NCBI RefSeq assembly: GCF_001676705.1
Contig: NZ_CP016170.1
Coordinates: 5,704,001 to 5,768,000, forward strand
Source of the DNA: Bordetella bronchialis
GTDB taxonomy: Bacteria > Pseudomonadota > Gammaproteobacteria > Burkholderiales > Burkholderiaceae_B
DNA: 64,000 nt
Direction of reading: 5' to 3'
The notes below the pieces were generated by a model that ran no database searches, was not told the origin of the DNA, and saw only the letters and a list, made by a program, of their open reading frames with translations. Position 1 is the stretch's first letter, and each line of letters begins with the position of its first letter. The position numbers were made by a program, and so were the translations under genes. Of this stretch, positions 1 through 64,000 are shown piece by piece.

Positions 1-481
1 GCATGTAGATCATGCCGTTGATGGACGAACTGCCGCCCAGCACGCGGCCGCGGGGATAGCCCAGGGAGCGGCCGTTCAGGCCGGCATCGGGCTGCGTGCG
101 GTAGCACCAGTCGGTGCGCGGATTGCCGATGCAGTACAGGTAGCCCACCGGGATGTGGATCCAGTGCCAGCTGTCCGGCCCGCCCGCTTCCAGCAGCAGC
201 ACGCGCGTGGCCGGATCGGCCGACAGGCGGTTGGCCAGCAGGCAACCGGCCGAGCCGGCGCCCACGATGACGTAGTCGAATTCCAGCCGTTCGGCCGTGC
301 CCGGCAGCGCGTCGGCGCGGCCGCCAGCGGCAGGGCCGGCGCCCCGTGCGCCGCTGCCCTTGCCGTGACCGTTTTCCTGGCCGCCGGATGGCATTCCCGT
401 GCGGGCCATGGGCGAGCCCACTCCGTCCGCCGCGCCCGCGACCGCCGGCCGCGCTGATTGTTCGCCTGTCGCCATCGCCAT
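1..481 (-). CDS. GMC-family FAD oxidoreductase, N-terminal part (runs off left edge)
   Basis: This is the first ~160 codons of a choline-dehydrogenase-like GMC flavoenzyme; the rest lies beyond the window. The translation shows the FAD-binding motif DYVIVGAGSAGCLLANRLS, then LLLEAGG, and finally GRVLGGSSSINGMIYM, which matches the first GMC signature around the flavin. Family members oxidise alcohols, often choline or aromatic or aliphatic alcohols; the substrate cannot be told here. The start is uncertain. ATG at 481 gives a ~51-residue Gly/Ala-rich leader before the FAD fold, and later ATGs at 475 or near 409 are equally possible. It follows the DapA-like gene on the same strand after about 165 bp and may share its transcript. 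Confidence 0.85.
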   Translation of the reverse strand, partial: MAMATGEQSARPAVAGAADGVGSPMARTGMPSGGQENGHGKGSGARGAGPAAGGRADALPGTAERLEFDYVIVGAGSAGCLLANRLSADPATRVLLLEAGGPDSWHWIHIPVGYLYCIGNPRTDWCYRTQPDAGLNGRSLGYPRGRVLGGSSSINGMIYM

Positions 482-646
482 GGCCTTGTCTCCACTTATC
501 TGCTTATATGCCCGGGACCGCGCAAGCCCTCGGGTCTGCCGCCGCGGCGCATCGGATGCCGTGCGCGATGCCGCGCGGCCCCTCCAGGCGCCCCCCGTTG
601 GACGCAAGCTCCATCGGGCGATGCGGGCGGCTCCTGGGTTTTTAGA

Positions 647-1576
647 TCACTTGCGTGCCGGGGGCAAGGCCGCGATCGCCTCGGCCAGCGCCCCGCGCAG
701 CTCCGGCCCGGGCGCGGTCATGGGCGCGCGCGGCACATCGTCGCAGCCGTGCAGCGCCGCCAGCACCGCCTTCACCGGGCCCGGGTTGGGATGCGCATAC
801 AGCAGGCGGATCACCGGCGCCAGCGCATGGAACACCCCGCGCGCGCGATCCCAGTCGCCGGTCCGGGCGGCGTCGTACATGGCCAGGTGCAGGTCCGGCC
901 GCACGTGGGCCGAGGCCACGATGGCGCCGGTCCCGCCCAGGCCCAGCGTGGCCAGGGCCTGCAAGTCCTCGCCCGCCATGACGGCGAGCCTGCCATCGGC
1001 GATCAGCGCGACGGTCTTGTCCAGCGATCCGCCGCAATCCTTGATGGCCACGATGTTGGGATGGGCGGCCAGGGCCAGCAGCGTCGCCGTTTCCAGGGTG
1101 GCGCCGGTGCGATAGGGAATGTCGTACAGCACCAGCGGCACGGCCGAGGCGTCGGCCAGCGTCTCGAACCAGATCCGCAGGCCGTCCTGCCCCGGCCGCA
1201 CATAGGCGGGCGCGGACGCCAGCACGCCGGCCAGCGGCCGCTGGCCGAACTGGCGGATGCGGTCCCTCGCCTGGCCCAGGTGATTGCCCGACAGGCCCAT
1301 GGCCACGGGCAGGCCGTCCGCTTCACCCACGACGGTATCCAGCACGAGCAGCTGTTCGGCGGCGTCCAGGGCGGCGGCTTCGCCGGTGCTGCCGCAGGCC
1401 ACCAGCCCGTGCACGCCGGCATCCCGGTAATGGCGGACCAGGCGGCGCAGGGCGGCCAGGTCGACCTCGCCATGCCGGAAAGGCGTAACCAGCGGGATCC
1501 AGATGCCGCGGAAAGCCGGCGCGCGGACGGCCGCGCGCAGGGGCGAAGCTTCGGTGGTAAGGGTGGGCGTATCCAT
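647..1576 (-). CDS. DapA/NanA-family aldolase (4-hydroxy-tetrahydrodipicolinate synthase-like)
   Basis: A 309-residue class I aldolase of the dihydrodipicolinate synthase/N-acetylneuraminate lyase family. Visible landmarks are GSTGE at residues 62-66 (carboxylate binding), YDIPYRT with the catalytic Tyr at 151, and AIKDCGG with the Schiff-base Lys at 179. ATG 1576 is preceded by GGAG at good spacing. The first ~20 residues are an extension relative to typical DapA. It lies upstream of a GMC oxidoreductase rather than in a lysine-biosynthesis context. A catabolic aldolase or deaminase role, as in sugar-acid or hydroxyproline breakdown paralogues, is therefore as likely as lysine synthesis. Family assignment is firm; the substrate is unknown. 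Confidence 0.88.
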   Translation of the reverse strand: MDTPTLTTEASPLRAAVRAPAFRGIWIPLVTPFRHGEVDLAALRRLVRHYRDAGVHGLVACGSTGEAAALDAAEQLLVLDTVVGEADGLPVAMGLSGNHLGQARDRIRQFGQRPLAGVLASAPAYVRPGQDGLRIWFETLADASAVPLVLYDIPYRTGATLETATLLALAAHPNIVAIKDCGGSLDKTVALIADGRLAVMAGEDLQALATLGLGGTGAIVASAHVRPDLHLAMYDAARTGDWDRARGVFHALAPVIRLLYAHPNPGPVKAVLAALHGCDDVPRAPMTAPGPELRGALAEAIAALPPARK

Positions 1577-1692
1577 ATCGACTCCAGGAGAAAGACCGTG
1601 GAAGGTCCGCTGGAAGCGCGCCGGATACGTATGGATGGGTATCGAGTGGAAAGGCCCCGCCCTGCCGCTGTTCCGTCGCTCTTCTGACGGAA

Positions 1693-1725
1693 CAGCTGCT
1701 CCGGTCAGATGAGCGGCTGTTTTTT
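1693..1725 (+). terminator. Hairpin plus T-run, function unclear
   Basis: CAGCTGCTC (1693-1701) pairs with GAGCGGCTG (1711-1719), with one G-T wobble, and is followed by six to seven T on the plus strand. It has the form of a rho-independent terminator, but no plus-strand gene lies upstream, so its role between dapA-like (promoter side) and msrC (3' side) is unclear. Confidence 0.3.
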
Positions 1726-1817
1726 GGCTTTGAGGACCCGCGCGCGCGCCGGCGCCATGCCAGGGGCATGCGCGGCGTCATGGGAAAGGGCAAAGGCGCG
1801 GGAGATCATGGCGCCGA

Positions 1818-2327
1818 TCATACCCTGGCGGGCGCGACCCGGGGGTGCAGGCTGTCCAGGAATACCTGGCACAGCGCTTCCATGCCGGCGCGGTCCGCTT
1901 CGTCGAAGCGCGCCGGCACCGGGCTGTCCACATCCCACACGCCGATCAGCTCGCCGTCCCGCACCAGCGGCACGACGATCTCCGAACGCGAGGCGGCATC
2001 GCAGGCGATGTGGCCGGGAAAAACGTGGACGTCGGGCACGACCTGCGTGCGCCGCTGGCTGGCGGCCGCCCCGCATACGCCGCGGTCCAGCGCGATGCGC
2101 ACGCAGGCGGGCTTGCCCTGGAAAGGGCCCACCACCAGCTCCGTGCCGTCGTAGAAGTAAAAGCCCGCCCAGTTCAGCTCGGACAGCGAGTGGTACACCA
2201 GCGCGGAGAAGTTCGCGGCGTTGGCGACACGGTCGCGCTCGCCGGCCAACAGGCCGCGGGCCTGCTCGACGAGCTCTGCATAACGTTCGGCCTTGGTGGC
2301 GGCGGTGGACGGAACGGCGGAAAACAT
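1818..2327 (-). CDS. msrC: Free methionine-(R)-sulfoxide reductase (GAF-domain fRMsr)
   Basis: A 169-residue single GAF-domain protein that reduces free methionine-R-sulfoxide in the cytoplasm with thioredoxin-type recycling. The GAF core (NWAGFYFYDG, FQGKPACVRI, GVCGAAA, HIACDAASRSEIVVPL, DVDSP) is clear, and the three conserved cysteines appear as Cys75, Cys85 and Cys109. Start ATG 2327 (MFSAVPST) is chosen because a purine-rich GGAGA site precedes it and the family begins here; an in-frame extension to 2534 would add 69 residues with no family match. It is divergent from the aminotransferase at 2651. Confidence 0.9.
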   Translation of the reverse strand: MFSAVPSTAATKAERYAELVEQARGLLAGERDRVANAANFSALVYHSLSELNWAGFYFYDGTELVVGPFQGKPACVRIALDRGVCGAAASQRRTQVVPDVHVFPGHIACDAASRSEIVVPLVRDGELIGVWDVDSPVPARFDEADRAGMEALCQVFLDSLHPRVAPARV

Positions 2328-2650
2328 GGCGGCATCTCCAGCCGGCGTGCATGGCGCCGCCGGCCCGTACGAAACAACAACGAAACAAGGAAACGATGGC
2401 GTTGCCGGTGCGCCACGGACGCGGCCGGCATCGCGCCCTGCACGCCGCATGGGCGGCGCCAGGGCGTACGCGGCCCCCGGGGCCGCGGCAAAAAGTGGGA
2501 GAATACCGCTTTGCCGTCCGCCCGGCCCCCGCATCCCCCCGTCCCCGGTTTCCTTGTCTGGATCCCCTGTCCGGCCCCGCGGGCCAGGCCGCGGCCTTGT
2601 CCGGCCCCCCGCGTGGCCGTTTTCTACCCGTTCTTTGCTGCCTACCCTCC
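2328..2650. other. Intergenic region between divergent msrC and aminotransferase
   Basis: This 323-bp GC-rich gap must contain both promoters. I see no convincing conserved gene, RNA or operator in it. Confidence 0.5.
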
Positions 2651-3856
2651 ATGGACAAGCCTTTCGAACCCGACTGTTCCTTTTCTGAACGTGCCCTGCA
2701 GCTGACCAGCTCGGCCATCCGCGAGATCCTCAAGGTCACCGAGCGGCCGGACGTCATCTCCTTCGCCGGCGGCCTGCCGGCCCCCAGCGGGTTCCCGGTG
2801 GAAGTCGTCCGCGCGGCGTTCGACAAGGTACTGGTTTCGAATGGCAAGGTGGCCCTGCAATACGGCCCCACCGAGGGCTACAGCCCGCTGCGCGCCTGGG
2901 TCGCCGAAGACCTGAACCGCAACGGCGCGCACGTCACGCCCGAACAGATCCTGATCGTCTCGGGCTCGCAGCAGGCCCTGGACCTGCTGGGCAAAGTGCT
3001 GATCGACAAGGACAGCAAGGTCATGGTCGAAACGCCCAGCTACCTGGGCGCGCTGCAGTCCTTCAGCCTGTACCAGCCCCGCTACGAATCCGTGGCGTCG
3101 GACGAAGGCGGCCTGATCCCCGAAGCCCTGACGCCGGCCAACACCCAGGGCGCGCGCTTCCTGTACGCCCTGCCCAACTTCCAGAACCCCACGGGACGCA
3201 CGCTGAGCCGCGAGCGCCGCGAAGCCCTGGTGCAGCAGGCGGCCCGTCTGGCGCTGCCGCTCGTAGAGGACGACCCCTACGGCGAACTGCGCTACGCCGG
3301 CGAACCGCAGCCCAGCCTGCTGTCGCTGGGCGGCGAAGTGGGCGCCAATGTCATCCGCATGGGTTCGTTTTCCAAGGTGCTGGCGCCCGGCCTGCGCCTG
3401 GGCTACATCGCCGCCTCGCGCAAACTGATCGACAAAATGGTGCAGGCCAAGCAGGCCACCGACCTGCACACCTCCACGCTGACGCAGATGGCGGTGTACG
3501 AGATCGTCAAGGACGGCTTCCTGGCGCAGCACCTGCCCACCGTGCGCGAGCTCTACCGCAAGCAATGCGGCTACATGCTGGACGCCCTGCAGCGCGAATT
3601 CCCGGCCGCCGCGTCCTGGACGCGTCCGGAAGGCGGCATGTTCATCTGGGTGACGCTGCCCGAAGGCATCGATACCGCCGAGCTTCTGCAAGCGGCCATC
3701 GAAGAGAAGGTCGCCTTCGTGCCGGGCCAGCCCTTCTACGCAAATGCCCCGGCGCCGCGCAACACGCTGCGGCTGAGCTTCGTGACCGTGCCCGAGGAAA
3801 AAATCCGCAGCGGCATGGCGACCCTGGGCCGCCTGATCAAGGCGCGGCTGGGCTGA
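2651..3856 (+). CDS. PLP-dependent aminotransferase, class I/II (2-aminoadipate/LysN-like)
   Basis: A 401-residue fold-type-I aminotransferase. Sequence landmarks are FAGGLPAPSGFP near the N terminus, LQYGPTEGYSPLRAWVA, the PNFQNPTGRT stretch, EDDPYGELRY, and the PLP-binding Lys242 in GSFSKVLAPGLRLGY. This pattern fits the family of MocR-type aminotransferase domains without the DNA-binding part, which includes LysN 2-aminoadipate and valine-pyruvate-type transaminases. Such enzymes move amino groups between amino acids and 2-oxo acids in the cytoplasm. Start ATG 2651 (MDKPFEPDCSFSERA) is where family similarity begins; an open frame extends much further upstream only because of the high GC. 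ubiA follows after 10 bp, probably on the same transcript. Confidence 0.9.
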   Translation: MDKPFEPDCSFSERALQLTSSAIREILKVTERPDVISFAGGLPAPSGFPVEVVRAAFDKVLVSNGKVALQYGPTEGYSPLRAWVAEDLNRNGAHVTPEQILIVSGSQQALDLLGKVLIDKDSKVMVETPSYLGALQSFSLYQPRYESVASDEGGLIPEALTPANTQGARFLYALPNFQNPTGRTLSRERREALVQQAARLALPLVEDDPYGELRYAGEPQPSLLSLGGEVGANVIRMGSFSKVLAPGLRLGYIAASRKLIDKMVQAKQATDLHTSTLTQMAVYEIVKDGFLAQHLPTVRELYRKQCGYMLDALQREFPAAASWTRPEGGMFIWVTLPEGIDTAELLQAAIEEKVAFVPGQPFYANAPAPRNTLRLSFVTVPEEKIRSGMATLGRLIKARLG

Positions 3857-3866
3857 GGACGGCGGC

Positions 3867-4796
3867 ATGTCCACGCAGCATCCCGGCGGCCGCATCGACC
3901 TGAACGACATCGAGTTCGACGACTGGGTGGCCCATTGGCTGCCCCGGTCGTGGGGGCCGTATGCGCGGCTGTGCCGCCTGGACCGCCCGATCGGCACCTG
4001 GCTGACCCTGCTGCCGGCGCTGGCCGCCCTGGCCCAGGCCGCCGGCGGCTGGCTGGATGCCTGGCGCGTGGCGGTGTTCTCGCTGGGGGCGCTGCTGATG
4101 CGCGGCATCGGCTGCACCATCAACGATATCTTCGACCGCGATATCGACAAGCATGTCGAACGCACGCGCTACCGCCCGCTGACCAGCGGCCAGCTCACGC
4201 TGCGGCAGGCGCTGTGGTTCCTGTTCGCGCAGCTGGCCGTGTGCGCCTTGCTGCTGCTGGCCATCAATCCCATGAGCCGCTGGCTGGCCGTGGCGCTGCT
4301 GCCCATCGTGGTCATCTACCCGCTGTGCAAGCGGGTCACGTACTGGCCCCAGGCGGTGCTGGGCGTGTGCTTCAACTGGGGCATGCTGATGGCCTGGTCG
4401 GACACCCGCAACGAAGTCCCCCTGGGCGCGATCGCGGTCTACATCGGCACCATCCTGTGGCAGATCGGCTACGACACCATCTATGCCTACATCGACGTAC
4501 GCGACGATCGCCGGCTGGGCCTGCATTCCACCGCGCTGCGCTTCGGCGCCGCCGGCAAGGCATGGATCGCCGGCTTCTACGTGGCGACCGTGGCGCTGTG
4601 GGCCTGGGGCGGATACGCCATCGGCCTGGGCTGGCCCTATGCGGTGGGCATGGCGCTGATCGCCGCGCACCTGGCCTGGCAATTGAAAAAGCTGGATCTG
4701 GACCGTCCGGAACTGGGGCTGGGCCTGTTTCGCGCCAACCTGTGGGTGGGCGTCATGCTGGTGGCGGCGTCGGTCCTCGGCGGGCTGGCCGCCTGA
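3867..4796 (+). CDS. ubiA: 4-hydroxybenzoate polyprenyltransferase
   Basis: A 309-residue integral membrane prenyltransferase that attaches the polyprenyl tail to 4-hydroxybenzoate in ubiquinone synthesis. The first Asp-rich motif, NDIFDRDID, is at residues 86-94. The second, YDTIYAYIDVRDD, follows about 120 residues later, and about eight hydrophobic segments surround them. RLDRPIGTWLTLLPA near the N terminus is typical of UbiA. The N terminus (MSTQHPGGRIDLNDIEFDDW) is hydrophilic and longer than in E. coli. The gene starts 10 bp after the aminotransferase. Its stop codon lies inside a three-copy 15-bp tandem repeat (4785-4829). Confidence 0.95.
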   Translation: MSTQHPGGRIDLNDIEFDDWVAHWLPRSWGPYARLCRLDRPIGTWLTLLPALAALAQAAGGWLDAWRVAVFSLGALLMRGIGCTINDIFDRDIDKHVERTRYRPLTSGQLTLRQALWFLFAQLAVCALLLLAINPMSRWLAVALLPIVVIYPLCKRVTYWPQAVLGVCFNWGMLMAWSDTRNEVPLGAIAVYIGTILWQIGYDTIYAYIDVRDDRRLGLHSTALRFGAAGKAWIAGFYVATVALWAWGGYAIGLGWPYAVGMALIAAHLAWQLKKLDLDRPELGLGLFRANLWVGVMLVAASVLGGLAA

Positions 4797-4829
4797 TCCT
4801 GGCCGCCTGATCCTGGCCGCCTGATCCTG
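4785..4829 (+). repeat. Three tandem 15-bp repeats spanning the ubiA stop codon
   Basis: The unit ctggccgcctgatcc occurs three times in perfect register. The ubiA TGA is in the first unit, and units two and three each repeat an in-frame TGA. This looks like slippage or duplication at the gene end and has no effect on the UbiA protein. Confidence 0.9.
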
Positions 4830-4838
4830 ACAGCCCGA

Positions 4839-6362
4839 TCACTGGATGCGCCGTATCGCCGGCGTCGTCCAGAGCCCCTCCACGGCATCCGCGCCGGGCT
4901 GGTAAAGCCGCAGTATCAAGGTAAAGCGGCCGCTCTGCGGCGCGGGCAGCCAGTTGCGCACCTGTTCCCCGGCCGGCTGGGCGTATTGCACGTACACGGT
5001 GGAAGTGCCGTCCGCGCCCGGCGTCAAGGGGTGGCGGGTCCCCACGGCATACAGGCCGATGGGGTTGTCGTACAGTTCGCGGCGGTCGTTGTACAGCGTC
5101 ATCGACCAGAACGCATCGGCGGGCGGCAACTGTCCGCGATCGAAGCGCACCTCGTAGCGGAAGCTGCCATCCAGCGGCCGGCCATCCGAATCGCTGCCGG
5201 CGCGCAGCACGATCTCGTCCTCGGGCAAGGGCGTGGCGCCCTGGGCGCGCGCCGTGCGCGCCCGCAAGGTGTAGTCGGTGCCATAGCTGCCCAGGCGGCG
5301 CTGCGGCATGCGCCAGGCGTCGCCGGGACGCGCGCGCGGCTGGATGGGCGAACGCACGCTGGCCTGGCCGCGCAGTACCCCGGCCTCCACGGCGGCCCGC
5401 ACATCGGCCGGCAGGCGCGCCAGGTCCACGCGCTGGCCGGGCGCCAGGCCCAGGCGCGCCATGCGCTGCAATATGGGCCCGTCGGCCGCATGCGGCGGAT
5501 ACCGCGCCGCCAGCTCGGCGAAGGCGGCAAAGAATTCCTGGGCCTTCATCTCGGCCACCTGTTCGGCCGGCGCGCGGCGCGACAGGGCCACGTCGAACTG
5601 GCCGTCCGGCGGTACGGTCTTCTTGCCCCAGCGCGACAAGGGCGTGGCGTCCAGCGCCATCTGAAAGCCCTGCGCCGCGCCCAGGTCCTGGATGCCACGG
5701 TAGGCGATTCGCACGCGCAGCAGGCCGGCGGCCGTCGGCGCGCGAAGGACCTCCGCCGGCTTGGGCAGCTTGCCCTGCCAGTCGGGCGCCACCACGGCGT
5801 AGACGCGCAGTCCATCCTGCGCGGTGCGGCTGCCCGGCGCCGCGAACGCGTCGCTCCACATGTCCGAGAGCGTGATCGAGTAATAGCGGCCCCGCGCATC
5901 GGGGACTTCGAGCAGCAGGGGTTCCTTCGATACATCGAACCACAGTGCCGACCACAGCGTATCGACGTCGGGATAAGGCAGGCCATGCAGCAGCGGATCG
6001 GCCGCGCGGCTCATATGCGTGTAGCGGTTGACCGGCGCGCCGCCACCGAAAGCCGTGTCCGGCGACTGCACATTGGTCTGCACGCGGCGCGCGACGTCCA
6101 TCAGCACCAGGGGGTAGGCGTAAACGTAGGCGTCGGCGGCGATATCGCGCGCCTGGCTGGGATCCAGGGCCGGCGCCGCCCGCGCGGCGGGCCCCGCGAA
6201 AGCCAGCGACGGCAGCAGCATGGCGGCGGCGATGCCGCGCCGGAGTGTCGGGCGCACGGATGCCGGCCACCGGAGCGCCGGCCGCCGGAATGCCGGCCAC
6301 CGGATCGCCGGCCGCCGGAGCGCCGGCCGCAGGGCATACGCGAGGAACTTCCGTAACGACAT
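4839..6362 (-). CDS. DUF1254/DUF1214 domain exported protein
   Basis: A protein of about 507 residues. The N-terminal DUF1254 region has AADAYVYAYPLVLMDVARRVQTNV and YPDVDTLWSALWFDVSKEP, and the C-terminal DUF1214 region has WSMTLYNDRRELYDNPIGLYAVG and related stretches. Members are predicted exported proteins, some linked to hydrolysis or detoxification; the enzymatic role is not established. A signal peptide is plausible: a long basic n-region, then IAAAMLLPSLAFA, and a likely cleavage after AFA or ARA. The n-region is enlarged by five 15-bp tandem units encoding Arg/Pro/Ala/Trp repeats. ATG 6362 (MSLRKFL) is preferred over 6428 because the signal-like sequence begins there. It is convergent with ubiA and divergent from panB. 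Confidence 0.82.
   Translation of the reverse strand: MSLRKFLAYALRPALRRPAIRWPAFRRPALRWPASVRPTLRRGIAAAMLLPSLAFAGPAARAAPALDPSQARDIAADAYVYAYPLVLMDVARRVQTNVQSPDTAFGGGAPVNRYTHMSRAADPLLHGLPYPDVDTLWSALWFDVSKEPLLLEVPDARGRYYSITLSDMWSDAFAAPGSRTAQDGLRVYAVVAPDWQGKLPKPAEVLRAPTAAGLLRVRIAYRGIQDLGAAQGFQMALDATPLSRWGKKTVPPDGQFDVALSRRAPAEQVAEMKAQEFFAAFAELAARYPPHAADGPILQRMARLGLAPGQRVDLARLPADVRAAVEAGVLRGQASVRSPIQPRARPGDAWRMPQRRLGSYGTDYTLRARTARAQGATPLPEDEIVLRAGSDSDGRPLDGSFRYEVRFDRGQLPPADAFWSMTLYNDRRELYDNPIGLYAVGTRHPLTPGADGTSTVYVQYAQPAGEQVRNWLPAPQSGRFTLILRLYQPGADAVEGLWTTPAIRRIQ
6256..6330 (-). repeat. Five 15-bp tandem repeats in the DUF1254 signal region
   Basis: Five consecutive 15-bp units of the form cgganngccggccnc run from 6256 to 6330. 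On the minus strand they encode repeats of about five residues (such as RPALR, RPAIR, WPAFR) in the n-region of the signal peptide. Because 15 is a multiple of three, changes in unit number would lengthen or shorten the n-region without a frameshift. Confidence 0.85.
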
Positions 6363-6600
6363 ATGGGCTCCGGCACGGGGCGAGGCCTGTAACACCCCCT
6401 GGGACCGCGCCGCCGCGGTCGGAACCACATTCTTTGCAGAAAATTACCCGGTGGGCATCATCCCGGCGGCCTAAGCCCTTCGCGCATCCGGACCGGCGGG
6501 GCCGCGCGCCATTACGCCGCAGCCGATAGAATGCGCCTTATTGGTGCATGCCGCGGGGGCGTGCCCCGACCTCCACGTATCACGACCATCAGGCACGCAC

Positions 6601-7443
6601 ATGTATCCGACCGTCGCCGGCGACGCGCAAGCGCCTCGCAAGCCCATCACCCTGGCCACCTTGTCCGCGATGCACCAGCGCGGCGAGAAGATCGCCATGC
6701 TTACCTGCTACGACGCCAGCTTCGCCGCGCTCCTGGACCAGTGCGGCGTGGACATCCTGCTGATCGGCGACTCGCTGGGCAATGTGGTGCAGGGCCAGTC
6801 GACCACCCTGCCGGTCAGCCTGGAACACATGGTCTATCACACGGAATGCGTGGCGCGCGGCAACAAGACCGCCTGGGTGCTGGCCGACCTGCCCTGGGCC
6901 AGTTATCACGAGTCGCCCGCGCAGGCCTATGCCAGCGCGGCCCGGCTGATGGCGGCCGGTGCGCAGATGGTCAAGGTGGAAGGCATGGACGGCCGCACGC
7001 CGTGGATGTCCCAGATCGTCGCCTTCCTGACCGAGCGCGGCGTGCCCGTCTGCGCCCATATGGGCCTGACACCGCAGTTCGTGCATGCCCTGGGCGGCTA
7101 CCGCGTGCAGGGCAAGGACGAGGCGGCCGCCGCGCACCTGAAGCAGCAGGCCCGCGTCATGCGCGATGCCGGCGCCAGCATGCTGCTGTACGAAATGATT
7201 CCCGCGGCATTGGCGGCGGACATCACGGCCGACGTCAACATCCCCACCATCGGCATCGGCGCCGGCGCGGGATGCTCGGGCCAGGTGCTGGTGCTGCACG
7301 ACATGTTGAATGTCTACCCGGGCCGCAAGGCGCGTTTCGTGCGCAACTTCATGGACGGCGCGGCCAGCATCCAGGACGCCGTGCAGGCTTATGTGCGGGC
7401 CGTCAAGGACGGCAGCTTCCCGGCGCCGGAACACGCATATTGA
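6601..7443 (+). CDS. panB: 3-methyl-2-oxobutanoate hydroxymethyltransferase
   Basis: A 280-residue PanB, which transfers a hydroxymethyl group from 5,10-methylene-tetrahydrofolate to 2-oxoisovalerate, the first step of pantothenate synthesis, in the cytoplasm. Typical blocks are [29 protein letters not shown] (Mg and substrate binding), [15 protein letters not shown], and [24 protein letters not shown]. Start ATG 6601 (MYPTVAGD) is chosen; an upstream TTG at 6541 would add 20 residues not typical of the family. No panC follows; the next gene is convergent after 16 bp. Confidence 0.96.
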
Positions 7444-7459
7444 TGCGCCGCCGGGCGCC

Positions 7460-8239
7460 TCAGACCGTGTAGTTCAGCGCCAGGCGGCCGCCGTCGATGT
7501 ACAGCGTTTCGCCCGTGATATAGCTGGACGCGTCGCTCAACAGGTAGGCCACCGCGTCGGCGACCTCGGCCGGTTCGCCCAGGCGGCGCAGCGGCGTGCG
7601 GCTCATCAGGCGCGCCCGCGTGGACTCGTCCGCCAGCACCGCCTGGCGCGCCAGCTCCGTGGCGATGGTGCCCGGCCCCACGGCGTTGACGCGTATGCCG
7701 TGATCGGCCAGCGCCAGCGCCATGACGCGCGTGAGCTGGGCCAGGCCGCCCTTGCTGGCGTTATACGAGGCGATGGTGGGAATGGCCATGACGGCATTCA
7801 CGGAACTCATGTGCACGATGGCGCCGCCGCCCTGCTCCACCATGACGCGCGCCACGGCCTGGCCGACCAGGAAAGCGCCCTTCAGGTTGACGTCGAGCAC
7901 CGCGTCCCAGTCGGCTTCCGTGATGTCCAGGAAGGGGCAGGGGCGCACGATGCCGGCGTTGCTGACCAGCTGGTCGATGCGCCCCCAGGCCTGCCGCGTG
8001 GCGGCCACGGCCGCATCCACCGACGCCTTGCTGGCCACATCGCAATGGACATAGCTGACGCGGGCGCCGTCGGCGGACAGCGCCTGGGCCAGCGCCTGTC
8101 CCGGCGCGTCGGCCACGTCCCAGATGGCGACGGCCGCGCCCGCGCCGGCCAGGCGCCGCACGCAGGCCTCGCCTATGCCTTGCGAGCCGCCGGTGACGAC
8201 GGCGACCTTGTCATGGAAATCGAATGCGGTATTGCTCAT
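7460..8239 (-). CDS. SDR-family oxidoreductase
   Basis: A 259-residue classical short-chain dehydrogenase. It has the Rossmann motif TGGSQGIG, an NAG motif (SNAGIV), catalytic Ser in MSSVNAV, YNASK with the Tyr/Lys pair, and a C-terminal TGETLYIDGG. It probably oxidises a hydroxyl or reduces a carbonyl with NAD(P)H. It is the last gene of a minus-strand operon after the ABC receptor gene (75-bp gap), so it may act on the same imported compound as the flavin dehydrogenase upstream. Substrate unknown. Confidence 0.88.
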   Translation of the reverse strand: MSNTAFDFHDKVAVVTGGSQGIGEACVRRLAGAGAAVAIWDVADAPGQALAQALSADGARVSYVHCDVASKASVDAAVAATRQAWGRIDQLVSNAGIVRPCPFLDITEADWDAVLDVNLKGAFLVGQAVARVMVEQGGGAIVHMSSVNAVMAIPTIASYNASKGGLAQLTRVMALALADHGIRVNAVGPGTIATELARQAVLADESTRARLMSRTPLRRLGEPAEVADAVAYLLSDASSYITGETLYIDGGRLALNYTV

Positions 8240-8314
8240 TGAAGCGGTCTCCTGCCGCCACGCCGCGATGGCGGCGCCGCGTGGCGGGCATATTGCGAAA
8301 GGGCGCGCCGGCGT

Positions 8315-9388
8315 TCAGCGTTCCACCGTCCGGTTCCAGCGCGCGTTGAAGGCGGGCCGCGTGGCGTTGATGACGTCCCAGTCCAGCACCTTGGCGGTTT
8401 CCATATAAGTCTGGAAGGACTTCAGCATATCCTGGTTGGCGGGATCGGCCTGCACCTTGCGATTGGACGGGAAGTGGCCGCCATACTTCAAGGCATTGGC
8501 CTGCGCCTGCGGCGACAGCAGGTACAGGGCGAGCTTCTGCGCCAGGTCGGGTTCGCTGTTTTTGGCGATGACGCATTCGCCCACCATCAGGATCACCGAA
8601 CCCTCCTTGGGCTGGGCGTACTCGACCGGAATGTCGCGTTTCTTCAGGCGCGCGATGGCGGTGGGCGTCAGCGGGAAGATGGCCGCCTCGTCGGACTGGA
8701 TCATCTCCGCCAGCTTGGCCGAATTCGGGATGTATTCCAGCACGTTCGGGCCGATGGTGCCGCGCCATTTGGCGAAGCCCGGGTCCGTATGCTGGTCGTC
8801 GCCGCCCTCGATGCGGTTGTACATCAGGAAGGCGTGCAGGCCGAAGGTGCTGTTCGATGCCGACTGGAATACGACCTTGCCCTTGTACTTGGGATCGGCC
8901 AGGTCCATCCATGAGGTCGGCGCGGCCCAGCCGTTCTTCTTGAACAGGCGGGTGTTGTAGCCCAGGCCCGTCATGCCCATGTCTATCCCCGCCGCCATGC
9001 CGTCCTTCATCACCGCCGTGGGATAAAGATCCTTCAGCACGGGATCGTCGCGCAGCTTCTCGCACAGGCCCATGGAGGCCGCGCGCGCCATCACGCCGTC
9101 GTCCAGGAACATCACGTGCATCTGCGGATTGTCCTTGTAGGCCTGGGCCTTGGCCAGGACCTCGGTGGACGTGCCCGGCACGACGACGATCTTGACGTTG
9201 TTGGCCTTCTCGAAATCCGGGAAGACATACTGCGTGAAGGCGCGCTCCATATCGCCGCCGTTCATGCCCACGTACAGGGTTTTCTGCTGCGCCCAGGCGC
9301 CCGCCGGCAGGGCCGCCAGGGCCGTCAGCACGGCAGCGCCAGCCAGCTGCTTGAAGCGGGATTTGCCATCGCGGCGATGTTTGCTCAT
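8315..9388 (-). CDS. ABC transporter periplasmic solute-binding protein (PotD-like)
   Basis: A 357-residue extracellular solute-binding protein. A basic start (MSKHRRDGKSRFKQ), the hydrophobic LAGAAVLTALAALPAGAWA and cleavage before QQKTLYVG form a Sec signal peptide. The mature part has the two-lobe pattern of the polyamine/opine/iron family (TSWMDLADPKYKGKVVF, GECVIAKNSEPDLAQKLALYLLSPQAQ). It delivers ligand to the permeases encoded at 12336-14030. It overlaps the preceding oxidase gene by 4 bp, so translation is coupled. The ligand is unknown; the enzyme genes around it suggest an amine or imino acid. Confidence 0.88.
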   Translation of the reverse strand: MSKHRRDGKSRFKQLAGAAVLTALAALPAGAWAQQKTLYVGMNGGDMERAFTQYVFPDFEKANNVKIVVVPGTSTEVLAKAQAYKDNPQMHVMFLDDGVMARAASMGLCEKLRDDPVLKDLYPTAVMKDGMAAGIDMGMTGLGYNTRLFKKNGWAAPTSWMDLADPKYKGKVVFQSASNSTFGLHAFLMYNRIEGGDDQHTDPGFAKWRGTIGPNVLEYIPNSAKLAEMIQSDEAAIFPLTPTAIARLKKRDIPVEYAQPKEGSVILMVGECVIAKNSEPDLAQKLALYLLSPQAQANALKYGGHFPSNRKVQADPANQDMLKSFQTYMETAKVLDWDVINATRPAFNARWNRTVER

Positions 9389-10554
9389 GTCGACTCCAGC
9401 GTGTGCCCATGGCCAAGATCGGTGCGTTGCGCGGCCGCATGAGCGCCGGCCGCGTAACGGTCGATGCGGAATGCATCGATGGGAATATCGGTGCGGCCGG
9501 TGGCGGCCAGGTCGGCCAGGACCTCGCCGGCCGCCGGGCCGATCTGGAAACCGGCCCCGGAAAATCCAAAGGCATGGAATAAGCCGGGCGTGGTGCCGCT
9601 GGGTCCCAGCACCGGATTGTGGTCGGGCATATTGCCCTCCACGCCGGACCAGAAGCGGATGACGTGCGCCGTGCGCAGGGATGGCAGCAGGTCGGCCGCC
9701 TTGGCCAGCAGCGCGCCGATCTGCGCGCGGCCGGGACGGGCGAAGTCCGGGCTGGCCGAGACGCCGCGGCCGCCGCCGATCACGCAGTTGCCGCGGTCTA
9801 CCTGGCGGGCATAGACGCCGCCGCCCTGCACGCCCAGGCTGGCCGTCATGAATCGCGGCAGGGGTTCGGTCACCATCATCAGCGGATGGATGGAGGTTTC
9901 CGGCACGGCCTCGCCGAAGGCCGCCGCGAAATGGCCGGCCCAGGCGCCGGCGCAGTTCAACAGCATGCGGGCGCGCACCTCCAGCGTGTCGCCGGCGCGC
10001 AGCACGAAGCCCGCGCCGTCATGCAGGGCGCTGTCCACGCGCGTGGACTCGCGCACCGTGGCGCCGGCACGCCGGGCCGCCTGCGCGAAGGCCGGCGACA
10101 CCAGGCGGGGATTGGCGTGGCCGTCCTCCGGACAGAAGGAACCGCCGACCACGCTATTCCCCAGCCAGGGAAAGCGGCGCTCCAGCGCGGGCCGGTCCAG
10201 CATTTCCAGGTGCATGCCGTAGCCGCGGGTGCTGGCGCGATAGTGCTCGAGCTCCGCCAGGTCGGCCTGGCTGTAGGCCAGTTTCAGGTGGCCGGAACGC
10301 TGGTATTCGCCATCGGTGCCGATCAGGCCGCGCAGGTCGCCCCACAGCGCGTGCGCGCGGCGGGTCAGCGGCATCTGCGCCAGTGGCCGCCCTTGCCGCC
10401 GCACGCCGCCGTAGTTCACGCCGCTGGCCTTGGCGCCGCAGGCCGCCGCGTCGAGCAGCACGACCGGCACGCCGCGGCGCCGCAGGAACAGCGCGGCGCT
10501 GGCGCCGACGATGCCGCCGCCGATGATGGCGACTTCCGTATGCAGGCATTCCAT
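9385..10554 (-). CDS. FAD-dependent amine/D-amino-acid dehydrogenase, beta subunit (HcnC/OoxB/LhpB-like)
   Basis: A 389-residue DAO-fold flavoprotein. FAD binding is marked by EVAIIGGGIVGASAALFLRR and a C-terminal HAFGFSGAGFQIGPAAGEVLADL. Together with the adjacent alpha subunit and 2Fe-2S protein it matches the heterotrimeric flavin dehydrogenases (hydrogen cyanide synthase HcnABC, octopine/nopaline oxidase, D-hydroxyproline dehydrogenase). In these, this subunit oxidises the C-N bond. ATG 10554 overlaps the stop of the alpha gene by ATGA. An imported imino acid, opine or N-substituted amino acid is a likely substrate (inference from context). Confidence 0.88.
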   Translation of the reverse strand: MECLHTEVAIIGGGIVGASAALFLRRRGVPVVLLDAAACGAKASGVNYGGVRRQGRPLAQMPLTRRAHALWGDLRGLIGTDGEYQRSGHLKLAYSQADLAELEHYRASTRGYGMHLEMLDRPALERRFPWLGNSVVGGSFCPEDGHANPRLVSPAFAQAARRAGATVRESTRVDSALHDGAGFVLRAGDTLEVRARMLLNCAGAWAGHFAAAFGEAVPETSIHPLMMVTEPLPRFMTASLGVQGGGVYARQVDRGNCVIGGGRGVSASPDFARPGRAQIGALLAKAADLLPSLRTAHVIRFWSGVEGNMPDHNPVLGPSGTTPGLFHAFGFSGAGFQIGPAAGEVLADLAATGRTDIPIDAFRIDRYAAGAHAAAQRTDLGHGHTLEST

Positions 10555-12029
10555 CAGGACCTGCCCCGCGCGGTCAGTCCCAGGTCCGGCTCATCGCCCA
10601 TATCCATGGCGAACAGCTGGATGGGAATGGGCTTGATGGGCGGCTGGGCGCGCAGCCAGCCTACCTGGGGCAACGGCACGCCGCTGGCGCGCGCCAGGAC
10701 TTCGGCCGCGGCGGCGCCGCACATGCGGCCCTGGCAGCGGCCCATGCCGACGCGCGTCAGCGCCTTGCCGCGGTTCAATTCCCGCGCCCCGTCGACCTGG
10801 GCCGAGGCGCGCAGCGCGCCCACCGTGATTTCCTCGCAGCGGCACAGGACCACGTCGTCGTCCAGCGATGCCGCCCATTCCGCGGGGAAGGGAAACGCTC
10901 TTTCCAGGGCATCGCGCAGCCGGTCCTGGCGCGCGAGCTTGCGGCCCAGCGTCCGCGCCCGCGCGGTATCGACCGGCATGCCCAGGTCCTGCAGCAAGGC
11001 CAGGGCGGCGCGCTCGCCCGCCAGCTCGGCGGCGTCCGCGCCCGCGATGCCGGCACCGTCCCCGGCCACGTAGACGCCGGGCACGGAGGTACGCCCCGCC
11101 GCATCGCGCTTCGGCAACCACGCCCTATCACGTTCGTGATAATCGAAGCGGCAGCCCGCGACCGCGGCCAATTGGGTTTCGGCCCGCAGTCCCAGGCCGT
11201 AGGCCACGGCATCGCAGGCGATGCGCAGCGTCCTGCCGCCGTCCTGGCCGTTGCCCTGGCGGCACACGACCCCCGAAACGCGTTCATAGCCGATGACGTG
11301 GTCCGGCCGTACCCCCGTGTACATGGGAATGCCGCGCCAGCGCAGCCAGCCCATGGTGTACAGGCCCTTCGCCGCCAGCCCCGGCGCCCGCGCCAGCCCC
11401 GGCATGGCGGCCAGGCGGTCGGCGGCCGTCGAGGTATCGAGCACGGCCGCCACTTGCGCGCCGGCCTTGGCATATTGATACGCCACCAGGTACAGCAGCG
11501 GACCGGTCCCCATGAAGGCGACACGCTGCCCGATACCGCAGCCCTGGAACTTCAGCGCGACCTGCGCGCCGCCCAGGGTGTACACACCCGGCATGGTCCA
11601 GCCCGGAAAAGGCAGCACGCGGTCGGTGGCGCCCGTGGCCAGGATAAGGTGGGAGTAGGCGACGGTCTCGTTCCTGCCGTCGCGCAGCACGTCCAGCACG
11701 CCATCCTCGCAATTCCACACCAGCGCGCCGGGCCGGTAGTCGATGGCCGGCAGCAAGGCCTGCATGGCCTGGTGCAGGCTGGCCGCCTTGCGATGCTCGA
11801 AGCCGTAGAGATCGCGGCCGCCGCGCTGGAAACCCGGGGGCGGCTGCCGATAGATCTGGCCGCCGGCGCGCTGCGCCTCGTCCAGCACGACGGGCCGCAA
11901 GCCGGCGCGCACCAGCGCCTGCGCGGCGCGGATGCCGGCCGGCCCCGCCCCGACGACGATGGGTTGCGGTGCCGCGGCAGCGGCGGATACCGGGCCGGGA
12001 CGGGTCTTATCCGGGACGGCCGCTTGCAT
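10554..12029 (-). CDS. NAD(P)/FAD-dependent oxidoreductase, alpha subunit with BFD-like 2Fe-2S domain (HcnB/OoxA-like)
   Basis: A 491-residue flavoprotein. After IVVGAGPAGIRAAQALVRAGL (FAD), the region around ILATGATDRVLPFPGW and YVAGDGAG completes a two-dinucleotide fold. The C-terminal ~90 residues carry CRCEE and GRCQGRMCG, the four cysteines of a bacterioferritin-associated-ferredoxin-like cluster domain. In HcnB/OoxA-type enzymes this subunit passes electrons from the beta-subunit flavin to the respiratory chain. It begins inside the end of the small 2Fe-2S gene (23-bp overlap) and ends in an ATGA overlap with the beta gene. This strongly indicates one complex. Confidence 0.88.
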   Translation of the reverse strand: MQAAVPDKTRPGPVSAAAAAPQPIVVGAGPAGIRAAQALVRAGLRPVVLDEAQRAGGQIYRQPPPGFQRGGRDLYGFEHRKAASLHQAMQALLPAIDYRPGALVWNCEDGVLDVLRDGRNETVAYSHLILATGATDRVLPFPGWTMPGVYTLGGAQVALKFQGCGIGQRVAFMGTGPLLYLVAYQYAKAGAQVAAVLDTSTAADRLAAMPGLARAPGLAAKGLYTMGWLRWRGIPMYTGVRPDHVIGYERVSGVVCRQGNGQDGGRTLRIACDAVAYGLGLRAETQLAAVAGCRFDYHERDRAWLPKRDAAGRTSVPGVYVAGDGAGIAGADAAELAGERAALALLQDLGMPVDTARARTLGRKLARQDRLRDALERAFPFPAEWAASLDDDVVLCRCEEITVGALRASAQVDGARELNRGKALTRVGMGRCQGRMCGAAAAEVLARASGVPLPQVGWLRAQPPIKPIPIQLFAMDMGDEPDLGLTARGRS

Positions 12030-12339
12030 GGCTGTCCTCCTTCGGTGCGTACGACAGCAGGCGCATGCCCGGCGCGATGAAGGTGGAGCAGGCGCGCACG
12101 CGCGTGCCGTCCTCCAGCCGCATCCAGCAATCCTGGCAGGCGCCCATCATGCAGAAGCCGGCGCGCGGGGCGCCGCTGAATTCCGTTTGCCGCAGGCGGC
12201 CGGCCTGCGTCAGCACGGCGGTCATTACCGTATCGCCGGCCAGGGCGCGCGCCGGCCGGCCGTCCAGCACGAAATCCACGGGCGCCCTGCCTTGTTCGGC
12301 CAGGCGGGTCAGCAAGGGTGGCGGGCAGGGCGCGTTCAT
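12007..12339 (-). CDS. 2Fe-2S ferredoxin-like subunit of the amine dehydrogenase (HcnA/LhpF-like)
   Basis: A 110-residue protein with the plant-type-ferredoxin cysteine pattern in GFCMMGACQDCWMRLEDG followed by RVRAC: Cys-x4-Cys-x2-Cys and a distal Cys. It is the size expected of the small iron-sulfur subunit of HcnABC-like dehydrogenases. It overlaps the permease gene upstream (4 bp) and the alpha subunit downstream (23 bp). Confidence 0.88.
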   Translation of the reverse strand: MNAPCPPPLLTRLAEQGRAPVDFVLDGRPARALAGDTVMTAVLTQAGRLRQTEFSGAPRAGFCMMGACQDCWMRLEDGTRVRACSTFIAPGMRLLSYAPKEDSHASGRPG

Positions 12340-13130
12340 CGCTGCCCCACCAGGACCCGGTCCAGTCCGTACACGCGATCCAGCAGCAGCATGGCGACGG
12401 CCGTCAGCGCGATCACCGCCGCCGACACTGCCGCCATCATGGGATCGATGGACTCCGTGGCATACATGTACATGCGCACCGGCAGGGTCACCGTGGACGG
12501 CGCGGTAATGAACACCGACATCGTGAGTTCGTCGAAGCTATTGATGAAGGCCAGCAGCCAGCCGCCGAAGACGCCGGGCACGATCAGCGGCAGCGTGACG
12601 CGGAAGAACACCGTCGCGCGGCTGGCGCTGAGCGAGAGCGCGGCGTGCTCGACCGAACGGTCGAAGCCCGTGAGCGATCCCACCAGCAGGCGCAGCACAT
12701 AGGGCGTGACGATGACGGCGTGGCTGGCCACCAGCCAGGCGAAGCTGCCGCTGCTGCCGATCAGGGCGAAGAAGCGCATCAGCGCCACCCCCAGCACCAG
12801 GTGCGGGATCATCAGCGGCGACAGCAGCAGGCCGTTCAGGGCCTCGCGGCCGGGAAAGCGGTAGCGCGTCAGCGCGATGGCCGCCGGCAGCGCCAGGCAT
12901 ACGGCGATAGTCGCCGCCAGTGTCGCCAGCAGCAGGCTGTTGCGGAAGGACTGCATGAAATCCGCGTGCGCGAACAGGGCACGGAACCAGCGCAGGGAGA
13001 ACGAGTGGGTGGGGATGCTAAGCGTGGAGGCGGGCGTAAAGGCGACCAGGCACACCACCGCCAGCGGCGCCAGCACGAAAGCCGCCACCAGGGCATTGAA
13101 GGCGAGCGCGAAAGGACCGTTCTTCAGCAT
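12336..13130 (-). CDS. ABC transporter permease (PotC-like)
   Basis: A 264-residue inner-membrane permease with about six hydrophobic segments and the EAA loop around EHAALSLSASRATVFFRVTLPLI, where it contacts the ATPase. It resembles PotC of spermidine/putrescine importers. It pairs with the permease upstream (3-bp gap), and with the ATPase and receptor of the same operon. Start ATG 13130 (MLKNGPFALAFNAL). Confidence 0.9.
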   Translation of the reverse strand: MLKNGPFALAFNALVAAFVLAPLAVVCLVAFTPASTLSIPTHSFSLRWFRALFAHADFMQSFRNSLLLATLAATIAVCLALPAAIALTRYRFPGREALNGLLLSPLMIPHLVLGVALMRFFALIGSSGSFAWLVASHAVIVTPYVLRLLVGSLTGFDRSVEHAALSLSASRATVFFRVTLPLIVPGVFGGWLLAFINSFDELTMSVFITAPSTVTLPVRMYMYATESIDPMMAAVSAAVIALTAVAMLLLDRVYGLDRVLVGQR

Positions 13131-13133
13131 GTG

Positions 13134-14030
13134 CTACCCCAGGCTGCGCCGGTAGGAGCGCTCGATGACGCGGTTGTAGGCCATCATGATGACGACGTTG
13201 GCCAGCAGCAGCAGGATGGCCAGGGTCGCGCCCAGCGGCCAGTTCAGCTCCGTCAGGAATTCGTCGTAGACGATGGTGGCCACCATCTTCAGCCGCCGGC
13301 CGCCCAGCAGGGCCGGGATGGCGAAGGAGCTGGCGCTCAGGCCGAACACGATCAGGCTGCCGGACAGGACGCCCGGCATGCATTGCGGCAGCACGACGCG
13401 CAGCAGCGCCTGCAGGCGCGAGGCGTTCAGCGAATACGCGGCGTGCTCCACGGACGGGTCCAGCTTCTGCAGCGACGTCCACACCGGGATGATCATGAAG
13501 GGCAGCATGATGTGCACCAGGCCGATCACGATGGCCGTGGGCGTGTACAGCAGCGAGCCCAGGCCCAATGCCTGGGCCGCCTGTCCCAGCAGGCCCGTGG
13601 GCCCCAGCAGCATGCTCCAGCCGAAGGCGCGCACCACCAGCGAGATCAGCAGCGGCGACAGCACGGCCAGCAGGAAGATCGAGCGCCAGGGGGCGCGCAT
13701 GCGGCTCAGGATGTAGGCCTCCGGCACGCCGACCACCACGCATATCAGCGTGGTCAGCACCGATATCCACAGGGTGCGCCAGAAGATGCCCAGGAAGTAC
13801 GGATCGCTGAGCACGGTGGCGTACTGCTGCAGCGTCAGGCCGGGCTGTACGCCGGTGTTGTAGTCGAAGGGGCGGAAACTCAGGACGAAGGTCAGGCCCA
13901 GCGGCGTAAGCACCAGCGTCAGGAATAGCAGGCTGATGGGAATGGACCCCAGGATGGACGGCAGGCCGTCCAGCCGCGGGGCCGGCGTGGGCGGGGAGGC
14001 CACGGGCGTGCCGGTATCAGCGCCGCGCAT
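13134..14030 (-). CDS. ABC transporter permease (PotB-like)
   Basis: A permease of about 298 residues with a hydrophilic N-terminal tail, then SIPISLLFLTLVLTPLGLTFVLSF as the first membrane segment and five more. The EAA-type loop is VEHAAYSLNASRLQALLRVVLPQCMPGV. It is the PotB partner of the next gene. I start at ATG 14030 (MRGADTG), which has GGAG about 10 bp upstream. An ATG at 14078 would add 16 basic residues and cannot be excluded. It lies about 80 bp after the ATPase gene. Confidence 0.88.
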   Translation of the reverse strand: MRGADTGTPVASPPTPAPRLDGLPSILGSIPISLLFLTLVLTPLGLTFVLSFRPFDYNTGVQPGLTLQQYATVLSDPYFLGIFWRTLWISVLTTLICVVVGVPEAYILSRMRAPWRSIFLLAVLSPLLISLVVRAFGWSMLLGPTGLLGQAAQALGLGSLLYTPTAIVIGLVHIMLPFMIIPVWTSLQKLDPSVEHAAYSLNASRLQALLRVVLPQCMPGVLSGSLIVFGLSASSFAIPALLGGRRLKMVATIVYDEFLTELNWPLGATLAILLLLANVVIMMAYNRVIERSYRRSLG

Positions 14031-14111
14031 GGGATCGCTCCGCCATCGTCCGGGGCGCATGCCCTTGCCGCCGCGCATGCGGCGGGCGGCCGCATCGGTT
14101 TGCGCGGGCCG

Positions 14112-15176
14112 TCATGCGGCGGCCTCCGCGGTCGGCAATACGCGCACCACGCTTTCCGCCCAGTCCACGCCGATGCGTTCGCCGTCGCCGTGCGGCGCGC
14201 GGCCGTCGTTGGGCGTCAACACCGTCAGCGCGCCCAGCGGCGTGTCCAGTTCGTACATCCATTGGCTGCCCAGGAAGTAGCGGGTGGCGACCGTGCCGGT
14301 CAGCCTGCCCTGGCCCGGCGCCACCGGCAGCAGTTTTTCCGGCCGCAGGCAGACGCGCACGGCGTCGCCCTGCCGCAGGCCCTGGCCGTCCACATCCAGG
14401 CTGAGTTCGCCGCTGCGCACCTCGGCGCGCGTCCCGGCCCGCGTCACGGTGCCCGGCAGCAGGTTCGTCTTGCCGACGAAACGCGAGATGAATTCGCTGC
14501 CGGGGTGCTCGTACATCCGGTACGGCGCGTCGATCTGCGTGGCGCGGCCTTCCTGCATGACGACCACGCGATCGCTGATGGAAAGCGCTTCGGCCTGGTC
14601 GTGCGTCACCATGAGCGTGGTGGTGCCGGTCTTGCGCTGGATGGCGCGCAGTTCGAACTGCATGTCCTCGCGCAGCTTGGCATCCAGGTTGGACAGCGGT
14701 TCGTCCAGCAGCAGCACCGGCGGCCGGATGACCAGGGCCCGCGCCAGCGCCACGCGCTGCCGCTGGCCGCCGGACAGCTCGCGCGGGTAACGGTCGGCAT
14801 GCTGGTCCAGCTTGACCAGGGCCAGCGCCTCGCGGGTGCGTTCGCGCCGTTCCGCGCGGCCCACCTTGCGCATGGCCAGGCCGAAGGCGACGTTGTCCTG
14901 CACGGTCAGGTGCGGGAACAGGGCGTAGGTCTGGAAAACGATGCCCAGGCCTCGCGTATTGGGCGGCGCGTGGGTGATATCGCGGCCGTCCAGCACGACG
15001 CGGCCGCGGGTGACCTCCGCGAAGCCGGCGATCATTTGCAGGGTGGTGGTCTTGCCGCAGCCCGACGGCCCCAGCAGGGACACGAACTCGCCCTGCTCCA
15101 CGGACAGGTCCAGGTCCCGCACCACGCGCAGGTCTCCATAGTCCTTCGAAAGCTTTTCCAAGCGGAGAAATGACAT
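14112..15176 (-). CDS. ABC transporter ATP-binding protein (PotA-like)
   Basis: A 354-residue importer ATPase. It has Walker A GPSGCGKTT, the signature LSGGQRQRVALARAL, Walker B LLLDEPLSNLDAKLR, and the switch His in MVTHDQAEAL. A C-terminal TOBE-like regulatory region of ~120 residues follows (AVRVCLRPEKLL). It energises the PotB/PotC-like permeases downstream. ATG 15176 (MSFLRLEKL) is where family similarity begins; an open frame continues to 15587 through the promoter and over the divergent regulator gene and is not real coding. It is the first gene of the operon, facing the IclR gene across 187 bp. Confidence 0.92.
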   Translation of the reverse strand: MSFLRLEKLSKDYGDLRVVRDLDLSVEQGEFVSLLGPSGCGKTTTLQMIAGFAEVTRGRVVLDGRDITHAPPNTRGLGIVFQTYALFPHLTVQDNVAFGLAMRKVGRAERRERTREALALVKLDQHADRYPRELSGGQRQRVALARALVIRPPVLLLDEPLSNLDAKLREDMQFELRAIQRKTGTTTLMVTHDQAEALSISDRVVVMQEGRATQIDAPYRMYEHPGSEFISRFVGKTNLLPGTVTRAGTRAEVRSGELSLDVDGQGLRQGDAVRVCLRPEKLLPVAPGQGRLTGTVATRYFLGSQWMYELDTPLGALTVLTPNDGRAPHGDGERIGVDWAESVVRVLPTAEAAA

Positions 15177-15302
15177 GCCGGACCCTGCCGTTTTCCGAGA
15201 TGAAGGCGTCCGCCGTGGATCGCCTTCGCGCATAACGCCAGACCAGTCTAGGTTTGGCGCGCGATACGGGTCAATGGGGTTTTTCCGTACAGCCGATAAA
15301 TT

Positions 15303-15327
15303 TTCTGTATTTTTCCGCTGTACAGAA
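15303..15327. promoter_or_regulatory. Putative IclR-type operator between divergent regulator and ABC/dehydrogenase operon
   Basis: TTCTGTA (15303-15309) and TACAGAA (15321-15327) form a perfect 7-bp inverted repeat with an 11-bp spacer. A related half (TTTTTCCGTACAG, 15280-15292) lies just beside it and repeats the right-hand side. The site is AT-rich against GC-rich surroundings and lies in the shared promoter region. Autoregulation and operon control by the IclR protein at 15364 is the simplest reading (inference). Confidence 0.6.
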
Positions 15328-15363
15328 TTATGATCCGTTGCTGACTTCGCGTTATGCGGCTGG

Positions 15364-16221
15364 ATGGAACTCCCTATGACTTCTTCCGATGGACGGGAAA
15401 ACGAGGCCAACGCCCAGGGCGTGCTGCAACGGGCTTTCGGCGTGCTGCGCGCGCTGGCCGACGCCAAGGGCGAGGCCTTGCGCCTGACCGAGATCGCCAA
15501 GCGCACGGGCCTGGCGCCGGCCACCGCGCACCGGGTGCTGCAGGCCCTGATCCAGGAAGACGCCGTGGAGCAGCCCCCCGGCGGCAAGGCATACCAGTTG
15601 AGCGTGGCCTTCTACGCGCTGGGGTCCGCGGCGGGCCGCTACCGCTCCAATCTGCGCGAGGTCTACCGCCCCTCCATGCTGCGCCTGTGCGGCATGCTGA
15701 GCGACACCATCTTCATCCTGGTGCGCCAGGGCTTCGACGCCATCTGCCTGGACCGCATCGACGGCCCTTTTCCCGTGCGATCCCACACCGGCGATATCGG
15801 CGGCCGGGTGCCGCTGGGGCTGGGCCAGGCCGGGTTGATCCTGCTGGCCAGCCTGCCCCCGGCGGAGCGCGAGGAAGTCATCCGCTTCAACATCCCGCGC
15901 CTGCACCACCTGGGCTTCATCGACGAGATCTCCATGCGGGTGCGCATCAAGCAATGCCTGGAAGCGCGTTATGCCTACAGCGACGGGCCCGGGCTGTACC
16001 CAGGCATTGCCGGCCTTTCCGTACCGGTGCAGGACCGCAACGGCGATACGGTGGCGGCGCTGAGCGTGGCCGCCCCGCAGGAACGCCTGAGCGGCGAACG
16101 CCTGCCTCTTATCGTGGAAATGCTGCACAAGGAAGCCCGGACGATCGGCGCGCAGATCAACCCCTTCGATCCCGCCCTGCGCCGGCCCAGCCAGTTCCTG
16201 GGGCGCGGCAACCGGGAATAA
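15364..16221 (+). CDS. IclR-family transcriptional regulator
   Basis: A 285-residue regulator. It has an N-terminal winged helix-turn-helix (VLQRAFGVLRALADAKGEALRLTEIAKRT then TAHRVLQALIQED) and a C-terminal IclR effector-binding domain with RVPLGLGQAGLILLASLP and GIAGLSVPVQDRNGDTVAALSV. Such proteins bind small carboxylates or amines and repress or activate neighbouring catabolic operons. It is divergent from the ABC-importer/dehydrogenase operon with a palindromic candidate site between. Start ATG 15364 or 15376; the two differ by four residues. Confidence 0.92.
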   Translation: MELPMTSSDGRENEANAQGVLQRAFGVLRALADAKGEALRLTEIAKRTGLAPATAHRVLQALIQEDAVEQPPGGKAYQLSVAFYALGSAAGRYRSNLREVYRPSMLRLCGMLSDTIFILVRQGFDAICLDRIDGPFPVRSHTGDIGGRVPLGLGQAGLILLASLPPAEREEVIRFNIPRLHHLGFIDEISMRVRIKQCLEARYAYSDGPGLYPGIAGLSVPVQDRNGDTVAALSVAAPQERLSGERLPLIVEMLHKEARTIGAQINPFDPALRRPSQFLGRGNRE

Positions 16222-16255
16222 GGCGTACAAGGCAGGGCCTGACAACCCATAAGTT

Positions 16256-16289
16256 GTTTTACGCGAATACAGCCTAATAGGCGTAAAAC
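16256..16289. promoter_or_regulatory. Inverted repeat upstream of hipBA (distal site)
   Basis: GTTTTACGC (16256-16264) and GCGTAAAAC (16281-16289) are perfect 9-bp arms separated by 16 bp. It lies about 20 bp upstream of the second, perfect palindrome and could be another operator. Alternatively it could be part of the 3' end of the IclR transcript; it lacks a clear T-run. Confidence 0.5.
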
Positions 16290-16306
16290 GGTATTACTGC
16301 CTGGGA

Positions 16307-16327
16307 GTTGTATTTTTAAAATACAAC
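16307..16327. promoter_or_regulatory. Perfect 21-bp palindrome in hipBA promoter, candidate HipB operator
   Basis: The sequence GTTGTATTTT, one central T, then AAAATACAAC is a perfect 10+1+10 palindrome, 37 bp upstream of the hipB start. HipB-type antitoxins bind palindromes in their own promoters, so this is a strong candidate autoregulatory operator. It also covers the AT-rich stretch expected for the promoter core. Confidence 0.75.
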
Positions 16328-16364
16328 CGGTAGACTGTCTTTCTACACTTCTCCGGCGCATACC

Positions 16365-16616
16365 ATGGACTATCCCGTCCGCACGCTCCAACAGCTGCGA
16401 CCCATCCTGCAAGGGTTCCGCAAGGCCAAAGGGCTGACCCAGGCGCAACTGGCGGCCCGCCTGGGCATCACCCAGCAAAGCTATGCCAAGCTGGAAGCCG
16501 CCCCGGAAAAGGCCAGCTTCGACCGGGTTTTCCGCATCCTGCAGATGCTGCGTGTCGAGCTTGCCCTGCGGCCCATGGACCAGGCGGATCGCGCCGTCGC
16601 CAAGTCGGAGTGGTGA
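16365..16616 (+). CDS. hipB: HipB-type antitoxin, XRE helix-turn-helix
   Basis: An 83-residue DNA-binding protein. FRKAKGLTQAQLAARLGITQQSYAKLE is a textbook lambda-Cro/XRE helix-turn-helix, placed as in HipB. It would neutralise the HipA kinase encoded 1 bp downstream (ATG at 16618 after TGA 16614-16616) and repress the operon. The upstream region has two inverted repeats, one of them a perfect 21-bp palindrome. Confidence 0.88.
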   Translation: MDYPVRTLQQLRPILQGFRKAKGLTQAQLAARLGITQQSYAKLEAAPEKASFDRVFRILQMLRVELALRPMDQADRAVAKSEW

Positions 16617-16617
16617 C

Positions 16618-17958
16618 ATGGCCCGAAGGCTGCACCGGCTGGCCATCTGGATGAACGGCGCGCACGTCGGCCTTTGGGCGGAGGAGGCCGGCGTGTCGTC
16701 GCTCCAATACAGCCCGGCATGGCTGGACGATCCCGCGGGGCGCCCGCTTTCGCTGTCCCTTCCCTTCCGCCTGGGCAACGCGCCCTACAAGGGAGCGGTC
16801 GTCCACGATTTCTTCGACAATCTTCTGCCCGACAGCGACGCGATCCGGCGCAGGCTGGCCCAACACCACCGCGCCGACAGCGCAGCCCCTTTCGACCTCT
16901 TGGCGGTACTGGGCCGCGACTGCGTGGGCGCCGTGCAATTGCTGCCGCCCGGCGAAGTCCCGACCGGCCTGGACCATATCGAAGCGGACCCGCTGGACGA
17001 TGCGGATATCGCGCGGATCCTGAAAGCCGCGGTCAGCGGCGCACCGCTGGGCCACGAGGACCGGACCGCAGATCTGCGCCTGTCCATCGCGGGCGCCCAG
17101 GAAAAAACGGCCCTGCTGCGCCACCAGGGGCAGTGGCTGCGCCCGCGTGGCAGCACGCCCACCACCCATATCCTGAAATTGCCGATGGGACTGGTCGGCG
17201 CGATGCAGGCGGACATGCATGCCTCCGTGGAAAACGAATGGTTGTGCTCCAAGCTGGCGGCGGCCTACGGGCTGCCGGTGGCCCATTGCGACATGGCTCG
17301 TTTCGAGGACCAGAAGGCCCTGGTGGTGGAGCGCTTCGACCGCCGTTTCACGGATACCGGCACCATCGTGCGCCTGCCCCAGGAAGACATGTGCCAGGCC
17401 ATGGGCGTGTCGCCGTTGCGCAAATACCAGGCGGACGGCGGCCCGGGCATAACGGCCATCATCCGCGGCGTGCTGGATTCATCCGAACGCGAAGAAGACG
17501 TGCGCGCCTTCTACAAGGCACAGATGTTCTTCTGGATGCTGGCCGCCACCGATGGGCACGCCAAGAACTTCAGCATCGCGCTGTTGGCCGGCGGCCGCTA
17601 CCATGCGACGCCGCTATACGACATTCTTTCCGCGCACCCCATCATCGGCAACAAGCGCGCGCAATTGGCGCCGCAGCGCGCCAAGCTGGCCATGGGGGTG
17701 CGGGGATCCGGCGGGCTGCATTACCGGCTGGCGGAAATCCGCCGGCGGCACTGGTACACGCAGGCGGCAGAGGCGGGGCTGGACAAAAGCATGGTCGACG
17801 ACATCATCGGCGAATTGGTCGAGGCCACCGAGCCCGCCATCGAACACGCCGCGGCCCTGCTGCCGCCAGGTTTCCCGGCGCATGTCGCGGATGCCGTCTT
17901 CGCCGGCCTGCGCGCGCAGCGCGACAAGCTGGTCAGCCAGGCGAACGACCCGGCCTGA
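16618..17958 (+). CDS. hipA: HipA-type serine/threonine kinase toxin
   Basis: A 446-residue HipA. The N-terminal subdomain (VGLWAEEAG, LSLSLPFR, VVHDFFDNLLPDS) is followed by the ejectable P-loop LRLSIAGAQEKTALL, which contains the Ser that is autophosphorylated in E. coli HipA. Next come THILKLP (ATP-contacting Lys), the catalytic ATDGHAKNFSI and the Mg-binding YDILSAHP. In E. coli the enzyme phosphorylates glutamyl-tRNA synthetase and causes growth arrest and persistence. All key residues are present, so it looks active. Length is near the 440 of E. coli HipA. It is translationally close to hipB. Confidence 0.93.
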   Translation: MARRLHRLAIWMNGAHVGLWAEEAGVSSLQYSPAWLDDPAGRPLSLSLPFRLGNAPYKGAVVHDFFDNLLPDSDAIRRRLAQHHRADSAAPFDLLAVLGRDCVGAVQLLPPGEVPTGLDHIEADPLDDADIARILKAAVSGAPLGHEDRTADLRLSIAGAQEKTALLRHQGQWLRPRGSTPTTHILKLPMGLVGAMQADMHASVENEWLCSKLAAAYGLPVAHCDMARFEDQKALVVERFDRRFTDTGTIVRLPQEDMCQAMGVSPLRKYQADGGPGITAIIRGVLDSSEREEDVRAFYKAQMFFWMLAATDGHAKNFSIALLAGGRYHATPLYDILSAHPIIGNKRAQLAPQRAKLAMGVRGSGGLHYRLAEIRRRHWYTQAAEAGLDKSMVDDIIGELVEATEPAIEHAAALLPPGFPAHVADAVFAGLRAQRDKLVSQANDPA

Positions 17959-18008
17959 CGGCGCCTGGGCGGCTCTCGCGGACGCCTCCGCCGCCGCGTG
18001 CGCCGGCC

Positions 18009-18878
18009 TCACACCACCGATCGCACCCAGGCCGCGAAGTCCGCGCAAGGACGGATATCCAGCGTGCCGGGCGCGCTGACCAGGTAGTAGGCATCCCCGC
18101 TGCGCAGCGCCATGTCCAGCGGGTGCGCCAGCAATCCGCGCGCGAGCTCTTCCTGCATATAGGCCTGCTGCGTCAGGGCGATGCCCACGCCCTGCACGGC
18201 GGCCTGCAGGCATAGCGCCGCGTTGGCCAGCGGCACCAGCCGCGCGCCGGCCGCCGGCAGGCCGGCATGCGCGAGCCAGGCCTCCCAGCTGACCGGCGCG
18301 ATCATCGAATGCAGCAGCTTGTGCTCCAGCACGTCGTCCGGCTGGCGTATGCCCGCCGCCATCGACGGCGCGCAGGCCAGGGCCAGCACGTCGTCGAACA
18401 GCCGCTCGGCGTGCGTCCCCGGCCAATGGCCGTGGCCGCGCCGCACCACGAAATCCGCATCGCCCAGGCTGACGTCGTCGGCGCGCGTCACGGTGGCCAC
18501 CTCCAGGTCGATGTCCGCGTGCGCGGCGTAGAAACTGGCCAGCCTGGGCATCAGCCATTTGATGGCGAAACTGGGAATCACCTTCAAGCGGATCCGCCGC
18601 GTCTTGCCGCGCGCGCTGGCCTCCTGCACCGCTTCCTCCACCCGGTCGAACAGCTCCGCCACCCGCGTGGCCAGCTGCATGCCGCTGGCCGTCAGCACGG
18701 CCTCGCGCCCCACCTTGCGGCTCAGGCGCGTGTCCAGCGCGGCTTCCAGCGCGCGGATCTGGTGGCTGACCGCGCCAGGCGTGACGTGCAGGCTTTGCGC
18801 GGCGCGGGCGACGCCGCCGCTGCGGTGGACGGCGTCGAGCACGCGCAGCGGCCCCAGGATATTGCGCAACTTATGCAT
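18009..18878 (-). CDS. LysR-family transcriptional regulator (GcvA-like)
   Basis: A 289-residue regulator. It has an N-terminal winged helix (LRVLDAVHRSGGVARAAQSLHVTPGAVSHQIRALE) and a periplasmic-binding-like effector domain (SFAIKWLMPRLASFYAAHADIDLEV). Start ATG 18878 (MHKLRNILG) fits the family; an in-frame extension to 18965 would overlap the promoter. It is divergent from the Bug receptor/PrpD-like genes at 19022 and probably controls them, as is usual for LysR. Confidence 0.9.
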   Translation of the reverse strand: MHKLRNILGPLRVLDAVHRSGGVARAAQSLHVTPGAVSHQIRALEAALDTRLSRKVGREAVLTASGMQLATRVAELFDRVEEAVQEASARGKTRRIRLKVIPSFAIKWLMPRLASFYAAHADIDLEVATVTRADDVSLGDADFVVRRGHGHWPGTHAERLFDDVLALACAPSMAAGIRQPDDVLEHKLLHSMIAPVSWEAWLAHAGLPAAGARLVPLANAALCLQAAVQGVGIALTQQAYMQEELARGLLAHPLDMALRSGDAYYLVSAPGTLDIRPCADFAAWVRSVV

Positions 18879-19021
18879 GATGCGTGAATGATCCTCAACG
18901 GTCGCCAAATAAATTCGCATGACGTCCGCCGGACCGCCTCCTATAGTCGTGTACCGGGACAACAAGAATTCTCAACATACACGTCCCCCCGTTGTATCGG
19001 GAACATCCAGGAGGAGACATC

Positions 19022-20017
19022 ATGCTTACCGACACCCTGCGCCGTGCCGCGACCGCGGCCGGCGCCTGCCTGCTGCTGGCCGCCGGCGCGGCGCATGCGG
19101 CCGACGACTACCCGTCGCGGGCCTTGAAGATGATCGTGCCCTTCGCCGCGGGCAGCGCCGCGGACACCTTGTCGCGGGCGGTCGCCAACCAGCTGGCCAC
19201 GCAGTTGCGCCAGGCGGTGGTCGTGGAAAACAAGGCCGGCGCCGGCGGCACCATAGGCACCGTGGACATCGCCCGCGCCCCCGCCGATGGCTACACCATC
19301 GGCCTGGCCGCCCAGGGCACGATGATTACCAACCAGGCGCTCTACGACAAGCCGGGCTACGACTCGTTGAAGGATTTCACCCCCATCGCCGTGCTGGCCG
19401 ACGTGGCCAATGTACTGGTGGTGGCGCCTGGCTCGCCCTATGGCTCCGTCGCCGAGCTGGCGCAGGCCATCAAGGCACAGCCGGCCAACAAGTTCAGCTT
19501 TTCCTCCAGCGGCGTGGGCACCAGCCATCACATCGCCGGCGTCGTGCTGGGGCAATACCTGGACAGGCCGCTCATGCATGTGGCCTACACCGGCGCGCCG
19601 CAAGGGCTGGTGGCCGTCATGAGCAAGGAGGTGGACCTGGGGCTGTACAACATCCCGGCGGCGATCGGCCTGATCCGCGGCGGCAAGCTCAAGCCGCTGG
19701 CGGTGACCAGCCTGCAGCGCTCGCCGCTGCTGCCGGACGTTCCTTCGCTGAACGAAAGCGGCATGAAGGGCTTCGAAGTCACCCTGTGGTTCGGCATCAT
19801 CGCGCCGGCCGGCGTGCCGCAGGACCGCGTAGCGCGCCTGCACAAGGCGCTGGACGCGGTCATGCGCGACCCCGGCCTGCGCGCCAAGCTCACCGAACAG
19901 GGCTACGACGTGGCGCCCACGCCGCTGGCGCCCTCCAAGGACTTCAGCGCGCTGATCGGGCGCGACCTGGAAAAGTGGCTGCCCGTCCTGAAATCCATGA
20001 AGGGGGGCGCGCAATGA
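19022..20017 (+). CDS. Bug/TctC-family tripartite tricarboxylate-type periplasmic receptor
   Basis: A 331-residue exported binding protein. The signal peptide is MLTDTLRRAATAAGACLLLAAGAAHA. The mature protein starts ADDYPSRALKMIVPFAAGSAADTLSRAVANQL and has the family blocks VVVENKAGAGGTIGT, PADGYTIGL and YDSLKDFTPIAVLA. Bug proteins bind carboxylic acids, amides or amino acids in the periplasm, and most lack a dedicated transporter nearby, as here. ATG 19022 has GGAGGAG upstream. It overlaps the MmgE/PrpD gene by ATGA, so its ligand is probably related to that enzyme's substrate. Confidence 0.93.
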   Translation: MLTDTLRRAATAAGACLLLAAGAAHAADDYPSRALKMIVPFAAGSAADTLSRAVANQLATQLRQAVVVENKAGAGGTIGTVDIARAPADGYTIGLAAQGTMITNQALYDKPGYDSLKDFTPIAVLADVANVLVVAPGSPYGSVAELAQAIKAQPANKFSFSSSGVGTSHHIAGVVLGQYLDRPLMHVAYTGAPQGLVAVMSKEVDLGLYNIPAAIGLIRGGKLKPLAVTSLQRSPLLPDVPSLNESGMKGFEVTLWFGIIAPAGVPQDRVARLHKALDAVMRDPGLRAKLTEQGYDVAPTPLAPSKDFSALIGRDLEKWLPVLKSMKGGAQ

Positions 20018-21414
20018 CGGCCGGCGGCATCCCGCGCGACGGCGCGACAGGGGGCGCCACCCTGGCCCGCGTCCTGGCGGCCCACGCGGTACGCACGCCG
20101 GCCTCCGCCATCCCGCCGCTGGCGATGGAACACGCCAAGATGAGCCTGGCCAGCACCATCGCCAGCGCCTCCATGGGCTACCGCATCCCCTCCGCCGACA
20201 TCGTGCGGCGCCTGGAAACCGAGGACGGGGGCACGCCGGGCGCCACCGTGTGGTTCCACGGTGCGCGCCTGCCCGTCGCCCGCGCGGCGCGCGTCAACGC
20301 CGTGGCCAGCGATGCCGCGGCCTCCGACGACAGCGACCTGCGCAGCATCGCGCATATCGGCACCATCGTCAGCGCCACGGCGCTGGCCCTGGCGGAATGG
20401 CGCAACCGGCCCGGCAAGGAGGTGCTGGCCGCCATGGCGCTGGGCTATGAAGTAGCCGGCCGTATCGACGAATCGCTGACGCCGGGGCGCATGCGGCGCG
20501 GCTTCCATGGCTCGGTCTCCACCGTGTTCGGCGCGGCGGTGGCCGCCGGCCGCCTGCTGGAATTGGACGAGGATGCGATGACGCACGCCATCGTCCTGGC
20601 CGCCACGTCCATCGGCGGCCTGGCGGTGGCCGCGGACACCAGCTGTTCGCGCGAATACCACGCCGGCATGGCGGCGATGGCGGGCATCCAGGCCGCCCAG
20701 GCCGCGCGCGCGGGCTTCCAGGGCGATCCCGCCATCCTGGAAGCGCCGCGCGGTTTCCTGGACGCCATGGGCGGCCAGGCGGTCGAGGACATCGCCCGGG
20801 ACCTGGGGCAGTCCTGGGACATCGTGACCGATATGGCCATCAAGCTGATGCCGGGCGCGCATCCCTTCCATGCCGTCGCGGAGGCCGCCGCCACGGCGGC
20901 GCGCGAGCATGAGCTCGACCCCGGCCGCATCGCCGGCGTCGTCGTCTCGGCCGCCGTCCAGCACACCACCTTCGGCGGCGCCCCGCACCCGCGCAACCTG
21001 GTGGAAGCGGCCCACAGCGTGGCGTATTTCGTGGCCGCGTCCATCGTCGACCGCGGCTTCGGCTGGGACAACCTGACCCCGGAAAAGATGCGCGATCCGC
21101 GCATCGCCGCGCTGCAGGACAAGGTGCGCTACGCCAGCGAACCGCCCCCGCTGCCCGACCGCTTCCCGCATCGCCATGGCGGCACCGTCATCATCCATAT
21201 GGTGGACGGCACCGTGCACCGCGCCACCTGCCATGCGCCGCGCGGCGCCGGCGCGCGCGGCATCGACTGGGCCGACATCGAGGAAAAGTACCGCCAGCTG
21301 GCGCCCCGCGCCGGCCTGGACGGCGCCCAGGTGGCGCACACCCTGTCGCTGATCCGCGGCCTGGACCATCTGGACGATGTCTCTCCGCTGGCGCGCGGCC
21401 TCATGCTGCGATGA
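20014..21414 (+). CDS. MmgE/PrpD-family protein (2-methylcitrate dehydratase-like)
   Basis: A 466-residue member of the MmgE/PrpD superfamily, which dehydrates 2-methylcitrate or isomerises related carboxylates (cis-aconitate decarboxylase and iminodisuccinate epimerase are relatives). Matching stretches include SDAAASDDSDLRSIAHIGTIV, ALGYEVAGRIDESLTPG, RGFHGSVSTVFGAAVAAGRLL and IKLMPGAHPFHAVAEAA. It starts with an ATGA overlap to the Bug receptor, which fixes the start; a longer open frame upstream (from 18919) is a GC artefact. No methylcitrate-cycle genes are present, so the substrate is probably another di- or tricarboxylate. Confidence 0.88.
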   Translation: MTAGGIPRDGATGGATLARVLAAHAVRTPASAIPPLAMEHAKMSLASTIASASMGYRIPSADIVRRLETEDGGTPGATVWFHGARLPVARAARVNAVASDAAASDDSDLRSIAHIGTIVSATALALAEWRNRPGKEVLAAMALGYEVAGRIDESLTPGRMRRGFHGSVSTVFGAAVAAGRLLELDEDAMTHAIVLAATSIGGLAVAADTSCSREYHAGMAAMAGIQAAQAARAGFQGDPAILEAPRGFLDAMGGQAVEDIARDLGQSWDIVTDMAIKLMPGAHPFHAVAEAAATAAREHELDPGRIAGVVVSAAVQHTTFGGAPHPRNLVEAAHSVAYFVAASIVDRGFGWDNLTPEKMRDPRIAALQDKVRYASEPPPLPDRFPHRHGGTVIIHMVDGTVHRATCHAPRGAGARGIDWADIEEKYRQLAPRAGLDGAQVAHTLSLIRGLDHLDDVSPLARGLMLR

Positions 21415-21666
21415 CGTCCACGGGCATCCGGGGCATGCGCGCCGGATGGCCGGCACGCGGGACGGGTAACCCCAAGGCGCGGCGCCGGCGCCCCTGCCGC
21501 CATCCCGCGGCGTTATGCCGAAAGCGCGCATTCTGATATGCCGGCGGCGTGGCCTTTCCCGGGCCATCGCATGACTAGTATTGGCTCACGCGCGCACCGG
21601 CCCGCAAGCATGCCGCAAGCGCACGAAGCGTAGGCCACGCCTACCGATAACATCCAGGAGACAGAC

Positions 21667-22641
21667 ATGTTGCGATTCCTCATCGGCTGTGTCGCCGCCT
21701 TGATACTGGCCGCGCCGGCCGCGGCCGCCGACACCTTTCCCACGCGTCCCATCGTCATGATCGTCGCGGTGGCCCCCGGCGGCACCCTCGACACGCTGGC
21801 GCGCCAGATCGCCAGCGGGCTGACCACCGAACTGGGCCAGTCCGTGGTCGTGGAGAACACCACCGGCGCGGGCGGCCTGATCGGCTACCAGCGCCTGATG
21901 AAATCCGAACCCGACGGCTACACGCTGATGTTCAGCAATATGTCGCTGGCCATCATTCCCCTGCTCTATCCCACCGCCCATGTGGATCCGGTGCGCGACC
22001 TGTCGCCCATCGGCACGGTGGCGACCGTGCCCATGGTGCTGTCGGTCAGCAACAAGAGCGGCATCGCCAGCCTGCCCGACATGCTCAAGCGCATGCGCGC
22101 GGGCGGACCCAAGCTGAACTTCGGCTCCGGCGGCCCCGGCACCACGGCCCACCTGGCGGAAGGCCTGTTCCTGCATATCTCCAGGACGCAGGGCGAGCTG
22201 ATCCAGTATCGCGGCTCCGGTCCGGCGCTGGCCGACCTGATGGCGGGCACCATCGACGCCGTCATCGACCAGACCGTGACGATGATGCCGCTGCACAAGG
22301 ACAAACGCATCCGCGCCATCGCCGTCTCCGCGCCGCAGCGGCTGCCGCAGATGGCGGATGTACCGACTTTCGCCGAAGGCGGGCTGCCCGCTTTCGACCT
22401 GGCCATCTGGAACGGCGTGGTCGCGCCCAGGAACACGCCCAAGCCGGTCGTCGACCGGCTGGCATCGGCGCTGTCCAAGGTCATCGACAGCCCCGAGTTC
22501 AAGACCCGCATCGACCAGCTGGCCGCCACGGTGCCGGCCCAGGCCGAGCGCGGTCCGGCGCCGTTCTCCGCGCTGCTCGCCAAGGACACCAAGGAGGTGG
22601 CCTCGCTGGCGAAACAGATCGGCCTGACGCCGCAGCAATGA
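21667..22641 (+). CDS. Bug/TctC-family periplasmic receptor
   Basis: A 324-residue receptor with the signal MLRFLIGCVAALILAAPAAAA and the mature start DTFPTRPIVMIVAVAPGGTLDTLARQIASGL. VVVENTTGAGGLIG, EPDGYTLMF and the C-terminal IWNGVVAPRNTPKPVVDRL are family marks. AGGAGA precedes the ATG. It lies 252 bp after the PrpD-like gene and 29 bp before a beta-hydroxyacid dehydrogenase gene. It is a paralogue of the receptor at 19022, not a copy. Confidence 0.93.
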   Translation: MLRFLIGCVAALILAAPAAAADTFPTRPIVMIVAVAPGGTLDTLARQIASGLTTELGQSVVVENTTGAGGLIGYQRLMKSEPDGYTLMFSNMSLAIIPLLYPTAHVDPVRDLSPIGTVATVPMVLSVSNKSGIASLPDMLKRMRAGGPKLNFGSGGPGTTAHLAEGLFLHISRTQGELIQYRGSGPALADLMAGTIDAVIDQTVTMMPLHKDKRIRAIAVSAPQRLPQMADVPTFAEGGLPAFDLAIWNGVVAPRNTPKPVVDRLASALSKVIDSPEFKTRIDQLAATVPAQAERGPAPFSALLAKDTKEVASLAKQIGLTPQQ

Positions 22642-22670
22642 GAAACCCCTGACCCATCGAAGGAGCGAGC

Positions 22671-23582
22671 ATGCAATCGGAGACTTACGGATTCATAGGC
22701 CTGGGCAATATGGGCGGCCCCATGGCGGGACGCCTGCTGGACGCCGGCCATGGCCTGGCGGTTTACGACACCAGCGCGGCGGCGGTACAGGCGCTGGCGG
22801 GCCGCGGCGCGGCGGCGTGCGCCAATGCCCGCGAAGTCGCGGAACGCGCCGAGACCGTATTCCTGAGCCTGCCGACACCGGACATCGTGCAGCGCGTCGC
22901 CACGGATCCGGACGGCCTGATGGCCGGCGGCCGCGTCAAGCGCGTCGTCGACCTGTCCACCATCGGGCCGCGCACCGCGCGCGAAGTCAGCCGCGCGCTG
23001 GCCAGGCGCGACATCCTGTATGTCGATGCGCCGGTCAGCGGCGGCGTGGGTGGCGCGCGCGCCGGCACGCTGGCGGTCATGGCCGCCTGCCCCAAGGCCG
23101 ACTATGACGCGCTATTGCCCGCCCTGAAGCATTTCGGTCCCGTGTTCTACCTGGGCGCGGAGGCCGGCATGGGCCAAAGCATGAAGCTGGCGAACAACCT
23201 GATGTCGGCGGCGGCCGTCGCCATCACGTCCGAGGCCATGGCCATGGGCGTAAAGGCCGGCCTGGATCCCAAGACCATGCTGGACGTGATCAACTCCGGC
23301 TCCGGCCGCAACACCGCCAGCCAGGACAAATTCCCGCGCGCCGTACTGACGGGCACCTTCGACATCGGTTTCGCCGCGCGCCTGGCCTACAAGGACGTGC
23401 GGCTGTGCGTGGACGAGGCCGAAGCTATCGGCGTCCCCATGGTGGTGGGTTCCGCCGTGCGCGAGATGCTGGTCATGACGCACGCCATGTGCGGCGAGGA
23501 CGCGGATTTCACGCATATCGCCAAGATGGTCGAGACCATTGCGGGGGTGGCGATCCGGCAGCGTGGGGAAACCGCGAAGTAG
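22671..23582 (+). CDS. 3-hydroxyisobutyrate dehydrogenase-family NAD(P) oxidoreductase
   Basis: A 303-residue beta-hydroxyacid dehydrogenase. GFIGLGNMGGPMAGRLLDAGH is the nucleotide-binding motif, DAPVSGGVGGARAGTLAVM the substrate motif, and GMGQSMKLANNLM contains the catalytic Lys. Relatives act on 3-hydroxyisobutyrate, tartronate semialdehyde or related acids. GGAG precedes ATG 22671. Together with the receptor upstream it suggests uptake and oxidation of a hydroxy-acid. Confidence 0.92.
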   Translation: MQSETYGFIGLGNMGGPMAGRLLDAGHGLAVYDTSAAAVQALAGRGAAACANAREVAERAETVFLSLPTPDIVQRVATDPDGLMAGGRVKRVVDLSTIGPRTAREVSRALARRDILYVDAPVSGGVGGARAGTLAVMAACPKADYDALLPALKHFGPVFYLGAEAGMGQSMKLANNLMSAAAVAITSEAMAMGVKAGLDPKTMLDVINSGSGRNTASQDKFPRAVLTGTFDIGFAARLAYKDVRLCVDEAEAIGVPMVVGSAVREMLVMTHAMCGEDADFTHIAKMVETIAGVAIRQRGETAK

Positions 23583-23690
23583 GCGGCGCGGCGCGGCGGC
23601 CGCGCCCGGCCGCAAGTCGCGGGCGTCCATGGCCCTCGCGTAACCGCCCCGGCCGGACGCCCGCAAGGCGGGGCGCACGCGCGGGTCCGG

Positions 23691-24632
23691 TCAGGAGAAC
23701 ACCGCCGGATCGGGCGTCCACCGCCCGCTGGCGATCATGTCCTGGATCTGCCGGCGCAGTATCGTACGCAGCACGCGCACGGCCTTGGTGGAGGGCCGCT
23801 GCGTGGACGCCGCGATCAGCAGCGATCGCGTAATGCCGGGCCGCTCGATGCGCCAGATGCGCATGCGGCCCTGCGCGATCTGCGGCGCTACGCAGGAATA
23901 CGAGAGCACGGCGTATCCCAGCCCGCTCTCCACCAGTTGCAGCATGGAGTGCATGGCGTCGATTTCCATTTCGACATTGGGCTCCAGCCCCAGCGCCGCC
24001 AGGGCCTCGTCCACCAGTACGCGTATGCCATGCGGCCGGCCCGGCAGGATCATGGGTATGCAGCTCAGGCGCGCGGCCTGCACCGGGCCCGCGCCGACGC
24101 CCGCCGGATCGTCGCGCGGCCCCAGCAGGAATAGCTCGTCGGTCAGCAGCGATTCCGCCCGCAGCGACGGAATACCCAGCCGCGGCGCATCGTACAGGAT
24201 CGAAATATCGGTCTGTCCGTTGCCCAGCCATTCCAGCACATGGCCGCTGTAGCCTTCCATGAACTTCAACGAGATGCCGGGCACCGCCCGCCGGAAAGCC
24301 TGGATCAGCGGCACCGACAGCACCGCGGAGATGGACGCCGGCATACCGATCACTACCGGCCCGCGCGGCACCGCGCTGGACGCCTGTACCGCGGTGACGG
24401 CGCTGCGCGTGCTTTCCACGATGCCGCGCGCGTATTCCGCCAGCAAGGTGCCGGCCTCGGTCAGCAGCACGCCACGGCCGGTGCGGTGGAACAGCGCGAC
24501 GCCCAGCTCCCGTTCCAGCGCCTTGACGCGCCGGCTCAGTATGGGCTGGCTGATGGACAGGCGCATGGCCGCGCGCGAGTACGCGCCGGCCTCCGCGATG
24601 CCGATGAACATTTCCAGCTGTCTGAGTTCCAT
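23691..24632 (-). CDS. LysR-family transcriptional regulator
   Basis: A 313-residue regulator with the N-terminal helix-turn-helix MELRQLEMFIGIAEAGAYSRAAMRLSISQPILSRRVKALE and the effector-binding domain from VVIGMPASISAVLSVPLIQAF. It is the last gene of a minus-strand group after the CMD and cupin genes (43 bp after the cupin) and may be co-transcribed with them. It could also regulate the convergent hydroxy-acid operon. Confidence 0.92.
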   Translation of the reverse strand: MELRQLEMFIGIAEAGAYSRAAMRLSISQPILSRRVKALERELGVALFHRTGRGVLLTEAGTLLAEYARGIVESTRSAVTAVQASSAVPRGPVVIGMPASISAVLSVPLIQAFRRAVPGISLKFMEGYSGHVLEWLGNGQTDISILYDAPRLGIPSLRAESLLTDELFLLGPRDDPAGVGAGPVQAARLSCIPMILPGRPHGIRVLVDEALAALGLEPNVEMEIDAMHSMLQLVESGLGYAVLSYSCVAPQIAQGRMRIWRIERPGITRSLLIAASTQRPSTKAVRVLRTILRRQIQDMIASGRWTPDPAVFS

Positions 24633-24675
24633 CGCGCGCTCCCACCGGATGGAAGATGGCGCCGGCGGGCGCTGT

Positions 24676-25071
24676 TCAACCCGCGGCGCGCTGCGCCGGA
24701 TACTGCGCGTCGGTCACTGCGTCCTGCCAGTCGGCCTTGCCCAGCGAAGTGGCCATGTGGATCATGTAGGTATCGGCCGCCGCGCCGTGCCAGTGGCGTT
24801 CGTTGGGGCCTATCCATACGACGTCGCCCTGGCGGATCACCTGCGGCTCCTGGCCGTCCAGGCAGATCCAGCCCTGCCCCGCGGTCACATGCAGCACCTG
24901 TCCATACTCGTGCGTATGCCAATGGGTGCGCGCGCCGGGCGAGAAGAACACGTTGTTGATACCGACATTGTCCATGCTGGGCATCACCGGATCGGCCCAC
25001 ACCACGCCCGTGAATGTCGCGCCGCGCTGTTCCGAGGGAACGCCGTTGACCCTGCCGTGAAATACCTTCAT
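24676..25071 (-). CDS. Cupin-domain protein
   Basis: A 131-residue single-domain cupin. NVFFSPGARTHWHTHEYGQVLHVTAGQGW contains the metal-ligand His/Glu set of cupin motif 1, and GDVVWIGPNERHWHGAAAD is motif 2 with its His. Such small proteins are metal-dependent dioxygenases, isomerases or lyases. The start at 25071 has AGGAGG eight bases upstream. It is found next to a carboxymuconolactone-decarboxylase-like gene, a common pairing. The reaction is unknown. Confidence 0.9.
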   Translation of the reverse strand: MKVFHGRVNGVPSEQRGATFTGVVWADPVMPSMDNVGINNVFFSPGARTHWHTHEYGQVLHVTAGQGWICLDGQEPQVIRQGDVVWIGPNERHWHGAAADTYMIHMATSLGKADWQDAVTDAQYPAQRAAG

Positions 25072-25176
25072 TGCCTGCCTCCTGTGGATAGTCTGCCCAG
25101 CCCGCATGCCGTATGGCGCCGACCGCGCGCGGCACGCCGGGCACTGGATGTTTCGAGGTACCGGATCGCGCCGCGA

Positions 25177-25572
25177 TCAGCCGCGCGCGGCTTCCGCCTC
25201 ATAGGCCGCGATGGCCTCGCTGGCCACGCGAAACGCCGCCAGGGCCAGCGGTACGCCGCAATAGATGGCGGCCTGCATCAGCACCGCGCGTATCTCTTCC
25301 CGGCTGCAACCGTTGCGCAAGGCGCCCTTCACGTGCGAAGCCAGCTCATGGTGCTGGCTCATCGCGGTAAGCATGCCGATATTCAACAAGCTGCGCGTCT
25401 TGAAGGGCAAGGTGTCGTCGCCCCAGACCTCGCCCCAGCAGTATTCGGTCACCAGCCTTTGCATCGGCCGATTGAAGTCGTCCGCCGCGTTCCAGGATTT
25501 CTCGACGTGGGCGGCGCCCAGTACGTTCTTGCGGTTCTGGAAGCCCTTCTGGAATAGCTCGTCGTTTGCCAT
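25177..25572 (-). CDS. Carboxymuconolactone decarboxylase-family protein
   Basis: A 131-residue AhpD/PcaC-like alpha-helical protein: WGDDTLPFKTRSLLNIGMLTAM, then HELASHVKGALRNGCSREEIRAVLMQAAIYCGVPLALAAF. The His and Glu of the PcaC active-site region are present. A CxxC pair as in AhpD is absent, which argues for a PcaC-type decarboxylase over a peroxidase helper. ATG 25572 (MANDELFQKG) with AAGGGA upstream is preferred over an in-frame ATG at 25677. It is the promoter-proximal gene of a group with the cupin and LysR genes. Confidence 0.88.
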   Translation of the reverse strand: MANDELFQKGFQNRKNVLGAAHVEKSWNAADDFNRPMQRLVTEYCWGEVWGDDTLPFKTRSLLNIGMLTAMSQHHELASHVKGALRNGCSREEIRAVLMQAAIYCGVPLALAAFRVASEAIAAYEAEAARG

Positions 25573-25660
25573 CGCTTGTCCCTTTTCGGTCGGCGCGGCC
25601 TGCGCCCGCGGCTGCCGCATTGTCCGGCGCGGCGGCACCGGTCCGCTCGCGATACACATG

Positions 25661-25683
25661 ATCATACAATCGTGCAATCATAT
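25661..25683. promoter_or_regulatory. Candidate operator 1 (GATTGTATGAT motif)
   Basis: The plus strand reads ATCATACAATC, then GTGCAATCATAT; the reverse complement contains GATTGTATGAT. ATGAT (25658-25662) and ATCAT (25677-25681) form an inverted repeat around it. The same core recurs at 25783-25804 and 37567-37577. It may be bound by the GntR/FCD regulator at 28607 (inference). Confidence 0.5.
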
Positions 25684-25782
25684 AGTAAATCGCCAGCGCG
25701 AGATCGCGTGGTCGGCCGCTGCGCCATGCCGGAATGGCGACGCCTCTTTTAGGGTTATCACTAGCGCGGACGCTTCGATGTC

Positions 25783-25804
25783 GATGATACAGTCATACAA
25801 TCAT
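25783..25804. promoter_or_regulatory. Candidate operator 2 (GATTGTATGAC motif)
   Basis: The plus strand reads GATGATACAG then TCATACAATCAT. The reverse complement contains GATTGTATGAC, and ATGAT/ATCAT arms enclose the site. It is the second copy of the motif in this divergent region. Confidence 0.5.
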
Positions 25805-25967
25805 AACAAGCTCCAAGCACCGCACCGACGCGCCAGCCGGCCACAAGGGCAGTGACGCCGCGGCACATCATCACGAACCAGGAGGAGGGAGGCCCCACGG
25901 GCCTGCCCCGCCACGGCCACAAGGGACCGGCGGCGCCGGGCGGGGAGGCGGGGACTTCGCGATCGTC

Positions 25968-26930
25968 ATGAGAAAACCCGTCCCCACGATTGCGGCGCTG
26001 CTGTGCGCCTGGATGTGCGCCGCGCCGGCCCTGGCCGACTACCCGGACCGCCCCGTGCGCATGATCGTGCCCTTCGGCGCGGGCGGCGGCGTCGATGCGC
26101 TGGCGCGCCCGCTGGCCCGCGAGATGAGCCAGATCCTGGGCCAGAGCGTGATCGTCGAGAACAAGCCCAGCACCAACGGCCAGATCGGCATGACGGAAGT
26201 CGCGCGCGCCGAACCCGACGGCTACACCGTGGTGATGAGTTCTGCCGCCTATGCCATTACGCCGGCCTTCTACCAGGACCTGCCCTACGACATCCGCAAG
26301 GACTTCGCCCCGGTGACCATCCTGGCATCGAACCCGCTGGTGCTCGTGGCCTCCACGCATTTCAAGCCGTCCACCGTCCAGCAGATGATAGACATGGCTC
26401 GCGCCAAGGCCGGCTCGGTGAACTTCGCCGCACCGGGCAACAGCGGCATCCACTTCCTGGCCGGCGAACTGCTGGGCAGCATGGCCGGCGTGAAGTGGAC
26501 CAGCGTGCCCTATAAGGGCGCCGGTCCCGCCTTTCCCGACCTGATCAGCGGGCAGGTGGATGTGATGTTCGACAACCCGGCGTCCTCGCTGCCCTTCGTG
26601 CAATCGGGCCGCCTCAAGCTCATCGCGACCACGGGTCAGCAGCGCCTGGCCGCGGCCGGCAACGCGCCGACGGTGGCCGAGGTCCTGCCCGGCTTCGACG
26701 CGGCCAACTGGTTCGTGCTGGCGGCGCCCGCGGGCACGCCGCCGGACCGCGTCCGCAAGCTCTACGAAGCCAGCCAGCGCGCCATGAAGCAGCCCGCGCT
26801 GGTCGAATTCATGGACCGCAACGGCATCGGCACCATCCTGAGCACGCCGGAGGAAGCCGGACGCTACATCCAGTCCGAAGCCGCCAAATGGACGGGCGTG
26901 GTCCGCGATAACCGCCTGGCGGTCCAGTGA
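25968..26930 (+). CDS. Bug/TctC-family periplasmic receptor
   Basis: A 320-residue exported receptor. The signal peptide is MRKPVPTIAALLCAWMCAAPALA and the mature start is DYPDRPVRMIVPFGAGGGVDALARPLAREM. Family blocks include VIVENKPSTNGQIGM, EPDGYTVVMSS and YDIRKDFAPVTILASNPLVLV. It is followed after 84 bp by an aldehyde dehydrogenase gene, so its ligand may be converted to an aldehyde. It is the third receptor of this family within 8 kb. Confidence 0.93.
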   Translation: MRKPVPTIAALLCAWMCAAPALADYPDRPVRMIVPFGAGGGVDALARPLAREMSQILGQSVIVENKPSTNGQIGMTEVARAEPDGYTVVMSSAAYAITPAFYQDLPYDIRKDFAPVTILASNPLVLVASTHFKPSTVQQMIDMARAKAGSVNFAAPGNSGIHFLAGELLGSMAGVKWTSVPYKGAGPAFPDLISGQVDVMFDNPASSLPFVQSGRLKLIATTGQQRLAAAGNAPTVAEVLPGFDAANWFVLAAPAGTPPDRVRKLYEASQRAMKQPALVEFMDRNGIGTILSTPEEAGRYIQSEAAKWTGVVRDNRLAVQ

Positions 26931-27014
26931 AGCGCCGCCGGCCAGGGTGGCGCGGCGCGCGCGCCCGCACCTGAAACGCACGCCACATCGCACACAGCCT
27001 TATACGGAGCAGCC

Positions 27015-28493
27015 ATGCAGGATTTCCAGATGCTATGCAACGGCCGTTGGGTCAACGCCCAGGACGGCCGGTGGATCGAATCCTTCAATCCCTATACCGG
27101 CCAGGCCTGGGCGCGCGTGCCCCGCGCCGGCGCCGAGGATGTGGACCGCGCCGTTCAGGCCGCCCGCAATGCCTACCGGGATCCCGCGTGGCGCGGCCTG
27201 ACCCCCACCGCGCGCGGCGCCCTGCTGCGCCGGCTGGGCGACCTGATCGCGCGCGACGCCGACGAACTGGCCGCCATCGAGACCCGCGACAACGGCAAGC
27301 TGATCTCCGAAATGCGCGGCCAGCTGCGCTATATGCCGCAGTGGTATTACTACTTCGGCGGGCTCGCCGACAAGATCGAGGGCCGCGTCATTCCCATCGA
27401 TAAGCCGGACTGCTTCAATTTCACCTGCGACGAGCCGCTGGGCGTGGTGGCCGCCATCACGCCATGGAATTCGCCCCTGCTGCTGGCCACCTGGAAGCTG
27501 GCGCCGGCGCTGGCCGCCGGCAATACGGTGGTCTGGAAGCCTTCGGAGCATTCCACCGTCTCGGCCCTGGTTTTCGGCCGCCTGTTCGAGGAAGCCGGCT
27601 TCCCGCCCGGCGTGGTGAACATCGTCAGCGGCCTGGGCAGCGATATCGGCGAGGCCCTGGTCACGCATCCGGACGTCGCCAAGGTGGCCTTTACCGGCGG
27701 CGACCAGACCGGCCAGCACGTCTACGAAATGGCTGCCCGCGGCATCAAGCCGGTCACGCTGGAGCTGGGCGGCAAATCCGCCAACATCGTCTGCGCCGAC
27801 GCCGACCTGGACAACGCCGTCAAGGGCGCGGTCTCCGGCATCTTCGCCGCGACGGGCCAGACCTGCATCGCGGGCTCGCGCGCCCTGGTGCACCGCGACG
27901 TCCACGACGCCTTCGTGGAGAAACTCATCGCCTTCGCCCGCACCGCCCGCATGGGCGATCCCTCCCTGCCGGAAACCCAGATCGGCCCGGTCACGACCCA
28001 GCCGCAATTGGCAAAAATCCTGGACTACATCGACGTCGCCCGCGCGGAGGGCGCCCGCTGCGTGCTGGGCGGCACGCCCGGCAGCCGGCCGGAATGCGGA
28101 CGCGGTTGGTTCGTCGAGCCCACCGTCTTCTGCGACGTCAAGCCGGATATGCGCATCGCCCAGGAGGAAGTCTTCGGGCCGGTGCTTTGCGTCATTCCTT
28201 TCGACAGCGACGACGAGGCGATACGCATCGCCAACGACACGCGCTACGGCCTGGCGGCGGGCCTATGGACCCGCGACATGGGACGCGCGCTGAACCTGTC
28301 GCGCCGGCTGGAGGCCGGCACGGTATGGGTCAATACCTACCGCGCCACCAGCTATCTGTCGCCTTTCGGCGGCTATAAGCGGTCCGGGATCGGCCGGGAA
28401 AGCGGCCTGTCGGCCATCCGCGAATACCTGCAGGAGAAAAGCGTCTGGATAAGCACGGGCGGCGACGTTCCCAATCCCTTCGTGATGCGTTAG
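27015..28493 (+). CDS. NAD(P)-dependent aldehyde dehydrogenase
   Basis: A 492-residue aldehyde dehydrogenase. It has the oxyanion Asn region TPWNSPLLLATWKLAPALAAGNTVVWKPSE, the catalytic-Glu motif LELGGKSANIV, the nucleophile Cys in ATGQTCIAGSR, and EEVFGPVLCV. It oxidises an aldehyde to the acid in the cytoplasm. GGAG lies before ATG 27015. It shares its orientation with the Bug receptor upstream and the GntR regulator downstream. The substrate is not evident. Confidence 0.94.
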   Translation: MQDFQMLCNGRWVNAQDGRWIESFNPYTGQAWARVPRAGAEDVDRAVQAARNAYRDPAWRGLTPTARGALLRRLGDLIARDADELAAIETRDNGKLISEMRGQLRYMPQWYYYFGGLADKIEGRVIPIDKPDCFNFTCDEPLGVVAAITPWNSPLLLATWKLAPALAAGNTVVWKPSEHSTVSALVFGRLFEEAGFPPGVVNIVSGLGSDIGEALVTHPDVAKVAFTGGDQTGQHVYEMAARGIKPVTLELGGKSANIVCADADLDNAVKGAVSGIFAATGQTCIAGSRALVHRDVHDAFVEKLIAFARTARMGDPSLPETQIGPVTTQPQLAKILDYIDVARAEGARCVLGGTPGSRPECGRGWFVEPTVFCDVKPDMRIAQEEVFGPVLCVIPFDSDDEAIRIANDTRYGLAAGLWTRDMGRALNLSRRLEAGTVWVNTYRATSYLSPFGGYKRSGIGRESGLSAIREYLQEKSVWISTGGDVPNPFVMR

Positions 28494-28606
28494 GCATTCG
28501 CGCAACATGATGCGGGCGAACATTGCAACAGGGCGCCGGCGGGCGCGGGAGCAGTTAAAATGCCTCCCATTGCCGTTATGCGGCCAGCCATTTTCCGAAC
28601 TCACGC

Positions 28607-29329
28607 ATGAACGCCGTTGCCGCGCCTGAAGGCGATTTCAAAGTGCCGCGTGCCGCCTCGGTACTGCGGCACAGCGTTACCGAAAGCATACGCAACGCCA
28701 TTCTGGTGGGCCGTTTCCGGCCGGGCGAACGGCTGCCGGAACGCGAGCTTTGCGAGATGACAGGGGTGAGCCGCACGCTGGTGCGCGAAGCGCTGCGCCA
28801 ACTGGAATCCGAAGGCCTCATCCATGTGATCCCGCACCGGGGGCCGGTGGTGGACCGGCTGTCGCCGGAGCAGGCCGAAGGCATCTACCAGGTCCGCGAG
28901 GAACTGGAAGGCCTGGCCTGCCAACTCTTCGCCGAACATGCCAGCGATGCCCAGCGCAAGGCGCTGCAGGAAGCCTTCCAGGCACTGAAGCGGGCGATGA
29001 CGCACGGAACGGCGCTGGAACGGCTGACCGCCAAGAATTTCTTCTACCAGCAACTGCTGGATGGCGCGGGGAACGAGGCGCTGACAACAACGCTGCGCCT
29101 GCTCAATTCCCGCGTAATGCTGCTGCGATCCACGTCGATGCAGGCGCCGGGACGCGCCAAGAAAAGCGTCGCCGAACTCTCCGACGTGATGGATGCGCTG
29201 GCCGCACGAGACGGCAAAGCCGCCCGGCGCGCCGGCAGCCTCCACGTCCGCAACGCCGCAAAAGTCGCCATCGAGGTGCTGCGGCAAGGTGACGAAGCGG
29301 CGGAAGAGGAATCCGCGGCGGCATCCTGA
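28607..29329 (+). CDS. GntR-family transcriptional regulator with FCD domain
   Basis: A 240-residue regulator. The winged helix is residues ~20-85 (VTESIRNAILVGRFRPGERLPERELCEMTGVSRTLVREALRQLESEGL), followed by an all-helical FCD ligand-binding domain (VREELEGLACQLFAEHA ... NFFYQQLLDGAGNEAL). FCD regulators usually bind carboxylates and repress nearby catabolic operons. It follows the aldehyde dehydrogenase gene by 113 bp. The repeated GATTGTAT motif near 25.7 kb and 37.6 kb is a candidate binding site. Confidence 0.92.
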   Translation: MNAVAAPEGDFKVPRAASVLRHSVTESIRNAILVGRFRPGERLPERELCEMTGVSRTLVREALRQLESEGLIHVIPHRGPVVDRLSPEQAEGIYQVREELEGLACQLFAEHASDAQRKALQEAFQALKRAMTHGTALERLTAKNFFYQQLLDGAGNEALTTTLRLLNSRVMLLRSTSMQAPGRAKKSVAELSDVMDALAARDGKAARRAGSLHVRNAAKVAIEVLRQGDEAAEEESAAAS

Positions 29330-29448
29330 AGGCAGGATCGAATCACGGGCCGGGGTCGGCCTGCTCATGTGGTCTCTGGCGGGCGGCTGTCCCTGGGTGT
29401 CTTGCTCATGCCGGTTGTTTTCCTGGCGGGCGGTCCAGGTTGTCTCGG

Positions 29449-29665
29449 TCATGCCGTCCGTTGCGGATGTCTTGGTCATGCCGTCCGTTGCGGATGTCTT
29501 GGTCATGCCGTCCGTTGTGGATGTCTCGGTCATGCTCTCTGTTGCGGATATCTCCGTCATGCCGTCTGTTGCGGATATCTCCCGTCATGCCGTCTCTTGC
29601 GGATATCTCCGTCATGCTGTCTGTTGCGGATATCTCCGTCATGCCGTCTCTTGCGGATATCTCCG
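29449..29665 (+). repeat. 27-bp minisatellite, eight units (left arm)
   Basis: Units begin at 29449, 29476, 29503, 29530, 29557, 29585, 29612 and 29639 with the form tcatgccgtccgttgcgg plus nine more bases. Seven are 27 bp; the fifth is 28 bp owing to one extra C, which shifts every reading frame. There are no unique spacers, so this is not a CRISPR array. Confidence 0.92.
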
Positions 29666-29667
29666 TC

Positions 29668-30023
29668 ATGCCGTCCGTCGGTGGAGATGCCTGGCGTGTC
29701 CGGCCCGGTCGGCCGGTCCAGCGCCTTCGCGCTGGACTACCGCGTCGTCTTCCTCGTCCGGCGGCCGAAGGGGCGGTGGTTTTCTAGCGGCTTTTTTGCC
29801 CGGCCGACCTCCCTACGGAAGCCCTCGCGCGGCCTCCGACGGGCCGGCCCCGCCAGGCATCTCCCCCGCCGGACTCACGGGCTGCCTTAGAGTCGGTCGC
29901 TGGGGCGGTCGGTGTTCTTGGCCCTTCGTGGGCCGTGTTTCCGGGTTAAGGAAGATCTTGCGTTGCCCGTCGTTTTTGGGCCGCCCTGCGCGGCCCAAAA
30001 ACACCTACGCGGTCGGGGCATGC
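29668..30023 (+). repeat. 356-bp core of inverted repeat, left copy; possible structured RNA
   Basis: This is almost identical to the reverse complement of 31084-31439. It contains strong local hairpins: GTCCAGCGC and GCGCTGGAC around CTTC (29716-29737), and TTTTTGGGCCG/CGGCCCAAAAA (29973-29983 with 29991-30001). The latter has the shape of a bidirectional terminator. Strong conservation without coding sense suggests selection on RNA or DNA structure, recent duplication, or gene conversion. Confidence 0.8.
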
Positions 30024-30120
30024 GATGGTTGCCGGTAATACGACGGTTGCTTGTGATGCGACGGGCGTTGGTAGTGCGGCGGTCCTGGTAATGCGACGGT
30101 CCCGGTAATGCGGCGATCGG
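30018..30120 (+). repeat. 17/18-bp minisatellite, about five units (left arm)
   Basis: Degenerate units like gtcctggtaatgcgacg repeat every 17-18 bp, about five times. The other arm has about eleven units of the complementary sequence. Confidence 0.8.
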
Positions 30121-30237
30121 GGAATCGGAGTGGAATCTCGGCCCGCGCAGGTTGGGGGGTAACAAGGCGGTGTGGCGGGCCGCCCGCCGGCCCGCCACAC
30201 CGTAGCACCGAAGCTTGCCACGGACGGTGGCATAGGC

Positions 30238-30761
30238 GCGGCCGTCAGTGATAAGCGGTTGCAGCCCTATCCAATGGCGTCGGTGCTGCCATAAGTGGCG
30301 CAGGCATAGGGGCAGCGAGGGTGTCAGAAAATTTGTGTGTGGACGAGGGTGTCAGAAATTTTGTGTGTGTGGCCGTTACCTCAGTCGTCCAAGACAAAGC
30401 GCGGGAGTGTCAGGAATTTTGTGCTTGAGGCCTGACATGTCCAAAACGAAGCATGGATGGCGAACGGCGGTTTCGTCGCCGCGCGCGAATACCGTCCCAC
30501 ATCGATTCGACCTGTAAGTCGTTGGCGACCCAAGCAGGCCGTCGAAAATCGCCACGTCGGCATTCAGGGCATACGCCAGGAAGCAGGATACGACTGGCGC
30601 TCGACGCGCGCCTGGTCTCAATGCGAGACGGGTTGAGCAGCCGCGCGAACCCATTGCGGCCACGTGGCTGCGGGCGCAACGTGGCGGCTTCCGCGATATC
30701 AACCGCCGCCATCGAGTCTGGCCAGTACACACACTCCCTGCAATCGCGAGAGCGGCAGGCG
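30238..30761. other. Central ~520 bp between the inverted arms
   Basis: Apart from the three IS-end-like repeats, the centre contains no reading frame with a recognisable family. Open frames on the minus strand (for example 30376-30765) have no domain I know. It may be degraded insertion-sequence or unique spacer DNA. Confidence 0.5.
30321..30427 (+). repeat. Three insertion-sequence-end-like repeats in the centre
   Basis: GTGTCAGAAAATTTGTGTG starts at 30321, GTGTCAGAAATTTTGTGTG at 30349 and GTGTCAGGAATTTTGTGCT at 30407. All three have the same orientation and are separated by short spacers. They resemble terminal repeats of IS256-type (mutator) elements as I remember them; no transposase is present. 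They are probably scars of past insertions. Confidence 0.6.
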
Positions 30762-30887
30762 GCACCTATGCCAGCATCCGCGGCAAGCCTCGGTGCCACG
30801 GTGTGGCGGGCCGTGGGGCGGCCCGCCACACCGCCTTGTCTCCCCCACCCTTGCGCGGGCCAAGATTCCACTCCAGTTCCTCGACCT

Positions 30888-31090
30888 CCGCATTACCAGC
30901 AATCGTCGCACTACTAACGCCCGTCGCATTACCAGGACCGTCGCACTGCTAACGCCCGCCGCATTACAAGGACCGTCGCATTACAAGGACCGTCGCACTA
31001 CCAACGCCCCTCGCGTCACCGGAAACCGTCGCATCACAAGCAACCGTCGAATTACACTCCCCGTCGCATTAACAGCAACCACCGCATGCC
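30888..31090 (-). repeat. 17/18-bp minisatellite, about eleven units (right arm)
   Basis: Units such as cgtcgcattaccaggac and cgtcgcactactaacgcc alternate in 17- and 18-bp lengths. There are about eleven units, twice as many as in the left arm. Confidence 0.82.
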
Positions 31091-31435
31091 CCAACCGCGT
31101 AGGCGTTTTTGGGCCGCGCAGGGCGGCCCGAAAACGACGGGCAACGCAAGATCTTCCTTAACCCGGAAACACGGCCCACGAAGGGCCAAGAACACCGACC
31201 GCCCCAGCGACCGACTCTAAGGCAACCCGTGAGTCCGGCGGGGGAGATGCCTGGCGGGGCCGGCCCGTCGGAGGCCGCGCGAGGGCTTCCGTAGGGAGGT
31301 CGGCCGGGCAAAAAAGCCGCTAGAAAACCACCGCCCCTTCGGCCGCCGGACGAGGAAGACGATGCGGTAGTCCAGCGCGAAGGCGCTGGACCGGCCGACC
31401 GGGCCGGACACGCCAGGCATCTCCACCGACGGACG

Positions 31436-31570
31436 GCATGACGGAGATATCCGCAACAGATGGCATGACCGAGACATCCGCAACAGACAGCATGACCAAG
31501 ACATCCACAACGGACGGCATAACCAAGACATCCACAACGGACGGCACGACCAAGACACCCCCAACAGACG
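31436..31570 (-). repeat. 27-bp minisatellite, five units (right arm)
   Basis: Five exact 27-bp units start at 31436, 31463, 31490, 31517 and 31544 (gcatgaccaagacatccac plus eight bases). In one frame they read as repeats like MTKTSTTDG, but there is no surrounding protein context. Confidence 0.9.
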
Positions 31571-31705
31571 GCAATGAGCAAGACAACCTGATACGGCACC
31601 CTCAGACGACAAGCGCAAGATACCGCTCAGCCACCATCATCCGCGCCCTCACCCACGAACCCGTATCTCGGACAATGAAGCCCCGCCCCCCCACCATCGC
31701 GATGT

Positions 31706-32938
31706 CTATTTCTTGCCCGGCCAGATCGGCTGCGCCAGCGCAAGATTTTCAGGAAATACCGTCACCGGCACGCCGTTCTGCCATTGGATGATCGTCAGCG
31801 ATGCCCCAAGCCGGTGACCCGCCTCGTCGAATTTCAGCTCGCCGCCCGGAAAGTAAGGCGTCGGCCCTTCGTTCAGGCTGCGCATTGCCTGCGCCACGGC
31901 CTCGCGGTCGGCCTTGCCTGCTTTCTCCAGGGCCGCCTTGATGATCCACATATCGCCGTAGGTGGAGATGGCGTTCTGGGTCATCCAGGGTTCCTTGTAC
32001 TCCGTCTTCATCCGCTGGATCAGCCCTTCCTGGCCCTTCGCCCCCCAGTTTGCCACCGCCGACATCACCCCGTTCAGCAACTGGGGGCTTACCGTGTTCA
32101 GTACATCGGGCTCGGCGATCGCGATGCCGAACGAGATTACCGGGATCCGCACGTTCGTCTCGTTCATTTTTTCGAGAATCAGCTTCGCGTCCGAAATCAC
32201 CGTCGGCAGGAAAAAGACCAGGTCGGGGCGGCGCGACCGCACCCGCTGGATCAGCGACGACGCGTCCGACAGCGGTGGCGTGAACGTCTCGTCGACCACC
32301 AGCTCCAGATTGTTCTTCTGCAGCAAGCCGTCCTTCATCGCCTTCACAGAGGATAGCGACGCCGCCGTATTGTCGGTCAGGATGGCCACCGTCTTCGGCC
32401 GCTTGCCCGAGGCCTTCTCCGCCAGCTCCAGGATGATAGGCAGGGCGATTTCCGCCTGGCGGCCCGCCGTGGCGGAAGTCTGGAAGATGTACTTGAAGCC
32501 CCGTCCCGTGATCTGGTCGGAATACGACAGGGTCAGCATCGGCAGTTTGGCGCGTTCCGTCACTTCCGTGACGGCCAGCGTGAACGAACTCAGATAGGCC
32601 CCCGTTCCCGCCACCAGGTCCGGATAGTCTGCCACCATGCGCTGCGCCGCGCTCTTGGCTTTCTCCGTCGAATCGCCGGAATCCACCACCACCAGCTTCA
32701 GCGGCGCGCCGCCCAGCGCCTTGATGCCGCCCTGGGCGTTGATGTCTTTTACCGCCATCTCCGCCCCCATCCGCATCACCTGCCCGGGGCGGGCGTAAAG
32801 GCCGGACATCGGTGCGATCAGGCCCACGCTGACCGGTGTCGGATCGGCGGCCCGCGCGGGCGCCGGCAGGCCGGCGGACAGCATCAGGCCGCACAGGGCC
32901 GCCGCGCCGAGCAGGCGCGGTATCGTCAAGGTCTTCAT
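31706..32938 (-). CDS. Branched-chain amino acid-type ABC transporter substrate-binding protein (LivK-like)
   Basis: A 410-residue periplasmic binding protein. The signal peptide is MKTLTIPRLLGAAALCGLMLSAGLPAPARA, and the mature part begins ADPTPVSVGLIAPMSGLYARPGQVM, a type-I periplasmic-binding fold (VKDINAQGGIKALGGAPLKLVVVDSGDS). It is the receptor for the Liv-type permease/ATPases encoded upstream and the last gene of that operon, 120 bp after livF. LivK-like receptors in this group often bind aromatic or hydroxy-acids rather than leucine, so the ligand is open. AGGAGGAGA precedes the ATG. Confidence 0.92.
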   Translation of the reverse strand: MKTLTIPRLLGAAALCGLMLSAGLPAPARAADPTPVSVGLIAPMSGLYARPGQVMRMGAEMAVKDINAQGGIKALGGAPLKLVVVDSGDSTEKAKSAAQRMVADYPDLVAGTGAYLSSFTLAVTEVTERAKLPMLTLSYSDQITGRGFKYIFQTSATAGRQAEIALPIILELAEKASGKRPKTVAILTDNTAASLSSVKAMKDGLLQKNNLELVVDETFTPPLSDASSLIQRVRSRRPDLVFFLPTVISDAKLILEKMNETNVRIPVISFGIAIAEPDVLNTVSPQLLNGVMSAVANWGAKGQEGLIQRMKTEYKEPWMTQNAISTYGDMWIIKAALEKAGKADREAVAQAMRSLNEGPTPYFPGGELKFDEAGHRLGASLTIIQWQNGVPVTVFPENLALAQPIWPGKK

Positions 32939-33058
32939 TGTCTCCTCCTGTTAGCCCGGCCAGCGGGTCTCAAGGGTTGGCCCGCCTGGCGGGCCCGCAA
33001 GGCGGGCCCGGGTAGCGGTTGCGTTGGCGTCAGCCGCCAGCGGTTCTCAAGCGCTGCG

Positions 33059-33758
<700 letters not shown>

Positions 33759-33766
<8 letters not shown>

Positions 33767-35723
33767 CCTTGGCGCTCCACTTCTTGCCCAGGTAGGCCTC
33801 CACCACGCGGGTGTCGCGGGTGATCGACGCCGGGTCGCCCACCGCCAGCACCTCGCCATGGTCCAGCACGACGAACTGGTCCACCAGGCGCACCATGGCC
33901 TGCATGGTGTGCTCGATGATGACAATGGTGACGCCGTCGCGGGACAGCGAGCGGATCACGGCCAGCACGTCGTCGACTTCGCCGTGTCCCAGGCCGGCCA
34001 GCGTTTCGTCCAGCAGCAGCAGCTCGGGCTGGCCCGCCAGGGCCCGTGCAAGCTCCATCAGCCGCAACTGGCGCGTGGTCAGCGTGGACGCGACCTGGTC
34101 GGCGCAATCGGACAGCCCCACGCGCGCCACGGCCTGGCGCGCCAGCTCGCGCGCGTGCGCCTCGTTGTGGGCCTTGACATAGGCGCCCACCTGTACGTTC
34201 TGCAGCACCGTCAGGCGCATGAAGGGCCGCATGACCTGGAAGGTGCGTCCCATGCCGGCGGCACACAGCACGTGCGGCTTGCGTCCGGCCATGTCCACGC
34301 CGTTGACGCGCACCACGCCCGTGTCGGGCCGCAGGAAGCCGTTCAGCAGGTTGAACAGCGTCGTCTTGCCGGCGCCGTTCGGGCCGATGATGCCCAGGAT
34401 CATGCCGCGCCGCACGCTGAAGCTGACGTCCCGCACCGCCTGCAAGCCGCCGAAGCGGCGCGACACGTTGCGGACTTCCAGGATGGGCTGGCTGCCCGAT
34501 GCCCCCGCGCCGGCCTGGCCCTGGGCGGCGCCGCGCCGGGCCGCGTCGGCCGCGACGGCCAGCGTGGCCGACGCTTCGGACGCAGGCAGGGTCTCGAAGG
34601 CCATCGGCACGAATGCCGCCGCGCCATCGGCCATGCCGCGCAGGGCCGAAGACATCGCATTGCCGGCGCCCGCCGGCGCCGCGTGGCCATTGCCCATGGC
34701 CGGCGCCGGGGCAGCCGTCCGGCGCTCGTCCGGCGCGCCGCCCCTGGCCGCGACAACAGGGCCGCGGCCGTCGCGCCCGGCGCGGCGGCGCAGGTAATCG
34801 CGCGTCTTCCAGAACACCCCTTCCGGCGCCGCCAGGATCACCGCGATGATGGCGATGCCCAGGATCACGCCCTGTATGCCGGGATAGCGCGCGCCGAGCT
34901 CCGCATGCAGGATCTCGCCCAGGGGCACCAGGATTGCCGCGCCGATGATGGGCCCCCACACGGTGCCCACGCCGCCGAACATCGCCACCGTCAGCGCCTG
35001 CGCCGAAACCAGCATGCCGAACACCGACACCGGCGTCACCACCAGCAGCACGACGGCGTAGAAGGCCCCGGTGGCCCCCGCGATGGCGCCGCTCAGCGCG
35101 ATCGCCTTCAGCTTCCAGCGCAAGGTGTCGATGCCCGCGGCTTCCGCCGCCGCCTCGTTCTGCTTGATGGCGATCAGCGCCATGCCGAAGCGGGTGCGCT
35201 CCACATACCGTGTCAGCACCACGAACAGGACCAGCATGCACATCGCCACCACGGTATAAAGCCCGGGGTTGGAGAACTGCATATAGGCCGCGGCGTTCTC
35301 GCGCTTCATGGGGAAGGTCACTTCCTGGTAGCCCAGCCACTCGAAGACATACAGCAGGGCCAGCGGATAGGCCAGCATCGCCAGCGCGAAGTAGTGTCCG
35401 CGCAAGCGGAACGTCGGCAGGCCCACCAGCAGGCCCGCGGCGGCGCCGATGACGGCCGACACGGGAATCATCAGCCAGGGCGTCAGGTCCAGGTAGATCT
35501 GCGCCAGCACCGTGGCATAGGCGCCCAGGCCGAAGAAGGCCGCATGGCCGAAGGACACCAGGCCCGTGTAGCCGCTCAGCATGTTCCACGACAGGCCGAA
35601 GCAGGCCCAGACCAGCACCAGCGTGAAGATCAGCTGGTGATACGTGTTGTCGACGAGCAGGGCAACGGCGGGATACCCCACCGCCAGCGCCGCCAGCCAC
35701 CAGAAATGTCGCGGCCCGTTCAT
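33759..35723 (-). CDS. LivM-LivG fusion: ABC permease joined to ATP-binding domain
   Basis: A 654-residue natural fusion. Residues 1 to ~320 are a LivM permease (about nine membrane segments, VLVWACFGLSWNMLSGYTGLVSFGHAAFFGLGAYA, GVGTVWGPIIGAAIL). An Ala/Gly/Pro-rich linker of ~100 residues follows. The last ~240 residues are a LivG ATPase with LGIIGPNGAGKTTLFN, LTTRQLRLMELARALA and LLLLDETLAGLGHGEVD. The usual LSGGxxR signature is altered to LTTRQLR. ATG 35723 overlaps the stop of livH by 4 bp. The fusion is read straight through without a stop, so it is not a sequencing break. Confidence 0.92.
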
Positions 35724-36682
35724 GTGCGCTCCGCCACGCGGCCGAACAGCCCCTGGGGACGCAGGGTCACGATCAGCAGGAAGAAAACGAAGATGGCGGC
35801 ATTCTGCAGCTGCGTGGGCAATACCAGCGCCGACAGCTGTTGCACCAGCCCAATCACCATGCCGCCCCAGAACGCGCCGGAGATACTGCCCATGCCGCCC
35901 AGCACCACGCCTGCGTACATGATGATCACGAATTCCAGGCCCACGAAGGGATGGAAGGGAAAATTGGTCGCCAGCAGGCCGCCGGACAGGGCCGTCACGC
36001 ATGTCCCCAGCGCGAAGGCGATGCGATAGGCGCGGTTGACGTCGATGCCCATGTAGGAGGCCGCCACGGGATTGTCGGCGGCGGCGCGCAGCGACTTGCC
36101 CAGGCGCGTGCGGTTGACCAGGGCGATCAGCAGCAGGATCGTCGCCGCCGAGATCAGCGCGGCGATGCCGCGGCCCTTGTTGACGAAGATACTGACGAAG
36201 TCGCCCCACAGCGGCCCGATCTCCCAGGCGCTGCTGGACACCGGCGTGCGTATGGAAACCAGCTGCGGGCCGAACAGCATCATGCCGCCGTTCTGCAGGA
36301 TAAGCGCGATGCCCAGCGTCAGGATCAGCTGCGCATAATGCCCCTCGCCTTCCAGCGCGGCGGTACGGCCGCCCGTCACACGCGAGATCAACAGCCGGTG
36401 GGCCAGATAGCCCACGGCGAACATGACCGGGACGGTCAGCAGGATGGACAGGTAGGCGCCCAAGGGCGACCCGGCCAGCACGTGGGAACCCAGGGCGATG
36501 AAGAAGAAGTAGGCGACGTACATGCCCAGCATCATCAGGTCGCCCTGGGCGAAGTTGATCACCCGCATGATCCCGAAAATCATGGCCAGCCCCACGCACA
36601 TCAGGCCGTACAGCGCGCCCACCGCCACGCCGGCCGCCAAGGCCTGTAGGAAGGCCTCCAGCTGTATCTGCAGTTCCGTCAT
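35720..36682 (-). CDS. livH: Liv-type ABC transporter permease
   Basis: A 320-residue inner-membrane permease. Characteristic stretches are GLMCVGLAMIFGIMRVINFAQGDLMMLGMYVAYF near the N terminus and FHPFVGLEFVIIMYAGVVLGGMGSISGAFWGGMVIGL near the C terminus. ATG 36682 (MTELQIQLEAF) has GAGGAGA upstream; an ATG six codons earlier lacks one. It pairs with the LivM part of the next gene. Confidence 0.92.
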   Translation of the reverse strand: MTELQIQLEAFLQALAAGVAVGALYGLMCVGLAMIFGIMRVINFAQGDLMMLGMYVAYFFFIALGSHVLAGSPLGAYLSILLTVPVMFAVGYLAHRLLISRVTGGRTAALEGEGHYAQLILTLGIALILQNGGMMLFGPQLVSIRTPVSSSAWEIGPLWGDFVSIFVNKGRGIAALISAATILLLIALVNRTRLGKSLRAAADNPVAASYMGIDVNRAYRIAFALGTCVTALSGGLLATNFPFHPFVGLEFVIIMYAGVVLGGMGSISGAFWGGMVIGLVQQLSALVLPTQLQNAAIFVFFLLIVTLRPQGLFGRVAERT

Positions 36683-36768
36683 CGCGTCTCCTCGCAGCAA
36701 CGCGTTGTTATGGTGGCCACGCGCCTGTCGTGGCTTCGAGCTCCCGCGGGCCCGCTAAGGGGGGCGGC

Positions 36769-37512
36769 TCAGTAGCCGCTTATCGTCAAGGCCCCATCCA
36801 CCTTCAGGGTGACGCCGGCCACCGTCACGCTCTCGTCGCTGGCCAGGAACACGGCGGCCGCGGCGATGTCCTCCCCCGTGGGCAGCCGCTTCAGCGGCGT
36901 TTTCTGGCGTCGCGTTTCCCAGCCCTGCGCATCGATGACCGTGCTGGCGCCCGGCGTGATTACCGGCCCGGGCGCGAGCGCGTTGACCCGTATGCCGTGG
37001 GCGCCGAGTTCCACCGCCTGCTGGCGCGTCAGCGTATCGAGCGCGCCCTTGATGGCGCTGTACACGGCGGCGTGCCGGATGGCGATGGTCACCGCCACCG
37101 AAGACAGGTTGATCACCGCGCCGCCGCCCCGCGCGATCAGGTGCGGGGTGGCCGCCTGCAGGCTCCACAAGGCGCCCTTCAGGCCTACGTCGATCATCCG
37201 GTCGACGACGTCCTCCGGCATTTCCGTCAATGGGGCGTAGTGGAAATACGCCGCGTTATTGACCAGCACGTCCAGGCCGCCCATGCGTTCGGCGTAGCCG
37301 CCGATCGCGCGCAGCACCGCCCCGCGGTCGGCCACATTGCAGGCCAGCGCCTGGGCGCCGGGCGTTTCCGCCACGGCCTGCTCCAGCAGTTCCGCATTGT
37401 TGTCCAGCATTCCCACGCGTGCGCCTTCGCGCGCATACGCCTGGGCGATCGCCCGGCCTATGCCCCCTGCCGCGCCGGTTACCACCGCCACCTTGCCCTG
37501 AAGTCTGTCCAT
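36769..37512 (-). CDS. SDR-family oxidoreductase
   Basis: A 247-residue classical short-chain dehydrogenase: TGAAGGIGRAIA (NAD binding), VNNAAYF, NLSSVAV (catalytic Ser region), YSAIKGALD (Tyr/Lys), and VAGVTLKVDGA at the C terminus. GGAG lies before ATG 37512. It is the first gene of the minus-strand Liv operon, 86 bp ahead of livH. It may therefore act on the compound imported by that transporter. Confidence 0.9.
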   Translation of the reverse strand: MDRLQGKVAVVTGAAGGIGRAIAQAYAREGARVGMLDNNAELLEQAVAETPGAQALACNVADRGAVLRAIGGYAERMGGLDVLVNNAAYFHYAPLTEMPEDVVDRMIDVGLKGALWSLQAATPHLIARGGGAVINLSSVAVTIAIRHAAVYSAIKGALDTLTRQQAVELGAHGIRVNALAPGPVITPGASTVIDAQGWETRRQKTPLKRLPTGEDIAAAAVFLASDESVTVAGVTLKVDGALTISGY

Positions 37513-37907
37513 GTCCGCTCCATTGCCTTCGGTGCTGCCTGGCATTTACTTATCGTATTAGACGATGATTGTATTATTGCATTCTCGATTACACAACGGG
37601 ATGGGCGGTTCGCGCCCTTGGGGTGATCCCGGAGTCCGACGGCATCCCCGGTCAGCGATGGGCGCGGTCCGTCTTGTGGAGGACCGTTCTCCGGGTGCGG
37701 GCGCGCGGAGAGTCCGCCCGCCCACCGCCACCGCGCGGCAAGGCGGTTCGCTTGCAATCAAAGCGTGGAAAAGACAGCAAAGCGAAAGAAAGACATTCCC
37801 ACCCGTCCGGCCACTGACAAACCACCCCGAAATTTGACGCAAGCCTGACGAACGGGCTGCTCTAATTGCGGCTTTTTTGTGACACGTCGCGGACATCGCC
37901 TCACCGT
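37513..37907. other. Divergent promoter region between SDR/Liv operon and GtrII-like gene
   Basis: The 395-bp region has no convincing gene. The part nearest the SDR gene is AT-rich and carries the GATTGTAT motif; the remainder is GC-rich with nothing recognised. Confidence 0.6.
37564..37584. promoter_or_regulatory. Candidate operator 3 upstream of the SDR/Liv operon
   Basis: GATGATTGTATTATTGCATT shares GATTGTATnA with the two sites at 25.66 and 25.79 kb. It lies about 50 bp upstream of the SDR start in an AT-rich stretch. This suggests both catabolic operons answer to the same regulator. Confidence 0.45.
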
Positions 37908-39398
37908 ATGCAGTCCCCCGCCTCTTCCCCGCCACGCCAGAAAGTGTTCATCGCGGCTTTGCTGCTATACGGCCTGGTGATCTACCCCATCATCCATGCG
38001 GACCGCTTCTATATCGACGACCTGGGACGCGCCCGCACGGGCTACCTGGGGTGGACTTCCGACGGCAGGCCGCTCTCCAACCTGGTGGTCGAGACGTTGA
38101 ACCTGGGCGCGCCCATCTCCGACCTGTCCCCCCTCCCCCAGCTGCTGGCGCTGCTGCTGCTCGCCTACCTGGCCGTCACGCTGGCGCGGAAATTCGGCAT
38201 ACCGGGCACCTGGCGCGCGCCGCTGATCCTGGCGCCCATGGTGGCCAGCCCTTTCTTCCTGGAAAACCTGTCGTACAAGTTCGACGTGCTGCCCATGACG
38301 CTGGCGACGGCGCTGTCCTGCCTGGCCGTCACCGCGATCCCGCGCGTGCGTTGGGGCGCCCTGCTGGGCGCGGTCGCGCTGCTCGCCACCCTGTGCCTGT
38401 ACCAGCCCGCCCTCAACGTCTTCCTGGTTTTCGCCGTGGCGGAGTTCGTCCTCGCGCAGCGAGACCTGCGGCCCATGCGCGAGCTGGCCGCGATGCTGGG
38501 CATGCGGGGCCTGCAATTGCTTTGCGCGCTGGCGGCCTACAAGGCCGTCGTCGCCGTCACCGTAAAAGGCCACTACGCCACCGCCCATGGCGCCATCGCC
38601 TCCGCCGGCGACCTGGCGGCCATCGCCCAGCGCAACCTGGCCGGCTTCTGGCGCTATGTCGTGGACATGCTGCCTGGGCTGTGGGCCAAGCCCCTGTTGT
38701 GGTTCATGGCGGGCGGCACGCTGGTGGCGCTGTACTGGGCTGTCCGCTATCTGGCGCTGTCCTGGCGTGCGGCGTCGATGCCGGGGCGTATCGCCATGGC
38801 CGCCGCCATCGCGCTGCTGCCGGCCGCCCTGTTCATCGCGCCTTGGGGACCCATGCTGGCTTTGCGGGTGCCGGTCTACGCGCCGCGCGTGGCCATCGGC
38901 TTCGGCGCGCTGGGCGCCGCCGGCCTGCTGTTCGTCTGGACCGCGCTGGACCGCCTGCGCCTGGCGCCGCGCTGGCAGGTGGCCGGGTTCGCCGTGCCGG
39001 TCTACGGCCTGCTGACCTTCTGCTTCGTGTATGGCGATTCGCTCAAGCTGCAGAAGGAATTCGAAAACCGCGTGGCGGCGCAGGTGTCTGCGGACCTCAG
39101 CCGCCTGGGCGCGCAGCACCGCATCACGGAATATGCCTTGCAAGGCAGCCTGGGGCATTCGGTGGTGGTCCGGCACACCATCCGCAAGTATCCGCTGATC
39201 GCCACGCTGGTCCCGGTGCACCTGACGGAAGGCTGGGGCTGGGCCTACGAGGAACTGCGGCTCTTCGGGGTGGATACGGCACACGAAGCGTCGGCGCCCC
39301 GCGCGGCGCCGCAAACGCAGGCGGTGTCCGTGGCGCGCGACTACCGGGTCTTCCTGGACGGCGATATCGCTATCGTGTCCTTTGCGCCGGCGTCCTGA
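37908..39398 (+). CDS. GtrII-like glucosyltransferase, polytopic membrane protein
   Basis: A 496-residue membrane protein with ten or so hydrophobic segments. The N-terminal loop ADRFYIDDLGRARTGYLGWTSDGRPLS, just after the first membrane segment, matches the acidic DDxGR motif of the Glucos_trans_II family. Members such as GtrII of Shigella phage SfII move glucose from undecaprenyl phosphate onto O-antigen. The usual partners gtrA (flippase) and gtrB (glucosyl-lipid synthase) are not adjacent. ATG 37908 is chosen over a TTG at 37866. It is convergent with the GHKL-nuclease gene (80-bp gap). Confidence 0.75.
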   Translation: MQSPASSPPRQKVFIAALLLYGLVIYPIIHADRFYIDDLGRARTGYLGWTSDGRPLSNLVVETLNLGAPISDLSPLPQLLALLLLAYLAVTLARKFGIPGTWRAPLILAPMVASPFFLENLSYKFDVLPMTLATALSCLAVTAIPRVRWGALLGAVALLATLCLYQPALNVFLVFAVAEFVLAQRDLRPMRELAAMLGMRGLQLLCALAAYKAVVAVTVKGHYATAHGAIASAGDLAAIAQRNLAGFWRYVVDMLPGLWAKPLLWFMAGGTLVALYWAVRYLALSWRAASMPGRIAMAAAIALLPAALFIAPWGPMLALRVPVYAPRVAIGFGALGAAGLLFVWTALDRLRLAPRWQVAGFAVPVYGLLTFCFVYGDSLKLQKEFENRVAAQVSADLSRLGAQHRITEYALQGSLGHSVVVRHTIRKYPLIATLVPVHLTEGWGWAYEELRLFGVDTAHEASAPRAAPQTQAVSVARDYRVFLDGDIAIVSFAPAS

Positions 39399-39445
39399 GG
39401 CGACCGGCCTGGGTCAACAAACTGCCGCAACCCTGCGCGCATTCG

Positions 39446-39479
39446 AAACGCCGACCGCGTGCACCGGGCACCTGCGTTT
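39446..39479 (-). terminator. Possible bidirectional hairpin between convergent genes
   Basis: AAACGC (39446-39451) pairs with GCGTTT (39474-39479), enclosing GTGC/GCAC. It overlaps the GHKL-nuclease stop codon and has only short T-runs, so it is a weak terminator candidate. Confidence 0.3.
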
Positions 39480-41529
39480 AATTGGTTGGAAGACCGAGCT
39501 TGTCAAAAAACGCCCGATTCCGCTCTCGTGCACCGTTCAGCAGGCGGTCATAGGACAACACCTCGATGTAGGCGCGGTAATTGTCGTTGTATCCAAAATA
39601 ACCCTGGCAATCACTCGTCGCCTTGAGCTGCGCCATTTTGCAGCGCCTTTCCACTGATGGCGTGATATCGCAGATGATGTAACAGAAGCCCGGAATCTCC
39701 TCGGAACGCGGGATCGGCCGCCCGGTCGCGGTCTGAGCCTGTCCTTTTCGAATGCGGTCCAGGTAGCCAAGCGCCTGTTCGATCGGGTCTTTCTCCTCTC
39801 CCATCGCAGCATCGTTACGCATCGGGCGCTTTATCTCGACGACGACAAGGGAGGCGAGAGGCAAGCGTTGCCCTTCCGAAAAAAGCGAAGGCTCGTCGAA
39901 GACATTCAACGCAACAAGGTCGGGCTCCTTTGCCTGTCCCACTCTCACGATCGGCAACGTCGACAGCGGCCGGTCCGAGGCAAGAAAGTCATGGAATGCC
40001 AAACGTTCATCGATAAGCCATAAGTTGGCACTGTCGAACAGAACATCATTCGATGTTTTCCGCATCGGCATGATGACGTCGTGAATCAGCTCCTCCCGCG
40101 CGTACCTCCCATCATCCCGCCGCTGCACCGCCTGCTGCAAGATGTCCAGGATGATTTTTCGATGGAAGACATAGCTGGCAAGGTCCGACTTCTTGATGTC
40201 GTCCGCCTTGGACAGGTATTCGTTGAGCCGCTTGAGATAAGTTTCGGGCGTCTCGTCCGCTCCGAAATTCATGATCGAGTGGCCTTCCGCAAGCAGACTT
40301 CCCTCTATTTCGGACAGCTGTTTGTGAAGGAACAAGTCCAGGTCCTTGTCCGAAATGGAAGGATCGACGCTTAGTTTTTCATCATCGATCCTGCCGAGGA
40401 TAGGGCGATATCGCGGCGCACGCTGTGCAACGAACCTATCAACGCGTTCGCGCCCGGCTACACGGCTTTCCTTCAGATAGTGCGCGAGAAAACTCTTGGA
40501 CGATTCCAGGACTGCCGACCGGATGTCGGCCAACCCCAGGTCGGTCGCCTCGAACAAGTCAGCGCTGATCTCGTCGATGTCGAGCCCGATCCGTTCCGCA
40601 CGTACGTGCTGGTCCAGGAATGGCGAAGTCATATAGCAGGCATAGACGAAAGCGCCACCATCCTCGACGATACGCCCGTGCAGACCAGCGATCTTGCCGA
40701 CGATACTTTCTTTCTTCACGACTTTGCCAGCCGCACACCACGCAATAAACGGTTCTCTTGTCTCGGCAGCCTTGAGTTTCAAGTGCGTGACCTCGAAGGC
40801 GTGTCCCTTGATGGTCAACGATTGCCGTTGAGCCGACGAGAACATGTACTGTTCGTATACGTCATCCAGCGAAATTGCCTCATCCTGGTCCAGCACCTTG
40901 ATACGCGGTGCACCACCATCTCGCACGAAATACCACAGACAGTGCTCGAACAAATCGTTGGCAATCGTTCGCGCCGTCTTAGGCGCTCGGTCCCGATACT
41001 CCTTCCTGAACCCCTGCAAGCAAACTTCGGTTTGCCGTCCATTAACGCCCGATGGCGCGTCTGCCAGCGTGACTCCGTCGACTCCTTTAGCCACGGTAAA
41101 ACTGAACGCCCGCCGGAGAAGCACGTTGCTCGTCCCGTAAAAGTCGCTGACTACTCGAACCGAATCGAATGCCTTCAGCCACAGAAGACGCCCGACGCCG
41201 CGGCAGCCTTCGGCAGCCTTGAATGCGGAATCGAGCGTCTGGAAGGACTGCAGGTTCGCGTCGTCGAATCCGCAGCCGTTATCGCGGACTTTGAAGCCCA
41301 TGATAGGTTCTTGTGGCGGTGCACCTCGTCGCCCTTGTGCGTCCAGGAGCATCGGCTGCTGCGGAACACGGAGGATATCAACGACTATCTCGCCATCAGC
41401 GGGTTGCAGGCCGGATGCCGCGACGGCCTGGATCGAATTAACGACGGCCTCGAACAAGGGCAAGAGTCCGTGACTGCGGGGCAGTGGCGTGTTTCGCAAC
41501 CGCCCGGCGAGGTCGGTGTTCATGCTCAT
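39478..41529 (-). CDS. GHKL ATPase fused to a PD-(D/E)XK-like nuclease domain; candidate defence or DNA-processing protein
   Basis: A 683-residue protein of no family I can name. The N terminus is a GHKL (HSP90/MutL/gyrase-B/MORC-like) ATP-binding fold: N-box LFEAVVNS with Glu27 and Asn31, G1 box VRDNGCGF (Asp83, Gly85, Gly87), and lid motif CRGVGRLLWLKAF (109-121). The middle ~350 residues are mixed helix/strand with no match recognised. Near the C terminus Asp537 (EPDLVALNV) and Glu565-x-Lys567 (VVVEIKRP) have the spacing of a PD-(D/E)XK nuclease, followed by an EQALGYLDRI helix. ATG 41529 has AAAGGA upstream. Base composition is visibly less GC-rich than both neighbours, suggesting transfer. 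A LexA-like box sits 49 bp before the start. ATP-gated DNA cleavage is an inference. Confidence 0.8.
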   Translation of the reverse strand: MSMNTDLAGRLRNTPLPRSHGLLPLFEAVVNSIQAVAASGLQPADGEIVVDILRVPQQPMLLDAQGRRGAPPQEPIMGFKVRDNGCGFDDANLQSFQTLDSAFKAAEGCRGVGRLLWLKAFDSVRVVSDFYGTSNVLLRRAFSFTVAKGVDGVTLADAPSGVNGRQTEVCLQGFRKEYRDRAPKTARTIANDLFEHCLWYFVRDGGAPRIKVLDQDEAISLDDVYEQYMFSSAQRQSLTIKGHAFEVTHLKLKAAETREPFIAWCAAGKVVKKESIVGKIAGLHGRIVEDGGAFVYACYMTSPFLDQHVRAERIGLDIDEISADLFEATDLGLADIRSAVLESSKSFLAHYLKESRVAGRERVDRFVAQRAPRYRPILGRIDDEKLSVDPSISDKDLDLFLHKQLSEIEGSLLAEGHSIMNFGADETPETYLKRLNEYLSKADDIKKSDLASYVFHRKIILDILQQAVQRRDDGRYAREELIHDVIMPMRKTSNDVLFDSANLWLIDERLAFHDFLASDRPLSTLPIVRVGQAKEPDLVALNVFDEPSLFSEGQRLPLASLVVVEIKRPMRNDAAMGEEKDPIEQALGYLDRIRKGQAQTATGRPIPRSEEIPGFCYIICDITPSVERRCKMAQLKATSDCQGYFGYNDNYRAYIEVLSYDRLLNGARERNRAFFDKLGLPTN

Positions 41530-41577
41530 TGAAGGGATCCTTTGACGCTGGCTGGCATGGCCGCCGGCCCGAAAGGA

Positions 41578-41593
41578 TTGTACGTTTATACAG
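41578..41593 (-). promoter_or_regulatory. LexA/SOS-box-like site at the GHKL-nuclease promoter
   Basis: On the gene's strand the site reads CTGTATAAACGTACAA: CTGT, eight bases, ACAA. The E. coli-type consensus is CTGT-N8-ACAG, so one base differs in the conserved arms. It overlaps a plausible -10 (TACAAT) lying 17 bp after GTGTCA (4 of 6 to TTGACA). Repression by LexA and induction by DNA damage would follow (inference). Confidence 0.55.
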
Positions 41594-41716
41594 TGTCGTT
41601 GACACCGGCTGCCGTCGGGATTTCAACCGATTGTGCGGCGGCACCATTGCCTTTGACGCCCAACCCGATGGGGCCCACCGGCACATCGCCGATGCGCAGC
41701 CTGCTCCGTCCCAAAG

Positions 41717-42181
41717 CTATCGGCGAACCGGCACGATGCCCGGACTTCCCAGGGGGGGTTCCGCTGGCGCCGCCACCTGGATGCGCTGTCCGGCCTGTTC
41801 CAGCACCACGCCGGCGCGCTCCACGCTGGACAAGGTGACGCCGTCCACGATCGATTGCCCGACGCGATAGGCGCGCGGTTCGCCGCCGTCTATCGCCAGG
41901 ATGGCGGCGCCGTGCGTTCCCGCCGATATCAGTCCCAGCACGCTTACCTTGACTGGCGCCGCCGACGTCCCGAACCAGCTTGCCACGGCGGCGGTGTCGC
42001 CGCTGGCCGGCCGCGCCGCGTCCAGCATGGGCGGCAGGGCGCGGGCCGGCGGGGCCAGCAGCACGGCGCCCCAGGCGCCCACGCCGGCGGCCAGGACCAG
42101 GACCACGGCATGACGCGCGGCGCGGGCGGGATCGATACGTAGCGGCATGTAACGCCAGGCCGGGCGGAGAGAAATGGACAT
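41717..42181 (-). CDS. gspC: Type II secretion protein GspC (inner-membrane clamp)
   Basis: A short GspC of about 154 residues with one N-terminal membrane segment (AVVLVLAAGVGAWGAVLLA). A homology-region domain follows (VSVLGLISAGTHGAAILAIDGGEPRAYRVGQSIVDGVTLSSVERAGVVLEQAG) that contacts the N0 domain of the secretin GspD. There is no C-terminal PDZ or coiled-coil domain, as in other short betaproteobacterial forms. It is transcribed away from gspG. The start is uncertain: ATG 42181 (MSISLRPAW), 42148 or an upstream codon at 42286 are all possible, and none has a strong ribosome site. Confidence 0.82.
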   Translation of the reverse strand: MSISLRPAWRYMPLRIDPARAARHAVVLVLAAGVGAWGAVLLAPPARALPPMLDAARPASGDTAAVASWFGTSAAPVKVSVLGLISAGTHGAAILAIDGGEPRAYRVGQSIVDGVTLSSVERAGVVLEQAGQRIQVAAPAEPPLGSPGIVPVRR

Positions 42182-42312
42182 ATCGCTGTCATTCGGACCC
42201 ACGATGATAGGGCCCGCATATGACAGAACTCCTAACTTGTTGTGACAGCGAAACGCAAGGCGCCCCGCCTCCCGGCCAGCCCGCAACAGGACCGGAACCG
42301 AGGATGATTCAC

Positions 42313-42771
42313 ATGAAAGTTTGCGGCTCTCCGCATCGCGGCCGGCGCACAGGACAGCGCGCCCGCCAGCGCGGATTTTCCCTGATCGAGATCATGGTGG
42401 TGGTGGTGATCATGGGCATTCTGGCGGGCCTGGTGGTGCCCAATCTGCTGCGTCGTCCCGACCAGGCACGCGCGGTGGCCGCGCGCCAGGACGTCTCCAG
42501 CATCCTGCAGGCGCTCAAGCTCTATCGGCTGGACAACGGGCGCTATCCCAGCGCGACGCAGGGCCTGCAGGCACTGGTGCAACAGCCGGCCGACGAAAAG
42601 CTGCCCGGCTGGCACAGCTACCTGGACCGACTCCCCAACGACCCCTGGGGCCACCCTTATCAGTATCTGAATCCCGGCGTAAAAGGCGAAATCGATGTGT
42701 TTTCCCTGGGCGCGGACAACAAACCCGGTGGGGAAGACAGTGACGCGGACATCGGGTCCTGGAACCTGTAG
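42313..42771 (+). CDS. gspG: Type II secretion major pseudopilin GspG
   Basis: A 152-residue major pseudopilin. The prepilin peptidase site is RQRG/FSLIEIMVVVVIMGILAGLVVPNLL (cleavage after Gly21, Glu at +5). The C-terminal globular domain has the GspG pattern LYRLDNGRYPSATQGLQALV, DPWGHPYQYLNPG and FSLGADNKPGGEDSDADIGSW, with the calcium-binding Asp residues. ATG 42313 has GAGG nine bases upstream. It is the first gene of the long plus-strand gsp operon. Confidence 0.96.
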   Translation: MKVCGSPHRGRRTGQRARQRGFSLIEIMVVVVIMGILAGLVVPNLLRRPDQARAVAARQDVSSILQALKLYRLDNGRYPSATQGLQALVQQPADEKLPGWHSYLDRLPNDPWGHPYQYLNPGVKGEIDVFSLGADNKPGGEDSDADIGSWNL

Positions 42772-43270
42772 GCGGCCCGCCGGATGGCCACCGCGGCAAC
42801 AGGGCTTCACGCTCATCGAGATGATGGTGGTGGTGGCCATCATCGCCATTGTCACCACCGCGGCGGGCCTGTCCCAGCCCAAGCGCGACGACCAGCCCTT
42901 GGCGCGCGACGCGCGGCGCCTGTCGCTGCTGTTCGCGCTGGCGCAGACGGAAGCGCGCGCGGGCGGGCGCGCCATCCGCTGGCACACGGACGGCCAGGGC
43001 TATCGCTTCACGCGGCCGCCGCCGTGGACCCCGGGCGAGGCCCGGGCCCAGGTCATCGAAGCCCCGCCGCCGGACGACTTCCAGGACGACGAAAGCCTGC
43101 GTCCGCGCCGCTGGGAGGCCGTCAACGTCCACGTGCGGATGGATGCGCCCCAGTCCGCCGTCTTCCTGCCCGAATGGATCGCACCGCCCATGCGCATCGA
43201 GCTCAGCGACGATTTCCAGCGCATCGCCATCGTGCGCGACGCCTCCGGACGCTATGCGCTGCAACAATGA
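42740..43270 (+). CDS. gspH: Type II secretion minor pseudopilin GspH
   Basis: A minor pseudopilin of about 176 residues with the prepilin motif QQG/FTLIEMMVVVAIIAIVTTAAGL. A GspH-like globular part with ARDARRLSLLFALAQTEARAGG follows. No ATG lies just upstream. GTG 42740 with GGGGAAG before it, overlapping the end of gspG, is my choice; ATG 42695 or GTG 42728 are alternatives. It overlaps gspI by 4 bp. Confidence 0.88.
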   Translation: MTRTSGPGTCRRPAGWPPRQQGFTLIEMMVVVAIIAIVTTAAGLSQPKRDDQPLARDARRLSLLFALAQTEARAGGRAIRWHTDGQGYRFTRPPPWTPGEARAQVIEAPPPDDFQDDESLRPRRWEAVNVHVRMDAPQSAVFLPEWIAPPMRIELSDDFQRIAIVRDASGRYALQQ

Positions 43271-43641
43271 ATCCGCGTGGCCGCCAGAAGGGTTTTTCGC
43301 TGCTGGAGATCCTGGTGGCGCTGGCCATCATCGCCATCGCGCTGGCGGCCTGCGTGCGCGCGGCGGGACAGATCGCGACCGGCCAGGCGCAATTGCGCGA
43401 CCGCGCGCTGGCGCTGGTGTCCGCGGAAAACGCGCTGGCGGAGCTGCGCGCGCGGCAAACCTTGCCGCCCGCCGACGATGCGCGCTCGCCATGCCCGCAA
43501 GGCGGGCTGGCGCTGGTATGCGAGCAGCATATCCAGACCACCCCTTACAAGGATATGCGGCAGGTCACCGTGCGCGTGCTGGCGGAAGACGGGGGACCGC
43601 AGCTGGCGCAACTGCGCGGCCTGATAAGCGGACGGCCATGA
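43267..43641 (+). CDS. gspI: Type II secretion minor pseudopilin GspI
   Basis: A 124-residue pseudopilin with leader MNPRGRQKG/FSLLEILVALAIIAIALAACVRA and a compact C-terminal domain (ALALVSAENALAELRA, PYKDMRQVTVRVL). It nucleates the GspI-J-K tip of the pseudopilus. ATGA overlaps join it to gspH and gspJ, which fixes the start. Confidence 0.95.
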   Translation: MNPRGRQKGFSLLEILVALAIIAIALAACVRAAGQIATGQAQLRDRALALVSAENALAELRARQTLPPADDARSPCPQGGLALVCEQHIQTTPYKDMRQVTVRVLAEDGGPQLAQLRGLISGRP

Positions 43642-44315
43642 AGTCGAAGTTCCGGCAAGCTCCGCGCACCCCGCCCCACAAGGCGCCGGATCGCCCATCC
43701 GCCGCGGCGCGTGGCGGCCAGCGCGGATTCACGCTGATCGAGGTCCTGGTGGCCATCGCGCTACTGGCCATCGTCAGCGTGCTGGCATGGCGCGGACTGG
43801 ACAGCGTGGTGCGCACGCGCGATCACGTGCGGCGCGACGCCGAGCGCGACGATGCGCTGATTCGCGTGCTGGGACAGTTGCAACGCGACATGCAGATGCG
43901 CGCGCCCGATACGGTGCTGGACGGCGGCACGGCGCAAGCGGTGGTCAGGCGCAGCCTGCCTGCCGCGCTACGGGTCGACCCGGCGCGCGGCGGCGCGCAA
44001 CTGGATATCGTGCGCGCCGCCGCGCCGGACGGCCGCTGGCAGCATGTGCGCTGGTGGCGCGACGGCGATGCGCTGCGCCGGGCCGCGGGACCGGGCGCCC
44101 AAGCCTTTCCCCTGCCCGAAGCCGGCCCTGGCGCCGACGTTCTGGACGGCGTGCTGGACTTCGCCGTGCAGGCCTGGATCCCTGGCCGCGGCTGGATCGC
44201 GCTGCCGGACAACGGCGACGGCGCGGCGGCGACCGGCCTGGCCTTCGTGCTGCGGCTGGCCGCCCCCGTGGGCGGCCAGGCCATGGTGTACCGCCGCGTG
44301 GTGGCATTGCCATGA
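43638..44315 (+). CDS. gspJ: Type II secretion minor pseudopilin GspJ
   Basis: A 225-residue pseudopilin with a 30-residue hydrophilic leader and processing site GGQRG/FTLIEVLVAIALLAIVSVLAWRGLDSV. The globular part has RDAERDDALIRVLGQLQRDMQ and YRRVVALP, as in GspJ. ATGA overlaps link it to gspI and gspK. Confidence 0.95.
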   Translation: MKSKFRQAPRTPPHKAPDRPSAAARGGQRGFTLIEVLVAIALLAIVSVLAWRGLDSVVRTRDHVRRDAERDDALIRVLGQLQRDMQMRAPDTVLDGGTAQAVVRRSLPAALRVDPARGGAQLDIVRAAAPDGRWQHVRWWRDGDALRRAAGPGAQAFPLPEAGPGADVLDGVLDFAVQAWIPGRGWIALPDNGDGAAATGLAFVLRLAAPVGGQAMVYRRVVALP

Positions 44316-45358
44316 ACCACCGCTCGCGACACCAGCAAGGCATGGCCGTGATCGCGGCCCTGCTGGTGGTCGGCGCCGCCGCCGTCATCGCCAGCACCAT
44401 GCTGCGCGGACAAAGCGAACGCGCGCGCCTGGTGCAAAGCGAGCGGTCGCGGGCGCAAGCCCGGTGGCTGCTGCTGGGCGGGGTGGAATGGGCCACGCGG
44501 ATACTGCGCGAGACCGCCCGCCACAGCCCCATCACCAGCATGGACCAGCCCTGGGCGCTGCCCATCGTCGACCTTCGCCTGGACCCGCCGGGGGAATCCG
44601 AACCGGCGCTCCTGTCCGGCCGCATCGAGGATGAACAGGGCAAGTTCAACCTGCAGAATCTTGCGGTGCAAGGACAGGTGGATCCGCGCCAGCTCGTGGC
44701 CTTCGAACGGCTGCTGCAGGCATTGAACCTGCGTCCGTCCGTCGCGCCCGTCATCGCGCGCCGGATCGCGGCAGGCCAGCCGCAGGCCGCGCGCGATGCC
44801 GTCGACAACGGCGCTACGGCTGCCGCGGGCAGCGGCGTTACGGCCCCCCGCAATACGAACACGGGCAATACGGACGCGGGCAATACGAGCACGGGCGCCG
44901 GCAACGCGGCCACGGGCAATACGGCCAAGGCCGTCCGCCCGCCCCTTGCACCCGGCGTGCAATCGCTGGAGGACCTGCGCGGTATCGCGGGCATCGACGA
45001 CGAAGCCCTGCAGCGGCTGCGCTGCTGCGCCACCGTCCTGCCGGAGCAGAGCCCGATCAACGTCAATACCGCGCCGCCCGAAGTCATTTACGCGGTCGTC
45101 GCCCCCTTGCCCCTGGGCCAGGCCGTGGCAATGGCGGCGGAGCGGGACCGCGGACGCTATTTCAACGACGCCGCCGACTTCGCGAACCGCCTTGCGAACC
45201 CGGCGATCAGGCTGGACAAGGACGGCATCGCCACCGACAGCCTGTGGTTCAGCCTGTCGGGCGTCGTGCGGCTGGGCCACGCCACGGCGGCGATGCAGGC
45301 GCTGCTGGAGCGGGACGAACAGTCCACGCGCCTCGTCTGGATGAGGGAAATGAATTGA
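44312..45358 (+). CDS. gspK: Type II secretion minor pseudopilin GspK
   Basis: A 348-residue GspK, the largest pseudopilin, capping the pseudopilus. The leader QQG/MAVIAALLVVGAAAVIAS lacks Glu at +5, as is normal for GspK. The alpha domain (QARWLLLGGVEWATRIL, EDEQGKFNLQNLA) and the end (INVNTAPPEVIYAVV) fit the family. A Gly/Asn/Thr/Ala low-complexity insert (about residues 175-208), encoded by 15-bp repeats (44850-44930), interrupts the globular domain. TTGA overlap with gspL. Confidence 0.94.
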   Translation: MNHRSRHQQGMAVIAALLVVGAAAVIASTMLRGQSERARLVQSERSRAQARWLLLGGVEWATRILRETARHSPITSMDQPWALPIVDLRLDPPGESEPALLSGRIEDEQGKFNLQNLAVQGQVDPRQLVAFERLLQALNLRPSVAPVIARRIAAGQPQAARDAVDNGATAAAGSGVTAPRNTNTGNTDAGNTSTGAGNAATGNTAKAVRPPLAPGVQSLEDLRGIAGIDDEALQRLRCCATVLPEQSPINVNTAPPEVIYAVVAPLPLGQAVAMAAERDRGRYFNDAADFANRLANPAIRLDKDGIATDSLWFSLSGVVRLGHATAAMQALLERDEQSTRLVWMREMN

Positions 45359-46419
45359 AGACCGCCTTGCGCCTGGCCCTGCCGCCCTTGCGCGACCTGT
45401 CGCCCGACTCGATGCTTCCCTTCGCCCTGCTGGATCGCGATGGACGCATTCTGCGTAGCGGCGAACTGCCGCTGTCGGGCTTGGCCGGCGCGGTGCCGCC
45501 GGGACGGGTCGAGGCGATCCTGCATCCACACGATACCGTCGAAACCCGCATCGCCTTGCCGCCACTACGCGGCCCCCGGCTGCAGGCGGCGGCCGTCGCG
45601 CTGGTGGAGCCATTGACCTTATCGCCCACGGAGGACCTTGCCATCGCTTACGGCCCGCGCGATGCCGAGGGGCAGGCGGACGTGGCGTGGACCGGCCGCG
45701 CCGCGCTGGCGCGGGCGTGGGAGACGCTGGCCCGGGCCGGCCTGAACGTCGTGGCGCTCTATCCCGCCAGCGCGGTGATGCCCCGGCATCCGGACCGCGC
45801 GGACCGCGCCGGCCAGGCGCTGTCCTTGCCCGCCGACGCGCGGTGGCGGCAGCCCGGGCCGGCGTGGTCGCTGGCCCTGCCCGAGCTGCGTCCCATGGCG
45901 CAAGGCCGGCACCGCTGGCGCGCGCCGCTGATATGGTCGGCGACCGCCTCGATCGTCTGGATGGCCGGGCTGAACCTGCACGCGGCGCAGTTGGCCGCCG
46001 AAGGCCAGGCGCTGCGGCAATCCATCCATGACCGCGTGGCCGCCGCCTTTCCCGAACTCCCCCTGATCGTGGATCCGCTCAAGCAGGCGCAACAACGCGT
46101 GGACGCCTTGCGCGCCGCCCGCGACGTCGCCGGCGACGGCGATTTCATGCCGCTGGCGCAGGCCGCCGCGCGGATGCTGCCCGCCGGCGGCTTCGACCTG
46201 TCCGCGCTTTCCTACGAGAACGGCGTGCTCTCCATAGAGCGCGGCGACAAGTCGCCCCCCGCGCCGGCGTCGCGCGACGACGCGGCCCGACGCCAGGCCG
46301 GCACGGCGGGACTGGTGCTGACCGCCACGGGCAGTGGGTGGAAAATCGCCCCGGCGCGGCTGGCCGACCGCCTGGACCCCGGCGGCCGCGCGCGGCTCGC
46401 CGCGGAGTCGCGGCCATGA
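45355..46419 (+). CDS. gspL: Type II secretion inner-membrane protein GspL
   Basis: A 354-residue GspL. The cytoplasmic actin-like region binds GspE. A single membrane segment follows (LIWSATASIVWMAGLNLHAAQL, around residue 190), then a ferredoxin-like periplasmic domain (AAARMLPAGGFDLSALSYENGVL). The start is a TTG at 45355 (TTGAAGACC), overlapping the gspK stop. No ATG is available at the right place, since the in-frame codons upstream belong to gspK sequence. Confidence 0.9.
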   Translation: MKTALRLALPPLRDLSPDSMLPFALLDRDGRILRSGELPLSGLAGAVPPGRVEAILHPHDTVETRIALPPLRGPRLQAAAVALVEPLTLSPTEDLAIAYGPRDAEGQADVAWTGRAALARAWETLARAGLNVVALYPASAVMPRHPDRADRAGQALSLPADARWRQPGPAWSLALPELRPMAQGRHRWRAPLIWSATASIVWMAGLNLHAAQLAAEGQALRQSIHDRVAAAFPELPLIVDPLKQAQQRVDALRAARDVAGDGDFMPLAQAAARMLPAGGFDLSALSYENGVLSIERGDKSPPAPASRDDAARRQAGTAGLVLTATGSGWKIAPARLADRLDPGGRARLAAESRP

Positions 46420-47018
46420 AAGTATCCGCGCAGCGCGCTCCCCGCCTCTTGCTGCCCGCGCCCTTGCTGGCCCGCTGCCGCGACACCGCCGAGCGGGCGT
46501 CCCGGTACTGGACCCGGCTCACGCCGCGCGAGCGCCGCCTGCTGCGCGCGCTGGGGGCCATCCTGACGGCCGCCGCGGTGTTCGCACTGGGGCTGCGCCC
46601 GGCCTGGCGCGATATCGAACGATGGCGCGATGAACTGCCACGCTTGCGGGCCCAGGCCGCGGCGGTCGACGCCCTGGTCCAGGAAGCCCGGGCCCTGAAG
46701 CGCGAACAGGGCAACCGTATCCCGGCGCGGGATATGGAAGAGGCACTGCGCGCCAGCCTGGCGCGGGCCGCGCTGGGCGGCACGCAGCAGGTCGGCAAGA
46801 CCCCGGACGACAAGGCATGGCGCATCGCTTTCGACGACGCATCGCCGGCCGCGCTGTTCGACTGGCTGGCGCATGCGCCCGCTTTCCTGCATCTGCGGAT
46901 CGTACAAGTCCATATCGTCCGGCCCCGCGATTCCCTGGGCCGTCCCATCCCGGCGCGCGCGACCGGCACGCTCGTGCTGCGCGACGCCAGCGATGCCGCG
47001 ATCGGGGCGCGGCCATGA
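46416..47018 (+). CDS. gspM: Type II secretion inner-membrane protein GspM
   Basis: A 200-residue bitopic protein. It has a basic N-terminal tail, membrane segment LLRALGAILTAAAVFALGL, a coiled-coil-like stretch (RWRDELPRLRAQAAAVDALVQEARALKREQ) and a C-terminal ferredoxin-like fold. It stabilises GspL and GspE at the inner membrane. ATGA overlaps to gspL and gspN define the start at 46416. Confidence 0.9.
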   Translation: MKVSAQRAPRLLLPAPLLARCRDTAERASRYWTRLTPRERRLLRALGAILTAAAVFALGLRPAWRDIERWRDELPRLRAQAAAVDALVQEARALKREQGNRIPARDMEEALRASLARAALGGTQQVGKTPDDKAWRIAFDDASPAALFDWLAHAPAFLHLRIVQVHIVRPRDSLGRPIPARATGTLVLRDASDAAIGARP

Positions 47019-47764
47019 GGACACGCCGCTGGCCGCTGCCCGTGGCCGCCGTTCTGGTGGCGGTCGCCGCGGCCGTGGCGACCCTGCCCGCGCGCTGGCT
47101 GCTGAGCGCCGTACCCGCGGACGCCATCGTGGTGCCTGTCGATGCCTCCGGCACGCTGTGGAACGGCCAGGCACGCCTGGCCATCGGGCCGCCCGGCATG
47201 CGGCGCACCCTGCCGCAGCCGGTGACGTGGCACTGGCATTGGCTCGCCGGCACCGGCCCCGCCGCCCGCGTCGTCCATCCCTGGCTGGCGAGTCCGCTGG
47301 AAATCGCGCCGGGCCTGGGCGGCGCCCGGCTGGGCCAGGGCACGCTGACGCTGCCGGCCGTGGCCTTGACCGCCGCGGGCGCGCCGCTGAACACCCTGGA
47401 ACCGGGCGGCCAACTGGCGGTGTCCTGGCCCGCGCTCGACCTGGGCGACCTGCCATCCAAGGGCCGTCTCCTGCAGCTGACCTGGTCCAACGCCTCTTCG
47501 GCGCGCGTGCGCATACAGCCCTTGGGCGACTACCAGGCATCGCTGGCCGCCGACGGCGCGGGCGGCCTGGACCTGCAAGTGCATACCGTGCGCGGCGCCT
47601 TGCGCGTCGAAGGCCATGGACAAGGCCGCCAGGGGCGCTGGCGCTTCGATGGCCAGGCCGGGCCGGCGCCCGACGCCGACGCCGCCACCCGCGACGCACT
47701 GGAGCCCCTGCTCAACACGCTGGGCGCTTACCGCAACGGCGTCACCCAACTGCGACTTCCGTGA
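47015..47764 (+). CDS. gspN: Type II secretion protein GspN
   Basis: A 249-residue protein with an N-terminal membrane anchor (PVAAVLVAVAAAVATLPARWLLSAVPA) and a beta-rich periplasmic domain (GTLWNGQARLAIGPPG, LTWHW-type strands). It matches GspN, an accessory component of unclear role present in a subset of systems. It starts with ATGA overlap to gspM and lies 18 bp before gspD. Confidence 0.88.
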   Translation: MRTRRWPLPVAAVLVAVAAAVATLPARWLLSAVPADAIVVPVDASGTLWNGQARLAIGPPGMRRTLPQPVTWHWHWLAGTGPAARVVHPWLASPLEIAPGLGGARLGQGTLTLPAVALTAAGAPLNTLEPGGQLAVSWPALDLGDLPSKGRLLQLTWSNASSARVRIQPLGDYQASLAADGAGGLDLQVHTVRGALRVEGHGQGRQGRWRFDGQAGPAPDADAATRDALEPLLNTLGAYRNGVTQLRLP

Positions 47765-47782
47765 TCACCGAGTAAAGCTTCA

Positions 47783-50611
47783 ATGAACGCAGCACGCGCT
47801 TCCCGTACCCGTCCCGCCCTATCCGTCCAGCGCGGGCACCCCGCCGGGCCGCAGGCGGCGGCCATGCCTCGCCGGATCCCCGCCGCGCTCGCCACCCTGC
47901 TGGTGCTGGCCGGATGCGCGACGCCCGCGCAGCGGCCCGCGCCGCCCGCCGTGCCGGACAACCCGCTGATCCATGCCGGCGCCAGCCAATCCGACCCCGC
48001 CCGCGCGCGCGCCCAGCGCACCGGCACGCCGCCTGCCGCGGCGCCGCGCGATCTCGGTCCGCTGCGGGTGCGCGTCAAGGTGAACGGCCGCGAGGTCGAC
48101 GCGGGCGAGGCGAGCGCGGCGGGCGCCGCCGCCGATGCCGATGCCGCCAACGCGCCGACGAGCGCCGGCGGTACGGACAGCGTGGACCTGAATTTCGTCG
48201 ACGCCGACCTGCCTTCCGTCGTGCGCGCGCTGGCCCGCTACACCGGCCGCAACTTCGTCGTCGATCCGCGCGTCAAGGGCAAACTCACGCTGGTCTCGGA
48301 AAAGCCCGTATCGCCGCGTACCGCCTACGACATGCTGCTGGGTGCGCTGCGCATGCAAGGCGTGGCGGTGGTGGAAGTGAACGGCGTCAGCCGCGTCGTG
48401 CCCGAAGCGGATGCCAAGCTGCAGGGCGCTCCCGTCACGGATGGCGGCGGCGCGGCCGCGGGCGGCCTGGTTACGCGGGTCTTTCACCTGCAGTACGAGA
48501 ACGCCACCAACCTGCTGCCGGTGCTGCGGCCCATGATCGCGCCCAACAATCCCATCAACGCCTATCCCAACAACAACACGCTGGTCGTCACCGACTACGC
48601 GGACAACATGGCGCGCATCGCCAAGGTCATCGCCGACATCGACAACCCGGACTCGCTGTCGGCCGACGTCATCCCCGTACGCTACGGCATCGCCAGCGAT
48701 ATCGCCTCGGTGGTGGGCGGCATGATGGACACGCGCGGCGGCAGCGACGCCAGCCAGCAGGTGACGGTGGCCGCCGATCCGCGCAGTAACAGCGTGCTGG
48801 TGCGCGCCGCCAACCCGGCGCGCGCGCAGCTGGCGCGGCAGCTGGTCATGCGGCTGGACAACCCGCAGGCGTCCGCGGGCAACCTGCACGTGGTCTACCT
48901 GCGCAATGCCCAGGCGGTGAAACTGGCCGGCGTGCTGCGCGGCGCGCTGACAGGGCAATCGGACAACCGTGGCGGCGCGGCCGGCGCTTCCGGCGGTGGC
49001 GCGGGCGGTGGCGATTATGGCGGCAGCGGGTACCGCGGCGGCACGTCGGTCATGAACCCCTCGCAGACGACGCAGACGCAGAACGCGCTGAACGGCGGCG
49101 CTGACGGCATGAATGCCTCGCAGCGCTTCGGCCAGGGCGCCGGCAATGCCGACCGCGACGCGCAGGGCAGCGCCTTCTCGGCCAACGGCGCCACCGTGAC
49201 GGCCGATCCCACCACCAACACGCTGATCATCTCCGCGCCGGAGCCGCTGTACCGCAGCCTGCGCGAAGTCATCGACGAACTGGACCAGCGGCGCGCCCAG
49301 GTCCTGGTCGAAAGCCTGATCGTGGAAGTATCCAGCGACGACGCCGCCCAATTCGGCATCCAGTGGATGTTCGGCGGCAACGGCTTCAATGGCAACGGCA
49401 CCACGGCCTTCGGCGGGACCAACCTGAACGGCAGCGGCATCAATCTGACCTCCAGCACGCCGACGACGCTGGACGCGCTGGGATCGGGCCTGAACCTGGG
49501 CGTCGTCAAGGGCACCGTGGACGCGCTGGGCCACCAGATCATCAACCTGGGCGTGCTGGCGCGCGCCATGCAGGGCATGCAGGGCACCAATATCCTGTCC
49601 ACGCCCAATCTGCTGACGCTGGACAACGAGCAGGCCAGCATCATCGTCGGCCAGACGGTGCCCTTCGTCACGGGCTCGTACGTGACCAATTCCGGCGACG
49701 GCTCCAGCAACCCCTTCCAGACGATAGAACGCGAGGACGTCGGCCTGACGCTGAAACTGCGGCCGCAGATCTCCGAAGGCGGCACGGTAAAGCTGGACCT
49801 GTACCAGGAAGTCAGCAGCATCGACGACACCGCCACCAGCAGCGCGGGCATCATCACGCGCAAGCGCGCGCTGGACACCAGCGTCCTGGTGGATGACGGG
49901 CAGATCATCGTGCTGGGCGGCCTGCTGGAGGATTCCGGCACCAGCGGCACGCAGTCGGTGCCCATACTGGGCGACATCCCCGTCATCGGCTCGCTGTTCC
50001 GCTACACCAGCCGGCGCCGCACCAAGACCAACCTGATGATCTTCCTGCGCCCGCACATCGTGCGCAGCAGCCAGGACAGCCGCCGCCTGACGCTGGACCG
50101 CTACGACTACATGCGACGCGTACAGGACAACGCGCAGCCGCCCCACAGCTGGCCGCTGCCGGACACCGACACACCGCACCTGCCGCCGCTGGGCAGCGAC
50201 GCCCAGCCCCTGTCCTCGCGGCCGGTGGACCTGCGGCCCGCCAATGCGGAGCAAAGCCTGCGCCAGGATCCGCCGCCCACGGTCACCGACACCCGCATCT
50301 ATCCGCCGGCGCCGCGCCTGCCCGAGCCGGCCGCGTCGCTGCAGGGCCTGCCCGCCGTCGCCAGCCAGGCCGCCAATCCCGACGCGGGCGGACAGGCCCT
50401 GGTGCTGCAGATCGCGCGCGCCGACTCCCCGGCCCAGGCCCAGCAGATCGTGCAGCGCGTCGCCAGCACGGGGCTGCGCGCCTACACCCAGGTCGCGCCC
50501 GGCGGCGCGGGCGTGCTGGTGCGCACGCGCGTCGCGCGGGACCCCGCGACGGCGGGCGCCGCCGCCGAGATGCTGACCAGGCTGGGCTACCGGCCCGAGA
50601 CGATACGTTGA
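47783..50611 (+). CDS. gspD: Type II secretion outer-membrane secretin GspD with SPOR-like C-terminal tail
   Basis: A secretin of up to 942 residues. [18 protein letters not shown] is a lipoprotein signal peptide, so ATG 47864 may be the true start; 47783 adds 27 residues. An N0 domain ([33 protein letters not shown]) and N1-N3 domains with [16 protein letters not shown] follow. N3 has a long Gly/Ser/Asn-rich insert. The secretin core is [27 protein letters not shown] to [11 protein letters not shown]. After ~residue 770 comes a Pro-rich linker and a final ~75 residues ([33 protein letters not shown]) resembling a SPOR peptidoglycan-binding domain, which is unusual for GspD. Confidence 0.93.
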
Positions 50612-50750
50612 CCCCTGTCCCGCGCGGGAAGGCCCATCACGATGGATAGCCGATGAATGCCGCGAATACCGACCCGATGAACGCCCCCATGAAGCCGCGC
50701 CACCTACCGGCCACGATCGGGCCCGCATCCCCTCCCTGGAGCGTGCGGCG

Positions 50751-52175
50751 ATGAGCGCACTGCCCTACGCCTGGGCCCGCGCGCAACGCGCGCTGCTGAC
50801 GGTCCGGCCGGAAGGCCCGCTGCTGACCTTCAGCCCGCGCACGCCGGACTGGGCGCGCGCGGAGGCGCGCCGCCATCATCCGCTGGCGCAGGAACGCGAA
50901 ATCGCCGACGACGAACTGGAGACCCTGCTGGCCGCCGCCTACGCCCACGCGGGCGACGCCGCCAGCGTGGTGGCCGCCTCGGAAAACGAGATCGACCTGG
51001 ACCGGCTGATGCAGGACATCCCGGAAGTCGAGGACCTGCTGGATACGCAGGACGACGCGCCCGTGATCCGCATGATCAACGCCCTCTTTACCCAGGCCGC
51101 GCGCGACGGCGCCAGCGACATCCATATCGAAGCCTTCGAAACCCACTCCACCGTCCGCTATCGCGTGGACGGCACGCTGCGCGACGTCGTCAGCCCGCGG
51201 CGTGCCCTGCACAATGCCTTGATCTCCCGCATCAAGATCATGGCCAACCTGGACATCGCGGAAAAGCGCCTGCCGCAGGACGGGCGCATCGCGCTGCGCG
51301 TGGGCGGGCGCCCCATCGACGTGCGCGTCTCCACGCTGCCCACCGGCCACGGCGAGCGCGCCGTGCTGCGCCTGCTGGACAAGGAAGCCGGGCGCCTGCG
51401 CCTGGAAAGCCTGGGCATGGCCCCGACGGTCCTGGCGCGCCTGGACCGCCTGATACACCAGCCGCACGGCATTGTTCTCGTCACCGGCCCGACCGGCAGC
51501 GGCAAGACCACCACCTTGTATGCCTCGCTGGCGCGCCTGGACGCGTCCACTACCAACATCCTGACGGTGGAGGACCCCATCGAGTACGACCTGCCCGGCA
51601 TCGGCCAGACGCAGGTCAACGCGCGCATAGACCTGACCTTCGCCACCGCGCTGCGCGCCATCCTGCGCCAGGATCCGGACGTGGTCATGATCGGCGAAAT
51701 CCGCGACCTGGAAACCGCGCAGATCGCCGTGCAGGCCTCGCTGACCGGCCACCTGGTGCTGGCCACGCTGCATACCAACGACGCCGTGTCGGCCATCACG
51801 CGCCTGACGGATATGGGCGTGGAGCCCTTCCTGCTGTCGTCGTCCCTGCTGGGCGTACTGGCGCAGCGCCTGGTGCGGCGCCTGTGCCCGCATTGCCGGC
51901 AGCCCGCCGCCGATACCGGCGGCGGCAGCGCCTGGCGGGCGGTGGGCTGCGCGCGCTGCGGCCACACCGGCTACAGCGGCCGCACGGGCATCCATGAACT
52001 CTTCGTGATCGATGACGAGATACGCGCGCTCATGCACGCGGGCGGCGGCGAGCAGGCCATGCGGCGCGCCGCGGAGTCGGCCGGCATGCGCAACATGCGC
52101 CAGGACGGCCAGCGCTGGGTGGAGTCCGGGGAGACCTCGCCGGAGGAGATCCTGCGCGTCACGCGCGACGATTGA
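50751..52175 (+). CDS. gspE: Type II secretion assembly ATPase GspE
   Basis: A 474-residue cytoplasmic hexameric ATPase. It has Walker [18 protein letters not shown] (around residue 246), the Asp box [19 protein letters not shown], Walker [20 protein letters not shown] and the His box [12 protein letters not shown]. The Zn-binding CPHC ... [17 protein letters not shown] has its four cysteines. The N-terminal domain that binds GspL is short. It is followed by gspF after 19 bp. Confidence 0.96.
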
Positions 52176-52194
52176 CCGGCGCCAGGAGACCTTC

Positions 52195-53406
52195 ATGCCT
52201 TCCTACACCTTCGAAGCCTGCGACGCCGCCGGCCGCCTGGAACGCGGCATGATAGACGCCGATTCCCCGCGCGGCGCCCGCAACGCGCTGCGCGCCCGCG
52301 GCCTGACGCCGCTGGCCGTGCGCGACGCGTCCGGCGGCCAGCGCGCCGGATCCCCGCGCTGGCTGGGCAAGCACCTGGGCGACGTCGAGCTGGCCTGGCT
52401 GACGCGCCAGATCGCCAGCCTGCTGGCCGCCCGCCTGCCGCTGGACGCGGCCCTGACCGCCACGCTGGAGCAGGCGGAAAAGCGCCATGTCGCGCAGGCG
52501 CTGTCGGCCGTGCGCGCCGACGTGCGGGCCGGCCACCGCCTGGCCGACGCGCTGGCCACCCGCCCGCGCGACTTCCCGGACATCTATCGCGCGCTGGTCG
52601 CGGCGGGCGAGGAATCGGGCGACCTCTCCCTGGTCATGGAACGCCTCGCCACCTACGTCGAGCAGCGCAATGCATTGCGTGGCAAGGTCCTGACGGCCTT
52701 CATCTATCCGGCCATCGTCGGAATCGTGTCGGTGGGCATCATCTTCTTCCTGCTTGGCTTCGTCGTGCCGCAGGTGATCGGCGCCTTCAACCAGACGCAC
52801 CAGCAGTTGCCGCTGATCACCCGCGTCATGGTCGCCATGAGCGATATGGTGCGCGACTACGGCATCGCCGGCCTGGCCGCGGGCATCGCCGCCTTCGCCG
52901 CCTGGCGCTGGAGCCTGCGCGCCCCCGCGGCGCGCCTGCGCTGGCACGCGCGGGCCCTGCGGCTGCCCATGGCCGGGCGCTTCATCCTGGAAATGAACGC
53001 GGCCCGCTTCGCCTCCACGCTGGCCATCCTGTCGGGCAGCGGCGTATCCCTGCTGCGCGCCCTGCAGGCCGCCGCCCAGACTTTGACCAACGACCGCCTG
53101 CGCGCCGCCGTCGCCGACGCCACCGACCGCGTGCGCCAGGGCGCCGCGCTGGCGGCCTCGCTGCAGACGCAGAAGACCTTTCCCCCGCTGCTGGTGCACC
53201 TGATCGCCAGCGGCGAACGCACGGGCGAGCTCGCGCCCATGCTGGACCGCGCCGCGGCCACGCTCGCCGCCGACCTGGAACGCCGCGCCATGGCCATGAC
53301 CGCATTGCTGGAACCGCTGATGATCCTGATCATGGGCGGCGTGGTGCTGGTGATCGTGCTGGCGGTGATGATGCCCATCATCCAGATCAATCAGATGGTG
53401 CAGTAG
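52195..53406 (+). CDS. gspF: Type II secretion inner-membrane platform protein GspF
   Basis: A 403-residue polytopic protein with two repeated GspF domains. Marks are WLTRQIASLLAARLPLDAALTATLEQ and AALVAAGEESGDLSLVMERLATYVEQR in the first half, and RFASTLAILSGSGVSLLRAL and VHLIASGERTGELAPMLDRAA in the second. Membrane segments are near 170, 220 and the C terminus. AGGAGA precedes ATG 52195. Its last 20 bp overlap the 3' end of murI on the other strand. Confidence 0.95.
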   Translation: MPSYTFEACDAAGRLERGMIDADSPRGARNALRARGLTPLAVRDASGGQRAGSPRWLGKHLGDVELAWLTRQIASLLAARLPLDAALTATLEQAEKRHVAQALSAVRADVRAGHRLADALATRPRDFPDIYRALVAAGEESGDLSLVMERLATYVEQRNALRGKVLTAFIYPAIVGIVSVGIIFFLLGFVVPQVIGAFNQTHQQLPLITRVMVAMSDMVRDYGIAGLAAGIAAFAAWRWSLRAPAARLRWHARALRLPMAGRFILEMNAARFASTLAILSGSGVSLLRALQAAAQTLTNDRLRAAVADATDRVRQGAALAASLQTQKTFPPLLVHLIASGERTGELAPMLDRAAATLAADLERRAMAMTALLEPLMILIMGGVVLVIVLAVMMPIIQINQMVQ

Positions 53407-54244
53407 GCGCCGTCCGGAAGCGCACCGCGCGCCCGTAGTATCGGGATGCCAGCGCGGAGACATGATCGGCATCCCCGGTGGTCAGGTAGACGGTGGGCGA
53501 CGCCACGCCGGCGGAGAACGCCGGATGCCTGGCCAGGTAGCGCCTCAAGCTGGCCGCGGTTGCGTCCGGCTGCGACAGCAGGCGGACGCCGCGCGGCAGT
53601 TCGTCCACGAAGATGTGTTGCACCAGCGGGTAATGCGTGCAGCCCAGGATGCATACGTCCGGCGTTGCGCCGGCCGTCTCCAGCAGTTCGGCGATGTGCC
53701 CGCGTACCGCCCGCCGGATGGCATCTTCCGCGACCCCCGCGTCTATCATGCCGGCCAGCTCGGGACAGGCTTGTTGCGATACCCGCATCCCGGGCGCCCT
53801 CGCCTGGATTTCATCGACGTAGGCGCGCGTCCGTACGGTGTGGCGCGTGGCGAACACGGCGACATGCAGCGGCCGGGCGGAAATCCCGTCCGGCGGCAGG
53901 CGGGCGTCCCGCGTCCAGGGAACCCCCGTGATCGCTTCGATCAGCGGGACGAAGACGCCCAGGACGCGGCGCGATGGATGGCTGCCAGGCAGCCAGGTCG
54001 TCTGCAGCCGTCGCAAGCCCGTCGCCACCGCGGTGTTGCAGGCGACGATCACCAGTCCGCACCCCAAGCGGAAAAGCCGCTCCACGCCGTGCCGCGTGAA
54101 GTCGTAGATCTCGGCCGGCTGGCGATTTCCATAAGGCGCGTTGGCGTGATCGCCCAGATAGACGAAGGACTCGTAGGCCAGCTCGCGCTCGAGCGCCCGC
54201 ATCACGGTCAACCCGCCGCTTCCGGAATCGAATACGCCTATCAA
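53387..54244 (-). CDS. murI: Glutamate racemase
   Basis: A 285-residue racemase that makes D-glutamate for peptidoglycan. The N terminus IGVFDSGSGGLTVMRAL, the first catalytic Cys69 (VACNTAVATG) and the second Cys202 (ILGCTHYPLVQ) are present. The start is a TTG at 54244 with an ideal GGGAGG seven bases upstream; an ATG at 54397 would add ~51 residues unlike the family. It is convergent with gspF (20-bp overlap) and divergent from the kinase-like gene at 54422. Confidence 0.88.
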   Translation of the reverse strand: MIGVFDSGSGGLTVMRALERELAYESFVYLGDHANAPYGNRQPAEIYDFTRHGVERLFRLGCGLVIVACNTAVATGLRRLQTTWLPGSHPSRRVLGVFVPLIEAITGVPWTRDARLPPDGISARPLHVAVFATRHTVRTRAYVDEIQARAPGMRVSQQACPELAGMIDAGVAEDAIRRAVRGHIAELLETAGATPDVCILGCTHYPLVQHIFVDELPRGVRLLSQPDATAASLRRYLARHPAFSAGVASPTVYLTTGDADHVSALASRYYGRAVRFRTAPTAPSD

Positions 54245-54421
54245 TCGTGTCCTCCCATGCCTGGACCGGGTATGCGGCCTCGGCCACGCGGCCTTCCCGC
54301 ATATCACGCAAAGGCCGCCATTCTGGCACCTCTCCAGGATCGAGTCATGGCCGCTGTTTGACGAAAATTCGACGCTTCGCGGCCGAAACTGCGGCACACA
54401 TTTCCATACCGTGAAACCGAC

Positions 54422-55729
54422 ATGGCTATCGACGCCTGTCGTGCCGCATCCAGCACCCTCGCAATGACTTCATCCTGCACATCGGATACCTCCTGCTGCG
54501 GGGAAGCGCTGCACGAATTCATCCAATCGGCCGAGGCCGGGCGCATCCCCTGCATCATGCTGCGTCCGCGCGGCGGCGATGGCGATGCCATATTCCAGGG
54601 CGACTTCGATTTCCTCATGGACGAAGGCCGCTTCGATCAGATATTGCAAGCGGTGTTCTCCATCTGCCAGACGGCGGGCGTGAGTTTTATCGTGCGGCAG
54701 TCCTCGCCCTTCAAGCGGCAGATCGAGCTGCTGGACGAACGCGCCCGCCGCGTGACGATCGAGCTGTGGACCCACGCCGAACTGCGGGTGCGCGGGTCCG
54801 GCGGCCGGCTGACCCGCGCCGGGGTGTCCTACGGCGCCTACGAACAGCTATGCCTGTCGCAACGCGAGGCGCTGCTGGCGGCGCTATTCCTGCTGCACCT
54901 GCATCACAAGCGCAAGGACCTGGGCGCCCCCTTGGTGCGGGACCGCCTGGCGTATTTCGCCGACCGCTGCGGCAACGACGCCGCGCTGCGCGGCGCCATG
55001 CATGCACTGCTGGCGGGCACGCTGGACCTGGACGGCGCGCAACAGGCGGGGATGGCCTTCCTGCGGCAAGGCGGGATAGCGGTCATTCCCCCCGTCGCCA
55101 TCGCCCTTCGACGCCTGGCCTGGCGGCTGCGGGGCGCGCTGCATTGGCCCTCCTGGCGCACCACCGCCGTGGTGGGCCCCGACGGCAGCGGCAAGACATC
55201 CCTGATCGAAGACCTGCGCCACGGGCCGGCGGGCAAGCGCTACACCTTCAAGCGCTTCAAGCGTATGTTCCGCAAGCCCCTGTTCTACTGGGGACGCGAA
55301 CCGCGCAACGTCCGCGACGAAAACAGGCTATGGCTGATCCTGCCCGTTGCGTGGGCGGTTTTCTCCATTTCCGGGCTATGGGCGGGCTGGCGCCGTCCGC
55401 TGATGCTGGACCGCTACTTCTACGACTACTTCGTCCGCAACGTGCGCACCAACCGCCAGCACCCGGTGCGGCGGATCGCTGCCTATGGCGTGTGCAGCGC
55501 GCTGGCGCCACGTCCGCGGCGCCTGATCGTCGCATCCTGTCCGCCGGACATCATCGAAAAACGCAAGCAGGAGCTGCCCCGGGACGCCATTGTCTCCCTG
55601 TACGGCATGTACCTGGACCAGGTCCGGCGCGGCCGCCTGCCCGCGACGCTGTTCTGCTACACAGGCGCGAGCCCCGAAATGTCAGGACGCCACGTGCTGT
55701 CTTTTCTTGGGGACCCAGAGGCGGCTTGA
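54422..55729 (+). CDS. Thymidylate-kinase-like P-loop protein with N-terminal nucleotidyltransferase-like region
   Basis: A 435-residue protein in two parts. The N-terminal ~220 residues include GDFDFLMDEGRFDQILQAVF and FKRQIELLDERARRVTIELW, resembling the GxxDxD core of minimal nucleotidyltransferases. The C-terminal ~200 have Walker A VVGPDGSGKTSLIEDL (around residue 245), then LDRYFYDYFVRNVRTNRQHP and ARPRRLIVASCPPDIIEKRKQELP, as in thymidylate kinases and the kinase-like proteins of polysaccharide loci. Phosphorylation or activation of a sugar or lipid precursor is conceivable; no substrate is supported. The start (54422 or ATG 54464) lacks a clear ribosome site. Its 3' end overlaps the yrbL-like gene by 48 bp. 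Confidence 0.7.
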   Translation: MAIDACRAASSTLAMTSSCTSDTSCCGEALHEFIQSAEAGRIPCIMLRPRGGDGDAIFQGDFDFLMDEGRFDQILQAVFSICQTAGVSFIVRQSSPFKRQIELLDERARRVTIELWTHAELRVRGSGGRLTRAGVSYGAYEQLCLSQREALLAALFLLHLHHKRKDLGAPLVRDRLAYFADRCGNDAALRGAMHALLAGTLDLDGAQQAGMAFLRQGGIAVIPPVAIALRRLAWRLRGALHWPSWRTTAVVGPDGSGKTSLIEDLRHGPAGKRYTFKRFKRMFRKPLFYWGREPRNVRDENRLWLILPVAWAVFSISGLWAGWRRPLMLDRYFYDYFVRNVRTNRQHPVRRIAAYGVCSALAPRPRRLIVASCPPDIIEKRKQELPRDAIVSLYGMYLDQVRRGRLPATLFCYTGASPEMSGRHVLSFLGDPEAA

Positions 55730-56353
55730 GCGGTCGCGCAGCATGTGCAGCGTCCTGTCGCGGAAGGCCCGGGCCTTCTGCCGTGCCGTCCAGTGTTCCA
55801 GCGGCGTGAACGTACAGCGCGCCCAATACTTGAAGTCGAAATGGCGCGTACCCAGGCCGTCGACGAAGACCAGATAGGCGCGATCGCTGCCGGGCGTTTC
55901 CCGCACCAGGAAGTTGTCGACGCCATAGTCCGCCAGCATGACGCCGTTGCGCGTCAGCCAGTCGCAGGCTTCGTAGACCAGGCCCACGGCCTCCATCTCG
56001 CTGATCGTGCCATCCAGCAGCGCCTGCGAAAGCGTCGGACAGGGCGTGCCGTCGGCCCGCTGGACCAGATCTACCACCAGGCCGCGGCCGCGATCGGTAC
56101 GCACCCAGCCGTGCACGCGCGGCAGGTGCGGCCCCGCCACGCCCAGGCGCTCCAGGTGCATGCTGTAGTGCAGGTCGATGTCGTTCTGCGCCCGTTCATG
56201 CTCGGGTTTCGCGACCTTGACGCCCAGCGCGCGATTCAGCGGGTGCCGCCAGACTTCACGGTCGTGTCCCGAGCCGATCTGCTCGGACAATACGAGTACG
56301 ACATCCTGCAGCGAAGACGTCGTCGGAAAACACTCCGGAAGAAGGGTGCTCAT
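55682..56353 (-). CDS. YrbL/PhoP-regulatory-network family protein
   Basis: A 223-residue protein of the YrbL family, a protein-kinase-like fold. LIGSGHDREVWRHPLNRALGVKVAKPEHERAQNDI contains the glycine-rich loop and Lys (VKVAKP), and NGVMLADYGVDNFLV the Asp/Asn pair of a kinase catalytic loop. E. coli YrbL is controlled by PhoPQ and PmrAB; its function is undefined. It is tail-to-tail with the P-loop kinase gene. A near-palindrome lies just upstream of the start. Confidence 0.82.
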   Translation of the reverse strand: MSTLLPECFPTTSSLQDVVLVLSEQIGSGHDREVWRHPLNRALGVKVAKPEHERAQNDIDLHYSMHLERLGVAGPHLPRVHGWVRTDRGRGLVVDLVQRADGTPCPTLSQALLDGTISEMEAVGLVYEACDWLTRNGVMLADYGVDNFLVRETPGSDRAYLVFVDGLGTRHFDFKYWARCTFTPLEHWTARQKARAFRDRTLHMLRDRSSRLWVPKKRQHVAS

Positions 56354-56693
56354 GGAGTTTTCTTGTCAGATGTTTTTGAACATTCTGACGGTCATGGAAA
56401 ATACATGACAACCCTGTTTCACCGGACGTCGCGTCACGGCAACGCCGCGTCACGCAAAGTCTTGGCAGATCAATGACTTGCTCTCGCTAAACCATGCGGA
56501 CGAGTTCATTTCAACGAAAATTTGACGTCCGGAATGCTAATCCGCGCATGACGCGTATGCGGGTCCCCGCTTCATTCCATCGTGCGCGGCGGCGCCTATG
56601 CGCACGCCGCGATGGGCAACCAGGGTCCCGCCGCAAGCTCGACGCCCAAGGGCGCCATCTGCGGCACCGTATCGTCGCTCGCGGCGCCCGGCA
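56354..56693. other. Gene-free stretch between yrbL-like gene and ssb terminator
   Basis: About 340 bp without a credible gene. It begins with the palindrome at 56365-56389, has some direct repeats of GCGTCACG near 56430-56455, and is otherwise featureless. Confidence 0.5.
56365..56389. promoter_or_regulatory. Imperfect palindrome upstream of the YrbL-like gene
   Basis: GTCAGATGTT (56365-56374) and AACATTCTGAC (56379-56389) form an inverted repeat with one bulged base. It lies 12 to 36 bp before the start codon, so it may be an operator or a 5'-leader hairpin. Confidence 0.45.
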
Positions 56694-56728
56694 CAAAAAA
56701 AGCCCGCGCTCCGTTTGAAGCGCGGGCT
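56694..56728 (-). terminator. Rho-independent terminator of ssb
   Basis: AGCCCGCGCT (56701-56710) and AGCGCGGGCT (56719-56728) form a perfect 10-bp GC-rich stem with an 8-bp loop. On the minus strand it is followed by seven U, 34 bp after the ssb stop codon. Confidence 0.92.
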
Positions 56729-56761
56729 TGGTCTGCGCACAAGTACGTGCGTCTTGCCGGC

Positions 56762-57271
56762 TCAGAACGGAATATCGTCGTCCATATCCGTCAGGTTGGC
56801 CGCGCCGCCACCGGCGGGCTGTGCCGCGGGGCGCTGGGGCGCGGGCCGCTGCGCCTGCTGGCGCGGGGGGCGTTGCGGCGCGTCTTCGTAACCGCCGCCA
56901 CCGCCGCCGTATCCGCCGCCTTCGCCGCCGCCTTCACGGCCGCCCAGCATTTGCATCTGGTCGGCCACGATTTCGGTGCTGTAGCGGTCGGCGCCGGTGT
57001 CCTTGTCCTGCCACTTGCGCGTTTTCAAGCGGCCTTCGATATAGACCGAGCGGCCCTTCTTCAGGTATTCGCCGGCGATCTCCGCCAGGCGGTTGTACAT
57101 GACGACGCGGTGCCATTCGGTTTCCTCGCGGCGCTCGCCGGAGGTCTTGTCCTTCCACTGCGAGGTGGTGGCGACGGACAGGTTGCAGATGGCGCTGCCT
57201 TCGGGGCTGTAGCGCACTTCGGGATCGCGCCCGAGGTTGCCGACGAGGATGACTTTATTGACAGAGGCCAT
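56762..57271 (-). CDS. ssb: Single-stranded DNA-binding protein
   Basis: A 169-residue SSB. The N-terminal OB-fold [35 protein letters not shown] to [31 protein letters not shown] binds ssDNA as a tetramer. A Gly/Arg/Gln-rich linker follows, and the acidic tip DMDDDIPF recruits repair and replication proteins. An MFS gene and uvrA lie upstream, a usual arrangement in this group. No LexA box was seen nearby. Confidence 0.97.
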
Positions 57272-57533
57272 GTGCTGATTTCCCTAGATTGCCCGGACCG
57301 GGATCGGCCCTGGGGCAAGTGTTCATTCGAGTGCGTCGCGCCGGACCGGGCCGATGCCGTCCCGCGCTGTGCCTGATCAGGCAGGTCCGCCGTATCGGGT
57401 GGATGCGGCGCCGGCCTGGGCAGCGATACGGGTAGCTTACCGCACCGCGGGCGCAAGTTTAACGGGGGCTGACAAAAGCGGCACGCTCTGCCTTGGACCC
57501 GCGGCCCATGGTCATCCGTGGTCGCCGGAAGCC

Positions 57534-58718
57534 TCAAGCCAAGGGCTTCAGCCCCCAGGTCACCGCCAGCCACACCGCCGATAGCCCGGCCACGGCCAGG
57601 AAGACCGCCCCGGGCCCGGCATGGGCGGCCAGGATGCCGCCCACCGCCCCGCCGCAGAACAGCCCGGCGGCCTGCGAGGTGTTGTAGAAGCCCAGGGCCA
57701 GCCCCTTGTACGCGGGCGGTGCCACCCGCGACACCAGCGAGGGCTGCAGGGCCTCCAGCACGTTGAACATGACGAAGAACAGCGTCAGCAGCACCAGCAT
57801 GGCGTGAAAGCTGCCCTTGCCCCAGTTCATCAGCGCCAGCACGGCGATCAGGCCCGCGACCGCGCCCATCAGCGCGCCGCGGTGCGCCCGGTGTTTTTCC
57901 GCCAGGAAGACCACCGGCACCATCAGCACGAAGGACGCCACGATCACCGGCAGATAGACTTCCCACAGGTCATGCACATCCAGGCCGTCCAGCCGGGCCA
58001 GCAGCGCGGGCACGACGACGAACAGCGAGACCTGGATCAGGTGCAGGCAGAAAACGCCAAAATTCAGCCGCAGCAGATCCCCATGCAGGAACACCTGCGC
58101 CGGCCGGGCGCCGCGCATGGCGCGGTTGCCGCTCAGCGGCACCACGGGCACCCACCAGCGCGCCACCGCCAGGCTCAGGACGCCCAGGCAGGCGATGGTC
58201 CAGAACAGCCCGCCCAGGCCCCACCAGCCGACCAGCAGCGGCGCGGCCACCAGGGACACGGCAAAGGAAACGCCGATGGACGCGCCCACCATGGCCATGG
58301 CGCGGGTACGCACCTCGTCGCGCGTGGCGTCGGCGATCCAGGCCGTGATGGCGGCGGAAATCGCGCCCGCGCCCTGCACCGCCCGGCCGATGGTGATCCA
58401 GAAAACATCGGGGGACAGGGCACAGACCACGCTGCCCAGGACGAACAGCACCAGGCCCAGCAGCACCACCGGACGGCGCCCCCAGCGGTCGGAGGCCAGC
58501 CCGAACGGAATCTGCAGCACCGCCTGGGTCAGGCCGTAGATGCCCATCGCCAGCCCGACCTTGGCGGGATCCGTCCCGCCCGGCAGCCCGCGCGCCGCCA
58601 CGGCGAATACTGGCAAAAGCAGGAACAGCCCCAACATACGGCAGGCGAACAGCCCTGCCAGGGCGATGCTGGTGCGTCGTTCGGCGGGGGTCAACTGAAG
58701 GCGGGGGCGGGACGGCAT
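57534..58718 (-). CDS. MFS transporter (YajR-like core)
   Basis: A 394-residue transporter with twelve predicted membrane segments. GLASDRWGRRPVVLLGLVLF is the loop-2/3 MFS motif. It resembles the YajR/proton-antiporter group but is shorter than E. coli YajR and lacks its C-terminal YAM domain. Substrate unknown. It is divergent from uvrA with 140 bp between, and ssb lies 262 bp downstream. Confidence 0.9.
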   Translation of the reverse strand: MPSRPRLQLTPAERRTSIALAGLFACRMLGLFLLLPVFAVAARGLPGGTDPAKVGLAMGIYGLTQAVLQIPFGLASDRWGRRPVVLLGLVLFVLGSVVCALSPDVFWITIGRAVQGAGAISAAITAWIADATRDEVRTRAMAMVGASIGVSFAVSLVAAPLLVGWWGLGGLFWTIACLGVLSLAVARWWVPVVPLSGNRAMRGARPAQVFLHGDLLRLNFGVFCLHLIQVSLFVVVPALLARLDGLDVHDLWEVYLPVIVASFVLMVPVVFLAEKHRAHRGALMGAVAGLIAVLALMNWGKGSFHAMLVLLTLFFVMFNVLEALQPSLVSRVAPPAYKGLALGFYNTSQAAGLFCGGAVGGILAAHAGPGAVFLAVAGLSAVWLAVTWGLKPLA

Positions 58719-58858
58719 GCGATGGGACTGGGGTCTGCTGGCGCGCGATCTAGTTCTGGTGGCGCGGCGGGGTTCGCCGCCTGGCCTGGCACGGTCCGAA
58801 CACGGACGAGTTCGGCGCGCTATAGTACCAAGTTGGCCTTTGAAACTGCTTAAACCCG

Positions 58859-61756
58859 ATGGACGCGATACGCATTCGGGGTGCGCGCACCCACAACCTG
58901 AAGAATGTCTCGCTGGATCTGCCGCGGCAGAAACTGGTGGTGATTACGGGTCTGTCCGGTTCGGGCAAGTCTTCGCTCGCGTTCGACACACTATACGCGG
59001 AAGGGCAGCGGCGGTACGTTGAAAGCCTTTCGGCCTACGCGCGGCAATTCCTGCAACTGATGGACAAGCCGGATGTCGATCTGATCGAAGGCCTTTCTCC
59101 CGCCATTTCCATCGAGCAGAAAGCGGCCGGCCACAACCCGCGCTCCACCGTGGGCACCATCACGGAAATCCACGATTACCTGCGCCTGCTGTTCGCGCGC
59201 GTCGGCACGCCCTACTGCCCCGATCACGGCTTGCCGCTGCAGGCGCAGAGCGTCAGCCAGATGGTCGACGCGGTACTGGGCTGGCCCGCCGATACGCGGC
59301 TGGCGATCCTGGCGCCGGTGGCGCGCGCCCGCAAGGGCAGCTTCGAAGACGAAGTCGCCAGCCTGCAGGCGCAGGGCTATGTGCGCCTGCGCGTGGACGG
59401 GCAGATGGTCGAAATCGACAGCATGCCGGCGTTGAAAAAGACGGAAAAACACGACATCGATGTCGTCATCGATCGCCTGCGCGTGCGCGCCGAAAGCGGC
59501 CAGCGCCTGGCGGAAAGCTTCGAAACGGCGCTGGCCCTGGCCGACGGCCGGGTGGTGGCGCTGGATATGGACAGCGGGCGCGAACAGGTTTTTTCCAGCC
59601 GCTACGCCTGTCCCGTGTGCAGCCACAGCCTGCCCGAGCTGGAGCCGCGGCTGTTCAGTTTCAATAATCCGATGGGCGCCTGCCCCAGCTGCGACGGCAT
59701 CGGCCAGGTCGGCTTTTTCGACCCCAAGCGGGTGGTGGCGTTTCCCGAGCTCAGCCTGGCCGCCGGGGCGATACGCGGCTGGGACCGGCGCAACGCCTTC
59801 ACGCATTCGCTGCTGACCAGCCTGGCGGCGCATTACGACTTCGACATCGAGGCGCCCTTCGAAAGCCTGCCGGACGCCTTGCGCGACAAGGTGCTCTACG
59901 GATCCGGCGAGGAAGAAATCGCCTTCGTGTACCTGAACGAAAAAGGCCGCAGCACGGTCAAGCGCCACGTCTTCGAAGGCGTCATCCCCAACCTGGAGCG
60001 GCGCTGGAAGGAAACCGATTCCGCCACGGTGCGGGAAGAACTGGGCAAGTACCGCAATATCAAGGTTTGTCCGGCATGCCATGGCTCGCGCCTGCGCGCC
60101 GAAGCCCGCCACGTATTGATCGGCACCGAAAAACGGGACGACAGCGAGCGCCGCGGCCTGGCCATCTACGAGGTCGAAGGCATGCCGCTATCGGATTGCC
60201 TGCACTGGTTCCAGGAACTGGCGCTGACCGGCGCCAAGCAGGAGATCGCGCAGCGCATCGTGCGCGAGATCGAGGCCCGGCTGAGCTTCCTGAATAACGT
60301 GGGCCTGAATTACCTGTCGCTGGACCGCAGCGCCGATACGATTTCCGGCGGCGAGGCGCAGCGCATCCGGCTGGCCAGCCAGATCGGCTCCGGCCTGACC
60401 GGTGTCATGTATGTGCTGGACGAGCCTTCCATCGGGCTGCACCAGCGCGACAACGATCGCCTGATCGGTACGCTGCAGCATTTGCGCGACCTGGGCAACA
60501 GCGTCATCGTGGTCGAACATGACGAAGACATGATCCGATCCGCCGACTGGGTGGTGGACATGGGCCCGGGCGCCGGCGAACACGGCGGCCAGGTGGTGGC
60601 GCAGGGTACGCCGGCGCAGGTGCGGGACGACGCGCAGTCGCTCACGGGCCAGTACCTGAGCGGGCGCCGCGCCATCCAGATCCCGCGCCGCCGGCCGGTC
60701 GACGATGAACAACCCTGGCTGGTGGTAAGCGGCGCCAGCGGCAACAACCTGAAGAACGTGGACCTGCGCGTGCCCGCCGGACGCCTGGTGTGCGTGACCG
60801 GCGTATCGGGCTCGGGCAAGTCCACGCTGGTCAACGACACGCTGGCCGTGGCCGTGTCGCGCCAGCTGCATCACGCGCAGGCCGAGCCGGCCCCCTACGC
60901 CGCGCTGGAAGGCCTGGAGCATTTCGACAAGATCATCAGCGTGGACCAGAGCCCCATCGGCCGCACGCCGCGCAGCAATCCCGCCACCTACACCGGGCTG
61001 TTCACCCCCATCCGCGAACTGTTCGCCGGCGTCCCGGAGGCCCGCGCGCGCGGCTACGATCCCGGCCGTTTCAGCTTCAACGTCAAGGGCGGGCGGTGCG
61101 AAGCCTGCCAGGGCGACGGCGTGGTCAAGGTCGAAATGCACTTCCTGCCGGACATGTACGTGCCCTGCGACGTCTGCCAAGGCAAGCGCTACAACCGCGA
61201 AACCCTGGAAATCCGCTACCGCGGCCGCAACATCAGCGAAGTCCTCGACCTGACGGTGGAACAGGCGCTGGAGTATTTCGATTCGGTGCCCGCCATCTCG
61301 CGCAAGCTGCATACGCTGATGGACGTGGGCCTGTCCTATCTGCGCCTGGGCCAGAGCGCGACCACCTTGTCCGGCGGCGAGGCGCAGCGGGTCAAGCTGT
61401 CGCAGGAACTGTCGCGGCGCAGCACCGGGCGCACGCTGTACATCCTGGACGAACCCACCACGGGCCTGCACTTCCACGACATCGAACTGCTGCTCAAGGT
61501 CCTGAACCAGTTGGCGGACGCGGGCAATACCGTCCTGGTCATCGAGCACAACCTGGACGTGATCAAGACCGCGGACTGGATCATCGACATGGGTCCCGAA
61601 GGCGGCGACGGCGGCGGGCGGGTCGTGGCGCAAGGCACGCCCGAAGCCGTGGCCGAAACGCCGGAAAGCCATACGGGCCACTATCTGCAGCGCGTGCTCG
61701 ATATCGCCCGGGCGACGCCGCCCGCCGCCACGCCGCTGCGGCGCAAAGCCAAGTAG
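58859..61756 (+). CDS. uvrA: Excinuclease ABC subunit A
   Basis: A 965-residue damage-recognition ATPase of nucleotide excision repair. It has Walker [37 protein letters not shown] and [18 protein letters not shown] signatures [19 protein letters not shown] and [16 protein letters not shown], and two zinc modules ([11 protein letters not shown] ... CPSC and CEACQGDG ... CDVCQGKR). A TATAGT -10-like hexamer lies at 58820-58825. I find no LexA box upstream, unlike E. coli uvrA. Confidence 0.98.
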
Positions 61757-61823
61757 ACTTGCACCTGCCGCCTGCGGGGGCGGACATCTTGCTGCAAACA
61801 CGCCCGGCTATCCTGGAGCGACT

Positions 61824-62489
61824 ATGTACACCCTTCTGATCGCCAACAAAAATTATTCGTCGTGGTCGCTGCGGCCCTGGCTCGCGATGAGCGTGGCCGG
61901 CATCCCGTTCAAGGAAGAAAAGCTCACGCTGTTCACCCCGGAATTCACGGCCCGGCTGGCCCCGCTCACGCCCGCCGGCACCGTGCCCGTCCTGCTGCAC
62001 GGCGACTTCGCCGTGTGGGACTCGCTGGCCATCTGCGAATACATCGCGGAAAGGCACCCGCAGGCCAGGCTATGGCCCACCGACGCCCAGGCGCGGGCGC
62101 GGGCCCGTTCCCTGGCGGCGCAGATGCACAGCGGCTTCAGCGACCTGCGCAACGTGCTGCCCATGAATATCGAGGCGCTGCTGCCCGGCATCGACATCAG
62201 CCCCGCGGCGCAGCAGGATATCTCGCGCGTGCAGGCCATCTGGCAGGACACCCGGGCGGAATACGGCCAGGGCGGCCCTTTCCTGTTCGGGGGCTTCACC
62301 ATCGCCGACGCTTTCTTCGCGCCGGTGGTCTCGCGCTTCATCACCTACGGCGTGCCGGCGGCCGCCGGCCCGGTGCGCGAGTACATGGATGCGGTGCTGT
62401 CGCTGCCCGCCATGCAGGCATGGATGCGCGAAGCCAAGGCCGAGGGCATTTTCCTGCCGCCGGACGAGCCCTATCGCACGCAGCGCTAG
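61824..62489 (+). CDS. Glutathione S-transferase-family protein
   Basis: A 221-residue GST. The thioredoxin-like N-terminal domain has MYTLLIANKNYSSWSLRPWLAM (catalytic Ser/Tyr region) and GTVPVLLHG with the cis-Pro, then DSLAICEYIAE for glutathione binding. The helical C-terminal domain has FLFGGFTIADAFFAPVV. Reaction and substrate are unknown. GGAG lies before the ATG. It follows uvrA by 67 bp. Confidence 0.93.
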   Translation: MYTLLIANKNYSSWSLRPWLAMSVAGIPFKEEKLTLFTPEFTARLAPLTPAGTVPVLLHGDFAVWDSLAICEYIAERHPQARLWPTDAQARARARSLAAQMHSGFSDLRNVLPMNIEALLPGIDISPAAQQDISRVQAIWQDTRAEYGQGGPFLFGGFTIADAFFAPVVSRFITYGVPAAAGPVREYMDAVLSLPAMQAWMREAKAEGIFLPPDEPYRTQR

Positions 62490-62696
62490 GGCGGCGGCGC
62501 CGGGGCCGGATTCGCCAGGCCCGGCTTCGCCGGCTGCGCCCCGTGGCCGGCCCGTCCCGGGAGGGCGGCCATCCGATGTCGAAAAGCCCGCCCCTCGATC
62601 GTCGTCATGAAGACGCGCCGCCGGCCGGCGCGCCCGCCATCATCGACCGCCGCGCCGCGCCCCGCACAGGGCACGACGCACCTATAGGAGACCCTC

Positions 62697-64000
62697 ATGA
62701 CACACGGCATAGAAGGCCGTAAACGCTGGTACGCCCTGACGGTGCTGTGCCTAGGCGTACTGATGATCGTGCTGGACACGACCATCGTCAACGTGGCGCT
62801 GCCCTCCATCCGCGCCGACCTGGACTTCACCGAGACCTCGCTGGTCTGGGTGGTCAACGCCTATATGCTGACCTTCGGCGGCTTCCTGCTGCTGGGGGGC
62901 CGCCTGGGCGACCTGTATGGCCACCGGCGCATGTTCCTGGCCGGCCTGGCGCTTTTCACCCTGGCGTCGCTGGCCTGCGGCATGGCGCACACGCGCGAGT
63001 TCCTGATCGCCGCACGGGCGGTACAGGGGCTGGGCGGCGCGGTGGTATCGGCCGTATCGCTGTCCCTGGTGATGAACCTGTTCACCGAGGCCGGCGAGCG
63101 CGCCAAGGCGATGGGCATCTATGGCTTCGTGTGCGCGGGCGGCGGCAGTATCGGCGTGCTGCTGGGCGGCCTGCTCACCTCCACGCTGAGCTGGCACTGG
63201 ATTTTCCTGGTCAACCTGCCCATCGGCGTCGCGGTATATGGGCTGTGCCTGGCGCTGATTCCCCGCGGCCGCGGCATGGCCATGGAAGGGCCGCTGGACG
63301 TCGGGGGCGCGGTCGCGATCACGACAGCCCTGATGCTGGCCGTCTATGCCGTGGTCAACGGCAACGAGGCGGGCTGGGGTTCCACGCAATCGGTCGCCAT
63401 GCTGGGCGCGGCCGTCGTCCTGCTCGCCCTGTTCCTGGTCATCGAATCGCGCGTGCGCGCACCGCTGGTACCGCTGCGCCTGTTCCGGCTGCGCAATCTG
63501 GCGGTTTCCAACATCGTCGGCGTGCTGTGGGCCGCGGCGATGTTCGCCTGGTTCTTTATTTCCGCGCTGTACCTGCAGCTGGTGCTGGGCTACGACGCCA
63601 TGCGGATCGGCCTGGCCTTCCTGCCGGCCAATCTCATCATGGCCGCGTTCTCGCTCGGGCTGTCCGCCCGGCTTGTGATGCGCTTCGGCATCCGCGTGCC
63701 GCTGGGCGTGGGACTATTCGTGGCCGCCATCGGCCTGGCGTTGTTCGGCCAGGCGCCGGCCGACGGCGGCTTCGCGCTGCACGTGCTGCCTGGCATGCTG
63801 CTGCTGGGCCTGGGAGCCGGCATCGCGTTCAACCCCGTGCTGCTGGCGGCGATGAGCGATGTCCAGCCCAGCGAATCGGGCCTGGCATCGGGCATCGTGA
63901 ATACCTCCTTCATGATGGGCGGATCGCTGGGCCTGGCGGTGCTGGCCAGCCTGGCCGCGGCACGCTCCGGGGCCGTCGCCGCCGCCGGCGCCGCGCCCGC
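62697..64000 (+). CDS. DHA2-type MFS drug exporter (EmrB/QacA family), cut by right edge
   Basis: The first ~435 residues of a 14-segment drug/H+ antiporter. VLDTTIVNVALPSI in the first segment is the DHA2 motif, LGGRLGDLYGHRRMFLAGL is motif A, and GAAVSAVSLSLVMNLF-type antiporter sequence follows. AGGAGA precedes ATG 62697. The C terminus lies outside the window. Efflux substrate unknown. Confidence 0.92.
   Translation, partial: MTHGIEGRKRWYALTVLCLGVLMIVLDTTIVNVALPSIRADLDFTETSLVWVVNAYMLTFGGFLLLGGRLGDLYGHRRMFLAGLALFTLASLACGMAHTREFLIAARAVQGLGGAVVSAVSLSLVMNLFTEAGERAKAMGIYGFVCAGGGSIGVLLGGLLTSTLSWHWIFLVNLPIGVAVYGLCLALIPRGRGMAMEGPLDVGGAVAITTALMLAVYAVVNGNEAGWGSTQSVAMLGAAVVLLALFLVIESRVRAPLVPLRLFRLRNLAVSNIVGVLWAAAMFAWFFISALYLQLVLGYDAMRIGLAFLPANLIMAAFSLGLSARLVMRFGIRVPLGVGLFVAAIGLALFGQAPADGGFALHVLPGMLLLGLGAGIAFNPVLLAAMSDVQPSESGLASGIVNTSFMMGGSLGLAVLASLAAARSGAVAAAGAAP

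Follow-up and report, generated by a model that had tools for sequence, protein, structure and literature searches.

Two described groups of proteins share the layout of the protein analysed here. The paraMORC3 family combines a GHKL ATPase domain, an S5 domain and a C-terminal restriction-fold domain with an E-D-ExK signature, a GHKL-plus-nuclease layout likened to that of MutL; its spread is wide but sporadic, some members stand alone, mainly those of proteobacteria and Bacteroidetes, and a role in restriction-modification (R-M), or with unlinked R-M systems, was proposed for it (Iyer, Abhiman and Aravind, 2008; PMC2292703). VcSduA from Vibrio cholerae is a Shedu protein with an N-terminal GHKL ATPase, assigned to Shedu type I-D following a reclassification paper, and its homologues are reported in ~1.2% of genomes (Adams et al., 2025; PMC12137116). 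VcSduA confers protection from Drexlerviridae on E. coli and from phage X29 on V. cholerae; its single gene suffices for protection when expressed in E. coli, either of the substitutions E27A and K557A abolishes anti-phage activity, and protection was seen at every MOI tested, which the authors read as direct restriction (PMC12137116).

We analysed a 64,000-nucleotide stretch of Bordetella bronchialis DNA (the window), which encodes a 683-residue protein, P0001. Based on its architecture, invariant catalytic residues, both modelled folds, mobility and a partly defence-rich context, P0001 is very probably a horizontally acquired, stand-alone paraMORC3/GHKL-Shedu anti-phage nuclease of the VcSduA type, restricting phage DNA under ATP control. 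The original prediction knew of no named defence system with exactly this architecture; it is, however, already in print, as paraMORC3 in 2008 (PMC2292703) and as the tested protein VcSduA in 2025 (PMC12137116), and is not novel because in this known family a protein laid out in the same way has been shown by experiment to act against phage.

Architecture and folds of P0001

The predicted open reading frame is real and intact, and is now assigned to the minus strand; its ATG start codon agrees with the start of the family in the alignment (consensus MSMxTNLxGRL). The features of the locus are as follows.

37866..39398, plus strand: flanking GtrII-like glucosyltransferase gene (PF14264, E 1e-26)
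39478..41529, minus strand: paraMORC3/GHKL-Shedu gene encoding P0001 (683 aa, stop codon included)
39481..40122, minus strand: residues 470-683, PD-(D/E)XK nuclease domain akin to Shedu SduA_C (E479, D537, E565, K567, Q585)
40123..40473, minus strand: residues 353-469, mostly helical linker (DSSP of the model)
40474..41529, minus strand: residues 1-352, GHKL ATP-binding module and predicted S5-type domain (E27, N31, D83, G85, G87, G108, G113, R114)
41578..41593, minus strand: LexA-operator-like box CTGTATAAACGTACAA, 64 to 49 bases before the P0001 ATG
41717..42286, minus strand: flanking gene for a T2SS protein C-like (gspC-like) product (PF11356, 28.3 bits, cut-off 27)
from 42220, plus strand: remaining gsp genes (T2SS C, G, H, K and L domains on that side)

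Conservation was assessed in an alignment of 44 rows, comprising P0001 and 43 homologues with identity down to 24%; L037, cut by a contig end, and L039 were excluded from the protein counts. L039 (9959-10687) is a C-terminal nuclease fragment with no in-frame ATPase part, perhaps a decayed copy. Invariant residues are E27, N31, D83, G85, G87, G108, G111, G113 and R114 at the ATP site and E479, D537, E565 and K567 at the nuclease site. N84 and F88 of the DNGCGF motif are conserved at ≥90%, and C86 of the same motif and V112 of GVGR are absent from the list of conserved positions. The two-domain layout and all the quoted motifs of the original prediction were found at the residues it gave, the catalytic ones being invariant in the 44 rows.

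In the model, residues 1-352 form a GHKL+S5 ATPase module, which VIA-align superimposes on the ATPase modules of SMCHD1, Hsp90 and MORC2/3; conserved ATP-binding motifs mark the N-terminal GHKL domain, and the S5-type domain C-terminal to it is predicted by fold only. The C-terminal restriction-endonuclease-fold domain carries the E-D-ExK signature (E479, D537, E565-x-K567) and was modelled as a helix-strands-helix-strand core (pLDDT 68.7). Foldseek returned nothing at E≤0.001 with this model; Shedu surfaced only in a second look with VIA-align, where the first four chains were Shedu, tied with the nickase N.BspD6I. Comparison of residues 470-683 with Shedu SduA_C/DUF4263 by hhalign gave Prob 96.0 and E 4.3e-9, values from a single comparison and not a database search, and the N-terminal half of P0001 gave no profile match to Shedu (Prob 0.1). 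The model is nuclease-like, as anticipated when a restriction-endonuclease-like C-terminal fold was proposed.

In single-sequence searches with Pfam PF14082, 0 of the 44 family members matched at E≤0.1; L047 scored 12.7 bits (E 0.15), below the gathering score of 27 that serves as the detection threshold. Because this score is not reached, P0001 is filed under paraMORC3, and its Shedu kinship is stated by profile and fold. At least 2009 proteins match P0001 at E≤1e-3 among the 7991 scored candidates sharing most words with it. P0001 itself has no match in Pfam or PADLOC at E≤1, none in the NCBIfam and PHROGs searches, and nothing relevant in the PDB searched by sequence and by profile; profile-based annotation therefore overlooks it, and with P0001 the tested GHKL-Shedu architecture now includes a protein invisible to Pfam, NCBIfam, PADLOC and PHROGs. 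Two other identities were rejected: MutL, whose N- and C-terminal Pfam domains are among those without a match, and Tiamat, for which PADLOC TmtA gave no match to P0001 at E≤1 and matched 1 of the 44 members (E 0.0027).

Genomic setting, homologues and their neighbours

GC content in the window is lowest in this gene (56.8%, versus 68.6% for the window), the 15 lowest-GC 1-kb windows (100-base steps) all overlap it, and the domains found on either side (PF14264; T2SS C, G, H, K and L) place it between a GtrII-like gene and gsp genes; low GC and position both agree with the original prediction. Upstream lies a 187-bp gap and then the gspC-like gene on the same strand; farther out are genes for a branched-chain amino acid transporter and a short-chain dehydrogenase. 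None of the window neighbours scanned was recognised as a defence gene. A PADLOC mad3 match 3 kb away (33759-36599) is the ATPase of the branched-chain amino acid transporter. The longest common stretch in the flanks was 10 bases, chance-level in GC-rich DNA, so that a search for flanking direct repeats gave no insertion scar, and comparison of loci by the GtrII gene identified no empty site (matches in 3 of 399 genomes, best 45%). Horizontal acquisition of the gene, as originally suggested, is likely.

Homologue loci were drawn from genome contigs (39), plasmid records (58, of which 48 cover ≥80% of the query), one phage record and one viral contig, and many phyla are represented. Of 300 genomes from the order to which the Burkholderia genome G001 belongs, 8 had a match and 4 a full-length one; of these four, one is G001 itself and one has an internal stop. 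An E. coli genome search with the DNA of a Salinivibrio homologue found nothing, although one listed homologue protein is named E. coli. On the tree, a Rhodocyclaceae locus (L026) is sister to one from Verrucomicrobiaceae (L027) with support 100/100.

Inspection covered twelve records, mostly high-ranked, out of the 59 from plasmids and phage (H1-H5, H9, H11, H13-H16, H21; H13 is unannotated). Known defence genes lie in the stretch in 7 of the 11 annotated records: CBASS-like genes (H1), type I R-M (H2 and H3, with a separate Shedu gene as well in H3), a LlaJI-type enzyme (H4), SIR2, R-M and SAVED (H9), AbiE (H11) and Abi (H14). An integrase gene is nearby in H15, H16 and H21, and H5 has neither a defence nor an integrase gene.

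These neighbours bear on whether the protein is a type I R-M accessory, a GHKL ATPase/nuclease aiding HsdRMS, with solo copies such as P0001 serving R-M elsewhere in the genome. The gene overlaps the hsdS stop codon by 4 nt in six loci (L011, L013, L014, L017, L021, L026), type I hsd genes occur in the fetched flank of 14 of 49 loci, and Methylase_S (HsdS) outnumbers every other Pfam family among the neighbouring ORFs (8 of the 106 scanned, out of 139), both being raw counts without a random-gene baseline; such a function is also what Iyer et al. had suggested (PMC2292703). However, in 35 of the 49 loci the fetched flank is free of type I hsd genes, some contigs being short, and the label "R-M neighbour" (13 rows) is unclustered on the tree, requiring 10 changes, a number as low in 113 of 500 shuffles. 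VcSduA, moreover, protects E. coli as a lone gene (PMC12137116), and we consider an R-M accessory role unlikely. The patchy spread, the mobile records and the scattered R-M linkage together give the pattern of a mobile defence gene. The inspected homologues do not share one conserved housekeeping context, which would have spoken against the original prediction; some are part of type I restriction operons or have other defence genes nearby. Together with the layout shared with anti-phage VcSduA (PMC12137116), these neighbourhoods favour the phage-defence function guessed at the outset.

Several individual loci are described here in their own right. At L040:10625-14019, on a plasmid of Vibrio fluvialis, the last two genes of a type I R-M operon encode an ordinary Shedu protein (SduA_C 90.8 bits) and, after it, a GHKL-Shedu homologue. 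In Acinetobacter johnsonii (L041:12001-15200) the homologue shares an overlap with a DUF3800 gene that may be its partner, with CBASS-like genes a few kb off. The homologue at L045:2485-4509 adjoins the integrase gene of phage vB_RanS_PJN03, and its annotation as N-acetylmuramoyl-L-alanine amidase looks wrong. The best 120 of 2532 matches to the Vibrio fluvialis homologue (P0123-P0242) are 86-100% identical to it; the hosts among these listed matches include Vibrio, Aeromonas, Klebsiella, Proteus and others, and for many of the listed Vibrio matches the contig is close to 100 kb long, perhaps the mark of a single mobile element.

A LexA-operator-like box upstream of the gene

A possible damage-response site precedes the P0001 gene, which was unexpected. 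LexA operators take the form CTGTN8ACAG, and this form was considered together with sites read here just before the LexA DNA-binding domain: CTGTATAAAAATACAG in the L036 genome, CTGTATAAAAATACAA and CTGTATGGAAAAACAG in the L034 genome and CTGTATTTTTATCCAG in the L001 genome. On both strands of the window, no sequence matches the L036 lexA-region site better than the box, which has three mismatches; the next-best window match has four. Boxes at nearly the same distance from the start are carried by L001 (CTGTATAAAACCACAT at -63) and L036 (CTGTATAAAAATACAC at -67). The gene boxes of the window, L001 and L036 match CTGTATAAAAATACAG at 13, 13 and 15 of 16 bases, respectively. L034 completes the three closest relatives whose DNA was fetched, and lacks the box before its gene despite such sites at lexA in its genome.

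Across the L001-L083 loci (1.06 Mb), CTGT-initial sites with ≤3 mismatches to CTGTATAAAAATACAG occur at four places, two of which are the L001 and L036 promoters. L036 has a second one-mismatch site at -204, and L015 and L042 have a one-mismatch site among the other 46 loci checked. A Fisher test against these 46 gave 0.002, which takes related rows as independent and is overstated; the three box-bearing rows are related, with a mean column identity of 63% in the upstream alignment. Mononucleotide shuffles of the box upstream sequences produced a match in 39-57 of 1000. With one mismatch allowed, the consensus CTGTN8ACAG is not enriched in the window (12 matches versus 12.38 expected), and its final G is missing from all three gene boxes. 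The box is noteworthy because of its place, its presence in relatives and its likeness to host lexA-region sites, not because of the bare consensus.

From these sequence comparisons we infer that the box would be a LexA operator, and that this copy of the P0001 gene may be SOS-inducible; the box could instead form part of a TATAAA-type promoter. It is conceivable, if not quite probable, that a beta-proteobacterial branch has placed an ATP-gated Shedu nuclease in the SOS regulon, with LexA repressing it and DNA damage, including that caused by phage, derepressing it. If true, this would add a damage-triggered layer of expression above the ATP gating of the nuclease, and a real box would open a simple route to asking if a DNA-cutting defence is armed by SOS induction, and what then spares the damaged host chromosome. 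Literature titles and abstract openings contained no mention of SOS control of Shedu, a weak negative.

The box also touches the DNA-repair function that the original prediction offered as an alternative. A repair or damage-response nuclease under SOS control, working in a MutL-like manner with phage defence secondary, would account for the LexA-like boxes in the window, L001 and L036 and for the MutL-like arrangement of GHKL ATPase and nuclease (PMC2292703). P0001, though, matches no Pfam family, MutL included, at E≤1, its homologues have a sporadic, partly plasmid- and phage-borne spread with defence genes near several loci, and SOS control would fit defence equally well. Repair as the main function is thus very unlikely, and the box keeps a link to DNA damage open.

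Proposed mechanism and comparison with known systems

For a VcSduA-type anti-phage nuclease, we infer the trigger, substrate, dimerisation and phage restriction of P0001 as follows. ATP binding would dimerise two subunits via the N-terminal GHKL/S5 module, and the middle parts of the dimer would form a clamp round DNA or round a DNA structure made by the phage. Either closure of this clamp or hydrolysis of ATP (E27) would then license the C-terminal PD-(D/E)XK core (D537, E565, K567), which would cut phage DNA while the host is spared. To judge from GHKL proteins and VcSduA, it is probably ATP binding that closes the dimer clamp gating the nuclease. E. coli SduA detects DNA ends through an N-terminal clamp (review PMC12904381), which the GHKL/S5 module of P0001 would replace. 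Abortive infection or anti-plasmid action could take the place of direct phage DNA cutting, since the C-terminal nuclease could cut host DNA too, and heterologous Shedu expression is described as toxic (review PMC12904381). VcSduA cultures, however, were protected at all MOIs tested and their authors favoured direct restriction (PMC12137116), and we regard abortive or anti-plasmid action by P0001 as improbable.

P0001 and paraMORC3, whose members were compared by description, have in common the GHKL and S5 domains and the C-terminal restriction-endonuclease fold with E-D-ExK, and no feature compared sets them apart; P0001 has the LexA-like box upstream, on which the paraMORC3 account is silent in its consulted portion (PMC2292703). 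In contrast to the MutL and MORC ATPases, the nuclease domain of P0001 is of the PD-(D/E)XK type, with no MutL family match, and the N-terminal regulatory parts of Shedu SduA from B. cereus (8ti8, 8ti9) and E. coli (8ps4, 8ps5) differ from that of P0001. VcSduA lies on a genomic island with GrwAB, whereas the P0001 gene is flanked by GtrII and gsp genes, and no adjoining defence gene was seen. Each is a single protein with an N-terminal GHKL ATPase and a C-terminal PD-(D/E)XK domain, a likeness drawn from the published description of VcSduA (PMC12137116) and not from sequence identity. The catalytic glutamate is E27 in both, and the catalytic lysine is K557 in VcSduA and K567 in P0001; across the rows of alignment A1 this lysine falls at residues 542-571.
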